NCBI GenBank assembly: GCA_016183815.1
Contig: JACPDW010000007.1
Location: forward strand, 1 to 64,000
DNA length: 64,000 nucleotides
Source of the DNA: Flavobacteriia bacterium
Lineage (GTDB): Bacteria; Bacteroidota; Bacteroidia; Flavobacteriales_D; Crocinitomicaceae
Direction of reading: 5' to 3'
Position numbers and translations under genes: made by a program. The notes under the pieces are model-generated. The model was not told where the DNA came from. It saw only the letters and a list, made by a program, of their open reading frames with translations, and searched no databases. Shown here in pieces: positions 1 through 64,000 of the stretch. Positions within the stretch are counted from its first letter, which is position 1. Each line of letters begins with the position of its first letter.

Positions 1-88
1 CATCTTCCAATTCTTCTATTTTTACAACTTCGAAATGTGTTAATATGCCATCGGGCAAAAAACAATCAACAATACTTAAATTTGACAT
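1..88 (-). CDS. N-terminus of an ISAon1-family-like transposase (partial, cut by window edge)
   Basis: An open frame begins with ATG at 88 on the minus strand and runs off the left edge. Only 29 residues are visible: they open with MSNLSIVDCFLPDGILTHFE and continue into an acidic stretch. The pattern of a short hydrophobic helix, LPxG(I/L) and HFE resembles the N-terminal region protein of ISAon1-family transposases, which are common in Bacteroidota and often encoded as separate N- and C-terminal frames. The call rests on family resemblance over very few residues. If it is right, an insertion sequence lies just outside the window. No terminal inverted repeat can be seen on this side. Confidence 0.4.
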   Translation of the reverse strand, partial: MSNLSIVDCFLPDGILTHFEVVKIEELED

Positions 89-181
89 CTTTTTTTATCT
101 CAAAAATAATCATTCCCCATAAAAATTAATGTGTCCCAAAAGTCAAGCTAATTTTACTTGAAATGATTAAATTTTAAGATT

Positions 182-742
182 ATGAACAATAGTAAAAAAC
201 AGGTAGCTAGATTTTACTCACAAATAAGAATTACAACTCTTCTTTTAGTGTTGTTTTTTTTAATCTCTGTCCTTTTAAATTATTTTTTATCTCAAGGTAT
301 GACTGCTACAAGCATAGATAAAGAATATGAAAAAGGTGAAAACCGCTCCAAAACTTTTAAAAAATTAGACAGTAAAGAATGGATTAATTGTTATTCCGGT
401 AATAACCTTGATATTTATTATAAGAATATTTTATGTAATGATACTGTTAATGCAGTAAATAAAGAAGAAATTGTTTTTCTATTCAAAAATAAAAGTGAAA
501 ATAAAATTGAAGTTTCATGGGAAGTTGAATTGAATTATGGGGGAAGATGTATAAATTGTAATAGTGAAAATAATGAACTAAAATTTAAATTAAATATAGA
601 ACCGAGAGATTTTAAAATTGGTAATTGTAATGATGATGGTTTAAGTGGTCTAGCTTTCTTTTACAAATTTGTTGACCAGAACTTGCCAAATTTAAAAATG
701 GATGATTTTAATCTTAAGAACATTAATATTTTGATAAAATGA
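182..742 (+). CDS. Membrane-anchored protein of unknown function
   Basis: 186 residues with one strong hydrophobic helix (about residues 17-38, LLLVLFFLISVLLNYFLSQG) after a short basic head. This points to an N-in membrane anchor or uncleaved signal with the rest exported. The soluble part has several cysteines (CYSG, CND, CINC, GNCND), so disulfides outside the cytoplasm are plausible. I recognise no family. The stop overlaps an ATG by four bases (ATGA at 739-742), and the T9SS protein that follows starts at that ATG or 45 bases further on, so the two genes are probably co-transcribed and may act together at the cell surface. That link is inference from spacing only. Confidence 0.7.
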   Translation: MNNSKKQVARFYSQIRITTLLLVLFFLISVLLNYFLSQGMTATSIDKEYEKGENRSKTFKKLDSKEWINCYSGNNLDIYYKNILCNDTVNAVNKEEIVFLFKNKSENKIEVSWEVELNYGGRCINCNSENNELKFKLNIEPRDFKIGNCNDDGLSGLAFFYKFVDQNLPNLKMDDFNLKNINILIK

Positions 743-783
743 GAATGTTACAATTAAAATATGTTTCTTATTTAAAGAATAAT

Positions 784-3700
784 ATGAAATCTATTATACT
801 TTTTTTATCGATTCAATTGATTATTAATGAAGGAATAACTGTTTTTTCACAATGCCCTGTTGTTGCTTACGCAAATCCATCAACTGTAGTTTGTGGTAAT
901 AATGTTACACTTACAGCTGTTGCAGATGGTTGTAAACCACTAAACAACAATTTTAATGATGGTACAATAGATGATGGTGGAGCACAACCATGGGGTTCAA
1001 CAAATGGAGCACAAGTACAAAACGGAACTGGAACACACGCGTGTGTGGGTCCTCCCTCAGAAGGTGCTTATAGTCTTTGGATGGGAACAACAGTTGCTGC
1101 TCCTAGACAGATTACTACAAACAACTATGACATGACACAATGTGGAGCAACGAGTGCAACGTTATGTTTTGACATGAAATATGGAACACAAGGTGCGTCG
1201 AGTCCTTGTGAAGGAATTGATTTACCAGACGAAGGAATATATATTCAATATTCAATCAACAATGGAGCATCATGGGTTAATATAGGTTATTTTGACCCTA
1301 ATGGAGGATATGACCCTAATTTAACCTCTTGGAGAACCTATTGTTTTAGTTTGCCTCCTGCTGCATTAACAACGGCAACGAAATTTAGATGGTATCAATC
1401 AACTTCTTCAGGTGCTGGATTTGACGCTTGGGGATTGGATAATATGGTTTTAAACTTAAATGTACCTGGCTATACTTTTGACTGGGCTCATGATGCACAA
1501 GGACCTTCTGCCTCTCCTGACACTCCAGTTCTTCAAGTTACCTCAAATGGTACTTATACGGTTACTTACACTAATGGAGTAGAAAATTGTACGGCTAGTG
1601 TGAATGTAACTGTTTTAGGACCCTCAGCTACGGCGAGTGCAACACCAACAACTGTTTGCGCTAACGGAGCAACACAATTATTAGCAACAAGTTCAATAAA
1701 CATGGAACCACCTGGAGCATGTGGACCTGTAGCAAGTGTCGCTTGTACTCCTTTTAGTTCAATAGCTGACGAACAACAAGTAGGTGCTGGAGTTACAACA
1801 ATAGCATATAATACTGGAGGAGAAAATGTTTTTGGAAACTTCGGTGATGCCTATCAAACCGCACAAATTTTATTTAGAGCATCAGAATTAACTTCAGCAG
1901 GTATGGTAGCAGGAAAAATCAATTCAATAGTTTTTGATATACAAAGGATTGAAACAAGTGGTGGCGGCACCGTTTCTTCTTTAGTTTACCCAAATGTAAA
2001 AATCTCACTAGGATGTACTTCGGCATCAACGTTATCCACCTTACTAACGGGTCTAAGTCAAGTTTATTCAGGCACTAATGTATCTGTTTCAACTGGATGG
2101 TCTCCATTCTTTTTCACTCAAGGATATAATTGGGATGGTACATCAAATTTAGTAGTACAAGTGTGTTGGTATTTTCCTAATGGTGCTGCTTCTCAAGATG
2201 CTCCACCAAATGGAACAGACAATTACTATGCTTTTTGTAGGTATAATAGTCCGGGATATAATTGTTATAGGTATTCAGGTACAAATTTTTCCCCTGGTAC
2301 ATGTGCGACAAATGATTTTGTTTCCTATGTAAATAGAAGACCCAATGTGAAGTTTGGTTTTTGCAAACCAAATAATGCTCCATTAACCTTTAGTTGGACT
2401 TCTGTACCAGCAGGTTTTACATCCACATTAAAAAACCCTACTGCAAACCCTGCGGTTGCGACTACATATAACGTAGCTGTTAATCAGACTGGAATGCCTG
2501 CTGCTTGTGCTGCAACTTCCTCTGTATCGGTAACTACTATTACACCAACTGTGTCAATTAATCCAAATCCAGCTCAGATTTGTGCACCTGCTACTTCAGT
2601 GAATTTGGTTGCAAGTGGAAGTACAAATGTTGGTATAAATGCACCAAAAACTTTTTCAAATACTTCAGCAGGGGCTTTAACAGATGGTACGGCTTTGTGT
2701 GGAGGAACAACAACTTTCATTAGAGATATCACAGTTACAGGAGCAAATCCAACCACTTTAGCAAGCAATCCCATACAATCCATTGTGTTGAATATGACCA
2801 ATCCAAATAATGGTGATATTCAAGCTCGCTTGAGGGATCCCGCAGGAAATTGGTACACTTTAATTACAGGAGGTAGTTTGTCAGGAGCCAATTTAACAAA
2901 CACAACTTTTTCTCCAACGGCAAGTACTCCAATTGCTTCAGGATCGGCTCCTTATAATGGAACCTTTTTACCAAGTGGTTCACTTCCTTCAGCTGGCAAT
3001 GTAAATGGAACATGGAGATTAGAGCTTATTGATCAATGTAAACCAGGGATAGGAAGTTCTATATCAAACTTCTCCAATTGGTCTATAAAATTTAATGCAC
3101 CAAATGAAATTGTTAGTTATTTATGGACTCCAAGTACAAATTTATCAAGTACAACTACTGCAAACACGAGCTCCAACACTTCGTCAGATAGAACTTATAC
3201 TTGTACTGTTACTGACTCAAAAGGATGTACTGGCAGTCAGCAGGTTACGGTTTATGTAGGATGCTCATTACCAATAAGCCTAACTCAATTTGATACCTAT
3301 TGCGAAAACGAACAAGTTGTATTAAAGTGGGACATAGAAAGTCAAAATAATAATGATTATTTTATGATTGAAAAAAGTTTTGATGGATTGTATTTTAAAG
3401 AAATAGCTAGAGTAAAAGGAGAATTAAATAGCAATTCTCCAATGAGTTATCAAAGTGTTGATGAGGATAAGATAAACCGTGAGTGTTATTATCGTTTAAA
3501 ACAAGTAGATATAGATGGTAAAAGTACTATTTATGAAACTTTGAGATATATACCTTGTTTGAACTCAGAAGAAGTTTGTGTTGATTGTTATCCCAATCCG
3601 AATAATGGCGAACTAAATTTTATGGTTAATAAAAGAAAACTTTGTGATGATACTAAGTTAAAAATATATGATATAACTGGAAAAATTGTTTATGAAGTGG

Positions 3701-3837
3701 ATTTAAATTCTAAAGCTTTAATAAATAATATTTATCAATTTAGTTTGCCTAAACAAATCCAAAATGGAACTTATCTAATGGAAATTGATAATTGCGAAAT
3801 CAAATTATGTAATAAGAAAGTAGTTCTGATGAGGTGA
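784..3837 (+). CDS. Large secreted T9SS protein with reeler-like and P-domain regions
   Basis: A cell-surface or secreted protein carried by the type IX secretion system. I chose ATG 784 over ATG 739 because it directly begins a signal peptide (MKSIILFLSIQLI..., cleavage after VFSQ). In order: an Ig/PKD-like start (CPVVAYANPSTVVCG); a jelly-roll segment rich in N, D and G resembling the N-terminal domain seen in reelin-like bacterial proteins (about residues 40-225); further Ig-like strands; a proprotein-convertase P-domain-like region (IQARLRDPAGNWYTLITGG ... NGTWRLELIDQC, about 630-780); and a C-terminal T9SS type A domain (CYPNPNNGELNF ... IYDITGKIVYE ... NGTYLMEI). No catalytic domain is seen, so an adhesin or structural surface role is likely. 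The upstream membrane-anchored gene is probably in the same transcript. Confidence 0.85.
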   Translation: MKSIILFLSIQLIINEGITVFSQCPVVAYANPSTVVCGNNVTLTAVADGCKPLNNNFNDGTIDDGGAQPWGSTNGAQVQNGTGTHACVGPPSEGAYSLWMGTTVAAPRQITTNNYDMTQCGATSATLCFDMKYGTQGASSPCEGIDLPDEGIYIQYSINNGASWVNIGYFDPNGGYDPNLTSWRTYCFSLPPAALTTATKFRWYQSTSSGAGFDAWGLDNMVLNLNVPGYTFDWAHDAQGPSASPDTPVLQVTSNGTYTVTYTNGVENCTASVNVTVLGPSATASATPTTVCANGATQLLATSSINMEPPGACGPVASVACTPFSSIADEQQVGAGVTTIAYNTGGENVFGNFGDAYQTAQILFRASELTSAGMVAGKINSIVFDIQRIETSGGGTVSSLVYPNVKISLGCTSASTLSTLLTGLSQVYSGTNVSVSTGWSPFFFTQGYNWDGTSNLVVQVCWYFPNGAASQDAPPNGTDNYYAFCRYNSPGYNCYRYSGTNFSPGTCATNDFVSYVNRRPNVKFGFCKPNNAPLTFSWTSVPAGFTSTLKNPTANPAVATTYNVAVNQTGMPAACAATSSVSVTTITPTVSINPNPAQICAPATSVNLVASGSTNVGINAPKTFSNTSAGALTDGTALCGGTTTFIRDITVTGANPTTLASNPIQSIVLNMTNPNNGDIQARLRDPAGNWYTLITGGSLSGANLTNTTFSPTASTPIASGSAPYNGTFLPSGSLPSAGNVNGTWRLELIDQCKPGIGSSISNFSNWSIKFNAPNEIVSYLWTPSTNLSSTTTANTSSNTSSDRTYTCTVTDSKGCTGSQQVTVYVGCSLPISLTQFDTYCENEQVVLKWDIESQNNNDYFMIEKSFDGLYFKEIARVKGELNSNSPMSYQSVDEDKINRECYYRLKQVDIDGKSTIYETLRYIPCLNSEEVCVDCYPNPNNGELNFMVNKRKLCDDTKLKIYDITGKIVYEVDLNSKALINNIYQFSLPKQIQNGTYLMEIDNCEIKLCNKKVVLMR

Positions 3838-3896
3838 GAATAATTCAACTGAATAATTTTCACATGGTTTAATAATAATAATTTAAACTCAAAATT

Positions 3897-4619
3897 ATGA
3901 AAACAAGGGGTTTTATTTTTAGTTTTTTAATGATTTGTGTAGTAAAATCTAATTTGAATGCCCAATGTCAATGTAAATTTGCACATACTTGTTTTGAACA
4001 ATCTTGTACATTCTTAAATCAAACTTTATGTACCTTATTTGGCGGAGACTGGTATGTGGGATTGAATTGTGATGTTTTGTTACCCATTGAATTGAAGGAG
4101 TTTTATATAGAAAAAATTGACGATAATATCTCTATAAATTGGACAACTGAAAGTGAAAGAGAAAATAAGCAGTTTATTATAGAAACCTCAATTGAAGGAT
4201 ATTTTTGGGAAACATTAGTTACAATACCTGGAGCAATTAATAGTATTGAACAAAAGAAATATTCCTTTTTTGATAACTTGCCAAAAATTGGATCTATAAT
4301 TTACTATAGATTGTTACAAGAAGATATTGATGGTAGAGTTCAAATTGTTGCAAAAGAGTCTATTGAGATTGAGAATAGTGAATTATTAATCTATCCAAAT
4401 CCAGCTAAAAATGAAATGTTCATTCAATTCCCTAAATTATATTCAGAAAACTCAATAGAAATATATTCGACAGAAGGGAAAATGATTTATGAATTAAAAG
4501 AAATCGAAGATTCAGTTATTAAAATTGATATATTTTCGTTTGAAAATGGAGTTTATAATTTAAAGTTTACAAATAAAGGAATATCTAGATTTTTTAAGTT
4601 TGTAATTCAAAGGAAATAA
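3897..4619 (+). CDS. Small secreted T9SS protein, Cys-rich at the N-terminus
   Basis: 240 residues. A signal peptide (MKTRGFIFSFLMICVVKSNLNAQ) is followed by a short segment with eight cysteines in about 50 residues (CQCKFAHTCFEQSCTFLNQ), then LLPIELKEFYIE, the usual lead-in to the Bacteroidota C-terminal module, a fibronectin-like stretch, and a T9SS type A sorting domain (IYPNPAKNEMFI ... IYSTEGKMIYE ... FENGVYNLKF). Its C-terminal half parallels the end of the preceding large T9SS protein, so the two may share a recent module. The Cys-rich head suggests a small disulfide-bonded surface ligand; its partner is unknown. It lies 59 bases after the upstream gene. Confidence 0.85.
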   Translation: MKTRGFIFSFLMICVVKSNLNAQCQCKFAHTCFEQSCTFLNQTLCTLFGGDWYVGLNCDVLLPIELKEFYIEKIDDNISINWTTESERENKQFIIETSIEGYFWETLVTIPGAINSIEQKKYSFFDNLPKIGSIIYYRLLQEDIDGRVQIVAKESIEIENSELLIYPNPAKNEMFIQFPKLYSENSIEIYSTEGKMIYELKEIEDSVIKIDIFSFENGVYNLKFTNKGISRFFKFVIQRK

Positions 4620-4661
4620 TTAATTTAATAAAAAGATAAAATTTCTTTAAATAAATTCTTT

Positions 4662-4669
4662 TATATTTG
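4662..4669 (+). promoter_or_regulatory. Candidate -7 box (TATATTTG) for the hybrid-kinase operon
   Basis: The sequence matches the Bacteroidota housekeeping -7 consensus TAnnTTTG and ends 10 bases before the ATG at 4680. No clear -33 TTTG is visible. The predicted transcript would have a very short leader. Confidence 0.5.
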
Positions 4670-4679
4670 TTTATCCAAA

Positions 4680-6767
4680 ATGCGAAAAATGAAAAATAAA
4701 ACGGATAAAAAAATAAAAGATTTAAGAATTATATTACTTGTTTTTGCAGTAATAACACCGTTATCTTATTATTTAAGAACCAACATAGAGACTTTTGATC
4801 CATTATGGATAAAAATGTTATTCGGAGTTACCTACGTGCTGTTTTTTATAGGAACTTTTTTTGTTAAGTTTATTAAGAAATACCATTATTTAATTTCAAT
4901 TTTTTTAATTTATTCAATAATAATTTATCAATTTTATTTAATACTTATAAACAATTTTGAAAAGTCATTCACTGGTGGATATATTTTCTTTTCATTTTTA
5001 GCAATTCTCTATTTAAGGACATATTTTTCGATGTTCTTTTTTTCAATTATTTCTTTTTTAACATTACTTATCTTATATATTGTATATAAAAACGATACAG
5101 AATTACTCACTTTTGGTCACGTACGTTCAATAATAATAATGAATGGTCTATCAACCATTATCAGGTATTATGGAATTAGAAAAGAATTAAAGTTGAATAA
5201 GTATTCTATTGATTTAGAGGCAAGTGAAGAGAAATTTAAAAATTTACTTGAATTTGCACCTGATGCAATAATATCAACAGATTCAAACGGAATAATTAAA
5301 GAGATAAATAAAAAAGGGGTATTATTATTTAATAAAAAAATTGAAAACATTATATCTAAAAACATCACTTTATTTATTTCTAATCAAATGTTTGAGAATA
5401 AATTATTTTTTAATGAATTAAAAAATAATTTGAGTGAAAACAAAATTATTCCATTAAGTAATGTCTATTATGCCATAGTAGAAAATAATATTTTTATCCC
5501 AATAGAATTGAGTTTTGGAGTTATTGAAGTAGAAAATAAAGAAAAAAATTACATAACAATTTTCAGAGATATAACCCCAAGAATAGATGCTGAGAAAGAA
5601 TTAAATGAAATGAGATTTAAATTACAACAAAAAGAGATTTCAGAAAAAATTTCATTAGCTAAATCAGAGTTTATTTCAAAAATGAGTCACGAAATAAGAA
5701 CGCCATTAAATAGTATTTATGGTTTTACAAACATACTTTTAAAGGAGAAAATTAACAATAATCAAAAAAAATATGTTGAAACAATTAAGTTTTCAAGTGA
5801 ATTACTTTCATTGTTAATTAATGATATTTTAGATAATGCAAATCTTGAAACAGGCAATATATCATTAGAAGAAAACGAAATTGATATTAATTTACTAATT
5901 TACAATGTTGCGGAAAGTTTTAATATTAAATTAAATGAAAAAAAATTAAAATTAAACATAAAATATTCCGAAGAAATAATAAATCAACTTTACAGTCCAA
6001 TTGGTGATAAATTAAGAATAAGTCAGATAATAATGAATTTATTATCCAATTCAATAAAATTCAGCCACGAGGAAGGGAATATTGATTTAATCATAAATTT
6101 TGAAGAATATGAGACTTCAAAGTTGAAATTACAAATTATTGTTAAAGATTATGGAATTGGAATACCTGAAGAAAAAATTAAAGACATTTTTCATCCATAT
6201 GTCCAAGTTAGTAATGAGATATCAAAAAAATATGGAGGAAACGGACTGGGTTTAAGCATTGTAAAAAATTTAATTGATAAAATGGGTGGAAGCATTTCAG
6301 TTGAATCTAATGGTTGTACTATTTTTAAAGTAGAATTAATTTTAAGAAAAGAAGCTAAAGTTAAAAATTCAAATACTCAACCAAACAATGAATTTTCCAG
6401 ATTAAAAAACATAAAGATATTAATAGTTGAAGACAATTTAATGAATCAATTTTTACTTCAGACAATTTTAGACAATTATTCAATTAAGTATGATATAGCA
6501 GAAAATGGAAAAGTTGCCTTGCAATTCTTAGAGAATAAAAGATACGATTTAATATTAATGGATTTAATGATGCCAGAAATGGATGGTTTTACATGCACTA
6601 AAATAATTAAAAAGGAACTTAAATTAGATTGTAAAATAATTGCTTTAACTGCTGATATTAAGTCCATACTTGAAAAAGAAAAACAAGAATTATTTGACGG
6701 GTACTTAAAAAAACCTTTTGAAGAAGAGGATTTGTTAAATTCAATAATTAAATTCAATTATAAATAA
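4680..6767 (+). CDS. Membrane hybrid histidine kinase (PAS-HisKA-HATPase-REC)
   Basis: 695 residues. About six hydrophobic helices form an N-terminal membrane sensor region (residues 15-165) with no large periplasmic loop. A PAS domain follows (about 183-300), then a short coiled segment and HisKA with phospho-acceptor His337 (SHEIRTPLN). The HATPase has an N box (IIMNLLSNSIKFS), an intact G1 box (DYGIGI, Asp490) and a G2 box (GGNGLGLSI). A C-terminal receiver carries Asp628 (LILMDLMMPEMDG) and the conserved KP at 678-679. Phosphate should pass from His337 to Asp628 and then to an HPt protein; a candidate HPt is encoded at 10114-10467. It is the first gene of a set with a paralogous kinase two bases downstream and a LytTR regulator. 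The signal sensed is unknown. Confidence 0.92.
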   Translation: MRKMKNKTDKKIKDLRIILLVFAVITPLSYYLRTNIETFDPLWIKMLFGVTYVLFFIGTFFVKFIKKYHYLISIFLIYSIIIYQFYLILINNFEKSFTGGYIFFSFLAILYLRTYFSMFFFSIISFLTLLILYIVYKNDTELLTFGHVRSIIIMNGLSTIIRYYGIRKELKLNKYSIDLEASEEKFKNLLEFAPDAIISTDSNGIIKEINKKGVLLFNKKIENIISKNITLFISNQMFENKLFFNELKNNLSENKIIPLSNVYYAIVENNIFIPIELSFGVIEVENKEKNYITIFRDITPRIDAEKELNEMRFKLQQKEISEKISLAKSEFISKMSHEIRTPLNSIYGFTNILLKEKINNNQKKYVETIKFSSELLSLLINDILDNANLETGNISLEENEIDINLLIYNVAESFNIKLNEKKLKLNIKYSEEIINQLYSPIGDKLRISQIIMNLLSNSIKFSHEEGNIDLIINFEEYETSKLKLQIIVKDYGIGIPEEKIKDIFHPYVQVSNEISKKYGGNGLGLSIVKNLIDKMGGSISVESNGCTIFKVELILRKEAKVKNSNTQPNNEFSRLKNIKILIVEDNLMNQFLLQTILDNYSIKYDIAENGKVALQFLENKRYDLILMDLMMPEMDGFTCTKIIKKELKLDCKIIALTADIKSILEKEKQELFDGYLKKPFEEEDLLNSIIKFNYK

Positions 6768-6769
6768 AA

Positions 6770-8842
6770 TTGAAATCTAAAGAAGCTGAAAATATTGAAA
6801 ATTCTTCGGAGATTAAAATTGATAGGATCTTACTTATTTTTGGAGTAATTATCTATCCATTTTGGGGTTTCATATTTTATTATATAAATCCAAATTTCAT
6901 TGACCCTTTTATAAATAGAATATTATTGTCTTTATATGTTAGTATAATTATTTACTATTCATATTCAGTATACTTTAGAATTAATACTTTCTATTTATTA
7001 ATCTATTTTGCAATTTTTTATGTTAGCTTATTTCAAATAATATTGTTTTTAATTAACCAAATGTCATATGAATACTTTATTGGATATTTAATAATTATTT
7101 CTTCTCTTGCTTCATATTTCAAAGAACTGAAATCATTATTTATTTTTATAATATTTAATATTATTTTAACTTTTTCAGCTTTACTTTTTTTTGAGCCTAT
7201 TCTTTTAAAAACATTTATATTTTACTTTTCCTCTGTTTTAACTATTTGTGCTTTCTCTTTTGGAATTTTTTACACAAAAATTAGAAATGAAGAAAGGTTA
7301 AAACACTCTACTGTTTCCTTAAAGGAAAAACAGAGTCAATTCGTTAAATTATTTGAATCAATACCAGACTCCATCATAACATTCACCAAAGACGGCAAAA
7401 TTATCAATGTAAACAAAAACGCTTTGAGTCTATTTCAATACAATGAATATGATTTTCTTCATGTTAATATTGACAGTTTATTTGAAGGTATTGATATATC
7501 AAATAATTCATCAAATATTAATTTCCCTAAAACATATAAATCTTTTATTCAAACAAAAAATAGGGAAACTGTTCCTGTAGAAATTGTTTTAAAATCATTG
7601 TCTTTAAGCGAAAATGAAGAATCTTTTTTGATGGTAATTAAGGATATTAGACAAAAAATTAAACAAGAAGAGGAGTTGTCAAAAGTGAAAAAAAGATTAG
7701 AAGAAAATCTAATCAAGGAAAAATTGAATCAAGCTAAAGCAGAATTTATTTCTAAAATTAGTCATGAATTACGAACTCCACTTAATGGTATTTATGGATT
7801 TACTAATTTATTATTAAAAGAAGGCCTTAAAGAACAGCAGATTAAGTTTTTAGAACACATAAAATTTTCAAGTCAAATTCTGAAAACTCTTATTGATGAT
7901 ATTTTAGAAGACACCAATATTCAATCTGGAAATATAACTTTGAAAACTGAAAAAATAAATTTTCAAACCTTATTGAACAATGTAATTAAAAATTTTGATT
8001 CTTTAATTAAAAAAGAGAATATAAAATTGAATTATAAAATTGATTTACCGACTAATATAGTAATTGAAGGTGACTCAATTAGAGTCAGCCAAATTTTAAT
8101 GAATTTAATTTCTAATGCAATTAAACATAGTTTTAAAGAGAATGAAGTTACAATAGATATTATTGGCAAAATAAAAAATTACAATACAATAAATATTAAT
8201 TTAATTGTCACAAATTATGGAAATCAAATTCCTGAAGAAAGTTTAGATGAAATTTTTAAACCTTACGTACAAATTAATAGCAAAGTTACACAACATCATG
8301 GAGGTACAGGTTTAGGTTTAAGTATTGTAAAAAATTTAGTACAAATAATGAAAGGTAGCATAAAGGTAGAGTCAAAAGATAAGACAAAGTTTCATATAAT
8401 ATTACCTTTAGCTTTTCAACTTGAACCCTTTAAATTTGGTAATGATAATGAAATTAAAATTGAGGACAAAAAAAAATATCAAACAATAAATTTGAAAATA
8501 TTGGTAGCAGAAGACAATGAAATGAATAGGTTTTTAATTAAAACCATTCTTGATAACAACCTTTATATTAGTAAAATTGTATCAAATGGTCAAGAAGTTT
8601 TGGATGAATTAAAAACACAAACTTATGATGTTGTCATTTTAGATATACAAATGCCTGTAATGGATGGTATTACATGTGCAAAAAACATAATTGAAGTGTA
8701 TGGAAAACAAAAGAAAATATACGCTCTATCAGCAGATGTTGAGATTGAAAATGAAAAAGACATCTCTGATTTATTTGTGTCGTTTATAAAAAAACCTATT
8801 GAAGAGGAAGAATTAATTAAAATAATTGAAAGTAATGGTTAA
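6770..8842 (+). CDS. Second hybrid histidine kinase, G1 box degenerate
   Basis: 690 residues with the same architecture as the kinase just upstream: membrane region (about 18-168), PAS (about 190-295), HisKA with His332 (SHELRTPLN), HATPase, and receiver with Asp625 (VVILDIQMPVMDG). It starts at TTG two bases after the upstream stop; the next Met lies inside the membrane region, and the TTG start aligns with the paralogue, so I accept it. The two probably arose by tandem duplication and are translationally coupled. The G1 box reads NYGNQI (482-487) where DxGxGI is expected, so both the adenine-contacting Asp and the second Gly are replaced, while the N box and G2 box (GGTGLGLSI) are kept. ATP binding may be weak or lost. 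The His and Asp phosphorylation sites remain, so it could act as a relay or heterodimer partner. Confidence 0.9.
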   Translation: MKSKEAENIENSSEIKIDRILLIFGVIIYPFWGFIFYYINPNFIDPFINRILLSLYVSIIIYYSYSVYFRINTFYLLIYFAIFYVSLFQIILFLINQMSYEYFIGYLIIISSLASYFKELKSLFIFIIFNIILTFSALLFFEPILLKTFIFYFSSVLTICAFSFGIFYTKIRNEERLKHSTVSLKEKQSQFVKLFESIPDSIITFTKDGKIINVNKNALSLFQYNEYDFLHVNIDSLFEGIDISNNSSNINFPKTYKSFIQTKNRETVPVEIVLKSLSLSENEESFLMVIKDIRQKIKQEEELSKVKKRLEENLIKEKLNQAKAEFISKISHELRTPLNGIYGFTNLLLKEGLKEQQIKFLEHIKFSSQILKTLIDDILEDTNIQSGNITLKTEKINFQTLLNNVIKNFDSLIKKENIKLNYKIDLPTNIVIEGDSIRVSQILMNLISNAIKHSFKENEVTIDIIGKIKNYNTININLIVTNYGNQIPEESLDEIFKPYVQINSKVTQHHGGTGLGLSIVKNLVQIMKGSIKVESKDKTKFHIILPLAFQLEPFKFGNDNEIKIEDKKKYQTINLKILVAEDNEMNRFLIKTILDNNLYISKIVSNGQEVLDELKTQTYDVVILDIQMPVMDGITCAKNIIEVYGKQKKIYALSADVEIENEKDISDLFVSFIKKPIEEEELIKIIESNG

Positions 8843-9521
8843 ATGTTTGATAGTAGATGACGATAGTTTAATGATTCACATATTAGAATCGTTATTAATA
8901 GAATTTAAGTTTATTCATATTGTTGATAAAGTTTCTTGTGTAAACGAAGCGATAGATGTATTAAATAATGAACAAATAGACGTAATTTTTTTAGATATTG
9001 AAATGCCTAAAATTAATGGCATTGAATTTTTAAAAAATTTCAACGATTTAAATTCAAAAGTAGTCATTATCTCTTCCCATGAAAAGTATGCTTTAGAAGC
9101 AATAGAATTGAGAGTTCTTGATTATTTATTAAAACCGATAGAAAGATTAAGACTATTAAAGACTTTAAATTTTATTAAAACTACATTTAACGATAAAGAA
9201 AATAAATTTCACGATAGTATATATGTAAGACAGAATCTAGAATACAAATTACTGTTAACAAAAGACATTTATTTAATTGAGTCAAAAGGAGATTATATTC
9301 AATTCCAATTAAAAAGCAAAAAAATAACTTCTCATAGTACATTGAAAAAAGTTATGAATAAACTTCCTTCCAATGATTTTGTAAGAATTCATAATTGTTT
9401 TATAGTAAATATTAATTACATTGAAACAATAACTGAAGGATTTATTGTTGTCCACGAAAAAATGATTCCAATTGGTAGAACATACAAAACAGCTGTTTTA
9501 AATAGAATTAATCTACTGTAA
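8835..9521 (+). CDS. LytTR-family response regulator
   Basis: 228 residues from ATG 8835. An in-frame TTG at 8826 is possible, but the ATG begins the receiver directly (MVKCLIVDDD). The receiver has the acidic pair at 8-10, phospho-acceptor Asp54 (IFLDIEMPKING) and Lys100 (YLLKPIE). A C-terminal LytTR DNA-binding domain follows (about 130-228), with the family pattern of ESKGDYIQF, HSTLKKVMNKL and FVRIHNCFIVN. It overlaps the end of the second hybrid kinase by eight bases, so it is translated with it. LytTR regulators act on transcription by binding paired direct repeats. This one is the natural output of the phosphorelay, probably receiving phosphate through the HPt protein encoded nearby. 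Confidence 0.93.
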   Translation: MVKCLIVDDDSLMIHILESLLIEFKFIHIVDKVSCVNEAIDVLNNEQIDVIFLDIEMPKINGIEFLKNFNDLNSKVVIISSHEKYALEAIELRVLDYLLKPIERLRLLKTLNFIKTTFNDKENKFHDSIYVRQNLEYKLLLTKDIYLIESKGDYIQFQLKSKKITSHSTLKKVMNKLPSNDFVRIHNCFIVNINYIETITEGFIVVHEKMIPIGRTYKTAVLNRINLL

Positions 9522-9540
9522 ATTTGAAATTTTTACTGGT

Positions 9541-9999
9541 TTAAATTAAAACTTTTGAAATAGTTCTATTTGATTTAAATGAAATGTTATAATTTAGAGT
9601 ATAAAAAGGCTCTATAAATTCTATATTTCCAATTGAAATTAACGTAATAGGATTAAAATCTAACGAATTTATACTATTATCATTTTGTTGTAAATTTAAA
9701 TAGAATTTATAATTTTCGAAAATTAACTTTCTTTCGTTTTTATCTAAAATGCCAGCATAAGAAACAGCGATTTCTCTGCTTGAAAAGTTTTTAAATAAAA
9801 CATCTAATTTTCTTTCATTTTTTATGTCTTCCTTAATATTATCACTTTCACCTATATAAATTATTTTTTTTAGCACTATTATATCGTTTTTTATAACATG
9901 TTTACATTCATATATAAAAAATATTCCCGATATTGCTGGTAATTCATTAAAGTTTTTTTTTAACCAATATCCTTCAATGTTAACTATTTTCTTTTTCAT
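9541..9999 (-). CDS. GIY-YIG-like single-domain protein, probably degenerate
   Basis: 152 residues, no signal peptide. It shows the two hallmark strands of the GIY-YIG fold: SGIFFIYE (24-31) and KKIIYIGES (44-52), followed by a helix and an NER segment (88-90) where the family's catalytic Glu often lies. The first motif is GIF rather than GIY, and no clear arginine in the usual helix position is evident, so nuclease activity is uncertain. It sits convergent to the LytTR regulator with a 19-base gap and is followed on the same strand by unrelated-looking spacing to the HPt gene. It may be a signalling or nucleic-acid-binding accessory of the module, or simply a neighbour. The GIY-YIG assignment rests on motif pattern only. 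Confidence 0.5.
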   Translation of the reverse strand: MKKKIVNIEGYWLKKNFNELPAISGIFFIYECKHVIKNDIIVLKKIIYIGESDNIKEDIKNERKLDVLFKNFSSREIAVSYAGILDKNERKLIFENYKFYLNLQQNDNSINSLDFNPITLISIGNIEFIEPFYTLNYNISFKSNRTISKVLI

Positions 10000-10113
10000 T
10001 TTAATAAATAATAATTTTCAACAAAAAAAACTATTTTTAAAATAAGTGACTTTAATATTTCGATAAATGGCTATAAATTGATGCCAATCAACATTTATTA
10101 GTTTTCTTCTGTT

Positions 10114-10467
10114 TTAAGAATAATCTAATATTTTAATTTTTAGTTCAATTTTAATTTTTTTAGTAATCTCTAATAAAGTTTTAATATTTTTATCAATTTC
10201 GTAGTATTTTAAATCAAAATTTAAATTATAGGTATAAATCAAATTATCAATAATTTCTCTTTCATTAACAAATAATTCAAAATTTGGTTTAATTTTATGA
10301 ATAGCTTGTTTCAGTAATAATTCGTTTTTTTCTAAATGATAATTATTCAAAGACTCTTCAAAATTATTTAATTCGTTTAAAAATAATTTTAAAGAGACCT
10401 TAATAAAGTCTTTTCTGTTGTTCGGCGTAGTATATGCACTTATTTTTTTTAAACAAATCAGCTCCAT
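10114..10467 (-). CDS. HPt-like histidine phosphotransfer protein
   Basis: 117 residues, predicted all helical, no signal peptide or membrane helix. The segment LLLKQAIHKIKPNFELF (51-67) matches the HPt active-site helix, in which the phospho-acceptor His (here His57) is followed by Lys-x-Lys-Pro in Bacteroidota HPt proteins. Other helices (about 20-45, 70-90, 95-115) would complete a four-helix bundle. An HPt would accept phosphate from the receivers of the two hybrid kinases encoded 3-6 kb away and pass it to a response regulator such as the LytTR protein. It is transcribed from the opposite strand to the kinases, so its expression may be separately controlled. The domain call is from the motif and helix pattern; a coincidental helical protein is the main alternative. 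Confidence 0.6.
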   Translation of the reverse strand: MELICLKKISAYTTPNNRKDFIKVSLKLFLNELNNFEESLNNYHLEKNELLLKQAIHKIKPNFELFVNEREIIDNLIYTYNLNFDLKYYEIDKNIKTLLEITKKIKIELKIKILDYS

Positions 10468-10705
10468 TGTTAAATTATTTACATTTTACACTAAATTAGG
10501 CATTATATTAACACTTTAATTCTAAAATTAGATGAATTACACAAAATTTAGGTTTTTAGTACCTAAATCAACTATTTTTGTTTTATTAACTCGATTAAAA
10601 TGTTAATAAAAGAATACTCTTTAAATCATTATAAAATCAGTTTTAAATTTAATAATTAATAAAATTTTTAAATAAAATTAAGAATTTTAAAAACACAAAA
10701 TCATT

Positions 10706-10882
10706 TCATTTTGCAGAATAACCTAAAATAATTGTAATCCATCGAAAAAAAACTTTAAATGAAAAAAAACTGTAGTAATATTGTATCGTTAGATAAAGCT
10801 GAAAGCTGAAAAGTAAGTAAGTAATTTTTCATAGTAGTAGTAGGGTTAGAGAGGCTTTTTCATAGAAGCCTCTCTCTTTTTA
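10706..10882 (+). ncRNA. Candidate small RNA or leader transcript ending at a strong terminator
   Basis: A near-consensus -7 box (TCATTTTG, 10706-10713) is followed by a possible 16-codon ORF (ATG at 10759, MKKNCSNIVSLDKAES, stop at 10807-10809), a short triple GTAA repeat, a TAG-rich stretch and a perfect intrinsic terminator (10848-10880). No plus-strand gene follows for 10 kb, so the transcript, if made, is an isolated RNA of about 160-170 bases, a short-peptide mRNA, or a leader that has lost its operon. The terminator is seen directly; the promoter and the RNA are inferred. Confidence 0.4.
10848..10880 (+). terminator. Intrinsic terminator, perfect 10-bp stem
   Basis: AGAGAGGCTT (10848-10857) pairs perfectly with AAGCCTCTCT (10866-10875) across an 8-base loop and is followed by CTTTT. 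It is the strongest plus-strand terminator I saw in the window and has no annotated upstream gene on that strand. Confidence 0.8.
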
Positions 10883-10984
10883 TAGACGATTTGTTTTTAA
10901 TTTGTGTCGGTAAGAAAACTCTAAAGCACTTCAAATTTAAGTTTTTGAATCCGTCATTTACTTTAGAAATCTTCTAACTTTAAA

Positions 10985-12775
10985 TTATCGATTAGAATAA
11001 GAATTTTCAAAAATCACTTCATCACAAAGAGTTTTAACCATTTCAATTAATTCTTGTTTGAATGATTCAAATGGATATTTACCTTTTTCAATTTCTCTGA
11101 GTTTTTTTTCCCAAATCCCAGTAAGTTCAGCACTTTTTAGTAGTTCGTTTTGAATGAGTTGGATTAATCTACTTCCCATTTCTGTTGGGTGTAAGTTTTT
11201 TTTCTTTTTTTCAATATACGCTCTTTTGAATAAAGTCTCGATAATGTTTGCACGTGTTGAAGGGCGACCGATACCATTTTCCTTGAGCATTTCTCTCATT
11301 TCTTCATCGTCCACTTGTTTACCTGCCGTTTCCATTGCTCTTAAAAGGGTAGCTTCAGTAAAAGGTTTTGGGGCAGTCGTTTTACCTTTGTGAATTTTTG
11401 GTTCATGATTTCCTTTTTCACCTACTTCGAAAGGAGGAAGCATTTTTTCTTCTTCGTTTTTTTCTTTTCCTTTTTCACCACTAGATTTTTCATTTTCGTA
11501 TACAATTCTCCAACCAAGTTCTAAAATCTGTTTACCTTGTGTTTTAAACTCTATTTCTCCAACTTTTCCAATTACTTGAGTGATGGCCACCTTACATTCA
11601 GGATAAAATACAGCGATAAATCTTTTTGCAATAAGTTGATAAACTGTTTTTTCATCTCCAACAAGTTGATTATCAGAAACACCTGTCGGGATTATTGCAT
11701 GATGATCACTAATTTTTTTATCGTCAAAAACTGATTTTAATTTGGGAATTGGTTTTTGCAAAAGAGTTGTTGTAAACTGTGAATAATTATCCATTTTTTG
11801 AAGTATTCCTTCAATTTTTGGATGTAGGTCTTCTGACAAATAAGTGGTATCTACTCTTGGGTATGTTACCAATTTCTTTTCATATAAAGATTGAACTAAT
11901 TTTAACGTTTCATCGGCAGAAAATCCATACTTTTTGTTACATTCTACTTGCAAAGAAGTCAAATCAAACAATCTAGGATTACCTTCTTTTGCTTCTTTTT
12001 TATCGACAAGGGTAATTTCAAATTCATGTTCTTGGAGATATACTAAACCTTTTTTAGCTTTTTCTTCCGTTTTTAATCTTGGAATTTGAGCTAAAAATTC
12101 AGTTTTTTTGTACAGTGTTTTAAGTTCCCAATATTCTTCCGTACGAAAAGCATCAATTTCTTGCTGTCGATGAACAATCATTGCTAAAGTTGGAGTTTGA
12201 ACTCTTCCAATGGACAATACATGCTCACCTTTTCCAAATTTTTTGGTAAACAATCTTGTTGCATTCATTCCAAGCAACCAATCTCCAATTGCTCTAGCAC
12301 TACCCACTTCATATAAAAGTTGGTAATGAGAGCCCTCTTTTAATTTTTGAAAACCTTCTTTTATAGCCTCTGTTGTTAAGGAGGAGATCCACAAACGTTT
12401 AATTGGTGCTTTACATTTAGCTTTTAGCAAAACCCAACGTTGAATGAGTTCACCTTCCTGACCAGCATCACCACAATTTATAACTTCATCAGCTTGTTGA
12501 ACTAAAGAAGTGATAATTTTAAACTGATTTTCAACTCCTTTATTTTCAATTAGTTTAATTCCAAAATTATTGGGAATAATGGGTAAATCTTCTAATTTCC
12601 AATATTTCCAATGACTAAAGTAATCATGAGGTTCTTTTAAAGTGCAAAGATGCCCAAAAGTCCAAGTAACTTGATAGCCATTGCCTTCAAGGTAACCATT
12701 TTTTTGATTTGTTGCACCAATTATTTTTGCTATGTCTTTTGCAACACTTGGTTTTTCAGCAATACATACAATCAT
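10985..12775 (-). CDS. topB: DNA topoisomerase III (type IA)
   Basis: 596 residues. Type IA topoisomerase that nicks one DNA strand through a tyrosine link and passes the other, helping resolve replication and recombination intermediates. The TOPRIM domain has Glu7 (IAEKPSVAK) and the DxExE-like motif CGDAGQEGE (Asp103, Glu107, Glu109). The strand-passage region has SIGRVQTPTLAMI (188-200), and the catalytic Tyr305 lies in KLVTYPRVDTTYL. A late conserved block reads GIGRPSTRANIIETL. It is a little shorter than E. coli TopB and has no C-terminal zinc ribbon. It starts eight bases after the stop of the S46 peptidase gene on the same strand, so the two are probably co-transcribed although functionally unrelated. 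Confidence 0.95.
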   Translation of the reverse strand: MIVCIAEKPSVAKDIAKIIGATNQKNGYLEGNGYQVTWTFGHLCTLKEPHDYFSHWKYWKLEDLPIIPNNFGIKLIENKGVENQFKIITSLVQQADEVINCGDAGQEGELIQRWVLLKAKCKAPIKRLWISSLTTEAIKEGFQKLKEGSHYQLLYEVGSARAIGDWLLGMNATRLFTKKFGKGEHVLSIGRVQTPTLAMIVHRQQEIDAFRTEEYWELKTLYKKTEFLAQIPRLKTEEKAKKGLVYLQEHEFEITLVDKKEAKEGNPRLFDLTSLQVECNKKYGFSADETLKLVQSLYEKKLVTYPRVDTTYLSEDLHPKIEGILQKMDNYSQFTTTLLQKPIPKLKSVFDDKKISDHHAIIPTGVSDNQLVGDEKTVYQLIAKRFIAVFYPECKVAITQVIGKVGEIEFKTQGKQILELGWRIVYENEKSSGEKGKEKNEEEKMLPPFEVGEKGNHEPKIHKGKTTAPKPFTEATLLRAMETAGKQVDDEEMREMLKENGIGRPSTRANIIETLFKRAYIEKKKKNLHPTEMGSRLIQLIQNELLKSAELTGIWEKKLREIEKGKYPFESFKQELIEMVKTLCDEVIFENSYSNR

Positions 12776-12782
12776 TTGAAAA

Positions 12783-14906
12783 TCATTTCATCAAAACCAT
12801 TTCATCGACAAGATGTTTAGCACCTGAATAAATATCCATAACCCAAAGCACATAACGAATATCCACTACAACATTTCTACATCTTTTACTATCAAAATGA
12901 TAATCAGACATCGTACTTTCCCAAGTTCTGTCGAAATTCAATCCCATAAGATAACCATTTTCATCAAGTACAGGGGAACCAGAATTACCGCCAGTCGTGT
13001 GATTAGAGCCAGTAAAACAAACCCATAATTCCTCATCTTGAGCATACGAGCCGTACTCTTTCTTTTTATACAAGTCCAACATACGATTTTCAATTTCAAA
13101 ATCACTATTTCCAGTATAATACTTTTGAATAATCCCATCTAAAGTGGTATGTTCGGTATAAGTCATTCCGTCGTATGGTGCAGAACCTTCTAATTGACCG
13201 TAGGTTACCCTTAAAGTTCCATTTGCATCAGACCAATGTTTGTCATCAGGAAAAAGCAAATACTTTCCTTCTACATATATTTTAAGATAAGAGTTCATTT
13301 GAGCTTGTAATTCTCTATATTTTGGAACAATTTGTTCTTTAATTCGATTTGAAACAGACAAATAATGGGAATACGCTTTGTCGTTCTTAATTTTATTAAT
13401 AGATTTATTTGAAAGATTGTTTATCCATTGAATATATTTATCTTTATTAGTTAAAATTGATTTTAAATACAATTCATTTGATTTTTCATTTGGGCTATAA
13501 AGAAAAGAAGTACTGAGTTCTGATTCAATATTTTTAAAATATTCTTTACTTTGTAGTAAAAAAATTTGTTTATCCACATCAATATTATAATCTTTATAAA
13601 AACTTTCTGCGGAAGAAATGTATTTGTTTTTAAAAGCGTCTAATTCTTCTTTGGTCATATTAGCAGAATAGTTTTTAATGATTTCATCTATTGCTCTACA
13701 AAGGTCAAAAACTTCAGCTCCGACAAAGACATATTCTATATACATTTGATATTCAAAATCATACTTAGAATATTCACTCATCATAGCATTCATTTGAGAG
13801 ATTATATGCTGGAATTTCGCAAAATTTTGATTGGATAATGCATTTTGATTGTAGTTACTTTCGTATGACAATTTTTTTTGTATTGAATTCATTTCTCTCA
13901 AACCACCAATTTGTCCAATCCATTTTTTGTAAGCATTAGCGATGCTAGCTTGTTTAGCAGCATATTGTATTCTAGTTTGATCACTCTCTTTCATCGCTTT
14001 ATCGATAACAGACAAAGACAATTCTCTCATTTTGATACGGGCAGGTCTTTCTTTTTCAAGAATATATTTTAAATGTCCTGAAACAAGATGTTGTTCTGTT
14101 TGACCAGGAAAACCATAAACCATTGTGAAATCACCTTTTTTTCTATCTTTAAAAGAAATTGGGAGAAAATGAATTGGGGTATAAGGAACATTTTCTAAAG
14201 AATAAGGTGCTGGTTTATTGTCTTTCCCACAATAAATTCTAAACACTGAAAAATCACCTGTATGTCGAGGCCAAACCCAATTGTCAGTATCTCCACCAAA
14301 TTTTCCAATTGAGTTGGGAGGTGTTCCAACAAACCTAACATCTAAAAACACTTCTTTAACTAATAAATAATAATGATTGCCATAATCGAATGCTTTTATT
14401 TCTGCTTCAAAATGGTTACCAATTTGAGCGTCAGCAACAAGTTTAGCAATATTTGATTTAATTTTTTTTAATTTAGAAGTTGTTTCTTCATTTTCAACAA
14501 TTGAAAAAAACACTTCTTTGGTTACTTCTTCTATGCGAACTATTCTAGTGGCTGTTAAATTATTGTTTGGTAATTCACTAGAAAGATCTTTTGCCCAAAA
14601 TCCATTTTTTAAATAATCTTTTTCCAAAGAGGAATGTGATTGAATTTGAGAATAACCGCAGTGATGATTTGTAAGTAAAAGCCCTTTGTTTGAAACCAAT
14701 TCAGCTGTACAACCACCACCAAAATGTATGATAGCATCTTTTAGACTTGAGTGGTTGACACTGTAAATTTGTTCGGCAGTTAATTTCATTCCTTTAGCTT
14801 GCATATCCGATTCAAAAGCACTTAACAATGAAGGGATTAACATTCCTTCTTCTGCCTTTAGGAAAGAAAAAGTCAAAAAGAAAACACATGTAATTAGGTT
14901 TTTCAT
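12783..14906 (-). CDS. S46-family dipeptidyl peptidase, DPP11-like
   Basis: 707 residues with a signal peptide (MKNLITCVFFLTFSFLKA), so periplasmic. S46 peptidases remove dipeptides from oligopeptide N-termini. The chymotrypsin-like catalytic His lies in LLLTNHHCGY (His81/82) and the nucleophile is Ser642 in GNSGSPVL. In S46 enzymes the residue 18 after the nucleophile sets specificity: Gly in DPP7 (hydrophobic P1) and Arg in DPP11 (Asp/Glu P1). Here it is Arg660 (GLNFDRTWE), which predicts cleavage after acidic residues. The length agrees with P. gingivalis DPP11 (about 720). It probably feeds on peptides made by secreted proteases. First gene of a likely two-gene transcript with topB; a TAATTTTG box lies upstream. 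Confidence 0.93.
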   Translation of the reverse strand: MKNLITCVFFLTFSFLKAEEGMLIPSLLSAFESDMQAKGMKLTAEQIYSVNHSSLKDAIIHFGGGCTAELVSNKGLLLTNHHCGYSQIQSHSSLEKDYLKNGFWAKDLSSELPNNNLTATRIVRIEEVTKEVFFSIVENEETTSKLKKIKSNIAKLVADAQIGNHFEAEIKAFDYGNHYYLLVKEVFLDVRFVGTPPNSIGKFGGDTDNWVWPRHTGDFSVFRIYCGKDNKPAPYSLENVPYTPIHFLPISFKDRKKGDFTMVYGFPGQTEQHLVSGHLKYILEKERPARIKMRELSLSVIDKAMKESDQTRIQYAAKQASIANAYKKWIGQIGGLREMNSIQKKLSYESNYNQNALSNQNFAKFQHIISQMNAMMSEYSKYDFEYQMYIEYVFVGAEVFDLCRAIDEIIKNYSANMTKEELDAFKNKYISSAESFYKDYNIDVDKQIFLLQSKEYFKNIESELSTSFLYSPNEKSNELYLKSILTNKDKYIQWINNLSNKSINKIKNDKAYSHYLSVSNRIKEQIVPKYRELQAQMNSYLKIYVEGKYLLFPDDKHWSDANGTLRVTYGQLEGSAPYDGMTYTEHTTLDGIIQKYYTGNSDFEIENRMLDLYKKKEYGSYAQDEELWVCFTGSNHTTGGNSGSPVLDENGYLMGLNFDRTWESTMSDYHFDSKRCRNVVVDIRYVLWVMDIYSGAKHLVDEMVLMK

Positions 14907-14923
14907 AATTTTTTACAAAATCC

Positions 14924-14931
14924 CAAAATTA
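14924..14931 (-). promoter_or_regulatory. Candidate -7 box (TAATTTTG) for the S46 peptidase-topB unit
   Basis: Read on the minus strand it matches TAnnTTTG and lies 17 bases from the peptidase ATG at 14906. No clear -33 element is seen. Confidence 0.45.
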
Positions 14932-15120
14932 GCATAATTTAAACAACTTTCTAAAAGTAAATTTTCTTTTTTTTCCACTTTTGATAGATTTTATTAAAAA
15001 ATGTACTGTTTGACATTAATCTAGCTGAAATATTCTTGTTGATGAAAAAGGGGGTGTTAATTTTTTTAGATTAAATGGGGTCAATTGAATTTATTTTCAA
15101 AGAGAATGACGAACGTAAAT

Positions 15121-15333
15121 TCAAGAATTTAGCTTTGTCATTAAATCTTCGTGGTTTTTAGTATGAATTAAACCAATTCCCTTTTCAACATTTTCTATTG
15201 CTTGAAAAGTTTCTTTATTTGGAAAACGCAAAACTTCAACGCCTTTTTTTTCAGTAGAGCTCAATTTTATCAAATCTAAAATGATTTTTCCCATTTTAGA
15301 TCGTTCATTTATTTTTAAGGTTATTGTTGTCAT
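15121..15333 (-). CDS. Small antitoxin-like protein, partner toxin absent
   Basis: I take the start at ATG 15333 (MTTITLKINERSKMGK...), giving 70 residues. A longer frame from 15441 adds a Phe/Asn-rich head that looks non-coding and spans an inverted repeat. The N-terminal beta strand with TITLKIN, a following helix (KIILDLIK) and an acidic C-terminal part resemble short type II antitoxins found beside RelE-like toxins in Bacteroidota. No toxin gene is adjacent: downstream there is no ORF, and upstream is the HigBA pair. A frameshifted copy of its first half lies at 16668-16863, and the ATG-proximal 30 bases are nearly identical between the two. Function is inferred; no domain is confirmed. 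Confidence 0.55.
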   Translation of the reverse strand: MTTITLKINERSKMGKIILDLIKLSSTEKKGVEVLRFPNKETFQAIENVEKGIGLIHTKNHEDLMTKLNS

Positions 15334-15445
15334 GAGTTCTGTTTTAACAAGGTTAAAAAAAATTTTGAAATTAAAAAATCGATTGAAATTAGCGTGAAAG
15401 TTTCTTATGGGATAAAAATTATCGTTTTTCATGAAATACATATGC

Positions 15446-15462
15446 CAGGATTACAAATCCTG
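15446..15462. repeat. Short palindrome, REP-like
   Basis: CAGGATT ACA AATCCTG is a perfect 7-bp inverted repeat with a 3-base loop, followed by GAAGAGCGGGAG. Short GGATTTGTAATCC-type palindromes with GC-rich flanks are typical of REP sequences associated with IS200-like (RAYT) transposases in Bacteroidota. Only one copy was noticed here, so this is suggestive only. Confidence 0.35.
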
Positions 15463-15488
15463 AAGAGCGGGAGAAATATTAGACCTTT

Positions 15489-15809
15489 TTAAATATCAAA
15501 ACTCACTCTTAATTGTCTTCCAAAACCTTCACGAATAATGCGCATCAAAGTAGATAGACGAATATCGCTTGCGTGGTTTTCAATCTTAGAAATATAAGTT
15601 TTTGTTGTACCACATTTGATAGCCAACTGCTCTTGAGTCATACCTTGTTCCTTACGAAGCTCATGAATCATGACACCTAATTTGAATGATTCAAAACCTT
15701 CCTCATATTGCTTACGTGTTTCAGCACCTTTTTTACCGTATTGTGCATCTAAATGGTCTGAAAATGTAGTGATATTTTTATTTATACTCATAATTTCTTT
15801 ATTTTTCAT
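15489..15809 (-). CDS. higA: HigA-type antitoxin, XRE-family helix-turn-helix protein
   Basis: 106 residues. The C-terminal half is a Cro/C1-type helix-turn-helix (about 48-100): IHELRKEQGMTQEQLAIKCG, then TKTYISKIENHASDIRLSTL. The N-terminal half, with KKGAETRKQYEEGFESF, is the linker typical of XRE antitoxins that neutralise a RelE/HigB toxin. Its start overlaps the end of the toxin gene by 11 bases (toxin first, as in other higBA pairs), so the two are translationally coupled. The protein probably also represses the pair's own promoter. An internal start (MSINKN, six codons in) is possible. Confidence 0.88.
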   Translation of the reverse strand: MKNKEIMSINKNITTFSDHLDAQYGKKGAETRKQYEEGFESFKLGVMIHELRKEQGMTQEQLAIKCGTTKTYISKIENHASDIRLSTLMRIIREGFGRQLRVSFDI

Positions 15810-16143
15810 TAAAATATGCTTTTTTTATTTTTTCTGCCAATTCAATTTCTTTTTTCGGAGTTTTGTTTGTCTTTTTCTGAAATCCATTTACTAAAACGAC
15901 CAATTTTCCTTTATCAAAAAAACTAAAAACTCGATAAATACTTGAACCAACTTCAACCCTAATCTCGTAAATACCATCAGTTCCAGTAATGTGCTTGAAA
16001 TATTTCTCAGGAACTCGATCAATGGTAGCAATTAACTGTAACGTCCAGTTGAATTTATTCTTAACTTCGGGTTTTAGAGTTTCAAAAAAATCTAAATAAT
16101 AATGTTTGTAATAGACAATGCTCCTCTTGAAATTTCCTTCCAC
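15799..16143 (-). CDS. higB: HigB/RelE-type toxin
   Basis: 114 residues. It matches the phage-derived Gp49-like/HigB group of the RelE superfamily: a helical start, VPEKYFKHITGTDGIYEIRVE, then SSIYRVFSFFDKGKLVVLVNGFQKKTNKTPKKEIELAEK. The block YRVFSFFDKGKLVVLVNGF(Q)KK is the usual signature, and its basic residues contact mRNA in the ribosomal A site. Such toxins cleave mRNA during translation. It precedes and overlaps the XRE antitoxin gene. It appears intact. Upstream (16144-16318) no other gene is seen. Confidence 0.88.
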   Translation of the reverse strand: MEGNFKRSIVYYKHYYLDFFETLKPEVKNKFNWTLQLIATIDRVPEKYFKHITGTDGIYEIRVEVGSSIYRVFSFFDKGKLVVLVNGFQKKTNKTPKKEIELAEKIKKAYFNEK

Positions 16144-16318
16144 AATACAAAGTTAGCTAATTAGATAACAATTTGCAAGTTTTTGGACTATTTTTTTTAG
16201 AGTTTTACAAAAATATATGTACTTTTTGTTAAGAATTGCAAATTTTACAACATTATGAATTCGTCTCAATGATTGAATTATCTGCAACAGGATTATTAAT
16301 TCAACTGAGCGGTTCATC

Positions 16319-16624
16319 CTATTCAAATAATCTTAAATTTCTATTAGGTAGATATAACATATAAAAGAAAATAAAAAATAAATATAATAGAATAAACACA
16401 AAAATTTTCAATTTTATTTTTAGATTTATTGTATTGATAGTAAATGAGACAATCAAAAATAATGGAACAATAATAAAAAATTCAAGATATGTATTTGTGA
16501 TGTCTGGCACGAAGTTTTCATGTGATTTATTAGTTGGTAAACACATTTCTATCAAAATAATAAAGATTCCTATAAAAATAATTGAAATTATATTGAAAAT
16601 GTTATTTTGTTTCATAAAAAGCAT
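16319..16624 (-). CDS. Small three-helix membrane protein of unknown function
   Basis: 101 residues (98 if the second ATG at 16615 is used, which gives the cleaner start MKQNNIF). Three hydrophobic helices: about residues 9-27, 47-65 and 72-92. The loop after helix 1 contains CLPTNKSHENFVPDITN. No family recognised. It lies within the toxin-antitoxin cluster, transcribed in the same direction as its neighbours but 175 bases or more from the toxin gene. It could be a small membrane toxin or a stray hypothetical; nothing in the sequence decides. Confidence 0.5.
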   Translation of the reverse strand: MLFMKQNNIFNIISIIFIGIFIILIEMCLPTNKSHENFVPDITNTYLEFFIIVPLFLIVSFTINTINLKIKLKIFVFILLYLFFIFFYMLYLPNRNLRLFE

Positions 16625-16667
16625 GAAAAATTAAATTAAAACAAAAATAAGGATTGTGGTTTGTATT

Positions 16668-16863
16668 TCAAAGGAATTTACCGTTTTCACGAAGTAAAAT
16701 TAACACTTCTTCAAGTAAAGAAATATTTAAGCCTCTAAAGTTTTCTCATTTGGCACATATAATACCTCAACTCCTTTTTTTTCAGAAGAGCTCAATTTTA
16801 TCAAATCTAAAATGATTTTTCCCATTTAGATCGTTCATTAATTTTTAAGGTTATTGTTGTCAT
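16668..16863 (-). pseudogene. Frameshifted copy of the 15121-15333 antitoxin gene
   Basis: From ATG 16863 the frame reads MTTITLKINERSK, identical to the intact gene, then loses one A in the run before the next Met codon and meets a stop a few codons later. Correcting the shift gives SSSEKKGVEVLYVPNEKTL, clearly parallel to SSTEKKGVEVLRFPNKETF. After another shift the frame continues as LNISLLEEVLILLRENG to a TGA at 16668-16670. The DNA of the first 90 bases is almost identical to the intact gene, so the duplication looks recent compared with the decay of its 3' half. Confidence 0.8.
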
Positions 16864-16968
16864 AAAACATCATTTAATACAAATTTACAAAAAATAGTTT
16901 TAAGAAATACAAAATCGTAATTCTCTCAAAAATCAAAGTCTAAAAAACCAAAAATTTTAAAATCCAAA

Positions 16969-17079
16969 CTACATATTCCTCCTATACTCTACCCTCCAAC
17001 CTCAAATAGCGCATTAGTAATCTCTCCTAAGGATGAATATTTACACGTTTCCATCAATTGTTCAAACAAATTTTTGTTT
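16969..17079 (-). repeat. Decayed duplicate of the icmF 3' end
   Basis: About 110 bases match 17869-17976, the last 35 or so codons of icmF, in the same orientation, at roughly 80-85% by eye. A run of more than 35 bases (GAATATTTACACGTTTCCAT and onwards) is identical. A 2-base insertion near the 3' end shifts the frame and creates an early stop (EVGG*). It lies just downstream of the MNT gene, so the HEPN-MNT cassette sits between the real icmF end and this copy. It is not expressed as part of any intact gene. Confidence 0.85.
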
Positions 17080-17110
17080 AATAAAGTAACAAATATTACT
17101 TTCAGAAAAA

Positions 17111-17416
17111 CTAATTCTTATCATAAAAAACTAATCCAACCCTTCCAATTTGTTCTTCCAAATCAGGTGAATTAAGTTTATCAAAAATAGAAATATCAAA
17201 TAAATAAGGTGTGTTTAAATCGTCTATTTCTTGGTTTATTTTAGATAATAATGTGTATGAAAGTTCATTTCCTTTTAAAGTAATGTCTATGTCTGAGCCT
17301 TCTCGGTAAGTTCCTTTCGCTCGCGAACCATAAATAATCACTTGTTCTACTTCAGGATGATTTTCAAAAACTGAGTTTATTTTAGTGATGGTATCTTCTG
17401 TTAAACCAAATTTCAT
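17111..17416 (-). CDS. mntA: MNT-type minimal nucleotidyltransferase (antitoxin)
   Basis: 101 residues. Minimal nucleotidyltransferase with the GS-x10-DxD signature: GSRAKGTYREGSDIDI (Gly30, Ser31, Asp42, Asp44), and a third acidic residue at Asp74 (YLFDISIFD). In known HEPN-MNT pairs the MNT protein is the antitoxin, transferring AMP to a tyrosine of the HEPN toxin. Its start overlaps the stop of the HEPN gene by four bases (ATGA), showing translational coupling. The catalytic residues all appear present. The family also includes HI0073-like proteins whose role was first described only as substrate-linked nucleotidyltransfer. Confidence 0.88.
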   Translation of the reverse strand: MKFGLTEDTITKINSVFENHPEVEQVIIYGSRAKGTYREGSDIDITLKGNELSYTLLSKINQEIDDLNTPYLFDISIFDKLNSPDLEEQIGRVGLVFYDKN

Positions 17417-17817
17417 TGTAAGGTCTTCATTTTAGTACAAAAAGACTGGAACAATGGATAATAATTTGAAACAATTTTTTCAAATTCTTCTTCTAAAATA
17501 TTTTGATGGTAGGTGTGTACTGTTTTGTTTCTACTTTCAATCATATCTATCCAAACTTGACCATCAGAAATCAAACCTTTATTAAAAGCTTCTTTTGTAG
17601 CACTTTTAGAGCCAAATACATTTTTAATACCTTCTTCTTCCAAGAAATCTTTCATCACATTCCAAGCTAATTCATGCGTAAACTCAAAACGTTGTATAAT
17701 TCCTTCTTTGATTAGGTCGTTTTCCGTATCAGCATATAATTCGACGGCATCTCTTAAATGAGATAGTGCTTTTTCATAATTTGAAAATCGTTGTTTCCAT
17801 CTAATATCTTGTTCCAT
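17413..17817 (-). CDS. hepT: HEPN-domain protein, HI0074-family (toxin partner of MNT)
   Basis: 134 residues, all helical, HI0074 nucleotidyltransferase-substrate-binding family. It carries the HEPN RNase motif RX4HXY as RNKTVHTY (Arg96, His101, Tyr103). In characterised HepT toxins Arg and His form the RNase site, and the Tyr two residues after the His is modified by the MNT partner. Other family marks are FEFTHELAWNVMKDFLEEEG (44-63) and SKSATKEAF. It lies 49 bases after icmF on the same strand and overlaps the MNT gene. The pair is flanked by the icmF 3' end and a decayed copy of it, which suggests arrival as a cassette. Confidence 0.88.
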   Translation of the reverse strand: MEQDIRWKQRFSNYEKALSHLRDAVELYADTENDLIKEGIIQRFEFTHELAWNVMKDFLEEEGIKNVFGSKSATKEAFNKGLISDGQVWIDMIESRNKTVHTYHQNILEEEFEKIVSNYYPLFQSFCTKMKTLQ

Positions 17818-17866
17818 AATAAAAAATTATTATCCTCTTCTCAACTCATTGGAATAAATTTAAAAC

Positions 17867-20800
17867 CTACATATTCCTTCTATACTGTCCTCCAACCTCA
17901 AATAAAGCCTTCGTAATCTCACCCAAAGAAGAATATTTACACGTTTCCATCAATTGTTCAAACATGTTTTTGTTTTGAATGGCAGCCATTTGTACGTTTT
18001 TAATACCTGCTTTTGCTTGTTCGCCGTTTGCTTTATGCAAGTTGGCTAACATTTCAATTTGGTATTGTTTTTCTTCTTCGGTAGCACGAATCACTTCTTT
18101 AGGAAGAACAGTTGGCGAACCTTTTGAACTCAAGAAAGTATTTACACCAATGATTGGAAATTCACCCGTGTGTTTCAAGGTTTCGTAATACAAGGATTCT
18201 TCTTGAATTTTTGAACGTTGGTACATAGTTTCCATTGCACCTAAAACGCCTCCACGTTCGGTGATACGGTCAAATTCAGAAAGTACGGCTTCTTCCACTA
18301 AATCGGTCAATTCTTCAATGATGAATGAACCTTGTAACGGATTTTCGTTTTTCGCTAAACCTAATTCACGATTGATAATCAATTGAATTGCCATGGCACG
18401 TCTTACAGATTCTTCCGTTGGAGTCGTAATTGCCTCATCGTATGCGTTCGTATGTAGCGAGTTACAGTTGTCATAAATTGCGTAAAGAGCTTGTAAAGTA
18501 GTACGAATATCGTTGAAATCAATTTCTTGTGCGTGTAAGGAACGACCAGATGTTTGAATATGGTATTTCAACATTTGTGCACGCGGATTGGCTCCATATT
18601 TTTTTGCCATGGCTTTTGCCCAGATTCTTCTCGCCACACGTCCGATGACCGCATATTCAGGGTCGATTCCGTTAGAGAAAAAGAACGATAAATTTGGACC
18701 AAAATCGTTGATGCTCATTCCTCTGCTCATGTAGTATTCCACGTAGGTGAAACCGTTTGCCAAGGTAAATGCTAACTGTGAAATTGGGTTTGCACCTGCT
18801 TCTGCAATATGATAACCAGAAATTGAAACAGAATAAAAGTTACGCACACCATTATTGATGAAATATTGTTGAACATCTCCCATTAAACGCAAGGCAAATT
18901 CTGTGGAGAAAATACAGGTATTTTGTGCCTGATCTTCTTTTAAAATATCTGCTTGTACCGTTCCACGAACTTGCGTTAGGGTTTCTGCTTTTATTTTATT
19001 GTAAACCTCTGCAGGAAGCACTTGGTCGCCCGTTACGCCTAATAACATCAAACCTAAACCGTCGTTTCCTTCAGGTAAATCGCCTTGGAAAGCTGGACGG
19101 TTAACTCCTTTTTGCTTGTAAATAGCAGAAATTTTAGCCTCTATTTCCTTTTCTAAGCCATTTGCTTTGATGTATTTTTCACAATTTTGGTCAATCGCTG
19201 CATTCATGAAAAAGCCTAACAACATTGGTGCAGGACCGTTAATTGTCATGGAAACCGAAGTCATCGGATGCGATAAATCGAAACCAGAGTATAATTTTTT
19301 AGCATCATCCAAACAACAAATCGAAACTCCAGAGTTGCCTATTTTACCGTAAATATCTGGACGCAAATCTGGATCATTTCCGTATAGAGTTACCGAGTCA
19401 AAAGCGGTTGAAAGTCTTTTCGCAGGCATTCCCAAACTTACATAATGGAAACGTTTGTTGGTGCGCTCGGAACCTCCTTCACCGGCAAACATCCTTGTTG
19501 GATCTTCACCTTCACGTTTGAATGGGAATAAACCAGAAGTGTAGGGGAATTCTCCTGGTACATTTTCTTGTAAACTCCAACGTAAAATATCGCCCCAAGA
19601 AGTGTATTTTGGTGTGGCTACTTTCGGAATTTGAAGATGTGAAAGCGACTCAGTGTGTGTGTCTAATTTTAATACTTTATCACGTACTTTGAACTCAAAC
19701 GTTGGGTTTTTATATAAAGCTTTTTTCTCCTCCCATTTTTGTAGTACATCCCAGTTTTTTGGGTCGAAGTTTAATTTTTCGGTTTCAAAAGTTTCTTGTA
19801 ATACTTTAATCAAACGGTCTTTATCATCGATTGTAGAGTTTTTCAAAGTCTCCATCGAAGAATGTAAACCTTGCAAACGATTCGCAACTTCGACTTGCTG
19901 ATTCACCCATTTATCAAATGAGCGATTGTTTTCAGAAATTTCAGATAAATAACGTGTTCTATCCGGTGGAATCACAAAAATTTTCTCCGACATTTCCTGT
20001 GTTATTTCAAAAGTAGAATGCAAATTTGCCCCTGTTTTTTGAACGATTTTATCCATAATCACTTTGTAAAGTGAATTCATTCCGGGGTCGTTGAACTGAG
20101 AAGCAATTGTACCATAAACAGGCATCGAATCAACAGGTTCATCAAATAAATTATGGTTGCGTTGGTATTGTTTACGAACATCACGTAACGCATCTAAAGC
20201 ACCCCGTTTGTCAAATTTATTTAATGCAATCACGTCGGCAAAATCCAACATGTCGATTTTTTCTAATTGGGTTGCAGCTCCGTATTCTGGCGTCATGACG
20301 TACAAAGAAACATCTGAGTGATCTAAAATTTCTGTATCAGATTGTCCGATTCCCGACGTTTCCAAAATGATTAAATCGTATTCAGCTGCTTTTAAGACGT
20401 TAATCGCTTCAGCAACGTGTTTGGACAAAGCCAAATTGGATTGACGAGTTGCTAAGGAACGCATGTAAACTCGTGAATTTTTAATCGAATTCATACGAAT
20501 TCGGTCACCTAGTAATGCACCACCCGTTTTACGTTTCGAAGGATCCACAGACACCACAGCGATTTGTTTTTCCTTGAAATCAATTAAAAAACGACGAACT
20601 AATTCATCTACTAACGAAGATTTTCCAGCTCCTCCAGTTCCTGTAATACCTAATACTGGCACAGAAACTTCTTTTGCCATTTTTTGTACTTCATCCAATA
20701 CTGATTTCGAAGAATCAGCAAAATTTTCAGCAGCAGAAATAATTCTTGCAATAGAAGGAACGTTTTTCTTTTTAATGTTTTTGATTTCTTCGTTTAGATT

Positions 20801-21247
20801 TTGACCAACAGGGAAATCCGCTTTTTGAACCAAATCGTTTATCATTCCTTGTAAACCCATCGAACGACCATCGTCTGGATGATAAATTCGTGTAATACCG
20901 TATGCTTGTAATTCTTCAATTTCAGAAGGTAAAATCGTACCACCACCGCCAGCAAAAATCTTGATTTGTGGGGCTCCTTTTTCCTTCAATAAATCATACA
21001 TGTATTTTAAGTATTCCGTGTGACCTCCTTGGTAAGACGTCATTGCAATCGCTTGGGCGTCTTCCTGAATTGCACAATTCACTACTTCCTCTACTGAGCG
21101 GTCGTGACCTAAATGAATTACTTCACATCCAGTCGCTTGAATAATTCTACGCATAATATTGATAGCAGCATCGTGTCCATCAAATAGTGAAGCTGCGGTA
21201 ACGATTCGAACGTTATTGATTGGTTTGTATGGTTCTATTTTGTCCAT
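17867..21247 (-). CDS. icmF: Fused isobutyryl-CoA mutase with GTPase chaperone
   Basis: 1126 residues. B12-dependent enzyme interconverting isobutyryl-CoA and n-butyryl-CoA, with its own G-protein chaperone. In order: cobalamin-binding domain (about 10-145) with [11 protein letters not shown], where His25 is the lower cobalt ligand; MeaB-like GTPase (about 165-420) with Walker A GTGGAGKS (203-210) and NKFD; a linker; and the mutase TIM barrel (about 550-1126). IcmF rather than methylmalonyl-CoA mutase is indicated by Phe in YTSGLFPF, where MCM has the active-site Tyr, and by Gln in AQNTCIF, where MCM has the carboxylate-binding Arg. Its neighbours paaG and paaH are divergent and also serve acyl-CoA metabolism. 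The last 35 codons are duplicated at 16969-17079. Confidence 0.96.
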
Positions 21248-21264
21248 TTAGAGAAATTGAAGAA

Positions 21265-21272
21265 CAAAAGTA
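21265..21272 (-). promoter_or_regulatory. Candidate -7 box (TACTTTTG) for icmF
   Basis: Read on the minus strand it matches TAnnTTTG and lies 17 bases from the icmF ATG at 21247. The 88-base gap to paaG must hold divergent promoters. Confidence 0.5.
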
Positions 21273-21356
21273 TAAAAATCAAGAGAGATAGAAGTAAAAT
21301 AGAAACAATTCAGTTAAAAAATCTTTTGTAATTTTATGCCAAAAAGAAACAAAAAC

Positions 21357-22130
21357 ATGGAAATTCTTGTAGAATATACTTTTTCGGTTTGTTGGATAAC
21401 TTTAAATAGACCAGAAGTTTTTAATGCTTTTAATAAAAAAATGTCTTTATCCTTGCAAAACGCACTAAAAGAAGCAGAGCAAAGAGAAGATGTGAGAGTT
21501 ATTTCAATAACTGGATCTGGAAAGGCCTTTTCCTCAGGTCAAGATTTAGCAGAAGCTAGTGATCCGAATGGACCGTCGTTAGAAGAAATATTAGATAAAC
21601 ATTATAATCCAATCATCAAACAGATAGCGAATTGCGAAAAACCAGTAATTGCATTAATAAATGGAGTTGCAGCAGGAGCAGGAGCAAATATTGCTTTAGC
21701 TTGCGACATTTGTATAGCAAAAAAGAGTACTAACTTTATTCAAGCGTTTTCTAAGATAGGATTAATTCCAGATTCTGGGGGAACGTTTTTTCTTCCTAAA
21801 TTAATTGGTTATCAAAAAGCATTAGCGTTAATGTTAACTGGCGAAAAAGTAAGTGCTGAAGAAGCAGAAAAATTAAATATGATTTATAAGAGTGTGGAAG
21901 ATGAACACTTTGATGAATATTGTGAAAAATTTGTAAAAAATTTAGCTCAAATGCCTACTAAAGCTTTAGTTTTGACAAAAAAAGCACTTTTAAAATCATT
22001 TGAAAACACTTTAGATCAACAATTAGAGCTGGAAAAAAAATATCAAATTGAATGTGGAAATTCCTTTGATTTTAAAGAAGGAGTTACTGCTTTTTTAGAA
22101 AAAAGAAAACCCGAGTTTAAAGGAGAATAA
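21357..22130 (+). CDS. paaG: PaaG-like enoyl-CoA hydratase/isomerase
   Basis: 257 residues from ATG 21357 (MEILVEY). The ATG at 21336 adds seven Lys/Asn-rich residues and lies close to a promoter-like ATCTTTTG at 21321-21328, so I prefer the inner start. Crotonase fold: oxyanion-hole segments GSGKAFSSGQDL and INGVAAGAGANIALACD, and the PaaG-type signature IGLIPDSGGTFFLPKLIG with catalytic Asp. PaaG isomerises ring-1,2-epoxyphenylacetyl-CoA to the oxepin; a generic enoyl-CoA hydratase is the alternative. It is followed after one base by paaH, and paaE lies at the right edge of the window, which supports a phenylacetate role. Confidence 0.82.
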   Translation: MEILVEYTFSVCWITLNRPEVFNAFNKKMSLSLQNALKEAEQREDVRVISITGSGKAFSSGQDLAEASDPNGPSLEEILDKHYNPIIKQIANCEKPVIALINGVAAGAGANIALACDICIAKKSTNFIQAFSKIGLIPDSGGTFFLPKLIGYQKALALMLTGEKVSAEEAEKLNMIYKSVEDEHFDEYCEKFVKNLAQMPTKALVLTKKALLKSFENTLDQQLELEKKYQIECGNSFDFKEGVTAFLEKRKPEFKGE

Positions 22131-22131
22131 T

Positions 22132-23271
22132 ATGATTATAGTAGTACTAGGAGCAGGAACAATGGGAAGTGGAATTGCTCAGTTTTTTGCTCAAAAAAAT
22201 CAGAAAGTTATTTTAGTAGATAGTAACAAAGAAAGTTTAATCAAAGCTAAAAATAATATAGATTTTTCTGTTCAACAACTTGTCAATAAACAAAAAATTA
22301 CAACTCAGGAGGCAGGAATGATAATGAAAAATTTAAGTTTTTCAAACGAAATTTCTTCTTTAGCAAATAGTGAGTTGGTTGTTGAAGCAATAATTGAAAA
22401 CTTAGAAATTAAGCAACAAGTGTTTAAAGAAGTAGAAAATATTGTGTCTGAAAAATGTGTTTTATGTACAAACACTTCTTCCTTGTCAATAGCCTCCATT
22501 AGCTCTTGTTTGGGAAGACCAGAAAGATTTTTTGGAATGCATTTTTTTAATCCAGCCACAATAATGCCTTTGGTAGAGCTTGTACCATCAATTAGAACTG
22601 ATATTGAGCAGGTTAAAAAAATCAAAACAATTTTAGAAGATTGGGGGAAATCACCTGTTATTTGCAAGGATACACCTGGATTTATTGTTAATAGAATAGC
22701 TCGACCATTTTATGGTGAAGCATTAAGAATTTATGAAGAAGGAATTGCTAATTTTGAAACAATTGATTTTGCCATGACTCATTTAGGGGAATTTAAAATG
22801 GGTCCTTTCCAATTGATGGATTACATAGGAAACGATATAAATTATACAGTTAGTGAAACTGTTTTTTCTTCATTTTATTTTGACCCTAGATTTAAACCTT
22901 CTTTTACTCAAAAAAGATACGTTGAAGCAGGTTTGTTAGGGAGAAAAACACAACATGGATTTTATAATTATAAAGAAGAAGTTTCTGAACTAGAAATAAA
23001 TAAAGACCAAAAACTTCTTGATGAAATCTTTTTTAGAATATTAGCGATGTTAATAAACGAAGCGTACGATGCTTATTATTTAAAAATTGCAAGTAGAGAA
23101 GACATTGAATTGGCTATGACAAAAGGAGTAAATTATCCTAAAGGGCTTATACAGTGGTCAGAAGAAATTGGAGTAAAAAAAATATACTCAACCCTTAGCC
23201 AATTGTTTTCTGATTATGGTGAAGATAGGTATAGACCTAATGTGATGTTGAAAAGATTAGTAAATAAATAA
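22132..23271 (+). CDS. paaH: 3-hydroxyacyl-CoA dehydrogenase, PaaH-like
   Basis: 379 residues. NAD-dependent oxidation of 3-hydroxyacyl-CoA; in phenylacetate breakdown it acts on 3-hydroxyadipyl-CoA. Rossmann start VVLGAGTMGSGIAQFFA (4-20), then NTSSLSIASI, the catalytic segment FFGMHFFNPATIMPLVELV with the His of the His-Glu pair, and the C-terminal domain DTPGFIVNRIARPFYGEA ... GPFQLMDYIGND. A further C-terminal helical part makes it longer than the 280-residue single-domain enzymes, like the bacterial PaaH group. It starts one base after the paaG stop; a two-gene operon is clear. The assignment to phenylacetate rather than butyrate metabolism is inferred from its neighbour and from paaE. 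Confidence 0.85.
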   Translation: MIIVVLGAGTMGSGIAQFFAQKNQKVILVDSNKESLIKAKNNIDFSVQQLVNKQKITTQEAGMIMKNLSFSNEISSLANSELVVEAIIENLEIKQQVFKEVENIVSEKCVLCTNTSSLSIASISSCLGRPERFFGMHFFNPATIMPLVELVPSIRTDIEQVKKIKTILEDWGKSPVICKDTPGFIVNRIARPFYGEALRIYEEGIANFETIDFAMTHLGEFKMGPFQLMDYIGNDINYTVSETVFSSFYFDPRFKPSFTQKRYVEAGLLGRKTQHGFYNYKEEVSELEINKDQKLLDEIFFRILAMLINEAYDAYYLKIASREDIELAMTKGVNYPKGLIQWSEEIGVKKIYSTLSQLFSDYGEDRYRPNVMLKRLVNK

Positions 23272-23329
23272 AATTGTAGAAAAAAATTTATTATCACCGA
23301 AATTTAAGCAATTTTGTAAAAAAATTTTT

Positions 23330-24544
23330 ATGTTGCCTTTTTCTCCTCCTCATATTAGACAAGATGTTATCGATGAAGTTTGTAAAGTACTTCTATCTGG
23401 TTGGATAACTACAGGACCAAGAACCAAAGCTTTTGAAAAAGAGTTGACCTCATATTGTGGTAACAAAAACACATTATGTTTGAATAGTGCCACGGCTGGT
23501 TTAGAATTGATTTTACGTTGGTTTGGTGTAAAAGAGGGCGATGAAGTAATTCTCCCCGCTTATACTTATTCAGCAACAGCAAATGTGGTGTCTCATTGTG
23601 GAGCTAAAGTGGTTTTTGTTGATGTTCACCCTGACACCTTTAATATTTTACCTGAAGCAATAGAAAAAGCAATAACTTCAAAAACGAAAGTAATAATGCC
23701 AGTAGATTTTGCTGGTTTTCCATGTGAATATAAAAAGATTAATGACTTAACAAAAAAATATACCTTGACTTTTAATCCAGAAAATGACATTCAAAAAAAG
23801 TTAGGAAGAATTTTAATTTTGTCCGATTCCGCTCATTCTATAGGAGCAAAACAGAATGGTTTACGTGCTGGCTCCTTAACAGATGTTTCTGTCTTTTCTT
23901 TTCATGCAGTTAAAAATCTTACAACCGCAGAGGGTGGAGCAATAGCCCTTAATTTACCAGACCCCTTTGATAATCAAGAAATTTATAACGCATTATGCAT
24001 CAAATCTTTACATGGTCAAAACAAAGATGCTTTAGCAAAAACACAAAAAGGGAATTGGAAATACGACATCGTTGAAGCGGGTTATAAATGTAACATGACG
24101 GATATTCAAGCCGCGATTGGGCAAATTGAATTAGCAAGATACGATAACGAAACTCTACCAAAAAGAAAAAATATTTGTACTTTTTATTCCGACAATCTTA
24201 AACAATTTGATTGGGCTCAATTACCCGTGTTTAAAAACGAAGAATCAGAATCTTGTTACCATTTATACCCTTTAAGGATAAAAAATTGTACTGAAGAACA
24301 AAGAGATTTAATTATACAGGAAATTTTTGATCAAGAGGTTTCTGTTAACGTCCATTTTATTCCTGTTCCTAAAATGAGTTTTTACTCATCTCAAGGATAC
24401 GATATTAATAACTATCCCAATACTCTTGATAATTATTCTAGGGAAATTACTTTGCCCGTTTATACTTTATTAAATGATGAACAATTAAATCAAGTTTTGA
24501 ACGCTCTTATCTCTGCTGTAAATAAAATATTATTTCAATCTTGA
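23330..24544 (+). CDS. DegT/DnrJ/EryC1/StrS-family PLP aminotransferase
   Basis: 404 residues. Sugar aminotransferase fold: SGWITTGPRTKAFEKEL near the start, NSATAGLELIL (phosphate of PLP), PAYTYSATANVV, Asp166 in LSDSAHSIG stacking on the PLP, and the Schiff-base Lys195 in FHAVKNLTTAEGGA. The C-terminal part reads VSVNVHFIPVPKMSFY. These enzymes transaminate nucleotide-linked keto-sugars for surface polysaccharide. No sugar-nucleotide dehydratase lies beside it; the nearest polysaccharide genes in the window are the flippase and manC, 8 kb or more away. It is the first gene of a run with yidD and hemW, overlapping yidD by four bases. Confidence 0.92.
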   Translation: MLPFSPPHIRQDVIDEVCKVLLSGWITTGPRTKAFEKELTSYCGNKNTLCLNSATAGLELILRWFGVKEGDEVILPAYTYSATANVVSHCGAKVVFVDVHPDTFNILPEAIEKAITSKTKVIMPVDFAGFPCEYKKINDLTKKYTLTFNPENDIQKKLGRILILSDSAHSIGAKQNGLRAGSLTDVSVFSFHAVKNLTTAEGGAIALNLPDPFDNQEIYNALCIKSLHGQNKDALAKTQKGNWKYDIVEAGYKCNMTDIQAAIGQIELARYDNETLPKRKNICTFYSDNLKQFDWAQLPVFKNEESESCYHLYPLRIKNCTEEQRDLIIQEIFDQEVSVNVHFIPVPKMSFYSSQGYDINNYPNTLDNYSREITLPVYTLLNDEQLNQVLNALISAVNKILFQS

Positions 24545-24804
24545 AATTATTTACAGTAACATTGTATTGGTTGAGAAAAATATTAATTTCTCCAGTAATT
24601 TTAGGGGTAAAAATCTATCAATGGGTTATTAGCCCTATTTTTCCTGCTAATTGTCGTTTTCAACCAACTTGTTCTCATTATACTATCGAAGCACTAAAAG
24701 AATGGGGATTAATTAAAGGTTTGTTTTATTCGACAAAAAGAATTTCTAGATGCCATCCATGGGGAGGATTTGGTGACGACCCCGTTCCTAAAAAACCAAA
24801 ATAA
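24541..24804 (+). CDS. yidD: YidD membrane protein insertion efficiency factor
   Basis: 87 residues. Small peripheral membrane protein that assists YidC-dependent insertion. The signature is clear: VISPIFPANCRFQPTCSHYT (50-69), then EALKEWGLIKG and ISRCHPWGGFGDDPVP. An amphipathic/hydrophobic N-terminal helix (VTLYWLRKILISPVILGVK) is present. It starts at TTG overlapping the aminotransferase stop (TTGA), so it depends on translational coupling. rnpA, rpmH and yidC, its usual neighbours in other phyla, are not here. Confidence 0.95.
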   Translation: MKLFTVTLYWLRKILISPVILGVKIYQWVISPIFPANCRFQPTCSHYTIEALKEWGLIKGLFYSTKRISRCHPWGGFGDDPVPKKPK

Positions 24805-25919
24805 TGGGAATTTATTTTCATATCCCTTTTTGTAAAAAAAAATGCACTTATTGTGATTTCCACTTTAGTACAAACTATCGACCTTATTACCATGAAATGA
24901 TTACTTCGATGACCCAAGAATTGGAAATGAAAAAAGATAGAATCAATTCAAATATTGAAAGTGTTTATTTTGGAGGTGGTACACCTGGATTATTAAAGTC
25001 AGAAGACATTAAGGGTTTTATTGATTTATGCAGAAAAAATTTTCCTTTGATTGAAGCCGAAATCACCTTAGAAGTAAATCCAGAAAATGTTACAAAAAAA
25101 AATTTAAAAGATTGGAAAGAAGCTGGAATTAACAGATTAAGCATAGGAGTACAGAGTTTTGACAATGAGGTTTTAAAGTGGATGAATCGTTCACATAATA
25201 GCAAACAGTCCATGGATGCTATTTATTTTGCAAGTGAAGAAGGATTTGAACAAATCAACATTGACATCATTTTTGCTTTACCACAAAAAGATTCTTTTTA
25301 TTGGAAAAAGCAGCTTAAACACATCGAGTCTTTGCCTATTTCTCACCTTTCAGCTTATCAGCTTACTTTCGAAAAAAAAACCTTACTTTTTCATCAATAT
25401 AAAGAAAAATTAGTTTATCCTTTAGAGGATGAAGAAACGAGGAATCAATTTTTATTTACCCATGAATTTTTAGAAAATATTGGGTTTGAACAGTATGAAA
25501 TTTCCAATTATGCGAAAAATAATTCATATTCTAAACACAATTCTTCTTATTGGATGGGAAAAGAATATCTTGGAATAGGACCTTCCGCTCATTCTTTTCA
25601 TTTTCCATATAGATTTTGGAATATAAAAAATAACAGAACATACATTAACTCTATTAAAAACAGAAGTATTCCTGAAGAAGCAGAAAAATTAAGTGTTTCA
25701 GAAACGTTTAATGAAAATATTATGTTGGGATTAAGAACGAAATGGGGCGTCGATATAAACGAGTTAAAAAAAATAAAACCATTATCTTTTTCATTTTTAG
25801 AAACCATTGATTGTTATCAAAAACAAAAACTTTTAAAAATTGAAAATGAAAAAATTATTCTAACATTAGAAGGATGGTTGTTAACGGACAAAATTTCTTC
25901 TGATTTATTTTGTGACTAA
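24804..25919 (+). CDS. hemW: Radical SAM haem chaperone HemW
   Basis: 371 residues. Radical SAM protein of the coproporphyrinogen III oxidase-like family. The 4Fe-4S cluster cysteines are Cys10, Cys14 and Cys17 (FCKKKCTYCDFHF). VYFGGGTPGLL, NPENVT and SIGVQSFDNEVLKWMNR follow in the expected order. HemW proteins bind haem and hand it to target enzymes and do not have CPO activity. At about 370 residues it fits HemW, not HemN (about 450). Start ATG shares one base with the yidD stop (TAATG). Confidence 0.9.
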   Translation: MGIYFHIPFCKKKCTYCDFHFSTNYRPYYHEMITSMTQELEMKKDRINSNIESVYFGGGTPGLLKSEDIKGFIDLCRKNFPLIEAEITLEVNPENVTKKNLKDWKEAGINRLSIGVQSFDNEVLKWMNRSHNSKQSMDAIYFASEEGFEQINIDIIFALPQKDSFYWKKQLKHIESLPISHLSAYQLTFEKKTLLFHQYKEKLVYPLEDEETRNQFLFTHEFLENIGFEQYEISNYAKNNSYSKHNSSYWMGKEYLGIGPSAHSFHFPYRFWNIKNNRTYINSIKNRSIPEEAEKLSVSETFNENIMLGLRTKWGVDINELKKIKPLSFSFLETIDCYQKQKLLKIENEKIILTLEGWLLTDKISSDLFCD

Positions 25920-25943
25920 ACTTTATATTTTTCAAAGAAACCG

Positions 25944-25951
25944 TATTTTTG
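25944..25951 (+). promoter_or_regulatory. Candidate -7 box (TATTTTTG) for trpS
   Basis: Matches TAnnTTTG and ends 12 bases before the trpS ATG, so the leader would be only a few bases long. Confidence 0.55.
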
Positions 25952-25963
25952 TAAAAAAAATAA

Positions 25964-26944
25964 ATGGCACGTATTCTAACCGGAATTCAAAGTACAGGAA
26001 CACCGCATTTGGGTAATATATTAGGGGCTATAGTTCCAGCTATTGAAATGGCAAAAAAAATAGAAAACGAGTCTTTTTTGTTTATTGCAGATTTGCATTC
26101 TTTAACACAAATTAAAAATCCAGAAATTTTAAAAAAGAACACCTATCAAACGGCCGCTACATGGCTTGCTTTTGGTTTAGACACCGAAAAAACAGTTTTT
26201 TACAGACAAAGTGATGTGCCTCAAGTCTGTGAATTGGCATGGCATTTAATGTGTTTTTTTCCCTTTCAACGATTAACTTTAGCACATAGTTTTAAAGACA
26301 AATCAGACAGATTAGAAGACGTAAATGCGGGCTTGTTTTCTTATCCAATTTTAATGGCCGCTGATATTTTAATGTACGATGCCGAGATTGTTCCTGTTGG
26401 TAAAGACCAATTACAGCATTTAGAAATTACAAGAGATGTCGCTTCTAGATTTCACGCACAAATGGGCAAAGAAGTATTTGTTTTGCCTAAACCGTTAATA
26501 CAAGAAAACACTCAATTAATCCCTGGAACAGACGGAGAAAAGATGAGTAAATCTCGAAACAACATCATTGATATTTTTCTCCCCGAAAAAGAACTCAAAA
26601 AACAAATCATGTCCATTCAGACGGACAGTAAAACTTTAGAAGAACCCAAAAATCCTGTAGAATGTAATGTGTTTAATCTTTATAAATTATTAGCATCACC
26701 AGAACAAGTATTGTCTATGAAAACAAAATATGAAGCCGGTGGTTACGGTTATGGACATGCAAAAAACGAATTGTTTGGTTTTATTTTGGAACATTTTTCA
26801 AAAGAACGTAATTTATTTACGGACTTAATTTCAAACCCCAATGAAATTGAAATAAAACTAAAAAAAGGAGCTGAAAAGGCAAATTTTGTTTCTAAACAAG
26901 TATTATTAAGGGTTAGGCAAGCACTTGGATTAAGTTTTCTATAG
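25964..26944 (+). CDS. trpS: Tryptophanyl-tRNA synthetase
   Basis: 326 residues, class Ic aminoacyl-tRNA synthetase of the cytoplasm. The HIGH-type motif is GTPHLGNILGA (12-22), and KMSKS is present as GEKMSKSRNNII. The substrate-recognition stretch GLDTEKTVFYRQSDVPQV and the helix LMAADILMYDAEIVPVGKDQ are typical of TrpRS. Length matches bacterial TrpRS (about 325-335). It is preceded by its own -7 box and followed by a 364-base gap. Confidence 0.97.
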   Translation: MARILTGIQSTGTPHLGNILGAIVPAIEMAKKIENESFLFIADLHSLTQIKNPEILKKNTYQTAATWLAFGLDTEKTVFYRQSDVPQVCELAWHLMCFFPFQRLTLAHSFKDKSDRLEDVNAGLFSYPILMAADILMYDAEIVPVGKDQLQHLEITRDVASRFHAQMGKEVFVLPKPLIQENTQLIPGTDGEKMSKSRNNIIDIFLPEKELKKQIMSIQTDSKTLEEPKNPVECNVFNLYKLLASPEQVLSMKTKYEAGGYGYGHAKNELFGFILEHFSKERNLFTDLISNPNEIEIKLKKGAEKANFVSKQVLLRVRQALGLSFL

Positions 26945-26982
26945 AGTTACAGAAAATATATTCAATTCAAATAATATTGTTT

Positions 26983-27110
26983 TTAACCTCCTAAATGTCT
27001 GATTTCAAAATCTCCATTGGCATCTGTTGTTACCGTTTCTACTGGTTTATAACCAGTTGAAAACTCAAAAGTAGTTTTCTTTTGTAAAGCTATTTCTACA
27101 TTAGTGGGGT
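26983..27110 (-). pseudogene. Remnant of the C-terminus of a surface beta-sandwich protein
   Basis: The minus strand contains a coherent reading, PTNVEIALQKKTTFEFSTGY followed by KPVETVTTDANGDFEIRHLGG and a TAA. This looks like the last strand pair of a carboxypeptidase-regulatory-like or similar domain. No start or upstream body exists: frames close just before it. It is best seen as the tail of a deleted gene. The rest of the 26945-27308 gap shows nothing recognisable. Confidence 0.4.
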
Positions 27111-27308
27111 GGTACGACAATCAATTTGGTTATTCTTCTCGTTTATTAGATGTAATAAGATTGATGTAATTGAAGTTCGATTTTAAAATTTGTAAACAAA
27201 GTTTTTTTGTAATTTTCTTCTAAGAAGTTAAACAAGATGAAGTAAAAATGTGCTTTTCTGAAAAAACATCCTTACGAAAATTAATTATTAAGTTGGTATA
27301 AAAAGTTT

Positions 27309-28115
27309 TTAATTATTCATTTTTTGCATAGAAATGCTGGCTGAAATACAAGCTAAAATAGGAGAAAAGGAAGCCAGTAACCACAAAAATAAATGAAGTG
27401 TAAAGTATAATAATTGTTGCAAAAAGGGGGTGCTTCCTTCGGTGTTTAAAAATAAATAGGACAAATTAACAGGAACAAAAATCATTAAAGAATAAATTAC
27501 TCCTATGCCCAATGTTAATCCAAAATGTTTCCTAACAAAAAAAACACTTTCTACAACAGATAATTTTTTTCTTTCATTTATATAATCTAAAAAGCTAAAC
27601 CCGTAATAATAGGCAGCTAAAATGAAAAAAATAAACATAATTGGACTGTTTTTAGGATTTTCCCAAAATATTGAGGAAATCAAATAAATTATTGCAAAAA
27701 ATAAATAATACCAAAATAAATTACGTAAAACTAATTTTACTGCTCTAACAATGTCATTTTTAAATTGTTTCAATGTAAAAGGATATTTTTTTCCTGTCAA
27801 TAATTTTTCCGTTTTTGCAGATAAATAGGTCAACAATGGAGACAATAGTCCTACCATCAGATATTTAGAAAAGTTCATAAACATCAATGAAATACCCATT
27901 TCTACAAAAAGTAGTATTAAATACCAATTGATGTCGTTCATAGTTTGAATAGTGTGGACAATTTTATGGTGTTGTAATAAAAATCCAAAATGATAGATGC
28001 CCAACATTAAAATTGCAGGTAACAAAACCATCCACCACAATTTGTATTTCTTAACAAACAATAAAGCAAACCAATAGGAAGACAAACCTAAATAAAATTC
28101 TTTAAAAAACCTCAT
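27309..28115 (-). CDS. EI24/CysZ-family membrane protein
   Basis: 268 residues with four to six hydrophobic helices (about 25-50, 60-95, 130-150, 155-180, 200-225, 235-262). The segment YYYGFSFLDYINERKKLSVVESVFFVRKH fits the EI24/CysZ family mark (FxFLDYxxER). CysZ proteins in proteobacteria are linked to sulfate uptake; in Bacteroidota the role is not settled, so I do not assign a substrate. It starts two bases after the amidase gene stop and is co-transcribed with it. Confidence 0.75.
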   Translation of the reverse strand: MRFFKEFYLGLSSYWFALLFVKKYKLWWMVLLPAILMLGIYHFGFLLQHHKIVHTIQTMNDINWYLILLFVEMGISLMFMNFSKYLMVGLLSPLLTYLSAKTEKLLTGKKYPFTLKQFKNDIVRAVKLVLRNLFWYYLFFAIIYLISSIFWENPKNSPIMFIFFILAAYYYGFSFLDYINERKKLSVVESVFFVRKHFGLTLGIGVIYSLMIFVPVNLSYLFLNTEGSTPFLQQLLYFTLHLFLWLLASFSPILACISASISMQKMNN

Positions 28116-28117
28116 TA

Positions 28118-29233
28118 TTAGGGCTTTATCATTTTTAAGGCCTTATCGATAGGAATTCGTTCGTTATTATGAAACGCAATTACAAAAGCATGTAAAAAAC
28201 CTTTTTCCCTCAACTCATTTTTATAAGCATTTGCCGAATTAAAATTATTTTCAAATTGTCCTACCGCGTATTTATACAAATTGTCTTGTGTGTATTCAAA
28301 AACCTCCAAACCCTTAAATTTTGTGTCTGTCAATGAAATTCTTTTGTCAGAAGTTTCTATTTGAACTCTAAAAATAATATCATTATTTGGAACTGTATTA
28401 CTATTGTCATTAGAATTTTTAATTTCTTCTTGATTTGTATTGTTTTCCTCTATAACACTATTTGATAACCCTTCCATTTCAGATTTATATTTTTTAAATG
28501 CAAAAAACATTGCATCAGACATTTTATTTTGAAATTCTTTATTTGCTAGAAGCACTTCCTCTTGAGGATTGGTTAAAAACCCTGTTTCAATTAATACAGA
28601 GGGCATGGTTGTTTGCCATAAAACTAAAAATCCAGCTTGTTTAACTCCTCTATCGTATCTTCCTATTTTTTTAAACTCTTGTTGTAATTTGTCGGCAAAA
28701 TTTAAGGATTGTTTTAATACTACTGAAAGTTGAAGTTGTCTTGCAATTATTGCATCAGGAGTCATTCCTAAGCGTTTATATCTTTCTCCTTTATCGTCTT
28801 CCATCAAAATAGTTGAGTTTTCTCTTTCAGCTACTTTTTGTTGTGCTTCTGTTTTATGTAAACCTAAGGCGTATGTTTCAGAGCCATAAGCAGAGGTTGA
28901 ACCAGCGTTTGCATGAATACAGATAAAAAGATCGGCATTGTTTTTATTTGCAAAATTTGCTCTATCTTCTAATTCGACAAAAACATCAGTTTCTCTTGTA
29001 TAAATAACTTTTATATTAGGGAAATTTTCTTTTATTTTGGCACCCAATTGAAGAGCCATACTTAAACAGACGGTTTTTTCATTTGCAGAAGAACCATGAC
29101 AGCCAGGATCTTTGCCTCCATGCCCAGCGTCAATACAAACGGTTTTTATGGTTTGTAGCACGGTTTTTGATTGTGGAATTACCCAAAACTCCAACACAAT
29201 TAAAAAAGAGAGTAATAGATACTTCATTTTCAT
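28118..29233 (-). CDS. N-acetylmuramoyl-L-alanine amidase (Amidase_3), SPOR-like tail
   Basis: 371 residues with a signal peptide (KYLLLSFLIVLEFWVIPQS), so periplasmic. Zinc amidase of the AmiA/B/C type, cutting the peptide from peptidoglycan glycan strands. Zinc ligands and catalytic residues: His38 in CIDAGHGGKDPG, a Glu in the following strand-helix, the second His in CIHANAGS, and Glu in VLIETGFLTNPQEE. A low-complexity Asn/Glu linker (about 255-290) leads to a C-terminal alpha/beta region (IIFRVQIETSD ... YKYAVGQFENNFNSANAYKN) like a SPOR peptidoglycan-binding domain. Divergent from lptD; both are envelope genes. Confidence 0.93.
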   Translation of the reverse strand: MKMKYLLLSFLIVLEFWVIPQSKTVLQTIKTVCIDAGHGGKDPGCHGSSANEKTVCLSMALQLGAKIKENFPNIKVIYTRETDVFVELEDRANFANKNNADLFICIHANAGSTSAYGSETYALGLHKTEAQQKVAERENSTILMEDDKGERYKRLGMTPDAIIARQLQLSVVLKQSLNFADKLQQEFKKIGRYDRGVKQAGFLVLWQTTMPSVLIETGFLTNPQEEVLLANKEFQNKMSDAMFFAFKKYKSEMEGLSNSVIEENNTNQEEIKNSNDNSNTVPNNDIIFRVQIETSDKRISLTDTKFKGLEVFEYTQDNLYKYAVGQFENNFNSANAYKNELREKGFLHAFVIAFHNNERIPIDKALKMIKP

Positions 29234-29267
29234 TGAACAAAAAGGGTGTTAAAACAAGGATATTTTA

Positions 29268-29275
29268 TAGTTTTG
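29268..29275 (+). promoter_or_regulatory. Candidate -7 box (TAGTTTTG) for lptD
   Basis: Matches TAnnTTTG in the 89-base divergent gap between the amidase and lptD. It ends 48 bases before the GTG start of lptD. Confidence 0.45.
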
Positions 29276-29322
29276 CAATGATGTTTTTTCTATTTTAAGT
29301 TTTCAAAGTTACTTTATATTTA

Positions 29323-31857
29323 GTGTACAAAAATTATTCCATACAATTATTTTTCTTCTTTTATTTGTTAATAAATACTTTTTTTACTTCTATTTTCGCT
29401 CAGAAAGACACTATTTATACAAAAGACCAAGAATTTAACACCTTGATAAAAGCATTTGCTAAAGATTCAATGGTTCATGATCAGACTACAGAGTGTTTAC
29501 ATCTGTATGGAGAGGCAAAAGTTAACTATGATCTTATACAACTTGAAGCAAGCTATTTGATGATAGATTTTAGAAAAGATGAAATTTTAGCTACTTATAC
29601 CCTTGATAAAGACAGTAATAAAGTTGGAATTCCAAAATTCAAAGATGGGTCGGATGAAATTTTCGCAGAAAAAATTAGATATAATTTTGAAACAGAAAAA
29701 GGATTTATAACTCAAGCAAAAATTCAACAAGATGAGACTTTTATGTATATGGAAACAGCAAAAAGGCACCCTAACGAACATGTACATTTTAAAAATGGAA
29801 GATTAACCAGTTGTAGTTTAGAAGACCCGCATTTTCATTTTTTTTTAACTAAAGCTATTTTAATTCCAGATAAACGGATTGTTTCTGGACCAATGAACCT
29901 TTGGATTCAAGGAGTTCCAACTCCTTTGGGTTTACCTTTTGTTTTTATTCCACAAAAAGAAATTCATGAAAAAAAGAGTGGTTTTTTGTTTCCACAATAT
30001 ACGTTACAATCCTCTTATGGCATGGGAATTCAAAATTTAGGATATTATATACCTATTAACGATAGTTTACAAACGACAATCTATGCAGATATTTATACTA
30101 AAGGAAGTTGGGGAATCAACACTACTACAGATTATGAAATCAAATACCGTTTTAACGGTTCATTACAATTAGGTGTTCAACATTTTAATACAGGGTTTCC
30201 ATATTATCAAAAATCCAACAAAATTTCTGTGCAATGGCAACACAAACAAGATGCAAAAGCTAACCCATACTGGAATTTTACTAGTAATGTCAATTTTATG
30301 TCTGACAACTCGCCTAAAACCAATTTAGACCCTATCAACCCAAATTATTTTCAAAACAGCTTAAATTCAGACATTAACATCAATAGAAATTTTCCGGGAA
30401 AACCCATTACAAGTGGATTAAAACTGTCGGTGCGTCAAAATTCAAAAAGTAATCAGTTTGCTGTTACGAGTCCCTCTTTTACCTTTAATGTTACTCGTTT
30501 TTCTCCATTTGCTTGGTTGAGAAAAGAAAAAGCTGGGAGTAAAAAATGGTTTGAACAAATTGGAATGACCTATAATATAGATGCTCAAAACAGATCTACT
30601 TTTCATGATTCATTATTTACACAAAGCAGATATGATTTAATAGGAAAAAGTTTTTTAAATGGTATTCAACAAGGATCAACAATTCAAACAACCGTTGGGG
30701 TTTTTAAAAACACCTGGAAAATCAATCCAAGTGTCAACTACACAAATAAAATTAACTTCCAACAGACAAGAAAATATTATATCGATTCAACAAATTCAAC
30801 TGGAATTGATACCCTTCCAAAAGCTGGGATGAGCCATTCACTAAGTTTTCAAATTCAAGCTACCTCAGTAATTTATTCATACTATAGATTTATCGGAAAA
30901 AACAAAACCTTATTAAGGCATTTATTTACTCCAAGTTTTGGCTTTCGTTATTCTCCAAAAATTAATAAAGAACGTGAGGAACTAGTCGGAAGTAATCAAT
31001 CGATGCTTACCTATTCTCCTTTTGAAAGAAGTTTATATCCCGAAGGAATACAAAGTAGTGCAGGATTACTAACTTTTTCAATAAACAACACTTTTGAATT
31101 AAAACATAAATCGAAAAACGATTCTACTGGCTTCAAAAAAATACGTTTGATTGAAGCGTTAAGTTTTGCTGGAAATTATGATTTGTTAAAAGATTCTATG
31201 CGACTTTCAAATATTTCCGGAAGTTTAAGAATTAGCCCATTAGAATGGATTGGGATAGTTTCAAATGCCAATTTTAGCCCTTATGATTGGGACAACACTA
31301 CACAAATTGCAAATAAAAATTACGCCATAAATCAAAGAGGTGTTTTATTGCGTTTATTAAACATTAGTTTTAATACTTCGCTTCAAATTACTGATAAAAA
31401 AAGTAGAAAAAAAGTAAAAGAAAATCAAGATAAATTAAGTGAAAATTGGAATAGTGATTTGGTTTATTATTCATTACATCCTTTCGAAATTATTGATTTT
31501 CAAATTCCTTGGAAAATGTCTTTTACACACGTATTGGATTTAAACAGAAAAACTGGCGTTCCTTTGCCCACAGACGATGGAAGGTCTTTTAATCGGACAC
31601 ATACACTTAGAATTAATGGTGATGTTTCTATAACAAAAAGATGGAAAGTCGTAATGGAAATGCATTATGATGTAGGAAATAGAAAAGTTAATAATACAAG
31701 GTTTACAATTACACGTGATATGCATTGTTGGAATATGGCATTGTATTGGACTCCAATTGGAGGCAATCAAAGTTTCTTGTTAAGAATTAGTGCTAATGCC
31801 TCACTTTTACAAAGTGCTAAAATCGAATTAAGAAAGCCACCAACTTTGACATTTTGA
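29323..31857 (+). CDS. lptD: LptD-like LPS assembly outer-membrane protein
   Basis: 844 residues from GTG 29323; no ATG lies between the upstream stop and the signal peptide. Signal peptide (LFFFFYLLINTFFTSIFAQ), then an OstA/LptA-like beta-jellyroll (about 50-165; LYGEAKVNYDLIQLEASYLM, DEIFAEKIRYNFETEKGF), then a large beta-barrel of alternating strands to the end, finishing in a strand with LRKPPTLTF. LptD with LptE places lipopolysaccharide in the outer leaflet. Bacteroidota versions are longer and diverge strongly from E. coli; the call rests on the N-terminal domain, the PLGLPFVFIP stretch and the barrel pattern. Confidence 0.85.
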   Translation: MYKNYSIQLFFFFYLLINTFFTSIFAQKDTIYTKDQEFNTLIKAFAKDSMVHDQTTECLHLYGEAKVNYDLIQLEASYLMIDFRKDEILATYTLDKDSNKVGIPKFKDGSDEIFAEKIRYNFETEKGFITQAKIQQDETFMYMETAKRHPNEHVHFKNGRLTSCSLEDPHFHFFLTKAILIPDKRIVSGPMNLWIQGVPTPLGLPFVFIPQKEIHEKKSGFLFPQYTLQSSYGMGIQNLGYYIPINDSLQTTIYADIYTKGSWGINTTTDYEIKYRFNGSLQLGVQHFNTGFPYYQKSNKISVQWQHKQDAKANPYWNFTSNVNFMSDNSPKTNLDPINPNYFQNSLNSDININRNFPGKPITSGLKLSVRQNSKSNQFAVTSPSFTFNVTRFSPFAWLRKEKAGSKKWFEQIGMTYNIDAQNRSTFHDSLFTQSRYDLIGKSFLNGIQQGSTIQTTVGVFKNTWKINPSVNYTNKINFQQTRKYYIDSTNSTGIDTLPKAGMSHSLSFQIQATSVIYSYYRFIGKNKTLLRHLFTPSFGFRYSPKINKEREELVGSNQSMLTYSPFERSLYPEGIQSSAGLLTFSINNTFELKHKSKNDSTGFKKIRLIEALSFAGNYDLLKDSMRLSNISGSLRISPLEWIGIVSNANFSPYDWDNTTQIANKNYAINQRGVLLRLLNISFNTSLQITDKKSRKKVKENQDKLSENWNSDLVYYSLHPFEIIDFQIPWKMSFTHVLDLNRKTGVPLPTDDGRSFNRTHTLRINGDVSITKRWKVVMEMHYDVGNRKVNNTRFTITRDMHCWNMALYWTPIGGNQSFLLRISANASLLQSAKIELRKPPTLTF

Positions 31858-31922
31858 CGATTTTTTTTAGTAGTTTTAAAAATTATTGTAATTTTAAATT
31901 GTAAACATTAAATATAATTCAA

Positions 31923-32627
31923 ATGAAAATTTATAAATTAATTGTATCATTTTTAATAACACTTTCCATTTTTTCTCAAACAGCAGAAGAGTTTTATGCA
32001 ACTGCAATCACAAAAGCCAATACTCGTGATAACAAAGGAGCGATAGAAAATTACGATAAAGCAATACAGTTAAAGCCAGATTTTTACAATGCTTATAACA
32101 ATAGAGGTTTAATAAAACACGATTTAGAAGACTTAGAAGGTGCAAAAAAAGATTTTGATAAAGCAATAGAATTAAATCCTAAATATGCTGTCGCCTTATT
32201 TAATAGAGGAAATGTTTTAGCTGAATTAGAACAATACAGTAAAGCATTACTTGATTTCGATTTATCAATATCAATTGATTCAAGTAATTTGAATACTTTT
32301 GCAAATAGAGGAGCGGTTAAAAGAAATTTAAAGGACTATAAAGGATCATTAAAAGATTTTGAAAAAGCCCTTCAACTAAATCCAAAAAATATAGATGTTT
32401 ATTTTAGCATGGCTTTGGTTAAAAGTGACATGCAAGACTATCAAGGTGCAATAGATGATTTTACAAAAATTATAGATTTTGAACCGAATGAATTCAACGC
32501 CTATTATAATAGAGGTATAATGTATCTTAAAATAAACAAAAAAGAAAACGCTTGTAATGACTTTAAAAAAGCATTTGAATTAGGGAATGAAGATGCAAAT
32601 GAAAAATTAAGTAAACATTGTAAATAG
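31923..32627 (+). CDS. Exported tetratricopeptide-repeat protein
   Basis: 234 residues with a signal peptide (MKIYKLIVSFLITLSIFSQ). The rest is about six consecutive TPR units of 34 residues (for example AIENYDKAIQLKPDFYNAYNNRGLIK, given here as two joined helices), each with the alternating small/large pattern and Asn-Arg-Gly at the turn. TPRs are protein-protein scaffolds; no catalytic part is present. It lies 65 bases after lptD in the same direction, so it may be expressed with it, but no functional link is shown. Confidence 0.85.
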   Translation: MKIYKLIVSFLITLSIFSQTAEEFYATAITKANTRDNKGAIENYDKAIQLKPDFYNAYNNRGLIKHDLEDLEGAKKDFDKAIELNPKYAVALFNRGNVLAELEQYSKALLDFDLSISIDSSNLNTFANRGAVKRNLKDYKGSLKDFEKALQLNPKNIDVYFSMALVKSDMQDYQGAIDDFTKIIDFEPNEFNAYYNRGIMYLKINKKENACNDFKKAFELGNEDANEKLSKHCK

Positions 32628-32672
32628 CAAATAAATTAAAGTTTACAGCTTGACTTTTTCCTATTTAACGTT

Positions 32673-34097
32673 TCACCTAACAAATTGATTTATAATAAAG
32701 ATTAATTCTTTTTTCTTTATATAAAATAGTAAAAATAAATATAAGATTGAACTTACTAGAACTCCTAAAACGGGGTTTAAAAATAAATCTAACAAGTAAA
32801 ATAAAACAAAGCTAAAGAATAATATAAAAAAGTATTGCAAATAGTTTTGAAAATATTTTTTATTAAGAAAGCAACGTTGAACTTTAATAATTTGTAAAAA
32901 AGCTAATACACTCTGTGTAATTAATGCAGAAAAAGCTGCTCCATATGCTCCGTATTTTTTTATTAAAAAAAAATTTAAACCTAGATTTATTATTATCCCA
33001 AAAAAAGACATAGTATTTAAAAATTTTAAATGTGAAGACGCTGTAAGCAATGTTCCTTGAATTAAAGTAAAACTTATAGGAATCAATCCAAGCATTAATA
33101 TCGATAAAACTTTAATAGAACTGATTTTGTCATGAACATACAATACTTCAATAATCTCAGTGTCGTAAAAAAAGCAAATATTAGCAATTAATACAGAAAA
33201 AGAAAATAAAACAAATTGAGAAGATTGTAATAGTGGTAAAATATTTTCTTTTAAATGAATCATTTTTGAAAATAATGGAAACAACAAGCTTGAGAAAAGT
33301 CCTGCAAACATAAAACAAGCGTCTAAAAGTCGAAAAGATTGAGCATAAATACCAGCTTCATTTGACCCACTTATTCTCTCTAAAAGAACTCCATCAATTC
33401 TATTATAAATCATCATTAAAAATACAAGTAGTGCATAAGGATAGCTTTTTTTAAGAATTTGAAAAGACCATTTCCAATTCCATTTTAATTTTGGAAGTCC
33501 AATTTTTTTTATCAAAACAATAAAAGCAATAAAAAAAACTATAAAATAACTTACTGTTTGAACTGCAACAAACCCATGAATAGACAACTCTTTTTTTGGC
33601 AGGAAATAAATCCAGTATCCTAAAATAATAATCCAAAATATTTTATCTAAAACAGACAATATAATCTCCATTTTAAACCACAACAATCCAGTATAAAAAC
33701 TTCTTAAAAAAGCTATGGTACTGATTAAAAATTGATTAAAAAAAATCCAAAATAGAAGCAATTTATATTCATTTGGATAAGACAATACAAATGATAGAAA
33801 ACCTAAAACAATTGCACAAACAATAAGTAAAAACAAACGAAATAAAATGGAAGAACCTAAATAAAAAGACAAAGAACTGGTGTTTTTTGTTATTTTTTTA
33901 ACACTGTAATTTGATAGTCCAAAATCTAAAAAAACACTAAATACATAAGAAATGCTTAATAAAGAAAAATATAATCCATATTGATTAGACCCCACTTTAT
34001 TTTGAACCTGAGCATCTATCAAAAAAATAGAAACTGGTTTGATTATTAAATTGGTTAATATTAACCAGAAAAGGTTTTTATAAAAAAGTTTCTGCAC
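32673..34097 (-). CDS. Polysaccharide/O-antigen flippase (Wzx-like, MOP superfamily)
   Basis: 474 residues, 12-14 hydrophobic helices over the whole length and no soluble domain. The pattern of helix pairs, the early FLDFGLSNYSVKKI segment and YNRIDGVLLERISGSNEAGIYAQ in mid-protein fit the polysaccharide-synthesis flippase group, which moves lipid-linked sugar repeats across the inner membrane. The start is GTG at 34097 (no ATG in range). A TATTTTTG box lies at 34120-34127 on this strand. The FkbM methyltransferase gene upstream on the same strand suggests a small polysaccharide unit. Confidence 0.88.
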   Translation of the reverse strand: MQKLFYKNLFWLILTNLIIKPVSIFLIDAQVQNKVGSNQYGLYFSLLSISYVFSVFLDFGLSNYSVKKITKNTSSLSFYLGSSILFRLFLLIVCAIVLGFLSFVLSYPNEYKLLLFWIFFNQFLISTIAFLRSFYTGLLWFKMEIILSVLDKIFWIIILGYWIYFLPKKELSIHGFVAVQTVSYFIVFFIAFIVLIKKIGLPKLKWNWKWSFQILKKSYPYALLVFLMMIYNRIDGVLLERISGSNEAGIYAQSFRLLDACFMFAGLFSSLLFPLFSKMIHLKENILPLLQSSQFVLFSFSVLIANICFFYDTEIIEVLYVHDKISSIKVLSILMLGLIPISFTLIQGTLLTASSHLKFLNTMSFFGIIINLGLNFFLIKKYGAYGAAFSALITQSVLAFLQIIKVQRCFLNKKYFQNYLQYFFILFFSFVLFYLLDLFLNPVLGVLVSSILYLFLLFYIKKKELIFIINQFVR

Positions 34098-34140
34098 GAA
34101 TTATTGTGTGAATATCAGTCAAAAATAAAAATTATATTTA

Positions 34141-34887
34141 TTAAGACTCTAAATTCTTTGTAATTGGAATAAAAATAAAATTTTGGGTCTGATGCACTTT
34201 TGGATCAAAAGGAATTAAATTTTTTTTTACAAAGCAATAAATGTCGTACTTTAGTTCTTTCATTAAATTAAAACAATCCACTCTATTTTCATTTTCCCAT
34301 AATTCACAATAAATCATAGGTTGGTGTGTGCTTAAAACACTTTTTGCTCCTTTTAACACTTCAAACTCATAATTCTCTACGTCAATTTTAATAGCTAATA
34401 TTTTGTCTTCAAAGTCGAATGAATCTAATTTTTTCATTTGTACTTCATAAGTGATTCCCTTACAATTTAATTTGTTTTCTTCACTTAAAACATGACTTAA
34501 TCCTTGAAAAAACACTTGATTAACTTGAGGTAAGACCATTTTCACCTTTTTTTCTGAATTACCCAAAGCACATTCTAATAATTTTACATTGTTTAGTTTA
34601 TAAAACCTAATGATTTTTTTAAAAATTTCAATATTTGAAGGGATTGGTTCAAAAGCTACTAAAGTACAATTTTTTTTACTTTTAGAAAGATGAACACTCA
34701 TTACGCCAATATTTGCTCCAATATCTAGCAATATTCCTTTTTGCCCTTTTATCAAAGAAATAAAAGAAAAAAAATCATTTTCCTTTTTATCCCACTTGAT
34801 TGTATTTATTTTAAAAATAGAAAATAGATACAAATATCTTCGATAGCCAAAGAGTTTTTGCAGGAGATATTTAATAAATGTTTTCAA
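34141..34887 (-). CDS. FkbM-family SAM-dependent methyltransferase
   Basis: 248 residues. SAM-binding motif I is LLDIGANIGVMSVHLS (about 54-69), followed by AFEPIPSNIEIF and the FkbM-typical late block ILAIKIDVENYEFEVLKGA. These enzymes O-methylate sugars or polyketides. Next to a polysaccharide flippase the likely target is a surface glycan, by inference. A TATCTTTG -7 box lies 12 bases upstream of its start. Confidence 0.9.
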   Translation of the reverse strand: MKTFIKYLLQKLFGYRRYLYLFSIFKINTIKWDKKENDFFSFISLIKGQKGILLDIGANIGVMSVHLSKSKKNCTLVAFEPIPSNIEIFKKIIRFYKLNNVKLLECALGNSEKKVKMVLPQVNQVFFQGLSHVLSEENKLNCKGITYEVQMKKLDSFDFEDKILAIKIDVENYEFEVLKGAKSVLSTHQPMIYCELWENENRVDCFNLMKELKYDIYCFVKKNLIPFDPKVHQTQNFIFIPITKNLES

Positions 34888-34898
34888 AAAAATGAGTG

Positions 34899-34906
34899 CA
34901 AAGATA
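34899..34906 (-). promoter_or_regulatory. Candidate -7 box (TATCTTTG) for the FkbM gene
   Basis: Minus-strand match to TAnnTTTG, 12 bases from the ATG at 34887. Confidence 0.5.
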
Positions 34907-35002
34907 CAATAGATTAATAAATTTATAAAATGTTATTTCAAATCTTAAAAATAGACAAGGTTAAGTTCAATAAAAATATGAAGTTTATGAAAGTTTAATT
35001 TT

Positions 35003-35010
35003 TATCTTTG
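35003..35010 (+). promoter_or_regulatory. Candidate -7 box (TATCTTTG) for the transketolase C-half gene
   Basis: Match to TAnnTTTG ending 11 bases before the ATG at 35022. Confidence 0.55.
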
Positions 35011-35021
35011 TGTTTTGAAGT

Positions 35022-35978
35022 ATGAAAAAAATAGAAGTTTTAGGAAATAAAGATACAAGATCTGGTTTTGGCGAAGGTCTTCATGAAGTTGGAAAATCAA
35101 ATGAAGAGGTTGTTGCTCTTTGTGCGGATTTGATTGGATCTTTAAAAATGGATGCTTTTAAAGAAGCTTTTCCCAATCGTTTTTTTCAAGTTGGAATTGC
35201 TGAAGCAAACATGATTGGTATTGCTGCGGGCATGACAATAGGTGGTAAAATTCCTTACACAGGAACTTTTGCAAATTTTTCTACTGGCAGGGTGTATGAC
35301 CAGATTCGTCAATCGGTGGCTTATTCAAATAAGAATGTTAAAATTTGTGCTTCTCACGCAGGAATAACTTTAGGCGAAGATGGAGCTACCCATCAGATTT
35401 TAGAAGACATTGGTATGATGAAGATGCTTCCAAACATGACCGTTGTTGTTCCTTGTGATTTTAATCAAACTAAACAAGCAACAATTGCTATAGCTGATTA
35501 TCAAGGACCCATTTATCTTAGATTTGGAAGACCAGTAATGCCGATTTTTACTCCTGAAAATCAGAAATTTCAAATTGGTAAAGCTGATATTTTAATCGAA
35601 GGAACGGATGTTACAATCGTTGCATGCGGACATTTGGTTTGGAAAAGCATAGAAGCTGCTTATATATTATTTGAAAAAGGAATTCGTGCAGAAGTAATCA
35701 ACATGCACACGATTAAACCTTTTGATGAAAAAACTTTATTACAATCTATACAAAAAACAAAATGTGTAGTTAGTGCTGAAGAACACATGATTAATGGCGG
35801 TTTAGGAGATTCTATAGCTCAAGTGCTTACACAAAAACTTCTTGTACCACAAGAATATGTTGGCGTAAACGATCGTTTTGGAGAAAGTGGCACCCCTATG
35901 GAGTTAATGACAAAATTTGGAATAGACACAAGCAATGTTGTTGATGCGTGTTTAAAAGTTATTCAACGTAAAGCGTAA
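35022..35978 (+). CDS. Transketolase C-terminal subunit (split transketolase)
   Basis: 318 residues equal to the pyrimidine-binding and C-terminal domains of transketolase. Seen: RFFQVGIAEANMIGIAAGM with the Glu that activates thiamine diphosphate, GTFANFSTGRVYDQIRQSVA, SHAGITLGEDGATHQ, and the C-terminal ADILIEGTDVTIVACG. The thiamine-diphosphate/Mg-binding half (GDG...N motif) is absent. Split transketolases are usually encoded as adjacent N and C genes; here no N-half gene lies on either side (FkbM upstream, a truncated helical protein downstream). A partner elsewhere is required for pentose-phosphate activity. It has its own promoter-like box. Confidence 0.92.
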   Translation: MKKIEVLGNKDTRSGFGEGLHEVGKSNEEVVALCADLIGSLKMDAFKEAFPNRFFQVGIAEANMIGIAAGMTIGGKIPYTGTFANFSTGRVYDQIRQSVAYSNKNVKICASHAGITLGEDGATHQILEDIGMMKMLPNMTVVVPCDFNQTKQATIAIADYQGPIYLRFGRPVMPIFTPENQKFQIGKADILIEGTDVTIVACGHLVWKSIEAAYILFEKGIRAEVINMHTIKPFDEKTLLQSIQKTKCVVSAEEHMINGGLGDSIAQVLTQKLLVPQEYVGVNDRFGESGTPMELMTKFGIDTSNVVDACLKVIQRKA

Positions 35979-36063
35979 AAAATCATTATTAATGAAAATT
36001 CAAGGTGTAATAAATAGTAACTTGAGTTCTTTGTACCTTTAATCTTTGTATTGTCGAACCAAT

Positions 36064-36324
36064 TCAACTCAGATTTTTAATCATTGAATATAATATCCTT
36101 GAAAGCTCATCAGCAACTTTTAACATCTTTTCAAAATCAGAATTCGACATTTTATTTTCGTCTTTAAGAATATCAAGAATTGCAACACATTCAAACACTG
36201 ATGCTCGTGCAGTAGTAAAATAATTTTTTCTATCTGCTTTTGAAAATTTACCACTACCCTCTGCAACATTCAAAGGAACACTAAAGGATGCTCGCCCAAG
36301 TTGATCTATGACATATTTGTCCAA
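36064..36324 (-). pseudogene. N-terminally truncated four-helix-bundle (S23-like) protein
   Basis: The 86 visible residues match the four-helix-bundle family related to 23S rRNA intervening-sequence proteins: DQLGRASFSVPLNVAEGSGK, FSKADRKNYFTTARASVFEC. The first helix, about 30 residues in complete members, is missing: an in-frame TAA lies five codons upstream of the TTG start. The residues just upstream (ILELKL) still fit a helix, so the gene has probably lost its 5' part, although expression from TTG cannot be excluded. These proteins also occur outside rRNA genes and their role there is unknown. Confidence 0.6.
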
Positions 36325-36475
36325 CTTTAATTCAAGAATTTAGGTTTTACAACTCATGTGAAAAATTTTAGCTTTTTTGTAAATATCTAACTTTTGAAAT
36401 TCGAACATATTCTTAGAATTTATAAACACTTAATTTTTGCAATTTTTTAGAGCCAGAAACAGAATGAGAATGATG

Positions 36476-36526
36476 AAAAAAACCAGAATTCGTAACACCG
36501 CTCTCGCCTTGTTTCTCATTCTGGTT
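36476..36526 (-). terminator. Likely terminator downstream of tRNA-Leu, with competing hairpin
   Basis: Reading the minus strand past the tRNA, AACCAGAAT (36526-36518) pairs with ATTCTGGTT (36489-36481) and is followed by a T run to 36476. The same 5' arm can instead pair with a longer, 13-of-14 match at 36470-36457. The large 28-base loop makes it weaker than a standard terminator. Confidence 0.5.
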
Positions 36527-36530
36527 CTAG

Positions 36531-36614
36531 TACCCGGGGCGGGAATCGAACCCGCACTCTGTTGCCAGAACTGGATTTTGAATCCAGCGCGTCTACCAGT
36601 TCCGCCACCCGGGC
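36531..36614 (-). tRNA. tRNA-Leu (anticodon CAA)
   Basis: 84 bases on the minus strand. Acceptor GCCCGGG (36614-36608) pairs with CCCGGGT, with a G-U at the first pair. The anticodon arm is CTGGA / TTCAAAA / TCCAG, so the anticodon is CAA, decoding UUG. A long variable arm, as in class II tRNAs, and a T arm GCGGG TTCGATT CCCGC are present. The discriminator base is A, as expected for Leu, and CCA is not encoded. Opposite-strand coding potential here is spurious. Confidence 0.95.
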
Positions 36615-36655
36615 TTTATTTGGAAGTGCAAATTTAATGATTTTTTAAATATATT

Positions 36656-39600
36656 TCATTTCTTATTTACAAATTCTTCAAATGTCTTTATTTTGGGCAG
36701 GGTTATATTGCTTTTTGTACAGTTATTCAAGTATGTTTGAACAGATTTATTTTCTTTAAAAGAGAGTATTTCTTTTTGTAAAATTTCGTCTAAGTCTTTT
36801 AAATTTTGAATTTGATACGCCCCAGGTGCTCCTGAGTATGCATTAATTGTACTGTAAATATCACTTAATTTTTCTCTTAATTGTTTTTCTCCTTGTCCGA
36901 CGTAATTATCCCCTTTTGTTATTACTAAATTACTTTTAATGTTTGCTAATTTTAAAGATAATTCAATTGCCTGTTTTTTTAATTTTGGATTTGATTTTTG
37001 ATTATTTACGTGTTTTTCTAATTCATCAATTTGATAGACTAAGTAAGCCAACGATTCAATCATTCTAACACACTCATTTACACTTTCTTCCTTTTGTTTT
37101 CTTTCTTCTAAAGTAAAAACACTGTTTTTAGGATAGTCAACATCAATCCACTTTTCAAAGATTTCTTTTCCTTTGTTTAATACTATCCTATATTTACCAG
37201 CTGAAACCTTAGGTGCTTGCATAGACGCTCCGTCAAAAGTTTTACCTATTGCTGAAATTGGTGCTTTTTTAAAAAAATTCCACTCCACAACATTTATTCC
37301 TTTTTGTTTACCTGGGGTAAGTTCACAAACAAATTGACCTTTTTCATCAAAAATTTCCATTGTCATTTTACCTATTGAATGTCTTTTTGATAAATAATAA
37401 TAAATCAACGCGTTTTTATTTGAATTTTCTCCAACAAATTGATTTTCTGTGGAAGTTCCACCAAAATTTGACTCTTCATTAATGTAAAAATGAGCTTTAT
37501 TAAAAAAATACATTGGCTCGTTTACTGTTTTATTATTGACTTCTCTCATAAAAGAAATATCATCTAAAATAATAAGACCCCTTCCGTGAGTGGCACAAAC
37601 AAGGTCATTTGTATTTTTTTGTAAATCAATATAATGAACAGAAGCAGAAGGAAATCCATTGGTAAATTTAGCCCATGATAGTCCACCGTCAAAACTGATG
37701 TAAAGACCGATTTCGGTGCCCAAAAACAACAAATTTGGATTTTGAAAATCTTCTTGAATACAACGAGCAAAACTTTCAATCTCTTTACTGGCAATATTTT
37801 TCCAAGTTTCTCCAGCATCGATTGTCTTATAAACATAAGCATTTTTATTATTTTGTGTGTGTCCGTCAAAAACTGCATAAGCAACCTTTTTATCAAAACT
37901 ACTTGCTTCAATATGAGCACACCAAGTATTTGAGGGTAAACCAGGAAAATTTTTACTTATATTTATCCACTCTTTTCCTCCGTTTTTTGTCAGATGTACC
38001 ATTCCGTCGTCTGTTCCAGTCCAAATCCATTGTTCATCAAGAGGAGATTCAGCCACAGTAAAAATAGTGCAATGATTTTCAGCTCCTGAATTATCTGCAG
38101 ATAGACCTCCTGACTCTGATTGATTCATCTTCAAAGGATTATTACTTGTCAAATCAGGAGAAATTTTTTTCCAATTATTTCCTTGATCATCAGACATAAA
38201 AAGAAATTGACTTCCTATATAAATTCTATCTGGTTTATTTGGACTAGTGCAAAGTGAAGTATTCCAGTTAAATCGTAATTTAACCTCTTCTTTCTCAGGA
38301 AAAGGTTTAATGTTTTTAATCGTTTTATTCTTTTTATCATATCTCCAAATACCTTCACCACTCTGCATTTCTGAATAAATCAAATCAGAATTATTTAGAT
38401 TAGGATAAACTCTAAATCCATCTCCATAGCCAACAGAAACCCAATCTCCCGCCTCTATTCCTCCTGGACTGTCTGACGGACCTACCCACGATCCGTTATC
38501 TTGAAGCCCACCATAAACATTATAAGGGCTTGATAAATCCGTACTGACATGATAAAATTGTGAAAGAGGTAAATTTTCAACTCTTTCGTTGTTTGCTCCT
38601 GAATTGTTCGAACGATAAACGCCTCCATCTGTTGCAAAAATCATTTTTTCTGAATCAGAAACATCAAACCAAATATCATGAATATCTGAATGCATAGAAC
38701 CAAAATTTTTGAAGGTTTTTCCTCCATCTCGACTTATTGAGCCAAACAAACCAGCTTTAGCTACGATGTCATTATTTTTAGGGTCAACAACTATTCTTGA
38801 AAAATAAAATGGTCGCACTGTTAGTTCAAAATTCGAGTTAATTTGTTTCCAATTTAAACCAGCATCTTCTGATTTATACAAACCTTTTAGTTCATTTTTT
38901 TCAGCTTCGACTACCGCATATAAAATCGAGGAATTTGATGGTGATAAAGCCAATGCCATCCTGCCTATTTTGCCTGATGGAAGACCTTGATGTATTTTAT
39001 TCCAAGTTTTTCCACCATCAATTGATTTATAAATTGCACTATTTGACCCGCCTGATGAAAAAGACCAAGCTGTTCTTCTAAATTCCCAAAATGTACAATA
39101 GAGTATATCAGGATTGTTTTTATCTATTACCAATTCACTGCACCCAGTTTTTTCATCAATATATAAAATCTTATCCCAAGTTTTTCCTCCATCTTTCGTT
39201 TGATACACCCCTCTGTTTTCACTATCTCCCCACAATGCCCCCAAAACTCCAACATAAATGATGTTTTTGTTTTTGGGATGGATTTGAATAGAAGAAATTC
39301 TTTCAGATAATTCAAGACCCATCTTTTTCCAGTTTTTACCTCCATCTTCTGAATGATAAATGCCATCGCCTATTGAAACGCTATTTCTAGTCCAACATTC
39401 TCCTGTTCCAACCCATATTGAATTGTCTGGGTCATTGGGATCAATACTGACACAACCAATAGACTGATTGTATTGGTCAAAAACAGAAAAAAAATTCATT
39501 CCTCCATCCATAGATTTCCAAACACCACCACCTGCTGAACCAATGTAAATGGTTTTATTATTATTTGGATGTCCTTCAATATCTGTAACTCTTCCACTCA

Positions 39601-39733
39601 TTAATGCTGGACCAATTTGTCTTGCTTTATAATCTCCAAAAAATTCTTTCGAATTAATTTTAACGGTATCTTGAGAAAAAGAATAAGACAGAAATAAAAG
39701 GCAGATATTTAATATATTTCCTATTTTTTTCAT
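36656..39733 (-). CDS. Exported BNR/VPS10-like beta-propeller protein
   Basis: 1025 residues with a signal peptide (MKKIGNILNICLLFLSYSFSQ). It contains about ten BNR/Asp-box repeats (S-x-D-x-G-x-x-W, for example SMDGGMNFF, SEDGGKNWKKM, SIDGGKTWNKI, SFDGGLSWAKF) between about 60 and 720, forming one or two sortilin/VPS10-like propellers. The C-terminal 300 residues hold a beta-sandwich (SIGKMTMEIFDEKGQFVCEL) and a helical end. No T9SS sorting domain is present, so it is probably periplasmic. Proteins of this shape are widespread in Bacteroidota; called glycosyl hydrolases by annotation pipelines, they lack a demonstrated activity and I see no sialidase Arg triad. Confidence 0.88.
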   Translation of the reverse strand: MKKIGNILNICLLFLSYSFSQDTVKINSKEFFGDYKARQIGPALMSGRVTDIEGHPNNNKTIYIGSAGGGVWKSMDGGMNFFSVFDQYNQSIGCVSIDPNDPDNSIWVGTGECWTRNSVSIGDGIYHSEDGGKNWKKMGLELSERISSIQIHPKNKNIIYVGVLGALWGDSENRGVYQTKDGGKTWDKILYIDEKTGCSELVIDKNNPDILYCTFWEFRRTAWSFSSGGSNSAIYKSIDGGKTWNKIHQGLPSGKIGRMALALSPSNSSILYAVVEAEKNELKGLYKSEDAGLNWKQINSNFELTVRPFYFSRIVVDPKNNDIVAKAGLFGSISRDGGKTFKNFGSMHSDIHDIWFDVSDSEKMIFATDGGVYRSNNSGANNERVENLPLSQFYHVSTDLSSPYNVYGGLQDNGSWVGPSDSPGGIEAGDWVSVGYGDGFRVYPNLNNSDLIYSEMQSGEGIWRYDKKNKTIKNIKPFPEKEEVKLRFNWNTSLCTSPNKPDRIYIGSQFLFMSDDQGNNWKKISPDLTSNNPLKMNQSESGGLSADNSGAENHCTIFTVAESPLDEQWIWTGTDDGMVHLTKNGGKEWINISKNFPGLPSNTWCAHIEASSFDKKVAYAVFDGHTQNNKNAYVYKTIDAGETWKNIASKEIESFARCIQEDFQNPNLLFLGTEIGLYISFDGGLSWAKFTNGFPSASVHYIDLQKNTNDLVCATHGRGLIILDDISFMREVNNKTVNEPMYFFNKAHFYINEESNFGGTSTENQFVGENSNKNALIYYYLSKRHSIGKMTMEIFDEKGQFVCELTPGKQKGINVVEWNFFKKAPISAIGKTFDGASMQAPKVSAGKYRIVLNKGKEIFEKWIDVDYPKNSVFTLEERKQKEESVNECVRMIESLAYLVYQIDELEKHVNNQKSNPKLKKQAIELSLKLANIKSNLVITKGDNYVGQGEKQLREKLSDIYSTINAYSGAPGAYQIQNLKDLDEILQKEILSFKENKSVQTYLNNCTKSNITLPKIKTFEEFVNKK

Positions 39734-39830
39734 ATATTGATTTTGTTGATGGTAAATTTATTAGGCAAAGAATTAATTTTAGTTTTATACTATAAAACAG
39801 AGTTAAAAAACAAAAATAAGAGAGATACTT

Positions 39831-40571
39831 TTATTGTTCTGGAAAAGAAAACATTTTTTCGTCTAAAGTAATGTTTGTTTCAATTTTATCAAATTGTATT
39901 GTTTGTCCTCCGACATCTTTGATTCTGCTAGTCATGGAAAAAGGAAATAAAACACCATTAATTTCTTGATAATCACTAAAAACACTTTGTTCCATCTTGC
40001 CTTTCATTTCTCCAGAGGTTATTTCACTTTCTTGAAGAATTAACAAGTAATTTTCTTTGTCGATATAAAAATAATCAATGTTTTGAACTTCAGCTGAATT
40101 GTCTAACAATGTCCCTTTACTTACTTTTAATTTAAAACAAGAAACACCTTCAACAGTTTCATCAGACATTTTTTCAATCTGATATCCCTTTTCCTTATAA
40201 TTAAATAAAGGACTCATAAAATCTTTTGAATTTCTTTTCATATTTTCTGATTCTTCAGAACTGCTTTTCTCAGGTTTCATAGTCATAAAATTTGTACCCC
40301 AAGACTCTTTTCCATCAAAGGCCATCTGAACAAATTCCATTCCTTGAACTACCACTTTAATAAGCATTTTACCCTCACTTGTAGTGTATATGTCCACGGG
40401 TATCGTCATCCCCATTTGTTCAACCTTTGCAGAAGAATGAAAATTTTTGATGTTATTCACTTTATTTATTCCGCCAGACACTTCAACGTATTTACGAATA
40501 ATTTCTTCGGCTGTTTGACTAAAAGTAAAAGAGAAAATAGATAAACAAAACAGGGTTAACATTTTTTTCAT
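39831..40571 (-). CDS. Outer-membrane lipoprotein-sorting (LolA-like) protein
   Basis: 246 residues from ATG 40571, which starts the signal peptide (MKKMLTLFCLSIFSFTFSQ); an ATG eight codons earlier gives a less signal-like head. The mature part begins TAEEIIRKYVEVSGGINKVN and has the half-barrel strand pattern of LolA/LolB-like proteins, with DYFYIDKENYLLILQE and DYQEINGVLFPFSMTSRI late. No lipobox. Such DUF4292/LolA-like proteins may carry lipids or lipoproteins across the periplasm; the cargo is unknown. Same strand as the regulator pair upstream but with a 40-base gap. Confidence 0.8.
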   Translation of the reverse strand: MKKMLTLFCLSIFSFTFSQTAEEIIRKYVEVSGGINKVNNIKNFHSSAKVEQMGMTIPVDIYTTSEGKMLIKVVVQGMEFVQMAFDGKESWGTNFMTMKPEKSSSEESENMKRNSKDFMSPLFNYKEKGYQIEKMSDETVEGVSCFKLKVSKGTLLDNSAEVQNIDYFYIDKENYLLILQESEITSGEMKGKMEQSVFSDYQEINGVLFPFSMTSRIKDVGGQTIQFDKIETNITLDEKMFSFPEQ

Positions 40572-40611
40572 AAAATTGATTTTAAAATAAGACAAATAAA
40601 TTTCTAATAAG

Positions 40612-41358
40612 TTACATATTTTCTAAAATTTTAAAAAACATATCTCTTTTGTTTGGACTAAGAGGCACTTCTGAACCATCTTTCATCACAACGGAGCCAC
40701 CATGAGCTTTGTCATAGCGATCAACATAATCTAAATTAATCAAATGGGATTGTTGAACTCTAATAAAATTGTAGCCACTCAACAGCGTTTCATAATCTTT
40801 TAATGTTTTTGAAACCAGAATTTTTTTGTGATCAACCAAATAAAAAGAAGTATAATTTCTGTCTGCTTCGCAACGGATTATTTTATCTAATTCAACAACA
40901 TGAACACTTTCCTGAGTTTTTAAAACCAAGCGTCTTTTTTGAGTTGGTTGCATATTCAATTGAAGTGCTTCAAACTGAGTTTCTTCCTTTTTATGATCAA
41001 TGCTTTCAACGGCTTTTTGAATGGATTTTTTTAACTCCTCTGGATCAATAGGCTTTAAAATGTAGTCTAAAGCACTGAATTTAATGGCTTTAATCGCAAA
41101 CTCTTCATGAGCTGTTATGAATATCACTTCAAAGGATTTTTGAGGAATCATTTTCAATAAATCAAATCCTGTTCCATCAGGCATTTGTATGTCCAAAAAG
41201 ACTATATCGGGTTCAATATCTTCAATAGCTTTTAGACCTGAACTCACGTTTTCACCTATTGGAAAGGTTTGAATTCCTAGGTCAAACGAGTCGATTAATT
41301 TGGCGATTAACTCTCTCGTTCTTTTTTCGTCATCGATAATTACTGCTTTCATAGGCAT
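40612..41358 (-). CDS. LytTR-family response regulator
   Basis: 248 residues. Receiver: acidic pair at 9-11 (IIDDEK), phospho-acceptor Asp56 (IVFLDIQMPDGTG), and Lys in YILKPIDP. The LytTR DNA-binding domain is about 140-248 (VHVVELDKIIRCEADRNYTS, KTLKDYE, FIRVQQSHLINLDYV). The start could be the first or third codon (MPM). It lies ten bases after the sensor kinase gene and is the partner of it. Downstream is the LolA-like gene, a possible co-transcribed target. Its similarity to the regulator at 8.8 kb is at the family level only. Confidence 0.95.
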   Translation of the reverse strand: MPMKAVIIDDEKRTRELIAKLIDSFDLGIQTFPIGENVSSGLKAIEDIEPDIVFLDIQMPDGTGFDLLKMIPQKSFEVIFITAHEEFAIKAIKFSALDYILKPIDPEELKKSIQKAVESIDHKKEETQFEALQLNMQPTQKRRLVLKTQESVHVVELDKIIRCEADRNYTSFYLVDHKKILVSKTLKDYETLLSGYNFIRVQQSHLINLDYVDRYDKAHGGSVVMKDGSEVPLSPNKRDMFFKILENM

Positions 41359-41368
41359 AAATTTACAA

Positions 41369-43591
41369 TTAATTTTGATTCACCACTCTATATGGAATAG
41401 AAATTAATATTTTTGTTCCAGTTTGTGCTTTTTTATCAAAATCTTCTATTTTTAAAAACCCATCTGAACGATATTTTTTATTTAAGTTGTCAATTCTATC
41501 TTTGGTAATTTTCATCGCCATACTTTTATGGTCTTTACTTTTTTTATTCATTTCCGCTCCTTTTCTGCCAATTCCATTATCTTCAACTGAAATTTGAAGC
41601 ATATTTTTATTTTTTTTGAATTTAATTCGAATAAAACCATCTTCCTTTAAGTGTAAACGTCCGTGTTCAATGGCATTTTCAATAAATGGTTGAGTAATCA
41701 TTGGTGGTATAGACGCTTCTTCTTCTACTAGTTGTTCATCAACTTCTATGTGATATTCAAAGCGTTCTTCAAACCTCATTTTTTGCACATGTAAATATTT
41801 GTCTAAAATATCGTATTCAATTTGAATTGGAATTTCTTCTTTTGAAGAGTTTTCTAATATTAATCGCATTAATTTAGAAAAATTTAATAAGAATTTTGCA
41901 GAGTTTTGTGTGTCATTATCAAATATATAACTTTGAATTACAGACATTGCATTAAATACAAAATGTGGATTCATTTGTGCTCTTAAGAGGGTTTGCTTCA
42001 TCTCGGCTTGTTGTTGTTGTTGCTTAATTTTAGTTTGATTCCATCGATAAAAACCAATGATTCCTGCTAAAATCATAAATAATACAAATCCTATTATAAT
42101 ATACGTTTGTAAATTTGTTTTTAACTGAATGTTTTCAATTTTTGCAGAAGTTAAGGCCTTTTCTTGATTTTGCCTTTCTAATGAATCTGCTTGTAAAGTA
42201 ATCAATTTTTGACGTTCTTCTGAACGATATAATTCACTTAGTTCTGCAATTTTTGTTGTAGATTCAAGCGTTTTTGCACTGTCGGAATATATCATATAGA
42301 GTTTTAAAAATTTATATGCTTTAGGTATGTTTCCTAATTTTAAATATACTTCCGAAATGGTTTTATATGTATCAAAAATAATCCCCTTAAATCCAAATTG
42401 TGAACGTATTTCAGCTGAACGATTTAAATAGTTTAATGCATTTTTGTACTTCCCCTGTTTTTCAAAAACAGTCCCTACATTATGATATACTGTTGCACTT
42501 TTTTCCCTGTTTCCAGTGGATTCAAATAAAACTAAGGCTTTGTTATAATACCTTAATGCCATTATAAATTCTTTTCTTTCTCTATACACATCTCCTAAAG
42601 CATTATGAACCTCCCCTAGCCCATCGTTGTCATTAAATGTTTGTAAACTTCGTAATGATTTACGCATATATTCAATTGCTTTTAGATAATTTTTTTTCTC
42701 TTTTTCCAAAACACCTAAAAACAACTGTGATAATGCAATAATTCTTTTATTTTGAATGTATGTAGCAGATAATAAAGCATTATTAAAATAAAAACTTGCA
42801 TCAGCATAATTTTTAATCAATAACTCTGATTCTCCAATTTTTAAAGAAATTCTTGCTATTCTTTCGTTATCAGACGCTTGATTGGCAAACTCTAAAGCGT
42901 TTAAGTTTTTAGACACACTTAATTCTATCTGACCAAAATATGCAAAAGCAGTACCTTGGTTAAATAAAGCGTCAGATTTAACAATGTTTTCTCCAGACCG
43001 ACGCGAGAATTGTAAAGCCAAATCCACAAAATAATAACAAGAATCTTTATCGTTTTTTAACATGTGTACTTGTGATAACAACCTATATGTTTCTGAGATT
43101 TCTCTATTATTTCTAATTTTTTTACTTATTTTTTCACATTCAGATAAATAAATTTTAGCTTGATCCAACTCCCTTAAATATAAATGGTAATCTCCCATTC
43201 TTTGGTATAAGTCCAATTTAATTTCTTTGTTGGGAATTTTGGCATTAAAAGATTGTAAACTTAGAATCTTAGAAAAATACACCTCCTTGTTTCCATTTAT
43301 TAAATCCCTTTCAGCATCATAAATTTGAGCTAAATATTTTGCGGAATCGTTTGCACTATAACTTAAAACCAACAATGATTCTCTTATAGAATCAGCTTTG
43401 ATATAATTTTTTTCGTTATAATACTTTGCTATTTTATATAAGTTCCAAAATCTTTTTTGTGGATTGTTTTCTTTTTTATATTCTTCAATTATTTTTTTCT
43501 CATAAACGGATTGTCCAGCAACTCCCATTAAAACATTTAGAAAACAAATTAAAACAAAATACTTTTTTATGTGGTTAAAACACTTAATCAT
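41369..43591 (-). CDS. LytS-type sensor histidine kinase with periplasmic TPR region
   Basis: 740 residues. Signal peptide (YFVLICFLNVLMGVAGQ), about ten TPR units (about 30-440) outside the cytoplasmic membrane, a coiled segment rich in Gln/Glu (460-495), one membrane helix (497-515), then a His_kinase domain with His543 (RAQMNPHFVFNAMSVIQSY) and HATPase (PPMITQPFIENAIEHG, VEDNGIGRKG). This family phosphorylates LytTR regulators; its partner is encoded ten bases downstream. The TPR region probably senses a periplasmic protein. A TATTTTTG box lies five bases upstream of the ATG. Confidence 0.95.
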   Translation of the reverse strand: MIKCFNHIKKYFVLICFLNVLMGVAGQSVYEKKIIEEYKKENNPQKRFWNLYKIAKYYNEKNYIKADSIRESLLVLSYSANDSAKYLAQIYDAERDLINGNKEVYFSKILSLQSFNAKIPNKEIKLDLYQRMGDYHLYLRELDQAKIYLSECEKISKKIRNNREISETYRLLSQVHMLKNDKDSCYYFVDLALQFSRRSGENIVKSDALFNQGTAFAYFGQIELSVSKNLNALEFANQASDNERIARISLKIGESELLIKNYADASFYFNNALLSATYIQNKRIIALSQLFLGVLEKEKKNYLKAIEYMRKSLRSLQTFNDNDGLGEVHNALGDVYRERKEFIMALRYYNKALVLFESTGNREKSATVYHNVGTVFEKQGKYKNALNYLNRSAEIRSQFGFKGIIFDTYKTISEVYLKLGNIPKAYKFLKLYMIYSDSAKTLESTTKIAELSELYRSEERQKLITLQADSLERQNQEKALTSAKIENIQLKTNLQTYIIIGFVLFMILAGIIGFYRWNQTKIKQQQQQAEMKQTLLRAQMNPHFVFNAMSVIQSYIFDNDTQNSAKFLLNFSKLMRLILENSSKEEIPIQIEYDILDKYLHVQKMRFEERFEYHIEVDEQLVEEEASIPPMITQPFIENAIEHGRLHLKEDGFIRIKFKKNKNMLQISVEDNGIGRKGAEMNKKSKDHKSMAMKITKDRIDNLNKKYRSDGFLKIEDFDKKAQTGTKILISIPYRVVNQN

Positions 43592-43595
43592 TAGT

Positions 43596-43603
43596 CAAAA
43601 ATA
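43596..43603 (-). promoter_or_regulatory. Candidate -7 box (TATTTTTG) for the LytS-type kinase
   Basis: Minus-strand TAnnTTTG match only five bases from the ATG at 43591. If used, the mRNA is essentially leaderless. Confidence 0.45.
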
Positions 43604-43677
43604 AAAATAATTTGTTGAAGTAAAACTTACTTTTCAAATAATATTGTTTGAAATCTTTCAAAACTTCGTTTTTAAAC

Positions 43678-43693
43678 TAAATTTGTATTTTTG
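43678..43693 (+). promoter_or_regulatory. Tandem candidate -7 boxes for leuS
   Basis: TAAATTTG (43678-43685) is directly followed by TATTTTTG (43686-43693), both matches to TAnnTTTG. They lie 24 bases or more before the leuS ATG at 43717 and overlap the spurious upstream GTG at 43693. Confidence 0.5.
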
Positions 43694-43716
43694 TGCTTTT
43701 AGACTTATTTAACATT

Positions 43717-46710
43717 ATGGAATATCAATTCCAAGAAATTGAAAAAAAATGGCGAAAATTTTGGTCAGAAAATCAAACTTTTAAAGCAGAAGATTTTTCT
43801 GAAAAACCAAAATATTATGTTTTAGATATGTTTCCTTACCCGTCAGGTGCTGGATTACATGTGGGTCATCCTTTAGGGTATATTGCTTCTGATATTTTTG
43901 CTCGTTTTAAACGATTACAAGGGTTTAATGTTTTGCACCCTATGGGCTATGATTCCTTTGGATTACCAGCAGAACAATACGCTATTCAAACAGGTCAACA
44001 TCCTGAAAAAACAACTGAAGAAAATATTTTACGTTACCGTGATCAATTAGACCAAATTGGCTTTTCTTTTGATTGGTCTAGAGAAGTTCGTACATCTGAC
44101 CCTTCCTATTATAAATGGACACAATGGATTTTTATTCAATTGTTTCATTCTTGGTATAATCCAAAATTGGATAAAGCAGAAAAAATTGAAACTTTAATTA
44201 AACTTTTTGAAAAACAAGGATTTGAAGGTAATTTCAACAGTCCTTTTACTGGAGGAGTCGAAGTTGACATAAAAGCTTTTACAGCTGAAGAGTGGAATTC
44301 CTTTGACGAAAGTATTAAACGTAATATTTTAATGAATTTCAGATTGGCCTACTTGGATAATACCTGGGTAAACTGGTGTCCCGCCTTAGGTACAGTATTA
44401 GCAAACGATGAAATTGTTGGTGGCGTTTCTGAACGTGGTGGTCACCCGGTAGAAAGAAAAAAAATGCAACAATGGAGTTTGCGTATTACTGCCTATGCAG
44501 AAAGATTATTGTCGTCTTTAGACAATTTGGATTGGAATGATTCTATCAAAGATATGCAACGAAACTGGATTGGAAAATCAAAAGGATGTTCAATAAAATT
44601 TTCTTCTGTATCAAATGAAGCTGTTTTCATTGAAGTTTTCACCACTCGTCCAGACACAATTTTTGGCGTGAGTTATGTTACTTTAGCTCCTGAACACGAA
44701 TTGGTTAAACAATTTACCACACTTGAAAATAAAGAAAAAATTGAAGCATACATTACTTATTCAAAAAACAGAAGTGAACGTGAACGTCAAGCCGATGTGA
44801 AAACCATTACTGGCGAATTTACTGGCAGTTATGTTTACCACCCTTTTACAATGGAAAAAATTCCAGTTTGGATTGGTGATTATGTTTTAGCGGGTTATGG
44901 TTCTGGTGCTGTAATGGCGGTTCCTGCTCACGACGAAAGGGATTTTCGCTTTGCCAAACATTTTGATTTACCAATTCCTATTGTTGTTCAAGCCAATCAA
45001 AAATGGGATTATGAAATAGAAGCTTACACAGAAAAACAGGGAAAACTTATTCACTCCAATTTTTTAAATGGTTTAGAGGTTAAAGAAGCTATTATCAAAG
45101 CGATAGAAGAAATTGAAAAGATTGGGAAAGGTCAAGGAAAAGTAAATTATCGTTTACGTGATGCCGTTTTTGGAAGACAAAGATATTGGGGAGAACCAAT
45201 TCCTATTTATTATAAAAACGGACAACCTTATACAATTGATGAGTGCGATTTGCCCTTAAATCTTCCAAGTGTAGATAAATATTTACCAACAGAAGATGGA
45301 GAACCACCGTTGGCAAGAGCAAAAGAATGGAAATATAAAGGACAATTCGAATACGAAACAACCACAATGCCAGGTTGGGCTGGAAGTTCATGGTACTTTT
45401 TGCGTTATATGGATGCAAAAAATGAAAAAGAATTTGTCTCAAAACAAAAAGTTGAGTATTGGAAAAATGTAGATTTATATATAGGTGGAGCTGAACATGC
45501 AACTGGACATTTATTGTACGCTCGATTTTGGACAAAATTCCTATACGACCAAGGCTTTATTTCCTTTGATGAACCTTTCAAAAAAATGATTAATCAAGGA
45601 ATGATTTTAGGAAGAAGTAGTTTTGTTTATAAAGTATTTTGGGAAGTAAGTTATAAAACAACTTTAGTCAATCAAATTTTTGAAATTGAAAAATATTTGG
45701 ATTTACCAACAACTTTTCTCTCAAAATCTAAAACTGATATAAAAAATCAAATGTTTAATAATGAAATTATTGAATTTAAAAATAAAATTATTATTAAAAA
45801 TACAAAACAATTAAATGAAATATATCAAACAAATCCAGAAATTGAAAAAAATAGTATTTATTTAAATGTTAAATTAATAATTCCAATCCACGTTGATATT
45901 TATCTTGTTGACAACGACAAACTAAACATTGAAGCTTTTAAAAATTCTCGTCCAGAATATAAAGAAGCTGTGTTTATTTGTGAAGACAATGGAGATTACA
46001 TTTGTGGTTACGAAATTGAAAAAATGTCTAAATCTAAGTTCAATGTGCAAACACCAGATGAATTAGTTTCAAAATTTGGAGCGGATACTTTGCGAATGTA
46101 CGAAATGTTTTTAGGACCTTTAGAACAAACAAAACCATGGGACACTAAAAGTATTAATGGCGTTTCAAATTTTTTAAGAAAATTATGGCGATTGTTCAAC
46201 TTTGATGAACATTATGTGGCTCAGTTAACAAATGAAGAACCAACTAAAGACAATTTAAAAACTTTACACAAAACCATACAAAAAGTAACAGATGATTTAA
46301 ATCGTTTTTCATTTAATACAGGCGTTTCTAACTTTATGATTTGTGTGAACGAATTGACTGAACAAAAATGTAATAATAAAAGTATTTTACAAGAGTTAGT
46401 GATATTACTTTCGCCTTATGCTCCACATATTTGTGAAGAATTGTGGGTTAAATTAGGTAATGTTGCTGGGACACTTTCAAATGCTAAATTTCCTGAGTTC
46501 AATAAAGAATATTTAATCTCTGAAACCATCAATTACCCCATTTCTTTTAATGGTAAAGCTCGTTTTAATATTGAGTTTCCTGTTGGAATGGACAGCAAAG
46601 AAATAGAAGCTCAAGTTTTAGCCCATGCCAATACAGCGAAATATTTAGAAGGAAAAACACCAAAAAAAATAATTGTTGTAGTAGGTAGAATTGTGAATGT
46701 CGTGATTTGA
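43717..46710 (+). CDS. leuS: Leucyl-tRNA synthetase
   Basis: 997 residues from ATG 43717 ([12 protein letters not shown]). An in-frame GTG at 43693 overlaps the promoter boxes and is rejected. Class Ia synthetase: HIGH motif as [10 protein letters not shown], editing domain with [19 protein letters not shown] and [16 protein letters not shown], the catalytic segment [16 protein letters not shown], and KMSKS as [11 protein letters not shown]. Between GMILGRSS and the KMSKS loop there is a lineage insertion of about 100 residues with AT-rich, Lys/Asn-heavy codons. This makes it longer than the usual 860-930 residues. Cytoplasmic and essential. Confidence 0.97.
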
Positions 46711-46767
46711 TTTTGACAAGCTCTTTTTAACTCAAGTTCATTGGATTTGTTGTAAAAATTTAAATTT

Positions 46768-47112
46768 TCACTTAAACTTTTTTCTCCAAATGATTTTTTG
46801 ACATTCTTTTTTAAGGATTTCCCATTTTAAACTTTCAATAAAATCTACGTTTAAAAATATTTTTTTCAATACTTTATCCTCAATATCAACTCTGTTTAAT
46901 ACTTGCATCAAACTTTGTTGATTGTTTGATAAAACAAATTCTATACTTTTTTGTGTAAATTCAACTATTTCCAACGAATTGTAATCAAAAGTTAAAAAAT
47001 TTTCAGGAAAACAACTGATAAAAGGAGAAAAATCTTTGAACAACTGTTTTTTTAGTAGAAGCAAGTCTTCACTAGTTTCAGGAAATATAAAATATGGATT
47101 AATATGACCCAT
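46768..47112 (-). CDS. Protein of unknown function following the MBL-fold gene
   Basis: 114 residues, soluble, predicted mostly helical, with no signal peptide. It starts MGHINPYFIFPETSEDLLLL and ends basic (KIIWRKKFK). No family recognised. Its ATG immediately follows the MBL-fold gene stop with no gap, so the two are co-translated and may act together. It has no cysteine/histidine metal motif. Confidence 0.7.
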   Translation of the reverse strand: MGHINPYFIFPETSEDLLLLKKQLFKDFSPFISCFPENFLTFDYNSLEIVEFTQKSIEFVLSNNQQSLMQVLNRVDIEDKVLKKIFLNVDFIESLKWEILKKECQKIIWRKKFK

Positions 47113-47895
47113 TTAAACAGAAAATTGTAATCCATCATAAGCCGGAAAAACATTTTTTGGTAATTTTTTAATTATATCTTGATGTTTTCCAAAATAATGC
47201 GAGATGTGTGTTAAATAAACAATTTCTACTTCAATTTTTTTAATAAACTCTAAGACTTCTTCTAAATTAAAATGTGAAATATGTGCTTTTTCATGCAAAC
47301 AATTAATAATTAACACTTTTGAACCATTAATTTTTTCATATTCTTTTTTATCAATAGTCTTTGCATCAGTTATATAGGTAAAATCTTTAATTCTAAACCC
47401 AAAAACAGGCATTTGATAATGATAAACTAAAATGGGCAAACAAGAAAGGTTTTTATTTAAAAAAAAAGACTCGTTTTTTATGTTGATTAAATTTAATTTG
47501 GGTATTCCTGGATATGTTTCGTTGGAAAAAACATAATGAAATTCTCTTTTTATCGCTTTTTCTACTTGTGATGAACAAAAAATGTCCATTGGTTCATTGT
47601 TTTTTTTATGATTAAACGCTCTTACGTCATCTAATCCTGCAATATGGTCTTTGTGTTCATGAGTAAAAAGTATTCCATGTAATTCCTTTACTTGATGAGT
47701 TAACATTTGTTGTCTAAAATCAGGACCACTATCTATAACGTATTGAAAGCCATTATCTGTACTTAACAAAATTGATGCACGTAGTCTTTTGTCTTTTAAA
47801 TCTGAAGAGGTGCAAACAGAACAATTACAAGCAATTACTGGGACACCTTGTGAAGTGCCAGATCCAAGAACAGTGATATTTAAAGTTGAATTAAT
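47113..47895 (-). CDS. MBL-fold metallo-hydrolase (PhnP/RNase Z-like), no canonical start codon
   Basis: About 260 residues if read from AUU 47895. The first canonical start in frame (TTG 47769) would cut off the conserved head ITVLGSGTSQGVPVIACNC, which is clearly coding and in frame. Between the upstream in-frame stop (47911-47913) and this head, only TTA, ATA and ATT codons occur. Metal motif HEHKDHIAG, then GLDDVRAFN, typical of the PhnP-like group with the CNC...C head (cysteines as in TSQGVPVIACNCSVC). It overlaps the DUF423 gene stop by a few bases. AUU initiation by coupling is the simplest reading; AUA 47901 is the alternative. A cytoplasmic phosphodiesterase role is likely; the substrate is unknown. 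Confidence 0.8.
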   Translation of the reverse strand: MNSTLNITVLGSGTSQGVPVIACNCSVCTSSDLKDKRLRASILLSTDNGFQYVIDSGPDFRQQMLTHQVKELHGILFTHEHKDHIAGLDDVRAFNHKKNNEPMDIFCSSQVEKAIKREFHYVFSNETYPGIPKLNLINIKNESFFLNKNLSCLPILVYHYQMPVFGFRIKDFTYITDAKTIDKKEYEKINGSKVLIINCLHEKAHISHFNLEEVLEFIKKIEVEIVYLTHISHYFGKHQDIIKKLPKNVFPAYDGLQFSV

Positions 47896-48310
47896 TTTTA
47901 TTTTTAATTTTTAAAACCTCTATAAAAAACAATAACCATGCAAAAAGTAAAAAAAGTCCACCTATCGGAGTAAAAAGAGCAAAAATTTTTGGGATTGGAA
48001 ATGAAAACAAATCTTTTAAACTAAGAATATAAATAGAAAAAGAAAAACAAAATACTCCTAAAGTCATGAATATAGACACCCACTTGGTTTTCAAACTAAA
48101 CATTACGTTGAAACATACTACAATCAGCAAGCCTAAACCGTGATAAATTTGATACCTTACTCCTGTTTCAAATGAATTAAATTTTTCTGCAGAGAGGTAT
48201 TCTTTTAAAACATGGGCACCAAAAGCCCCCAATAATATTCCTAAAAAAATAAAAAGTAAACCGGTAAAAATTAATCTTTTTTGCTCTTTTGTAGGAATAT
48301 GTAACATCAA
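47891..48310 (-). CDS. DUF423-family membrane protein
   Basis: 139 residues with four hydrophobic helices. The family signature LGAFGAHVLKEYLSAEKFNSF, then ETGVRYQIYHGLGLL, is complete, followed by FTPIGGLFLLFAWL. Function of DUF423 (YgdD-like) proteins is unknown; they sit in the inner membrane. It follows manC by 17 bases and overlaps the MBL-fold gene. Confidence 0.93.
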   Translation of the reverse strand: MMLHIPTKEQKRLIFTGLLFIFLGILLGAFGAHVLKEYLSAEKFNSFETGVRYQIYHGLGLLIVVCFNVMFSLKTKWVSIFMTLGVFCFSFSIYILSLKDLFSFPIPKIFALFTPIGGLFLLFAWLLFFIEVLKIKNKN

Positions 48311-48327
48311 TTATTTAAATTAAAAAA

Positions 48328-49383
48328 TTAGTTTTTGGTATTGAGTTTTTCAAGATATTTTTTCAATTCTTGTTCGTTTTTTTTGGTTAAAATCAATAAT
48401 TTATCCTCAGAATCAACTATAATATAATCGTTTAAACCTTCAACGATGGCTGTTTTGGTTTTAGGTAATAATACTAAATTTCCAGAAGAATTAAATGAAA
48501 AAACATTTCCAGAAATAGTTGCATTATTTTGATTGTCACCAACAATATGCTCTGCAACACTACCCCAAGTTCCTAAATCAGACCAATCAAAGTCAGCTAA
48601 AATTATGCTCACATTTTTTGCTTGTTCCATTACTGCATAATCAATTGAAATATCTTGACATTGATCAAAACAATTTTCCATTTCCTGTTTTTCATTCGGA
48701 CTTTGATAATGAATTGAAGCAAACAATGAATATAATTTTGGTGAATATAATTTTAAAGCATCAATTATAGTTTGAGCTTTCCAAATAAATATTCCTGCAT
48801 TCCAATAAAAATTGCCAGACTGTACAAAACTTTCAGCAACTTCTAAATTTGGTTTTTCTCTAAATTGAATTACTTTTCTATAAGGTGAACTGGCTTTTTG
48901 ATCAAATTCTATGTATCCATAACCTGTATCAGGTCTGCTTGGTTTTATTCCTAATGTAACAATTTCTCCTAAAAGTGCTCTTTCAAATGCTAAATTAATA
49001 TTTTTATTAAATGCCAGATCATTTACTATTAAATGGTCTGATGGAGCAATTAACAAATTTGCATCTTTGTTTTTTGAATAAATTTTCATTGAAGCATAAG
49101 CAATACATGGTGCTGTGTTTTTTCTTTGTGGTTCTAATATTATTTGTTCTAAATCAATTGAAGGTAATTGTGTTTTTACTAAGTCTTTATAATTGGAATT
49201 AGTTAAAATATAAATGTTTTCTGGGGGTATTATTTCACTCAAACGATCAAAAGTCATTTGTAATAAACTTTTGCCTAATCCAAGAATATCTAAAAACTGT
49301 TTTGGTTTTTCGCTGGTAGAAAGAGGCCAAAATCTACTTCCTATTCCTCCCGCCATAATTAATCCGTAATTATTTTTTTTCAT
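48328..49383 (-). CDS. manC: Mannose-1-phosphate guanylyltransferase
   Basis: 351 residues. Makes GDP-mannose from mannose-1-phosphate and GTP for surface glycans. Nucleotide-binding signature LIMAGGIGSRFWPLS (9-23) and KPKQFLDI, then EPQRKNTAPC and the FREKPNLEVA block. No C-terminal isomerase domain, so it is the single-function type. Its start overlaps the sprT-like gene by 14 bases. No other GDP-sugar genes are adjacent. Confidence 0.95.
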   Translation of the reverse strand: MKKNNYGLIMAGGIGSRFWPLSTSEKPKQFLDILGLGKSLLQMTFDRLSEIIPPENIYILTNSNYKDLVKTQLPSIDLEQIILEPQRKNTAPCIAYASMKIYSKNKDANLLIAPSDHLIVNDLAFNKNINLAFERALLGEIVTLGIKPSRPDTGYGYIEFDQKASSPYRKVIQFREKPNLEVAESFVQSGNFYWNAGIFIWKAQTIIDALKLYSPKLYSLFASIHYQSPNEKQEMENCFDQCQDISIDYAVMEQAKNVSIILADFDWSDLGTWGSVAEHIVGDNQNNATISGNVFSFNSSGNLVLLPKTKTAIVEGLNDYIIVDSEDKLLILTKKNEQELKKYLEKLNTKN

Positions 49384-49990
49384 GAGGTTTTATTTCTGCT
49401 AATTGATGAACTAAATATTTTTTATTTGTGTTAATTTCGTCACAAAGATACCTTTTTCTTCTTAATTGACCTTTTATCATTAATTTGCCTGACAACCAAA
49501 AAGATGTTCCGAAAGCGATTTCTTCTAACAAAATGGCTTTGTTTTTTGTTAAATTATAATTTTTTAATGCACGATTTAATTGAATGTCAGAACAAGAAGA
49601 AGCTTTTGTGTTAATTAAAGAGTTCATTAGTGCAATTTCAATGTCTTTTGGTAATTTTTTTTTGTTTATAAGCTGTAAAATTAAACTTCGATATTCATTT
49701 TTCCATTCAGATCCATGTGGTTGAATTTTTAAACCGTGATTTCTAAAAACAAAATAATGTGCAAATTCATGTACCGTAGTAATTAAAAAGGAATATTTAT
49801 TTAAATTACCATTAACGGTGATTTGAGATTTTTTTCCGTTTAAACCAGGTCGAAAATCACCTAATTTTGTGCTTCTTGGATTAACAATTTTGAAATGTAT
49901 AGGATGTTCAAACAACCAATTACAAATCATATCTTCATAACCATCTGGTAAATACTTTCTTAATAACTCAATAACTTTTTCTCTTTGCAT
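49370..49990 (-). CDS. SprT-like zinc-metalloprotease-family protein
   Basis: 206 residues. The zinc motif HEFAHYF (His74, Glu75, His78), preceded by VNGNLNKYSFLITTV and followed by RNHGLKIQPHGSEWKNEYR, matches the SprT-like domain. Eukaryotic relatives (SPRTN) cut DNA-protein crosslinks; the bacterial role is unsettled. It is the first gene of the minus-strand run with manC, DUF423 and the MBL-fold gene. A TACGTTTG box lies nine bases upstream of its ATG. Confidence 0.9.
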   Translation of the reverse strand: MQREKVIELLRKYLPDGYEDMICNWLFEHPIHFKIVNPRSTKLGDFRPGLNGKKSQITVNGNLNKYSFLITTVHEFAHYFVFRNHGLKIQPHGSEWKNEYRSLILQLINKKKLPKDIEIALMNSLINTKASSCSDIQLNRALKNYNLTKNKAILLEEIAFGTSFWLSGKLMIKGQLRRKRYLCDEINTNKKYLVHQLAEIKPHEKK

Positions 49991-49998
49991 TGGTTCTA

Positions 49999-50006
49999 CA
50001 AACGTA
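49999..50006 (-). promoter_or_regulatory. Candidate -7 box (TACGTTTG) for the sprT-like gene
   Basis: Minus-strand TAnnTTTG match nine bases from the ATG at 49990, implying a nearly leaderless mRNA. Confidence 0.45.
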
Positions 50007-50101
50007 TTTCAAATATATTCATAATTTATTCTTATATTAAATTTTTTTGAATAATGTTGTGTTAATTATTTTTATTTGTATCTTTATAAAAAAATCCAAC
50101 T

Positions 50102-51721
50102 ATGGAAACAAAAGAAAAAATCGTTTTACCAATTAACCTTAGTATGAACCCTTATACTGGACCTTGGACCTTTTCTGAAGCAGGTCATTTGTTGAGAAGG
50201 TGTTTGTTTGGCCCATCATTTTCTCAAGTGAGTTTAGCGGTTTCAAACGGACTTGATTCTACTGTAAACTCCCTATTGTCAACACCCTCTTTTTCCGATC
50301 CTATTACTTTTTCAAGTAATGAAAGTGTTGCTCCATTTGGCACAAGTTGGGTAAATAGTGTTTATCCTTCATCTGGAACAGCTCAAACTAATACACAAAA
50401 CGCTAGAAACGAATCTTTGGCTGCATGGACAATGAATAGAATTCATCACCAATCGTTTTCTATTCATGAAAAAATGTGTTTGTTTTGGCATAATCACTTT
50501 GCAAATGAAGCTACTTCTGATGCCCGTGCAACATTCGATTATTTTCGTTTAATTCAAACGTTTGCACTTGGAAATTTTAAACAATTTGCAAAGGAAATGA
50601 CTATAAATCCATGTATGTTGGTTTTTCTTAACGGTACTTTAAATAATAAATACAGTCCAAACGAAAATTTTTCAAGAGAATTGTTAGAGTTATTTACTAT
50701 TGGAAAGGGTCCACAAATTGGAGAAGGTGATTATACAAATTACACTGAACACGATATCGCACAAGGTGCAAAAATATTAACGGGTTGGGTTGTACAAGAT
50801 TTTTTAAGTACAAGTGTTTCGAACACCTCGTCTGTTTTTATGCCCGAACTACACGACACAACAGATAAAACATTAAGCACAAAATTTGGAAATGCCAGCA
50901 TACCTAACGCTAATGAAAATGAATATTCAAATTATATTGACGTAGTTTTTGAACAATTGGAAACGGCTAAATTTATTTGTAGAAAAATATATCGTTGGTT
51001 AGTGAATTATGAATTAACAGATATCGTTGAATCAACCGTAATTGCAGAAATGGCAGATACTTTATTTAGCAATAATTATGAGATTTTACCCGTTTTAGAT
51101 CAGCTATTAAAAAGTGAACATTTTTATGATATAAGCGTAAGGGGTTCAATTATTAAAAATCCTATTGAATTTATTTATTCCGTTTTCAATTCTACATTAT
51201 CCGATTTTAATTATGATTTAGAAACAAATAGCACCATTTATTTACAATGTTATTGGTTAAATATGGCTCTAGGAATGAATTATTTAGCCCCTCCTAGTGT
51301 TGGTGGTTGGACTGCATATTATCAAGAACCCACTTTTAGTAAACTATGGGCTAATTCAAGTTATATAAAGTTAAGATTTGATTTTGTAAGTTATGTAACC
51401 CTTTGGGGTGGTATTAATGTAAATGGAAATCAATTTCAAGTCAATCATTTAACTTTCTTAAATCAACTTTCAAACCCTTCAGATGCTACTCAAATCATAG
51501 AAGACATGGCACTTTTATTTTGTCCTAAAGGATTAGATGAAACTAAAAAAATCGTTTTGAAAACTCTTTTACTCAATGGACTTCCTGATTTTGAATGGAC
51601 ATTACAATACAATGAATATTTAGCTGACCCAAATAATCCTACTTTTTCTGACCCAATTAAACAACGTATTGCATTGGTGTTAGATCAACTATTTAAACAA
51701 CCAGAATTTCAAACTATCTAA
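50102..51721 (+). CDS. DUF1800-family protein
   Basis: 539 residues. DUF1800 signature segments: AGHLLRRCLFGPSFSQV near the start, HEKMCLFWHNHFANE, NFSRELLELFTIGKG, ARILTGW-type KILTGWVV, and the late PPSVGGW. Function unknown; these proteins are almost always encoded beside a DUF1501 protein, as here (two bases apart). No signal peptide at its own start, so export with its partner is uncertain. Confidence 0.95.
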   Translation: METKEKIVLPINLSMNPYTGPWTFSEAGHLLRRCLFGPSFSQVSLAVSNGLDSTVNSLLSTPSFSDPITFSSNESVAPFGTSWVNSVYPSSGTAQTNTQNARNESLAAWTMNRIHHQSFSIHEKMCLFWHNHFANEATSDARATFDYFRLIQTFALGNFKQFAKEMTINPCMLVFLNGTLNNKYSPNENFSRELLELFTIGKGPQIGEGDYTNYTEHDIAQGAKILTGWVVQDFLSTSVSNTSSVFMPELHDTTDKTLSTKFGNASIPNANENEYSNYIDVVFEQLETAKFICRKIYRWLVNYELTDIVESTVIAEMADTLFSNNYEILPVLDQLLKSEHFYDISVRGSIIKNPIEFIYSVFNSTLSDFNYDLETNSTIYLQCYWLNMALGMNYLAPPSVGGWTAYYQEPTFSKLWANSSYIKLRFDFVSYVTLWGGINVNGNQFQVNHLTFLNQLSNPSDATQIIEDMALLFCPKGLDETKKIVLKTLLLNGLPDFEWTLQYNEYLADPNNPTFSDPIKQRIALVLDQLFKQPEFQTI

Positions 51722-51723
51722 TT

Positions 51724-53280
51724 ATGAAAAGAAGAACTTTTGTCAAAAACGTATCATTTTCCTCTATTACTATCCCTTTTATGTTTAATAATTTAAAATG
51801 GGAAGCGGTTCAAAATAAATTATTTGATTATTCTAGGTCTGCAGAAGATAGAGTGTTGATATTAATTCGTCTAAATGGTGGTAATGATGGCTTAAACACA
51901 TTAATTCCTTTAGACCAGTACGATAATCTTATGATTCAAAGACCAAACGTACTTATCCCACAGGGATTTATAATTCCAATAACTGACACGAATGGCTTAC
52001 ACCCTTCAATGACAGGTGTTGCTTCAATGTTTAACGACGGCAAAGTGTCAGTTATTCAAAACGTTGGTTATCCTGAACAAAACAGATCTCATTTTAGGTC
52101 ATTAGATATTTGGTCGTACGGAAGTACAAATCAAGAAATTTCTACGGGCTGGATGGGAAGATATTTAGACTCTGTTTATCCTGGTTATCCTGAAAATTAT
52201 CCAAATGAGGAAAATCCAGACCCTTTTGCTATTAGTATGGGTTACGAAGTGTCCACTACTTGTCAAGGTGTGATGTCAAATTTTTCACATACAGTTCCTA
52301 ATCCACATGATGACATCAATGTTGGTAATGGCACAGCGTTAAACGATGGAACATATTATGGTAGTCACATGGAATATTTATCCACGATAATTGCACAAAC
52401 TAACGCTTATGGAACTCGTGTCAAACAAGCAGCCGACCAAGGCAATTCTACCTCTTCTTTGTATGATATGAACAATCCTCTCTCTGTTCACATGAGTTAT
52501 ATTGCTAAAATGATTTCAGGTGGTTTAAAAACAAAGATTTATGTAGTAAATATTAACGGATTTGACACTCACGCTGAACAAGTTGATTCTAGCGATACAA
52601 CCGTTGGGAATCATGCCAAGTTGCTGAAAACATTATCAGACGCAGTTAAATCATTCCAAGACGACATTAAACTTCAAGGATTAGAGCACAGAGTAGTTGG
52701 AATGACTTTTTCAGAATTTGGGCGTCAGATAGCTTCTAATGCAAGTTTTGGGACAGATCATGGTGATGCAGCTCCTTTGTTTTTATTTGGAACATGTATT
52801 AGTTCACAGATAATTGGACCAAATCCAGTAATTTCAGACCAAATTCAAAATCAAGCAGGTTTAAATATGCAAATTGATTTTAGAGATGTGTACGCCTCTG
52901 TAATTAAAGATTGGTTTGGTGTAGATGAAAATGCAGTTCAGTCATTGTTTGATTATCCTGTAAATTTTTATACAGTATTACAAGGGTGTTCAGCTGGCAT
53001 CAATGAGGAAATTAAAAAGAAATCGTTAGCTGCAATAGTCTATCCTAATCCATGTGTAAATACAGCTCATTTAAAATTTTCTTGTTTAAATGAAAAAGTT
53101 CAAATTATTCTAAATGACTCTTACGGAAAAACAATTAAAGAATTATTTAGTAAAGAGTTGAAAGCTGGTGTGCATCATGTAGAGTTGGAGACCAAAAGTC
53201 TTTCAGAAGGTACTTATTTCGTTATAATCAATAAAAAAAGTAAAAACGAAGAAATTAAAATAATAAAACGCAATCATTAA
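51724..53280 (+). CDS. DUF1501-family protein with T9SS sorting domain
   Basis: 518 residues. Twin-arginine-like start MKRRTFVKN, then the DUF1501 core: LIRLNGGNDGLNTLIPLDQYD, QNVGYPEQNRSHFRS, GFDTHAEQ, FSEFGRQIASNASFGTDHG. This is a sulfatase/alkaline-phosphatase-like fold whose activity is unknown. A type A T9SS domain ends the protein (VYPNPCVNTAHLKF ... GTYFVII), so it is exported across the outer membrane, after Tat transport if the start is read correctly. It pairs with the DUF1800 gene two bases upstream. Its stop overlaps the convergent stop of the next gene by three to four bases. Confidence 0.93.
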   Translation: MKRRTFVKNVSFSSITIPFMFNNLKWEAVQNKLFDYSRSAEDRVLILIRLNGGNDGLNTLIPLDQYDNLMIQRPNVLIPQGFIIPITDTNGLHPSMTGVASMFNDGKVSVIQNVGYPEQNRSHFRSLDIWSYGSTNQEISTGWMGRYLDSVYPGYPENYPNEENPDPFAISMGYEVSTTCQGVMSNFSHTVPNPHDDINVGNGTALNDGTYYGSHMEYLSTIIAQTNAYGTRVKQAADQGNSTSSLYDMNNPLSVHMSYIAKMISGGLKTKIYVVNINGFDTHAEQVDSSDTTVGNHAKLLKTLSDAVKSFQDDIKLQGLEHRVVGMTFSEFGRQIASNASFGTDHGDAAPLFLFGTCISSQIIGPNPVISDQIQNQAGLNMQIDFRDVYASVIKDWFGVDENAVQSLFDYPVNFYTVLQGCSAGINEEIKKKSLAAIVYPNPCVNTAHLKFSCLNEKVQIILNDSYGKTIKELFSKELKAGVHHVELETKSLSEGTYFVIINKKSKNEEIKIIKRNH

Positions 53281-55499
53281 TGATAAATAGGATGGTCGTT
53301 TTCAATTTGCTGTTTAGTAACATTTTTAATAGCTTTTAACCTCCATTCTAGAATAGTTTTTGCGTTTAAAATGTCTAACATCGGTTTGTCATCAATTAAT
53401 ACAACGCCATCCATAAATGGTTTATTGACTTCAACAAATGGTTCTTGTATTAATTCTTGAACAATACCTAGATATGGATAAGAAGAGCTTAATTGACTAA
53501 TTGATATATTTTTTAAATCTTGTTTCATCATTGATGCTACTGTAATTATATCAGCTAATTTATCTTCAGATTTATGGTATTGTATAGTAAATCCTAATTC
53601 TAACAATGTATTACATATTGAATGATGTGCAGAAATTTTGTAACCTTTTTGAAACTCTTGAAAATTTAAAATAATTAAACCATCCCTTTTTAGTAATTTT
53701 TTTATTTTACCAAATCCTTCAATAGTAAATAAGTTGGAGGGTTGATTTTCACCATTTGCAACATCTAAAATTACTAAATCATATTTTTTCTGATTGATGT
53801 TAACAAAATGTCTAGCATCATCATAGTAAAACTTTGAAATACTGTCGTTAAAATAAAAATAATCTTTGCTGATTTCAAACATTCTTTTATCAATATCAAC
53901 TAAATCTGATTTAATTTTTAGTTTGTTTAATTCAGAAGCAATACTTCCACCTCCCAATCCTAACAAAAGCGCATTACCACCTCTTTTTTTTGAACAAATT
54001 CTTGATATTCGATGAACATAATTCCAAGTGGAAACATTCACATTATTATTTACAATAATAGTTTGATGTATTCCGTTAATTAATAAAAACCTATATTCTA
54101 ATTGTTCTAACGGAAAGTATTCATCATAAATTTTTAGCTGACCCATTAAACCTTCAGACATATATTGAAGTTTAAAATTTCTTTTCTCCCAAACTAAATT
54201 ATGATGTAAGGAATAAACAACTAATTCTAAGAATATTGCTGATACAAAAATAATGTATTGTAAAGAGTTTCGAAAAATAAAAAGTGAAATTATTGATAAC
54301 AGTATAGAAAAAAGCATAATACTTTTTACTATTCCCCAAAATTCAAGAAGAAAAAATCCTAATATTAAAGTCATTAAAATACCACCAAAAGATGAAATAG
54401 CATATACTTTTCCTGCAATTTCGCCTGAGGATTCAACCTCTTTTGTTAAAAGTTGGATAATAATTGGTGATGTTATTCCTAAACAAATTAATGCCGGACC
54501 AATTAATAGAGAAGTCATTAAAATCCCATTTAATAAAATTGAATCATTTAAAAAAACATCAAACAATTTAAAAGTAAGTATAGGCATTAAAATAATAAAG
54601 AAGGTAGCTAAAGATAATACAATAGCTAGTTTTGGAATTAAATTTTCTTTTTTAGAATAAATGCCTCCTAAATAATAGCCAATTGTTAAAAAAATTATAG
54701 TTGTTCCAATTACAACGGTCCAAATAAATAAAGAATTTCCAATAAAAGGTTGAATCATTTTTGAACCAAGTATTTCTACGGCAATGACAATAGCTCCTTC
54801 GATAAATGCTATAAAATAAAGCCAATTTTTGGATTTTAATTTTTCAGTTGATTCGATTATTGATTTTTTATCACTTTTAATACCACCTTCATTAGTAGCA
54901 ATTTTGTTATTGCTTAAAAGAAGTATTACACAAAGTCCACACCCCAAAAGGATTAAAACACAAATAATTGAGATTGAATTTATTATTCCAAAATTGGGTA
55001 TAAAATATAACCCTATTAAAAAAGTTAGAATTACTCCACCTAAAGTTGAGATGGTATAAATATTACTACTTGCTTTACCAACATTTTTTATAGAACTTGT
55101 TGAATATCGTATAAGAATAGGTGAAATTGCTCCAAAACAAATTACAATTGGTAAAATAAGAATTAAAGAAAATAAAAGAACACCACTTTTAACAGAAAAA
55201 CTTTTGAAAGATTCAAAAAATAGAATCGAAATATTGGGTAGAATATACAACCATATACATGCAAAAATAAAAAATAGAATCACACTTCTAATAGGTGGAA
55301 ATTTTTTAGAAAGTTTGCCCCCTATAAAATAACCTAAAGTTAAACCTCCAATAGTCATTGTAAACACACTTGACCAAACTAAGAGTGAATTGCCAAAAAA
55401 AGGAGAAATTATTTTTGCAGATATTATTTCTACACCCATTAATGAAGCGCCTTCAATAAAAGCGATCAAGAAAACTAAATTCAAATTGTTATTTTTCAT
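53277..55499 (-). CDS. Fused membrane/spermidine-synthase-like protein with duplicated membrane half
   Basis: 740 residues. Two homologous membrane blocks of about six helices each: residues 8-195 (IAFIEGASLMGVEIISAKII ... GGLTLGYFIGGKLSKK) and 225-430 (IAFIEGAIVIAVEILGSKMI ... FLTIGYYLGGIYSKK), both followed by a SPI/IRY-type block. Then a cytoplasmic Rossmann domain (about 445-740): LLLGLGGGSIASEL, VDIDKRMFEIS, DDARHFV, DLVILDVANGE, as in spermidine-synthase-like aminopropyltransferases/methyltransferases. The acidic residues of a true spermidine synthase site are not fully evident, so product is uncertain. Convergent with the DUF1501 gene. Confidence 0.85.
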   Translation of the reverse strand: MKNNNLNLVFLIAFIEGASLMGVEIISAKIISPFFGNSLLVWSSVFTMTIGGLTLGYFIGGKLSKKFPPIRSVILFFIFACIWLYILPNISILFFESFKSFSVKSGVLLFSLILILPIVICFGAISPILIRYSTSSIKNVGKASSNIYTISTLGGVILTFLIGLYFIPNFGIINSISIICVLILLGCGLCVILLLSNNKIATNEGGIKSDKKSIIESTEKLKSKNWLYFIAFIEGAIVIAVEILGSKMIQPFIGNSLFIWTVVIGTTIIFLTIGYYLGGIYSKKENLIPKLAIVLSLATFFIILMPILTFKLFDVFLNDSILLNGILMTSLLIGPALICLGITSPIIIQLLTKEVESSGEIAGKVYAISSFGGILMTLILGFFLLEFWGIVKSIMLFSILLSIISLFIFRNSLQYIIFVSAIFLELVVYSLHHNLVWEKRNFKLQYMSEGLMGQLKIYDEYFPLEQLEYRFLLINGIHQTIIVNNNVNVSTWNYVHRISRICSKKRGGNALLLGLGGGSIASELNKLKIKSDLVDIDKRMFEISKDYFYFNDSISKFYYDDARHFVNINQKKYDLVILDVANGENQPSNLFTIEGFGKIKKLLKRDGLIILNFQEFQKGYKISAHHSICNTLLELGFTIQYHKSEDKLADIITVASMMKQDLKNISISQLSSSYPYLGIVQELIQEPFVEVNKPFMDGVVLIDDKPMLDILNAKTILEWRLKAIKNVTKQQIENDHPIYH

Positions 55500-55520
55500 A
55501 AATAAAAATAATGTAAAAAT

Positions 55521-55549
55521 AAAAAACCTCAGATACTCTGAGGTTTTTT
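55521..55549 (-). terminator. Terminator after the 1297-residue T9SS gene
   Basis: AACCTCAGA / TCTGAGGTT with a 3-base loop, extended by A/T pairs to a 13-bp stem, with a T run on either strand. It lies 16 bases after the minus-strand stop at 55565 and before the start of the next gene. The symmetry would also allow use on the plus strand. Confidence 0.8.
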
Positions 55550-55564
55550 TAAATTTTTTATTCC

Positions 55565-58500
55565 TTATTGTTTAACAAACCTACTAGTAGAACTTATTCC
55601 ATTTTGATTTAGAACAATGTTATAAATCCCATCAGAATAATTTTTAAGATCTAAAGTTAAAGTGTTAACACCTTTTTTGCTATTTTTTGATATATTTTCA
55701 ATTAATTTACCTTTAGAATCATATATCTTTATAGTAGATTCTGTATTATTACTAACATTATAAACAATATCTATATAAGAATTTGCAGGATTTGGAAGTG
55801 CTTTTAAGTCGATTTCAGAAACTTTATTTTCTAATAAAATGATATCAGATGTTTTAAAGTCACCGTTTAAATCAACCATTTTTAATCTATAATAGTTTTT
55901 CCCTTCTAATCTGTTTTTATCGACATAATCATATTCTTTTAATTGAATAGAATTTCCGGCAGCATCAAAAGACGCAATAGACACAAAGTTTGCTGCATCA
56001 CTTGCCCGTTCTAAATTAACATAGTCAGAATTGGTCTCAGAGGCAGTTTTCCAATACAAATAATTGTACCTATCTCCCACATCACCATAAAAGCTAAGCA
56101 GTTCTATAGGTAAATTTATTGGGCAGACGACATTAATGCCCGCCGAACCAGTACAGCCAGTGGCATCCGTTACGGTAACGGTGTAATTCGAATTAAACGC
56201 TCCTCCTGTAGTTGGAGGTGTAAACACTGGGTTGGAGATATTGGTTGCAGACAAACTACCACCAACAGGACCACCACTCCAAGCATAGGTTGGAGGTTGA
56301 CTGACCCCAAAAGTTATAGTGAAATTTGATATGCTAGCTGTACCAGAACCACAACCTAAAATTAACTGGTCAACAACATATAGAGTCCAAGTACTACCCA
56401 AAGCAGCCGCCTCTCCTACAAAAGCATTTGATAACCCCCCCCCATCAGCGACATAAGTGCCGCTCACAGCCATATAACTGGGACCTGCTGGATTGGGGTA
56501 AGTACCACTAGAAATATCATCAAAACAATAGTCAGATGTCCCTGTGCCACCATTATCTGCTTTACTGCATTTTGCTCTACCACTAAATAGAGTGAAAGTT
56601 GTACCAGCTGGTGAGGTTAATAAAAACTTAAGTTGAGCACCACACCAAGCACCATTACCACTAATAGTAAAACATACTTTTTGTATCGATGTGTTAATCA
56701 ATGGGTTATTTACTCCCGCTGGAGTTGAAACGGTTAAAGCCCCTGAATTGGCTGCGGTACAATCTGGTCCAGTACAAGGCAACAACACATTGTCATTTAT
56801 AGTTTCACTACCTGCATTTGTAACAGGAACACTTGCAACATCCGTATTGCCTGTAACAGAAGCACTAAAGTTTGCTGTGTTTGTAGGACAAATAGGATTA
56901 TATACTGAAGCTGTGGTGGTAACATTCAAAGCATCAGTGCTTATTGTAACTGGAACTCTAGTAGAGATACAGCCTGCAGCAACATAGTTTTCTACATAAT
57001 AGGTTATAGGTCCCGTTACTGTTTCTGAGTAAGTGCCTCCTGTTGCAATAGCAGCCCCGCCAGAAGAAGCGGTGTACCATCTACAAGTTGGACCACAATC
57101 TGCCATTAATGTAGCCAATTGACCAGGACATTTTGAGTCATCTGTAACTACTGGATCTGTTAAAGGTCCCCAAGTGATGGTAAAAGTAGTTAAAGTACTA
57201 ACACATGGGGCGGTAACTTTAACTGAATATGTTTGAGTTGTTCCATTAACGGCTGCGTAACTAGCAGTAATAGGGTCTGTATTGTCTGTGCTTTTCAAAA
57301 CTGTTCCTGCTGCATCACTATACCAAGTGTAAGTATATCCTGCTTGAAAATTGCTTACTTGAGGAACTGCTGCTAATCCATTACATACATCAATGTCTGA
57401 TACAACAGGCGGAATAGAATTACCAACTGTATAGGTTAATACTTTAGAATCACACATTGTCCCAGCTGGAGCTGGACATGCAGTGTTACATACTTGAACG
57501 GTTATGGTATATGTTCCTGGAACTACACCAGAATTCCATGTTACAGCAGGAGAAAATGTTCCTGTTGTAGAGGTTGTACCTGATGTTGCTGACAAAGCTC
57601 CTCCAGTACATGAAGCTGTCCATGAATAAGTCCCCCCCATTTGATCGGTACAGTTTGCAGTTGATAATCCGTTTGGAACACCATACCTTGTAGTAAGGGT
57701 TAAAGGTACGGTTGTATTAGGACAAACATTTGCTCCCGAAGCAGGTGCTCCCGCTAAGGTTATTAATATTTTTTCTGCAGTAACATCTACTCTAAAATTG
57801 GTTATACCAGCTTCAACATAATTAGTCCCATTTACAGCTGATGTTTGAGCACAAGTACCCGCTGGCTGAGCAAAACAACGTGTTTGATAACAAATGTAAA
57901 AAGTTATAGTTCTATCAGCACATAATGGTGGAGTTGCTGTTACACAAGGTTCACCATCGCCATCAAATAAACATCTAGAAGCGACACCATTTATGTCAAA
58001 TCCAGCTCCAGGTGCCCCGCAATCCACATTAGTTAAGTTAGTATTGCAAAAATAATAAAATCCTGCTTCTCTTGGGTATCTACCACAAGGACCCACAAAT
58101 TTCATCCATGTACTACTCGCTGCACAACCTCTAGTTTTATATCCAGCACGAACGTTTGAAGGCGTACCAGAAAGAAGCATATATCCGGCAGGTAAGACAG
58201 TGGTTGTTCCATAACAACCAACGGGAACAGCACCTATAGGCAAAGGAGGAAAATTATCATCAGGCATTGATCCAGAAACCCTTCTAGCACAAAGACCTGC
58301 AATGTTTAATGTAGTACCAGTAAAAGTTGTTGGGTCAATTACAATTGGGTAAGATCTTTCATCAGATAACAGCCAATCTACTTTAACTATAACAGAAACC
58401 TTATAATTAAATTCATCAATTTTTTCAACTCTATAGGAAGACCATGAAAATGAATCTGAATTTACTCCAGGATCTTCTGTGCCTTCTGATGGGTTGCCAA

Positions 58501-59458
58501 AAGTAGCAGAAGGAGTATTAACTAAAGCGTTTGTGTAATGATCGTCGTAAATAAAAGGAGCCATGTAATGAAAAACATCAACACCATTGCCGTCTCTAAT
58601 AACCAATTCGCCCTCCCAATCTTCAAGAATACCATTGTTTATGCCTTTTTCAGAATCAAATTCAAAATGTAATCCTCTTGGAAGTGTTATAATGTCTTCA
58701 AAAACCATGTATTCAGCATCTTGAGGTATTATGTTTTTGTCGTTTAATATATAATTTGTTTTAACATGTCCTTTTTCCATTAAAATTGTTTGCATATCGA
58801 CAGAAGGAAATGCATTTTTAATGAATAAACCATTAGAACCAATACTATTATCAGAAACATCTAAGACATGAATACTTCCAATCTCATCAAATCCTTTATA
58901 ATATCTTAGTTTTGTTCTCTGATTAATTTTAATATTTCCAATTGGAGTTTCAAATAGTGTACTACCTTCTTCTGTATTAATTACTTTTGGAATAGGTTGA
59001 TTTCCTGCACGATAATTTTTCCCATGAGGATTAGACTCTAACTCATATCTAATTTCTCTAAAATCACCGTTTTGATCTTTATAGTTCAGCGGGTCTTTAG
59101 AAGAACTAAAAATGTATTTTCCATCAGGAAGTATGTAAGCTGATTGATAAAAATCTCTTTTGTCAATCAACTCAATCGCCTCTTTGTTGTTAGGATGAAC
59201 CGAAAAACCAATATCAGGATGAGAATGATATTTTTCATCAATCACATTAAGAACATCAAGTCCAACTGGATATTTGTGTTTTTCTTTAAATTCAGACAGG
59301 TCGTAAGTGTTCTTGTCAAACAATCGGACATTTTTATTTCCATAATGACTTTTTACTAAATCTTGTGAAAAGAAAAAAGTACAAGATAAACTTAAAACAA
59401 GAAACAAAAAATTTAGTTTCTTAATTAAGTTAGACGTGTAGATAACATTTTTTTTCAT
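55565..59458 (-). CDS. Giant secreted T9SS protein with P-domain-like region
   Basis: 1297 residues. After a signal peptide (LIKKLNFLFLVLSLSCTFFFSQ) comes a Bacteroidota-specific N-terminal region (about 30-380) ending KVDWLLSDERSYPIVIDPT, which is seen in many large T9SS proteins. Next come a Cys-rich stretch (about 395-560), several Ig/PKD-like repeats (VPLTLTTRYGVPN, TVQVCNTACP, SNFQAGYTYTWYSD), a P-domain-like block (QKVCFTISGNGAWCGAQLKF ... TWTLYVVDQL, about 920-1070), and a type A sorting domain (LPNPANSYIDIVYN ... IYDSKGKLIENI ... YSDGIYNIVL). Likely a surface adhesin; no enzyme motif seen. Confidence 0.88.
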   Translation of the reverse strand: MKKNVIYTSNLIKKLNFLFLVLSLSCTFFFSQDLVKSHYGNKNVRLFDKNTYDLSEFKEKHKYPVGLDVLNVIDEKYHSHPDIGFSVHPNNKEAIELIDKRDFYQSAYILPDGKYIFSSSKDPLNYKDQNGDFREIRYELESNPHGKNYRAGNQPIPKVINTEEGSTLFETPIGNIKINQRTKLRYYKGFDEIGSIHVLDVSDNSIGSNGLFIKNAFPSVDMQTILMEKGHVKTNYILNDKNIIPQDAEYMVFEDIITLPRGLHFEFDSEKGINNGILEDWEGELVIRDGNGVDVFHYMAPFIYDDHYTNALVNTPSATFGNPSEGTEDPGVNSDSFSWSSYRVEKIDEFNYKVSVIVKVDWLLSDERSYPIVIDPTTFTGTTLNIAGLCARRVSGSMPDDNFPPLPIGAVPVGCYGTTTVLPAGYMLLSGTPSNVRAGYKTRGCAASSTWMKFVGPCGRYPREAGFYYFCNTNLTNVDCGAPGAGFDINGVASRCLFDGDGEPCVTATPPLCADRTITFYICYQTRCFAQPAGTCAQTSAVNGTNYVEAGITNFRVDVTAEKILITLAGAPASGANVCPNTTVPLTLTTRYGVPNGLSTANCTDQMGGTYSWTASCTGGALSATSGTTSTTGTFSPAVTWNSGVVPGTYTITVQVCNTACPAPAGTMCDSKVLTYTVGNSIPPVVSDIDVCNGLAAVPQVSNFQAGYTYTWYSDAAGTVLKSTDNTDPITASYAAVNGTTQTYSVKVTAPCVSTLTTFTITWGPLTDPVVTDDSKCPGQLATLMADCGPTCRWYTASSGGAAIATGGTYSETVTGPITYYVENYVAAGCISTRVPVTISTDALNVTTTASVYNPICPTNTANFSASVTGNTDVASVPVTNAGSETINDNVLLPCTGPDCTAANSGALTVSTPAGVNNPLINTSIQKVCFTISGNGAWCGAQLKFLLTSPAGTTFTLFSGRAKCSKADNGGTGTSDYCFDDISSGTYPNPAGPSYMAVSGTYVADGGGLSNAFVGEAAALGSTWTLYVVDQLILGCGSGTASISNFTITFGVSQPPTYAWSGGPVGGSLSATNISNPVFTPPTTGGAFNSNYTVTVTDATGCTGSAGINVVCPINLPIELLSFYGDVGDRYNYLYWKTASETNSDYVNLERASDAANFVSIASFDAAGNSIQLKEYDYVDKNRLEGKNYYRLKMVDLNGDFKTSDIILLENKVSEIDLKALPNPANSYIDIVYNVSNNTESTIKIYDSKGKLIENISKNSKKGVNTLTLDLKNYSDGIYNIVLNQNGISSTSRFVKQ

Positions 59459-59630
59459 AGTTAAATTTTTTAACAGTTTAGGGACAGGGGTGTTAATTAT
59501 ATAATTGTTAAATTTTTACTAACAAGCATATTAACATACTATTTTACAATTTTTTAACTAAAGAAAAACGTTAAATGAGTATTTCTTGTATTTGAATGAA
59601 TATTTATAACTTTTAAATGAACAAAAAAAA

Positions 59631-59658
59631 ATCTTTTATTATAAAAACTATAATAAAA
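59631..59658 (-). terminator. Weak A/T-only terminator after the 1062-residue T9SS gene
   Basis: TTTTATTATA / TATAATAAAA with a 5-base loop; on the minus strand it is followed by GATTTTTTTTT. No G-C pairs, so strength is doubtful. The rest of 59459-59685 shows nothing recognisable. Confidence 0.45.
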
Positions 59659-59685
59659 ATTCTTTTATTTTAAAAAGAGTTAATG

Positions 59686-62600
59686 TTAATTTTTCATCAA
59701 TTTAACACATTTATCTTCAAAAGATGAACTAATTAAATAAACAAAATAAATTCCATTTTCAAAATTTGAAATATCTAAAGATTCTATGGTATAATTTACT
59801 TCTTTTTTAAGTAACGTTTTTCCGTTTACGTCCAATAACACAATTGATTTTATATCTTTGTTGATGTTTAAATTTACAATTGAATTACTAGGATTTGGAT
59901 ACATTATTTGATTTGATAAATCCTCTATTATTTCATATGTTGTCACATATTGTATAGAATAACAAGAAGAATAAACATCACAATTGTCCAATTGAACTTT
60001 CACTTTGTATTCACCTGTTTGAGTTGGTGTAAACAATTCATTGTTAGCTCCTGAAATTTCTTCATTGGTATTACAATTAATCCATTGGTAGGCGTTTCCA
60101 GATGTTAAGCACAATAATTGAGTTAAATTTGATTGTACTACCGCTTCAGTAATTACATTCATCACTATAATATTGCTTAAATCACTTGGATCTGAAGAAC
60201 AAGCTGAATTACTGTTTACATTGCAATAAACATAATCCCCATTATTAAATAATGCGTAAGTAAATTGAGTGTTATTAGTCCCAGCTACCTCTCCATTAAC
60301 ATACCATTGAATAATTTGATTTATTCCACCATTTTGAACAGATGCATCAAATAAAACTGATTCGCCAGCACAAATTTCTGTGTCAGACGCTGAGATTGTA
60401 ACGATTGGATTACTGCTTGAATTTACTTGAATTGATATAGAATTACTTAAAATATTATTTGTCATTAAACAACTCTCACTACTTACCAATTCACAAACGA
60501 TGGCTTGTCCATTGGATAAAGTTGAACTAGAAAAATAAGGAGTGTTTTGTCCTACCGGCAATCCATTAACCGTCCAATTATATGTTGGGCTTGATCCAGC
60601 ATTTGTTGTGCTAGCGTTAAAAACAACATTATCACCCTCACAAATAACTGTTTGTGAAGATGTAATTTCAATAGTTGGTGTAACACCAGATGTATTTATA
60701 GTAATGCTGTTACTAGTTGCAGTACTAGGGTTTGCACAAGCATCGCTACTTGTTAAAACACAGCTAACATTTTGACCATCTAAAAGTGTAGTTGTACTAT
60801 AAGAAGCACTATTGCTTCCAACATTACTTCCATCAACTTGCCATTGATAAGAAGGGCTTGAACCTCCATTTTGAATTGAAGCATCAAAAGTAACATTGTC
60901 TCCCACACAAATAGTTGTTTGACTAGCCGTTATAGAAACAGTTGGAACAACAGAGGTAACTGTAATAACTATTTGATTACTATTCACCGAATTTGGATTG
61001 GCACAAGCGTCGTTACTCGTTAATTCACATGACACGACATCCCCATTTGATAAACTGGAAGAGGTAAATAGTTCATTGTTTGTGCCTACATTGTTACCAT
61101 TAACTAACCATTGATAGGAAGGGTTTGATCCTCCTCCTGTTATACTTGAAGAAAAATTCACGGTTTGACCGTTGCAGATGCTTTGAACATCAGATATAAT
61201 TGAGATTGTCGGAACAAATGAAGTGCTCACAACAATTGTTATAGGGTTACTCAATACTGGAGTTAAATTTGCACAAGATTCAGAGCTTATAATACTACAA
61301 GTCACAATTTGACCATCTGTTAAACTTGAAGTGGAATATGAATTTGAATTTGTCCCTACATTAACTCCATCAATCATCCATTGAAAAGTAGGGTTGATTC
61401 CACCAAAAGTTGTTGATGTTGTAAAAGTTACTAAAGTTCCAGGACAAATTGTTGAATTATCCGAACTAATAGATATTGTAGGCACAACCTCACTTACTAT
61501 TGAAACTGTTATACTATTACTATTAGCGGAAGGATTACTCATGCAAGGGTCATTACTTGTTAAATCACAAGTTACAATCTGTCCATCGCTTAAAGTACTT
61601 GAAGAATAGGTCGAAGCGTTTGTTCCCACTACAGTTCCATCAACTTTCCATGTAAATATAGGGCTTGTACCTTCATCTTCAAAACTTGCAGTGAAGATAA
61701 ATTCAGTCCCTACACACCCAAAGCTTGTATTTGAAGTAATTGAAATTGTTGGTGAAGCTGCAAAACAAATTGGATCAGGACATTCTTCAACTGCAGAGTA
61801 AATAGCGATTCTTTTTGTGTCAGTTATGTCGCTTGCTTGAGTAAAATGACCACCAACATAAAGGTTATTATTGATGACATTTAAACAAAGCCCTTCTGCA
61901 TTAATTCCAATGGTTGATACACCATCACCTAGTGCTTTCCAACGACAGTCATTCCAACGAGCAATATTGTTGACTGTTTCATCCGTAACAAAAAGGGTTG
62001 CGAAACTACCTGTTGCATACAATTGATTTTGGTAAACGGCTAAACTTTTTACTCCTCCAAAAGCAGAATTTGGACCAGCATTATCACTTGCCATTGCAAC
62101 CCAATCACTTCCACTCCATTTTGCAACAGAAGCAAAAGGAAGATTGTCTGAAAAAGCACCAACTCTACTAAAAGCACCACCAATATATAAAAATCCATTA
62201 TATTCTTCTAAAGCATAAGCGGCTTGATTGGGTTGATAAGAAGATAGAGCTTCCCAGTCGTTGTTAGTATTGTTCCATTTTGCAACATATTTTCTCATAC
62301 CACCACCTTCAAAAGTGCCAGCACAATATAATTCATTATTGAATTTTTTTACAGCATATACCCCTGGAAAAGAGCTTGTGCCAGCAGTTAAATTCCCTAA
62401 ACCTTGCCATGTAGTTCCATTTAACTTAGCAATATATATTCCAGGACTTGTAAATAAACCACCAGCGTAAAAAGTATTGTCACTTGGATCAACATATAAA
62501 GTTAAGATTGGATCCGTAAATGGTCCAACTCCTTCCCATTGGTTACCATTCCATTTTTGAAGGGTGTTTGAACCTATATTATCTAGACCAGCATATAATT

Positions 62601-62874
62601 CATTATTATAAATAGCTAAGCATTTTGGAACAGCAGGCAGACCTGTTCCCATTGTTTCCCATGATGTTCCATTCCATTTTGCTACAAATGCAGCAGCGAG
62701 CCCTGAAACACTAGAAAATTCACCTGCAACAATTATATCGCCTTCGTACTCTTCAACATCTGAAACATAAACGATTGGATTGTCATCTACTCCTTGACCT
62801 AAGGATGGCAACCAAGTTTGTGAAAAACTTAAGAATGATAAACTAAAAACAAATAGTATAAATATCTTTTTCAT
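59686..62874 (-). CDS. Giant secreted T9SS protein with propeller-like head and six Ig-like repeats
   Basis: 1062 residues. Signal peptide (MKKIFILFVFSLSFLSFSQ). Residues 25-365 contain six WNGxxW-type blades (AKWNGTSWETMGTG, QKWNGNQWEGVG, AKWSGSDWVAM, ARWNDCRWKALGDG) forming a propeller-like head. Residues about 374-908 are six consecutive Ig/PKD-like repeats of 88-90 residues, each with PT(I/V)xI, xxxIC(x)G, (Y/F)xW and TSxxxCxxP marks. A Cys-rich linker (LCLTSGNAYQWINCNTNEE) precedes a type A sorting domain (MYPNPSNSIVNLNI ... LLDVNGKTLLKK ... FENGIYFVYLI). Probably an adhesin. A TACCTTTG box lies 18 bases upstream of the ATG. Confidence 0.9.
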   Translation of the reverse strand: MKKIFILFVFSLSFLSFSQTWLPSLGQGVDDNPIVYVSDVEEYEGDIIVAGEFSSVSGLAAAFVAKWNGTSWETMGTGLPAVPKCLAIYNNELYAGLDNIGSNTLQKWNGNQWEGVGPFTDPILTLYVDPSDNTFYAGGLFTSPGIYIAKLNGTTWQGLGNLTAGTSSFPGVYAVKKFNNELYCAGTFEGGGMRKYVAKWNNTNNDWEALSSYQPNQAAYALEEYNGFLYIGGAFSRVGAFSDNLPFASVAKWSGSDWVAMASDNAGPNSAFGGVKSLAVYQNQLYATGSFATLFVTDETVNNIARWNDCRWKALGDGVSTIGINAEGLCLNVINNNLYVGGHFTQASDITDTKRIAIYSAVEECPDPICFAASPTISITSNTSFGCVGTEFIFTASFEDEGTSPIFTWKVDGTVVGTNASTYSSSTLSDGQIVTCDLTSNDPCMSNPSANSNSITVSIVSEVVPTISISSDNSTICPGTLVTFTTSTTFGGINPTFQWMIDGVNVGTNSNSYSTSSLTDGQIVTCSIISSESCANLTPVLSNPITIVVSTSFVPTISIISDVQSICNGQTVNFSSSITGGGSNPSYQWLVNGNNVGTNNELFTSSSLSNGDVVSCELTSNDACANPNSVNSNQIVITVTSVVPTVSITASQTTICVGDNVTFDASIQNGGSSPSYQWQVDGSNVGSNSASYSTTTLLDGQNVSCVLTSSDACANPSTATSNSITINTSGVTPTIEITSSQTVICEGDNVVFNASTTNAGSSPTYNWTVNGLPVGQNTPYFSSSTLSNGQAIVCELVSSESCLMTNNILSNSISIQVNSSSNPIVTISASDTEICAGESVLFDASVQNGGINQIIQWYVNGEVAGTNNTQFTYALFNNGDYVYCNVNSNSACSSDPSDLSNIIVMNVITEAVVQSNLTQLLCLTSGNAYQWINCNTNEEISGANNELFTPTQTGEYKVKVQLDNCDVYSSCYSIQYVTTYEIIEDLSNQIMYPNPSNSIVNLNINKDIKSIVLLDVNGKTLLKKEVNYTIESLDISNFENGIYFVYLISSSFEDKCVKLMKN
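60145..61755 (-). repeat. Six tandem Ig-like repeats, about 265-270 bases each
   Basis: In-gene tandem array encoding six 88-90-residue domains of the T9SS protein. Repeats 3 and 4 look most alike (TSNDACANP and TSSDACANP; FSSSLSNG/YSTTTLLDG); the outer ones diverge more. In-frame unit length means copy number can change without breaking the gene. Confidence 0.8.
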
Positions 62875-62891
62875 AGTTAAAATTTTAATAA

Positions 62892-62899
62892 CAAAGGTA
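62892..62899 (-). promoter_or_regulatory. Candidate -7 box (TACCTTTG) for the 1062-residue T9SS gene
   Basis: Minus-strand TAnnTTTG match 17 bases from the ATG at 62874. Divergent partner of the paaE box. Confidence 0.5.
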
Positions 62900-62932
62900 T
62901 ATAAAATTAATTAATATAAAAACAAAAATCCT

Positions 62933-62940
62933 TAGCTTTG
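62933..62940 (+). promoter_or_regulatory. Candidate -7 box (TAGCTTTG) for paaE
   Basis: TAnnTTTG match ending 17 bases before the paaE ATG at 62958. Confidence 0.5.
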
Positions 62941-62957
62941 CAAAAACAATAACAAAA

Positions 62958-64000
62958 ATGTCAAAAGAATTTCATACTTTAAAAATAAATCAAATTGTTA
63001 GGGAAACCGAAGACAGTGTTTCTGTTCAATTTGAAATACCCAATGATTTAAAAGATAAATTTCAATTTACTTCAGGACAATACCTTACTTTTAAGTCGGA
63101 AATCAATGGAAATGAGATTAGAAGGTCTTATTCTTTATGTACTGCACCATTTGAAGAAAAGTGGAAGGTTACAGTAAAAAAAATTCAAAATGGTCTTTTT
63201 TCAACTTATGCAAATGAAAAATTAAAAATTGGTGATGTGCTTGAAGTTTCAACTCCTAATGGAAATTTTAAACACAACACACAAAACAATCCTAAAAATT
63301 ATTTATTATTCGCAGCGGGTAGTGGGATTACACCTATTATCTCCATTTTAAAAAACATTTTAAAGACAGAAACAAACAGTACCGTTTCCTTGTTTTATGG
63401 AAATCAACATTCCTCATCAGTTATTTTTAAAGAAGAATTAGAAGGGTTAAAAAATTTGTACCTAACTCGTTTTTCATTACAACATTTTTTTTCGAAAGAA
63501 GATTTAGGGAATAGTTTACAAAACGGTCGAATTGACAAAAACAAGTGCAAAGAGATTTGTAAAAAACTTATTTCCTTTGACAAAAAAGACAATATAGAAG
63601 TTTTTGTTTGTGGTTCCGAAGAAATGGTACATGACATCAAAGATTGTATGTTAGAATGGGGAGTTGATGAAAAAGCTATACATTTTGAATTGTTTGGTGT
63701 AAAAAAACAAAACAAACAAATCCCACAAGAAATTAAAAAAATCCATTCAAAAGTAAAAATCATACAAGATGGCTATTCTTATGATATTGAATTGGATTCA
63801 GATGCCGATACTATTTTAGAAGCAGGGATAAATGCTGGTGCTGACTTGCCCTATTCTTGTAAAGGAGGTGTCTGCTGTACTTGTAAAGCCAAAGTAATTG
63901 AAGGAAAAGTAAAAATGGACTTAAACTACTCTTTAGAGCCAGAAGAAACGGAAGAAGGATATATTTTAACATGCCAAGCACATCCAATTAGTGAAAACGT
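62958..64000 (+). CDS. paaE: Phenylacetyl-CoA epoxidase reductase subunit PaaE (partial at right edge)
   Basis: 347 residues visible from ATG 62958; the stop lies just beyond the window. Reductase that passes electrons from NAD(P)H to the PaaABCD epoxidase. FAD domain: GQYLTFK and RRSYSLCTAP (about 46-62). NAD(P)-binding domain: LLFAAGSGITPIISILK (about 115-131) and EVFVCGSEEMV. C-terminal plant-type 2Fe-2S ferredoxin domain (about 260-345) with all four cysteines: SCKGGVCCTCKAKV and later LTCQAHP. The order FAD-NAD-2Fe2S and length fit PaaE. Other paa genes may follow; paaG and paaH are 40 kb upstream in this window. Confidence 0.93.
   Translation, partial: MSKEFHTLKINQIVRETEDSVSVQFEIPNDLKDKFQFTSGQYLTFKSEINGNEIRRSYSLCTAPFEEKWKVTVKKIQNGLFSTYANEKLKIGDVLEVSTPNGNFKHNTQNNPKNYLLFAAGSGITPIISILKNILKTETNSTVSLFYGNQHSSSVIFKEELEGLKNLYLTRFSLQHFFSKEDLGNSLQNGRIDKNKCKEICKKLISFDKKDNIEVFVCGSEEMVHDIKDCMLEWGVDEKAIHFELFGVKKQNKQIPQEIKKIHSKVKIIQDGYSYDIELDSDADTILEAGINAGADLPYSCKGGVCCTCKAKVIEGKVKMDLNYSLEPEETEEGYILTCQAHPISEN

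What the first reader, a model, noticed from the sequence alone, without database searches (positions are those of the whole stretch)
16969..17976. HEPN-MNT toxin-antitoxin cassette inserted at the icmF 3' end with duplication of that end
The last 35 codons of icmF are repeated, frameshifted, just beyond the MNT gene, in the same orientation. Everything between the two copies is the HEPN-MNT pair. This is what results when a cassette carrying a copy of a gene's 3' end integrates there, the element's copy restoring the gene and the displaced original decaying. No integrase is present, so the mechanism is open (homologous recombination or mobilisation in trans). Use of a metabolic protein-coding gene instead of a tRNA as the site is notable.
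Basis: partly seen in the sequence, partly recalled or inferred. Interest (0 to 1): 0.65.

Follow-up and report, generated by a model that had tools for sequence, protein, structure and literature searches.

The report
Toxin pair spliced behind metabolic gene
A small toxin-antitoxin gene pair sits just behind a metabolic gene in a Bacteroidota bacterium, with a broken leftover copy of that gene's last 35 codons on its far side, which suggests that the pair arrived together with a foreign copy of the gene's end and pushed the old end downstream.

Summary
The icmF 3' end (codons ~1092-stop) is repeated at 16966-17079, 89% identical over 87 nt, frameshifted (+2). Only a HEPN-MNT pair lies between the copies.

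A congener, G004, has the site without the cassette: icmF runs directly into a small TA pair. The window's distal copy continues into a decayed version of that flank (score 47.5, shuffles 13.4±2.5); the intact copy does not (16.5, shuffles 12.3±2.2). By position the distal copy is the displaced original.

In 29 in-frame codons the copies differ by 9 synonymous and 2 non-synonymous changes; neutral decay of an identical duplicate predicts ~2 synonymous of 11 (P=5e-5). They diverged mostly as working alleles, so the tail was probably imported with the cassette rather than copied from the target. One-sided homologous recombination with an illegitimate second joint fits best; this is inferred.

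The 22 other HEPN-bearing family genomes have it away from icmF. No integrase lies in the window.

Verdict: real, probably a single event; a new variant of known module-capture patterns.

The parts
17867..21247 (-). icmF, fused isobutyryl-CoA mutase/GTPase, intact (1126 aa); anchor gene
   Evidence: NF045497 1760 bits over cut-off 1500
17864..17975 (-). intact copy of the icmF 3' end (codons ~1092 to stop); inferred to have come in with the cassette
17413..17817 (-). HEPN toxin gene (HI0074/PF08780 family; RX4HXY motif as RNKTVHTY)
17111..17416 (-). MNT antitoxin gene (Pol-beta nucleotidyltransferase; GSX10DXD motif), overlaps HEPN by 4 nt
16966..17079 (-). displaced, frameshifted copy of the icmF 3' end (2-base insertion, stop)
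16655..16965 (-). ancestral flank of icmF: spacer plus decayed antitoxin (start codon near 16863) and, read by eye, a scrap of its toxin near 16655-16695; 16726-16965 aligns with the flank directly behind icmF in G004
15489..16143 (-). neighbouring RelE/Gp49-type toxin (15799-16143) and HTH antitoxin (15489-15809), HigBA-like; part of the TA cluster, not of the insertion
15121..15441 (-). orphan antitoxin-like gene, 82% identical over 182 columns to the decayed antitoxin; no toxin gene follows

Best explanation
A HEPN-MNT toxin-antitoxin pair entered by horizontal transfer on a DNA piece that also held the 3' end of a related icmF allele. One side recombined homologously inside icmF, so the gene kept its reading frame but now ends in the donor's codons. 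The other side was joined without extended homology inside the resident icmF tail, about 35 codons before its stop. The resident tail and the old TA pair behind it were pushed downstream, where they decay. In function the pair is most likely an ordinary type VII TA: HEPN is an RNase, and MNT silences it by adding AMP to the tyrosine of RX4HXY. Shown: the repeat, the empty site, the flank continuity, the synonymous pattern, the motifs. Inferred: the donor, the one-sided recombination, the TA activity.
For: Distal copy plus flank aligns without a break to G004 icmF plus flank (272 of 364 columns identical). Flank alone: distal 47.5 vs shuffles 13.4±2.5, intact copy's flank 16.5 vs 12.3±2.2. 9 synonymous: 2 non-synonymous differences over 29 in-frame codons, P=5e-5 under neutral decay from an identical copy; taking only changes that I assigned by hand to the distal copy, 4 of 5 synonymous, P=0.013. 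The distal copy's distance to G004 (16/87, 18%) fits the icmF body (16.5%); the intact tail is closer (10/87, 11.5%). No integrase in the window. A ComEC-type uptake gene is in the genome (it also rings in 10 of 14 control genomes). The same outcome (new module in, old 3' end and old immunity genes pushed back) is described for Vibrio T6SS modules, where homology-facilitated illegitimate recombination is proposed (PMC5361080, passages).
Against: No donor with HEPN-MNT behind icmF was found: 22 of 22 other HEPN-bearing family genomes have it on another contig; the icmF contigs of G018 and G074 end ~0.3 kb past the gene. No clean recombination breakpoint inside icmF: relatives are distant (~17% nt), and the local shift towards G002 at codons ~1045-1091 could be a fast-evolving linker. 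The raw allele distance makes the intact copy the more G004-like one, and it is the closer copy in 69 of 108 relatives, the distal in 23, with 16 ties. Only 87 in-frame nt carry the synonymous test.
Confidence: 0.62

Rival explanations
1. Single-crossover (Campbell) insertion of a circular molecule that carried an icmF tail and HEPN-MNT; the repeat start is then the edge of the tail on the circle.
For: Gives the same gene order and the same displaced tail; a 34-nt identical run in the repeat could hold the crossover (P=0.03 by shuffling positions).
Against: The homology is only ~113 nt at 89%; only the two TA genes lie between the copies; plasmid and phage hits to HEPN are all under 60% identity (100 and 4 records).
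Confidence: 0.14
2. A site-specific integrative element that uses the icmF 3' end as attachment site, the integrase lost or acting in trans.
For: Tail restored by the element, identical run of 34 nt, frame kept: the usual picture for elements at gene 3' ends (recalled). The genome has 7 tyrosine-recombinase matches elsewhere.
Against: No recombinase in the window; no recombinase signature in 114 icmF records (weak test, the signature was found in only 3 of 7 Pfam-detected recombinase loci); no second cassette-sized insertion with tail repeat in 107 other icmF records.
Confidence: 0.1
3. Insertion with long target duplication as described for restriction-modification modules: the target is copied on insertion and the two copies start identical.
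For: Module type, lack of integrase and repeat length (order of 100 bp) match that description (PMC3874152 passage); an R-M cassette in Mycoplasma hominis near a gene 3' end has a 202-bp duplication (PMC12376442 passage).
Against: Identical copies followed by decay of the distal one predict mostly non-synonymous differences; observed 9 of 11 synonymous (P=5e-5).
Confidence: 0.08
4. Local tandem duplication of the icmF tail unrelated to the HEPN-MNT arrival, the cassette landing between the copies later.
For: One relative (G018, L010) has a short 28-bp tail repeat without a cassette.
Against: Needs two events; the divergence pattern argues against identical copies.
Confidence: 0.06

Closest known systems
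HEPN-MNT type VII toxin-antitoxin (HepT-MntA; HI0074 family; solved L. pneumophila pair 8xdj/8xeh)
   Same: Adjacent genes with 4-nt overlap, RX4HXY and GSX10DXD motifs, strong match to the solved pair (HEPN E=1.3e-40, MNT 3.1e-23; motifs as given in PMC11586414, passages)
   Different: Below NCBIfam's HepT and MntA cut-offs (23.1 and 39.5 of 60 bits) but over the HI0074 cut-off (105.3 of 55.8); activity untested
T6SS effector-immunity module displacement in Vibrio cholerae (homology-facilitated illegitimate recombination proposed, PMC5361080)
   Same: New toxin module anchored by upstream homology; old 3' end and old antidote gene shifted downstream (passages)
   Different: There the anchor is the region upstream of the module within a T6SS cluster; here it is an unrelated metabolic gene and the module is an intracellular TA
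Restriction-modification insertion with long target duplication (Nobusato et al. 2000; not seen itself, cited in passages of PMC3874152, PMC3031569, PMC1643837)
   Same: Selfish module, direct repeats of the order of 100 bp, no integrase
   Different: Here the copies differ mostly at synonymous sites, so at least one came from elsewhere
Integrative elements at the 3' end of protein-coding genes (recalled)
   Same: Gene end restored by the incoming copy
   Different: No recombinase in the window, no recurrence seen at the site

Membership tests
HEPN-MNT type VII TA | HEPN protein with RX4HXY | tested here: met
   RNKTVHTY in the ORF at 17413-17817; PF08780 145 bits; 8xdj 1.3e-40
HEPN-MNT type VII TA | Adjacent MNT with GSX10DXD | tested here: met
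   GSRAKGTYREGSDID in 17111-17416; PF18765, PF01909; 8xeh
HEPN-MNT type VII TA | Score over NCBIfam HepT and MntA cut-offs | tested here: not met
   23.1 and 39.5 bits of 60; HI0074 subfamily cut-off met (105.3 of 55.8). These are cut-offs of narrow models, so I call the pair HEPN-MNT, not HepT-MntA
HEPN-MNT type VII TA | RNase toxicity neutralised by AMPylation | not testable with these tools
   bench assay needed
Insertion with long target duplication | Empty site in a relative | tested here: met
   G004
Insertion with long target duplication | Copies arise from one target, so divergence is neutral decay | tested here: not met
   9 of 11 differences synonymous, P=5e-5
Homology-facilitated illegitimate recombination | Displaced resident end and old flank behind the new module | tested here: met
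Homology-facilitated illegitimate recombination | Far joint without extended homology | tested here: inconclusive
   Homology between the copies stops at codon ~1092; the donor side of the joint is unknown
Homology-facilitated illegitimate recombination | Donor-like tract in the anchor gene upstream of the repeat | tested here: inconclusive
   G002-ward shift at codons ~1045-1091 but relatives too distant
Integrative element at a gene 3' end | Integrase encoded by the element | tested here: not met
   No PF00589 match in C13:1-64000
Integrative element at a gene 3' end | Same site used by other elements | tested here: not met
   0 of 107 other icmF records with a tail repeat around a cassette; 3 of the 108 have under 300 bp of flank

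The most novel reading that the evidence does not exclude
Conserved metabolic genes serve as homology anchors for capture of TA modules, one TA replacing another behind the same gene, with the gene's last codons swapped each time; some of the 'long target duplications' reported around selfish modules would then be imported tails rather than target copies. A possible second trace is the sister pair G001/G004: only G004 has a TA pair behind icmF, and their icmF tails differ by 14% against 5% in the body.
Probability: 0.25. Interest if true: 0.6.

Novelty: new variant of a known kind. Interest (0 to 1): 0.42.

Why it matters
TA pairs move a great deal, yet the way a bare two-gene pair without a recombinase gets into a chromosome is seldom visible. 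Here the scar is still readable, and a codon-level test separates an imported gene end from a duplicated target. The same test can be run on published long target duplications around restriction-modification and TA modules.

Tried and rejected
Cassette boundary repeat elsewhere in the genome: a 30-nt match at C19:210017 (E=4.4e-4) lies in what looks like coding sequence and was dropped as chance. A general rule that HEPN-MNT loci carry gene-end duplications: 44 other fetched places, 42 with usable flanks (L073 and L207/L189 too short); not all HEPN places listed were fetched. Twelve of the 42 have short or weak repeats across the pair (29-131 nt). In three of them a copy touches the end of an open frame: L089 (30 nt, 90%, simple TTATGA-type sequence at both edges), L204 (55 nt, dispersed) and L082 (32 nt, 78%). 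None is like the window's 123 columns. icmF as a general hotspot for TA: none of 177 downstream ORFs of 106 records matched seven TA seed proteins by phmmer (no positive control was run, and G004 was not in this set). Contigs of G011 and L143 end at icmF codon 1092-1093, the repeat start; the two G011 contigs overlap there by 20 nt and were taken as an assembly break, while no partner was found for L143. Vehicle: no close HEPN in plasmids, phages or viral contigs. Mosaic test on icmF: no clear breakpoint. Promoter and terminator scan and Rfam: nothing beyond chance. Literature: no paper of the held library joins 'toxin-antitoxin' with 'homology-facilitated illegitimate recombination' (0 papers); five join it with 'long target duplication', of which I saw passages of three (PMC3874152, PMC3031569, PMC2654758) and two as listing only. 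'isobutyryl-CoA mutase' with 'integration site' gave two papers that I judged unrelated from the listing. PMC2884548 (passages) did not help.

Full report
What is there. The window lies on contig C13 of a 3.24-Mb genome. I take the family to be Crocinitomicaceae, an inference from record titles. icmF (17867-21247, minus strand) is intact and scores over the NCBIfam IcmF cut-off. Behind it, on the same strand, come HEPN (17413-17817) and MNT (17111-17416), then a second copy of the icmF end at 16966-17079. The repeat runs from codon ~1092 to the stop codon. The distal copy has a 2-base insertion and a stop near its end.

The pair is a HEPN-MNT module. HEPN matches PF08780 and, among solved structures, the Legionella pneumophila HEPN toxin (E=1.3e-40); MNT matches its partner (3.1e-23). 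The ORFs hold RX4HXY (RNKTVHTY) and GSX10DXD (GSRAKGTYREGSDID), the motifs given as RNase and nucleotide-transfer sites in PMC11586414 (passages). NCBIfam's HepT and MntA models are matched below their cut-offs, the HI0074 model above it. Activity is not shown.

The empty site. In G004, a congener, icmF runs directly into a small antitoxin gene and a YafQ/RelE-looking toxin gene (naming by eye). The window's distal tail, the spacer behind it and a decayed antitoxin align with G004 over 364 columns at 75% without a break. Restricted to sequence behind the stop codon, the distal flank scores 47.5 against G004 (300 letter shuffles: mean 13.4, sd 2.5, max 22.5) and the intact copy's flank 16.5 (mean 12.3, sd 2.2, max 19.5). 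Against G001 and G002 neither flank exceeds the largest shuffle; the G002 stretch used still held the last codons of its icmF. So the distal copy stands where the icmF end stood in the common ancestor with G004, and HEPN-MNT together with the intact tail is the addition.

Imported tail or copied target. In the 29 codons before the frameshift the copies differ at 11 bases, 9 of them synonymous. Putting 11 random substitutions on the intact copy gives 2.2 synonymous on average, and 9 or more in 1 of 20,000 runs (P=5e-5). Using only changes that I assigned to the distal copy by hand, by plurality among four relatives, 4 of 5 are synonymous (P=0.013). If the copies had been identical at insertion, the distal one should have gained about four non-synonymous changes for each synonymous one. 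They therefore diverged mainly while both encoded a working protein, and the frameshift is late. This separates the case from insertion with target duplication.

Over 87 nt the intact copy differs from G004 at 10 and the distal copy at 16 sites; from G001 at 15 and 16. Of 108 relatives compared, the intact copy is closer in 69, the distal one in 23, with 16 ties. Taken alone this speaks for the intact copy as the normal allele. But the icmF body (codons 489-1030) differs from G004 by 16.5%, which fits the distal copy (18%) better than the intact one (11.5%), and the distal copy may also have taken on decay. The site number is too small to decide.

How special is it. HEPN was found in 23 of 240 family genomes and in 40 of 399 genomes drawn from the order. 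In all 22 other HEPN-bearing family genomes the icmF tail lies on another contig; in G018 and G074 that contig ends ~0.3 kb past icmF. The tail itself was found in 217 of 240. Order genomes outside the family were not checked for this. Among 108 icmF records with a full frame (the window's own included; 3 with under 300 bp of flank; some contigs held twice, judging by length, e.g. L005/L110 and L027/L122), only the window has HEPN-MNT behind icmF, apart from a 24-residue MNT-like match 2.7 kb away in L129. Other repeats of the icmF end: 28 bp in L010 (G018) around what I read as a stem-loop, and in L127 a 52-nt, 73% match to an inner stretch that looks like chance. Of 44 other HEPN places fetched, 42 have usable flanks; 12 of these show short or weak repeats across the pair and three touch a frame end, but none is like the window's. 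In 145 sequences, 1.68 Mb, two repeats touched a gene 3' end, the window's and one among dispersed repeats in L204; L214 was skipped for its many repeats. In about 0.4 Mb more of this genome there was none. So this looks like a single event, not a habit of HEPN-MNT or of icmF.

The closest congeneric HEPN-MNT pairs (71-72% identical, G001 and G004) sit with an HTH gene upstream of methylmalonyl-CoA mutase genes, without a flanking duplication. At that distance they are not the immediate donor.

Mechanism. The order icmF-new tail-new module-old tail-old module is what one-sided homologous recombination with an illegitimate second joint leaves. The T6SS literature describes the same layering for effector-immunity modules and proposes that process (PMC5361080, passages). 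The process is reported from three naturally competent species and from E. coli conjugation (start of the abstract of PMC3240628 in the listing). The genome has a ComEC-type gene, which is common and proves little. A single crossover with a circle, or an integrase acting in trans, cannot be excluded; there is no recombinase in the window, though 7 matches lie elsewhere in the genome.

Possible second trace. G001 and G004 differ at 5.3% in the icmF body (G004 covers 640 codons) but at 15 of 105 nt in the last 35 codons (permutation P=0.0008 for that window, 0.086 for any window). This is the highest tail/body ratio among 26 listings of close pairs, in which this pair appears twice. G004 has a TA pair behind icmF; G001 has no match to the window's TA proteins there. 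It fits tail exchange with TA gain or loss, but is weak.

Other TA material. Behind the decayed antitoxin lie a RelE/HTH pair and an orphan antitoxin 82% identical to the decayed one, so TA modules seem to have piled up here as old immunity genes do in T6SS arrays.

Noticed in passing
G000:C27:1-7500 (L255); also C13:164497-164940, C43:91576-91959 and other places: Array of same-strand genes (299-, 482- and 411-aa proteins, a HigBA-like TA pair, a 273-aa protein) separated by ~170-420-bp direct repeats outside the large frames; one end of the repeat holds a strong hairpin. Two units have unit-specific complementary ends (GTTATGCCC/GGGCATAAC and GTTAACTGCA/TGCAGTTAAC), as integron cassettes do; two other units do not. 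26 matches in the genome, several at contig ends; in 60 family genomes also G017 (4 matches) and G107 (7), with single weak ones in three more. It looks like an integron-type array with unusually long repeats. A frameshifted recombinase with sub-cut-off XerD and integron-integrase similarity lies at C18:923-2062. An earlier count said none in G001-4; G001 was in fact not in that search.
   Followed up: partly
window 15121-16917: Second direct repeat: antitoxin-like sequence at 15206-15381 and 16737-16917 (82%) around a RelE/HTH pair and a 101-aa ORF; perhaps an earlier TA layer with an orphan antitoxin left over.
   Followed up: partly
L083 (G004) and L005 (G001), last 35 icmF codons: Sister genomes differ far more in the icmF tail than in the body, and only G004 has a TA pair behind icmF.
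   Followed up: partly
L010 (G018), 39-66 bp after the icmF stop: The last 28 bp of icmF are repeated once around what reads as a stem-loop, and the contig ends 0.27 kb downstream.
   Followed up: partly
L088 (G001:C11:1-8000): HTH-HEPN-MNT sits next to methylmalonyl-CoA mutase genes; a 401-aa gene that looks like a DUF1016-type nuclease (naming by eye) lies between the two subunit genes, which adjoin directly in the own genome, G002 and G003.
   Followed up: partly
L014, L115, L109 (icmF downstream): A 90-123-aa four-helix-bundle-like ORF (23S rRNA intervening-sequence protein type by eye) lies just behind icmF in several relatives.
   Followed up: no
L089 (G084:C3), 4667-4696 and 5846-5875: A 30-nt, 90% direct repeat of simple TTATGA-type sequence sits at both edges of a HEPN-HEPN-MNT unit.
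   Followed up: partly
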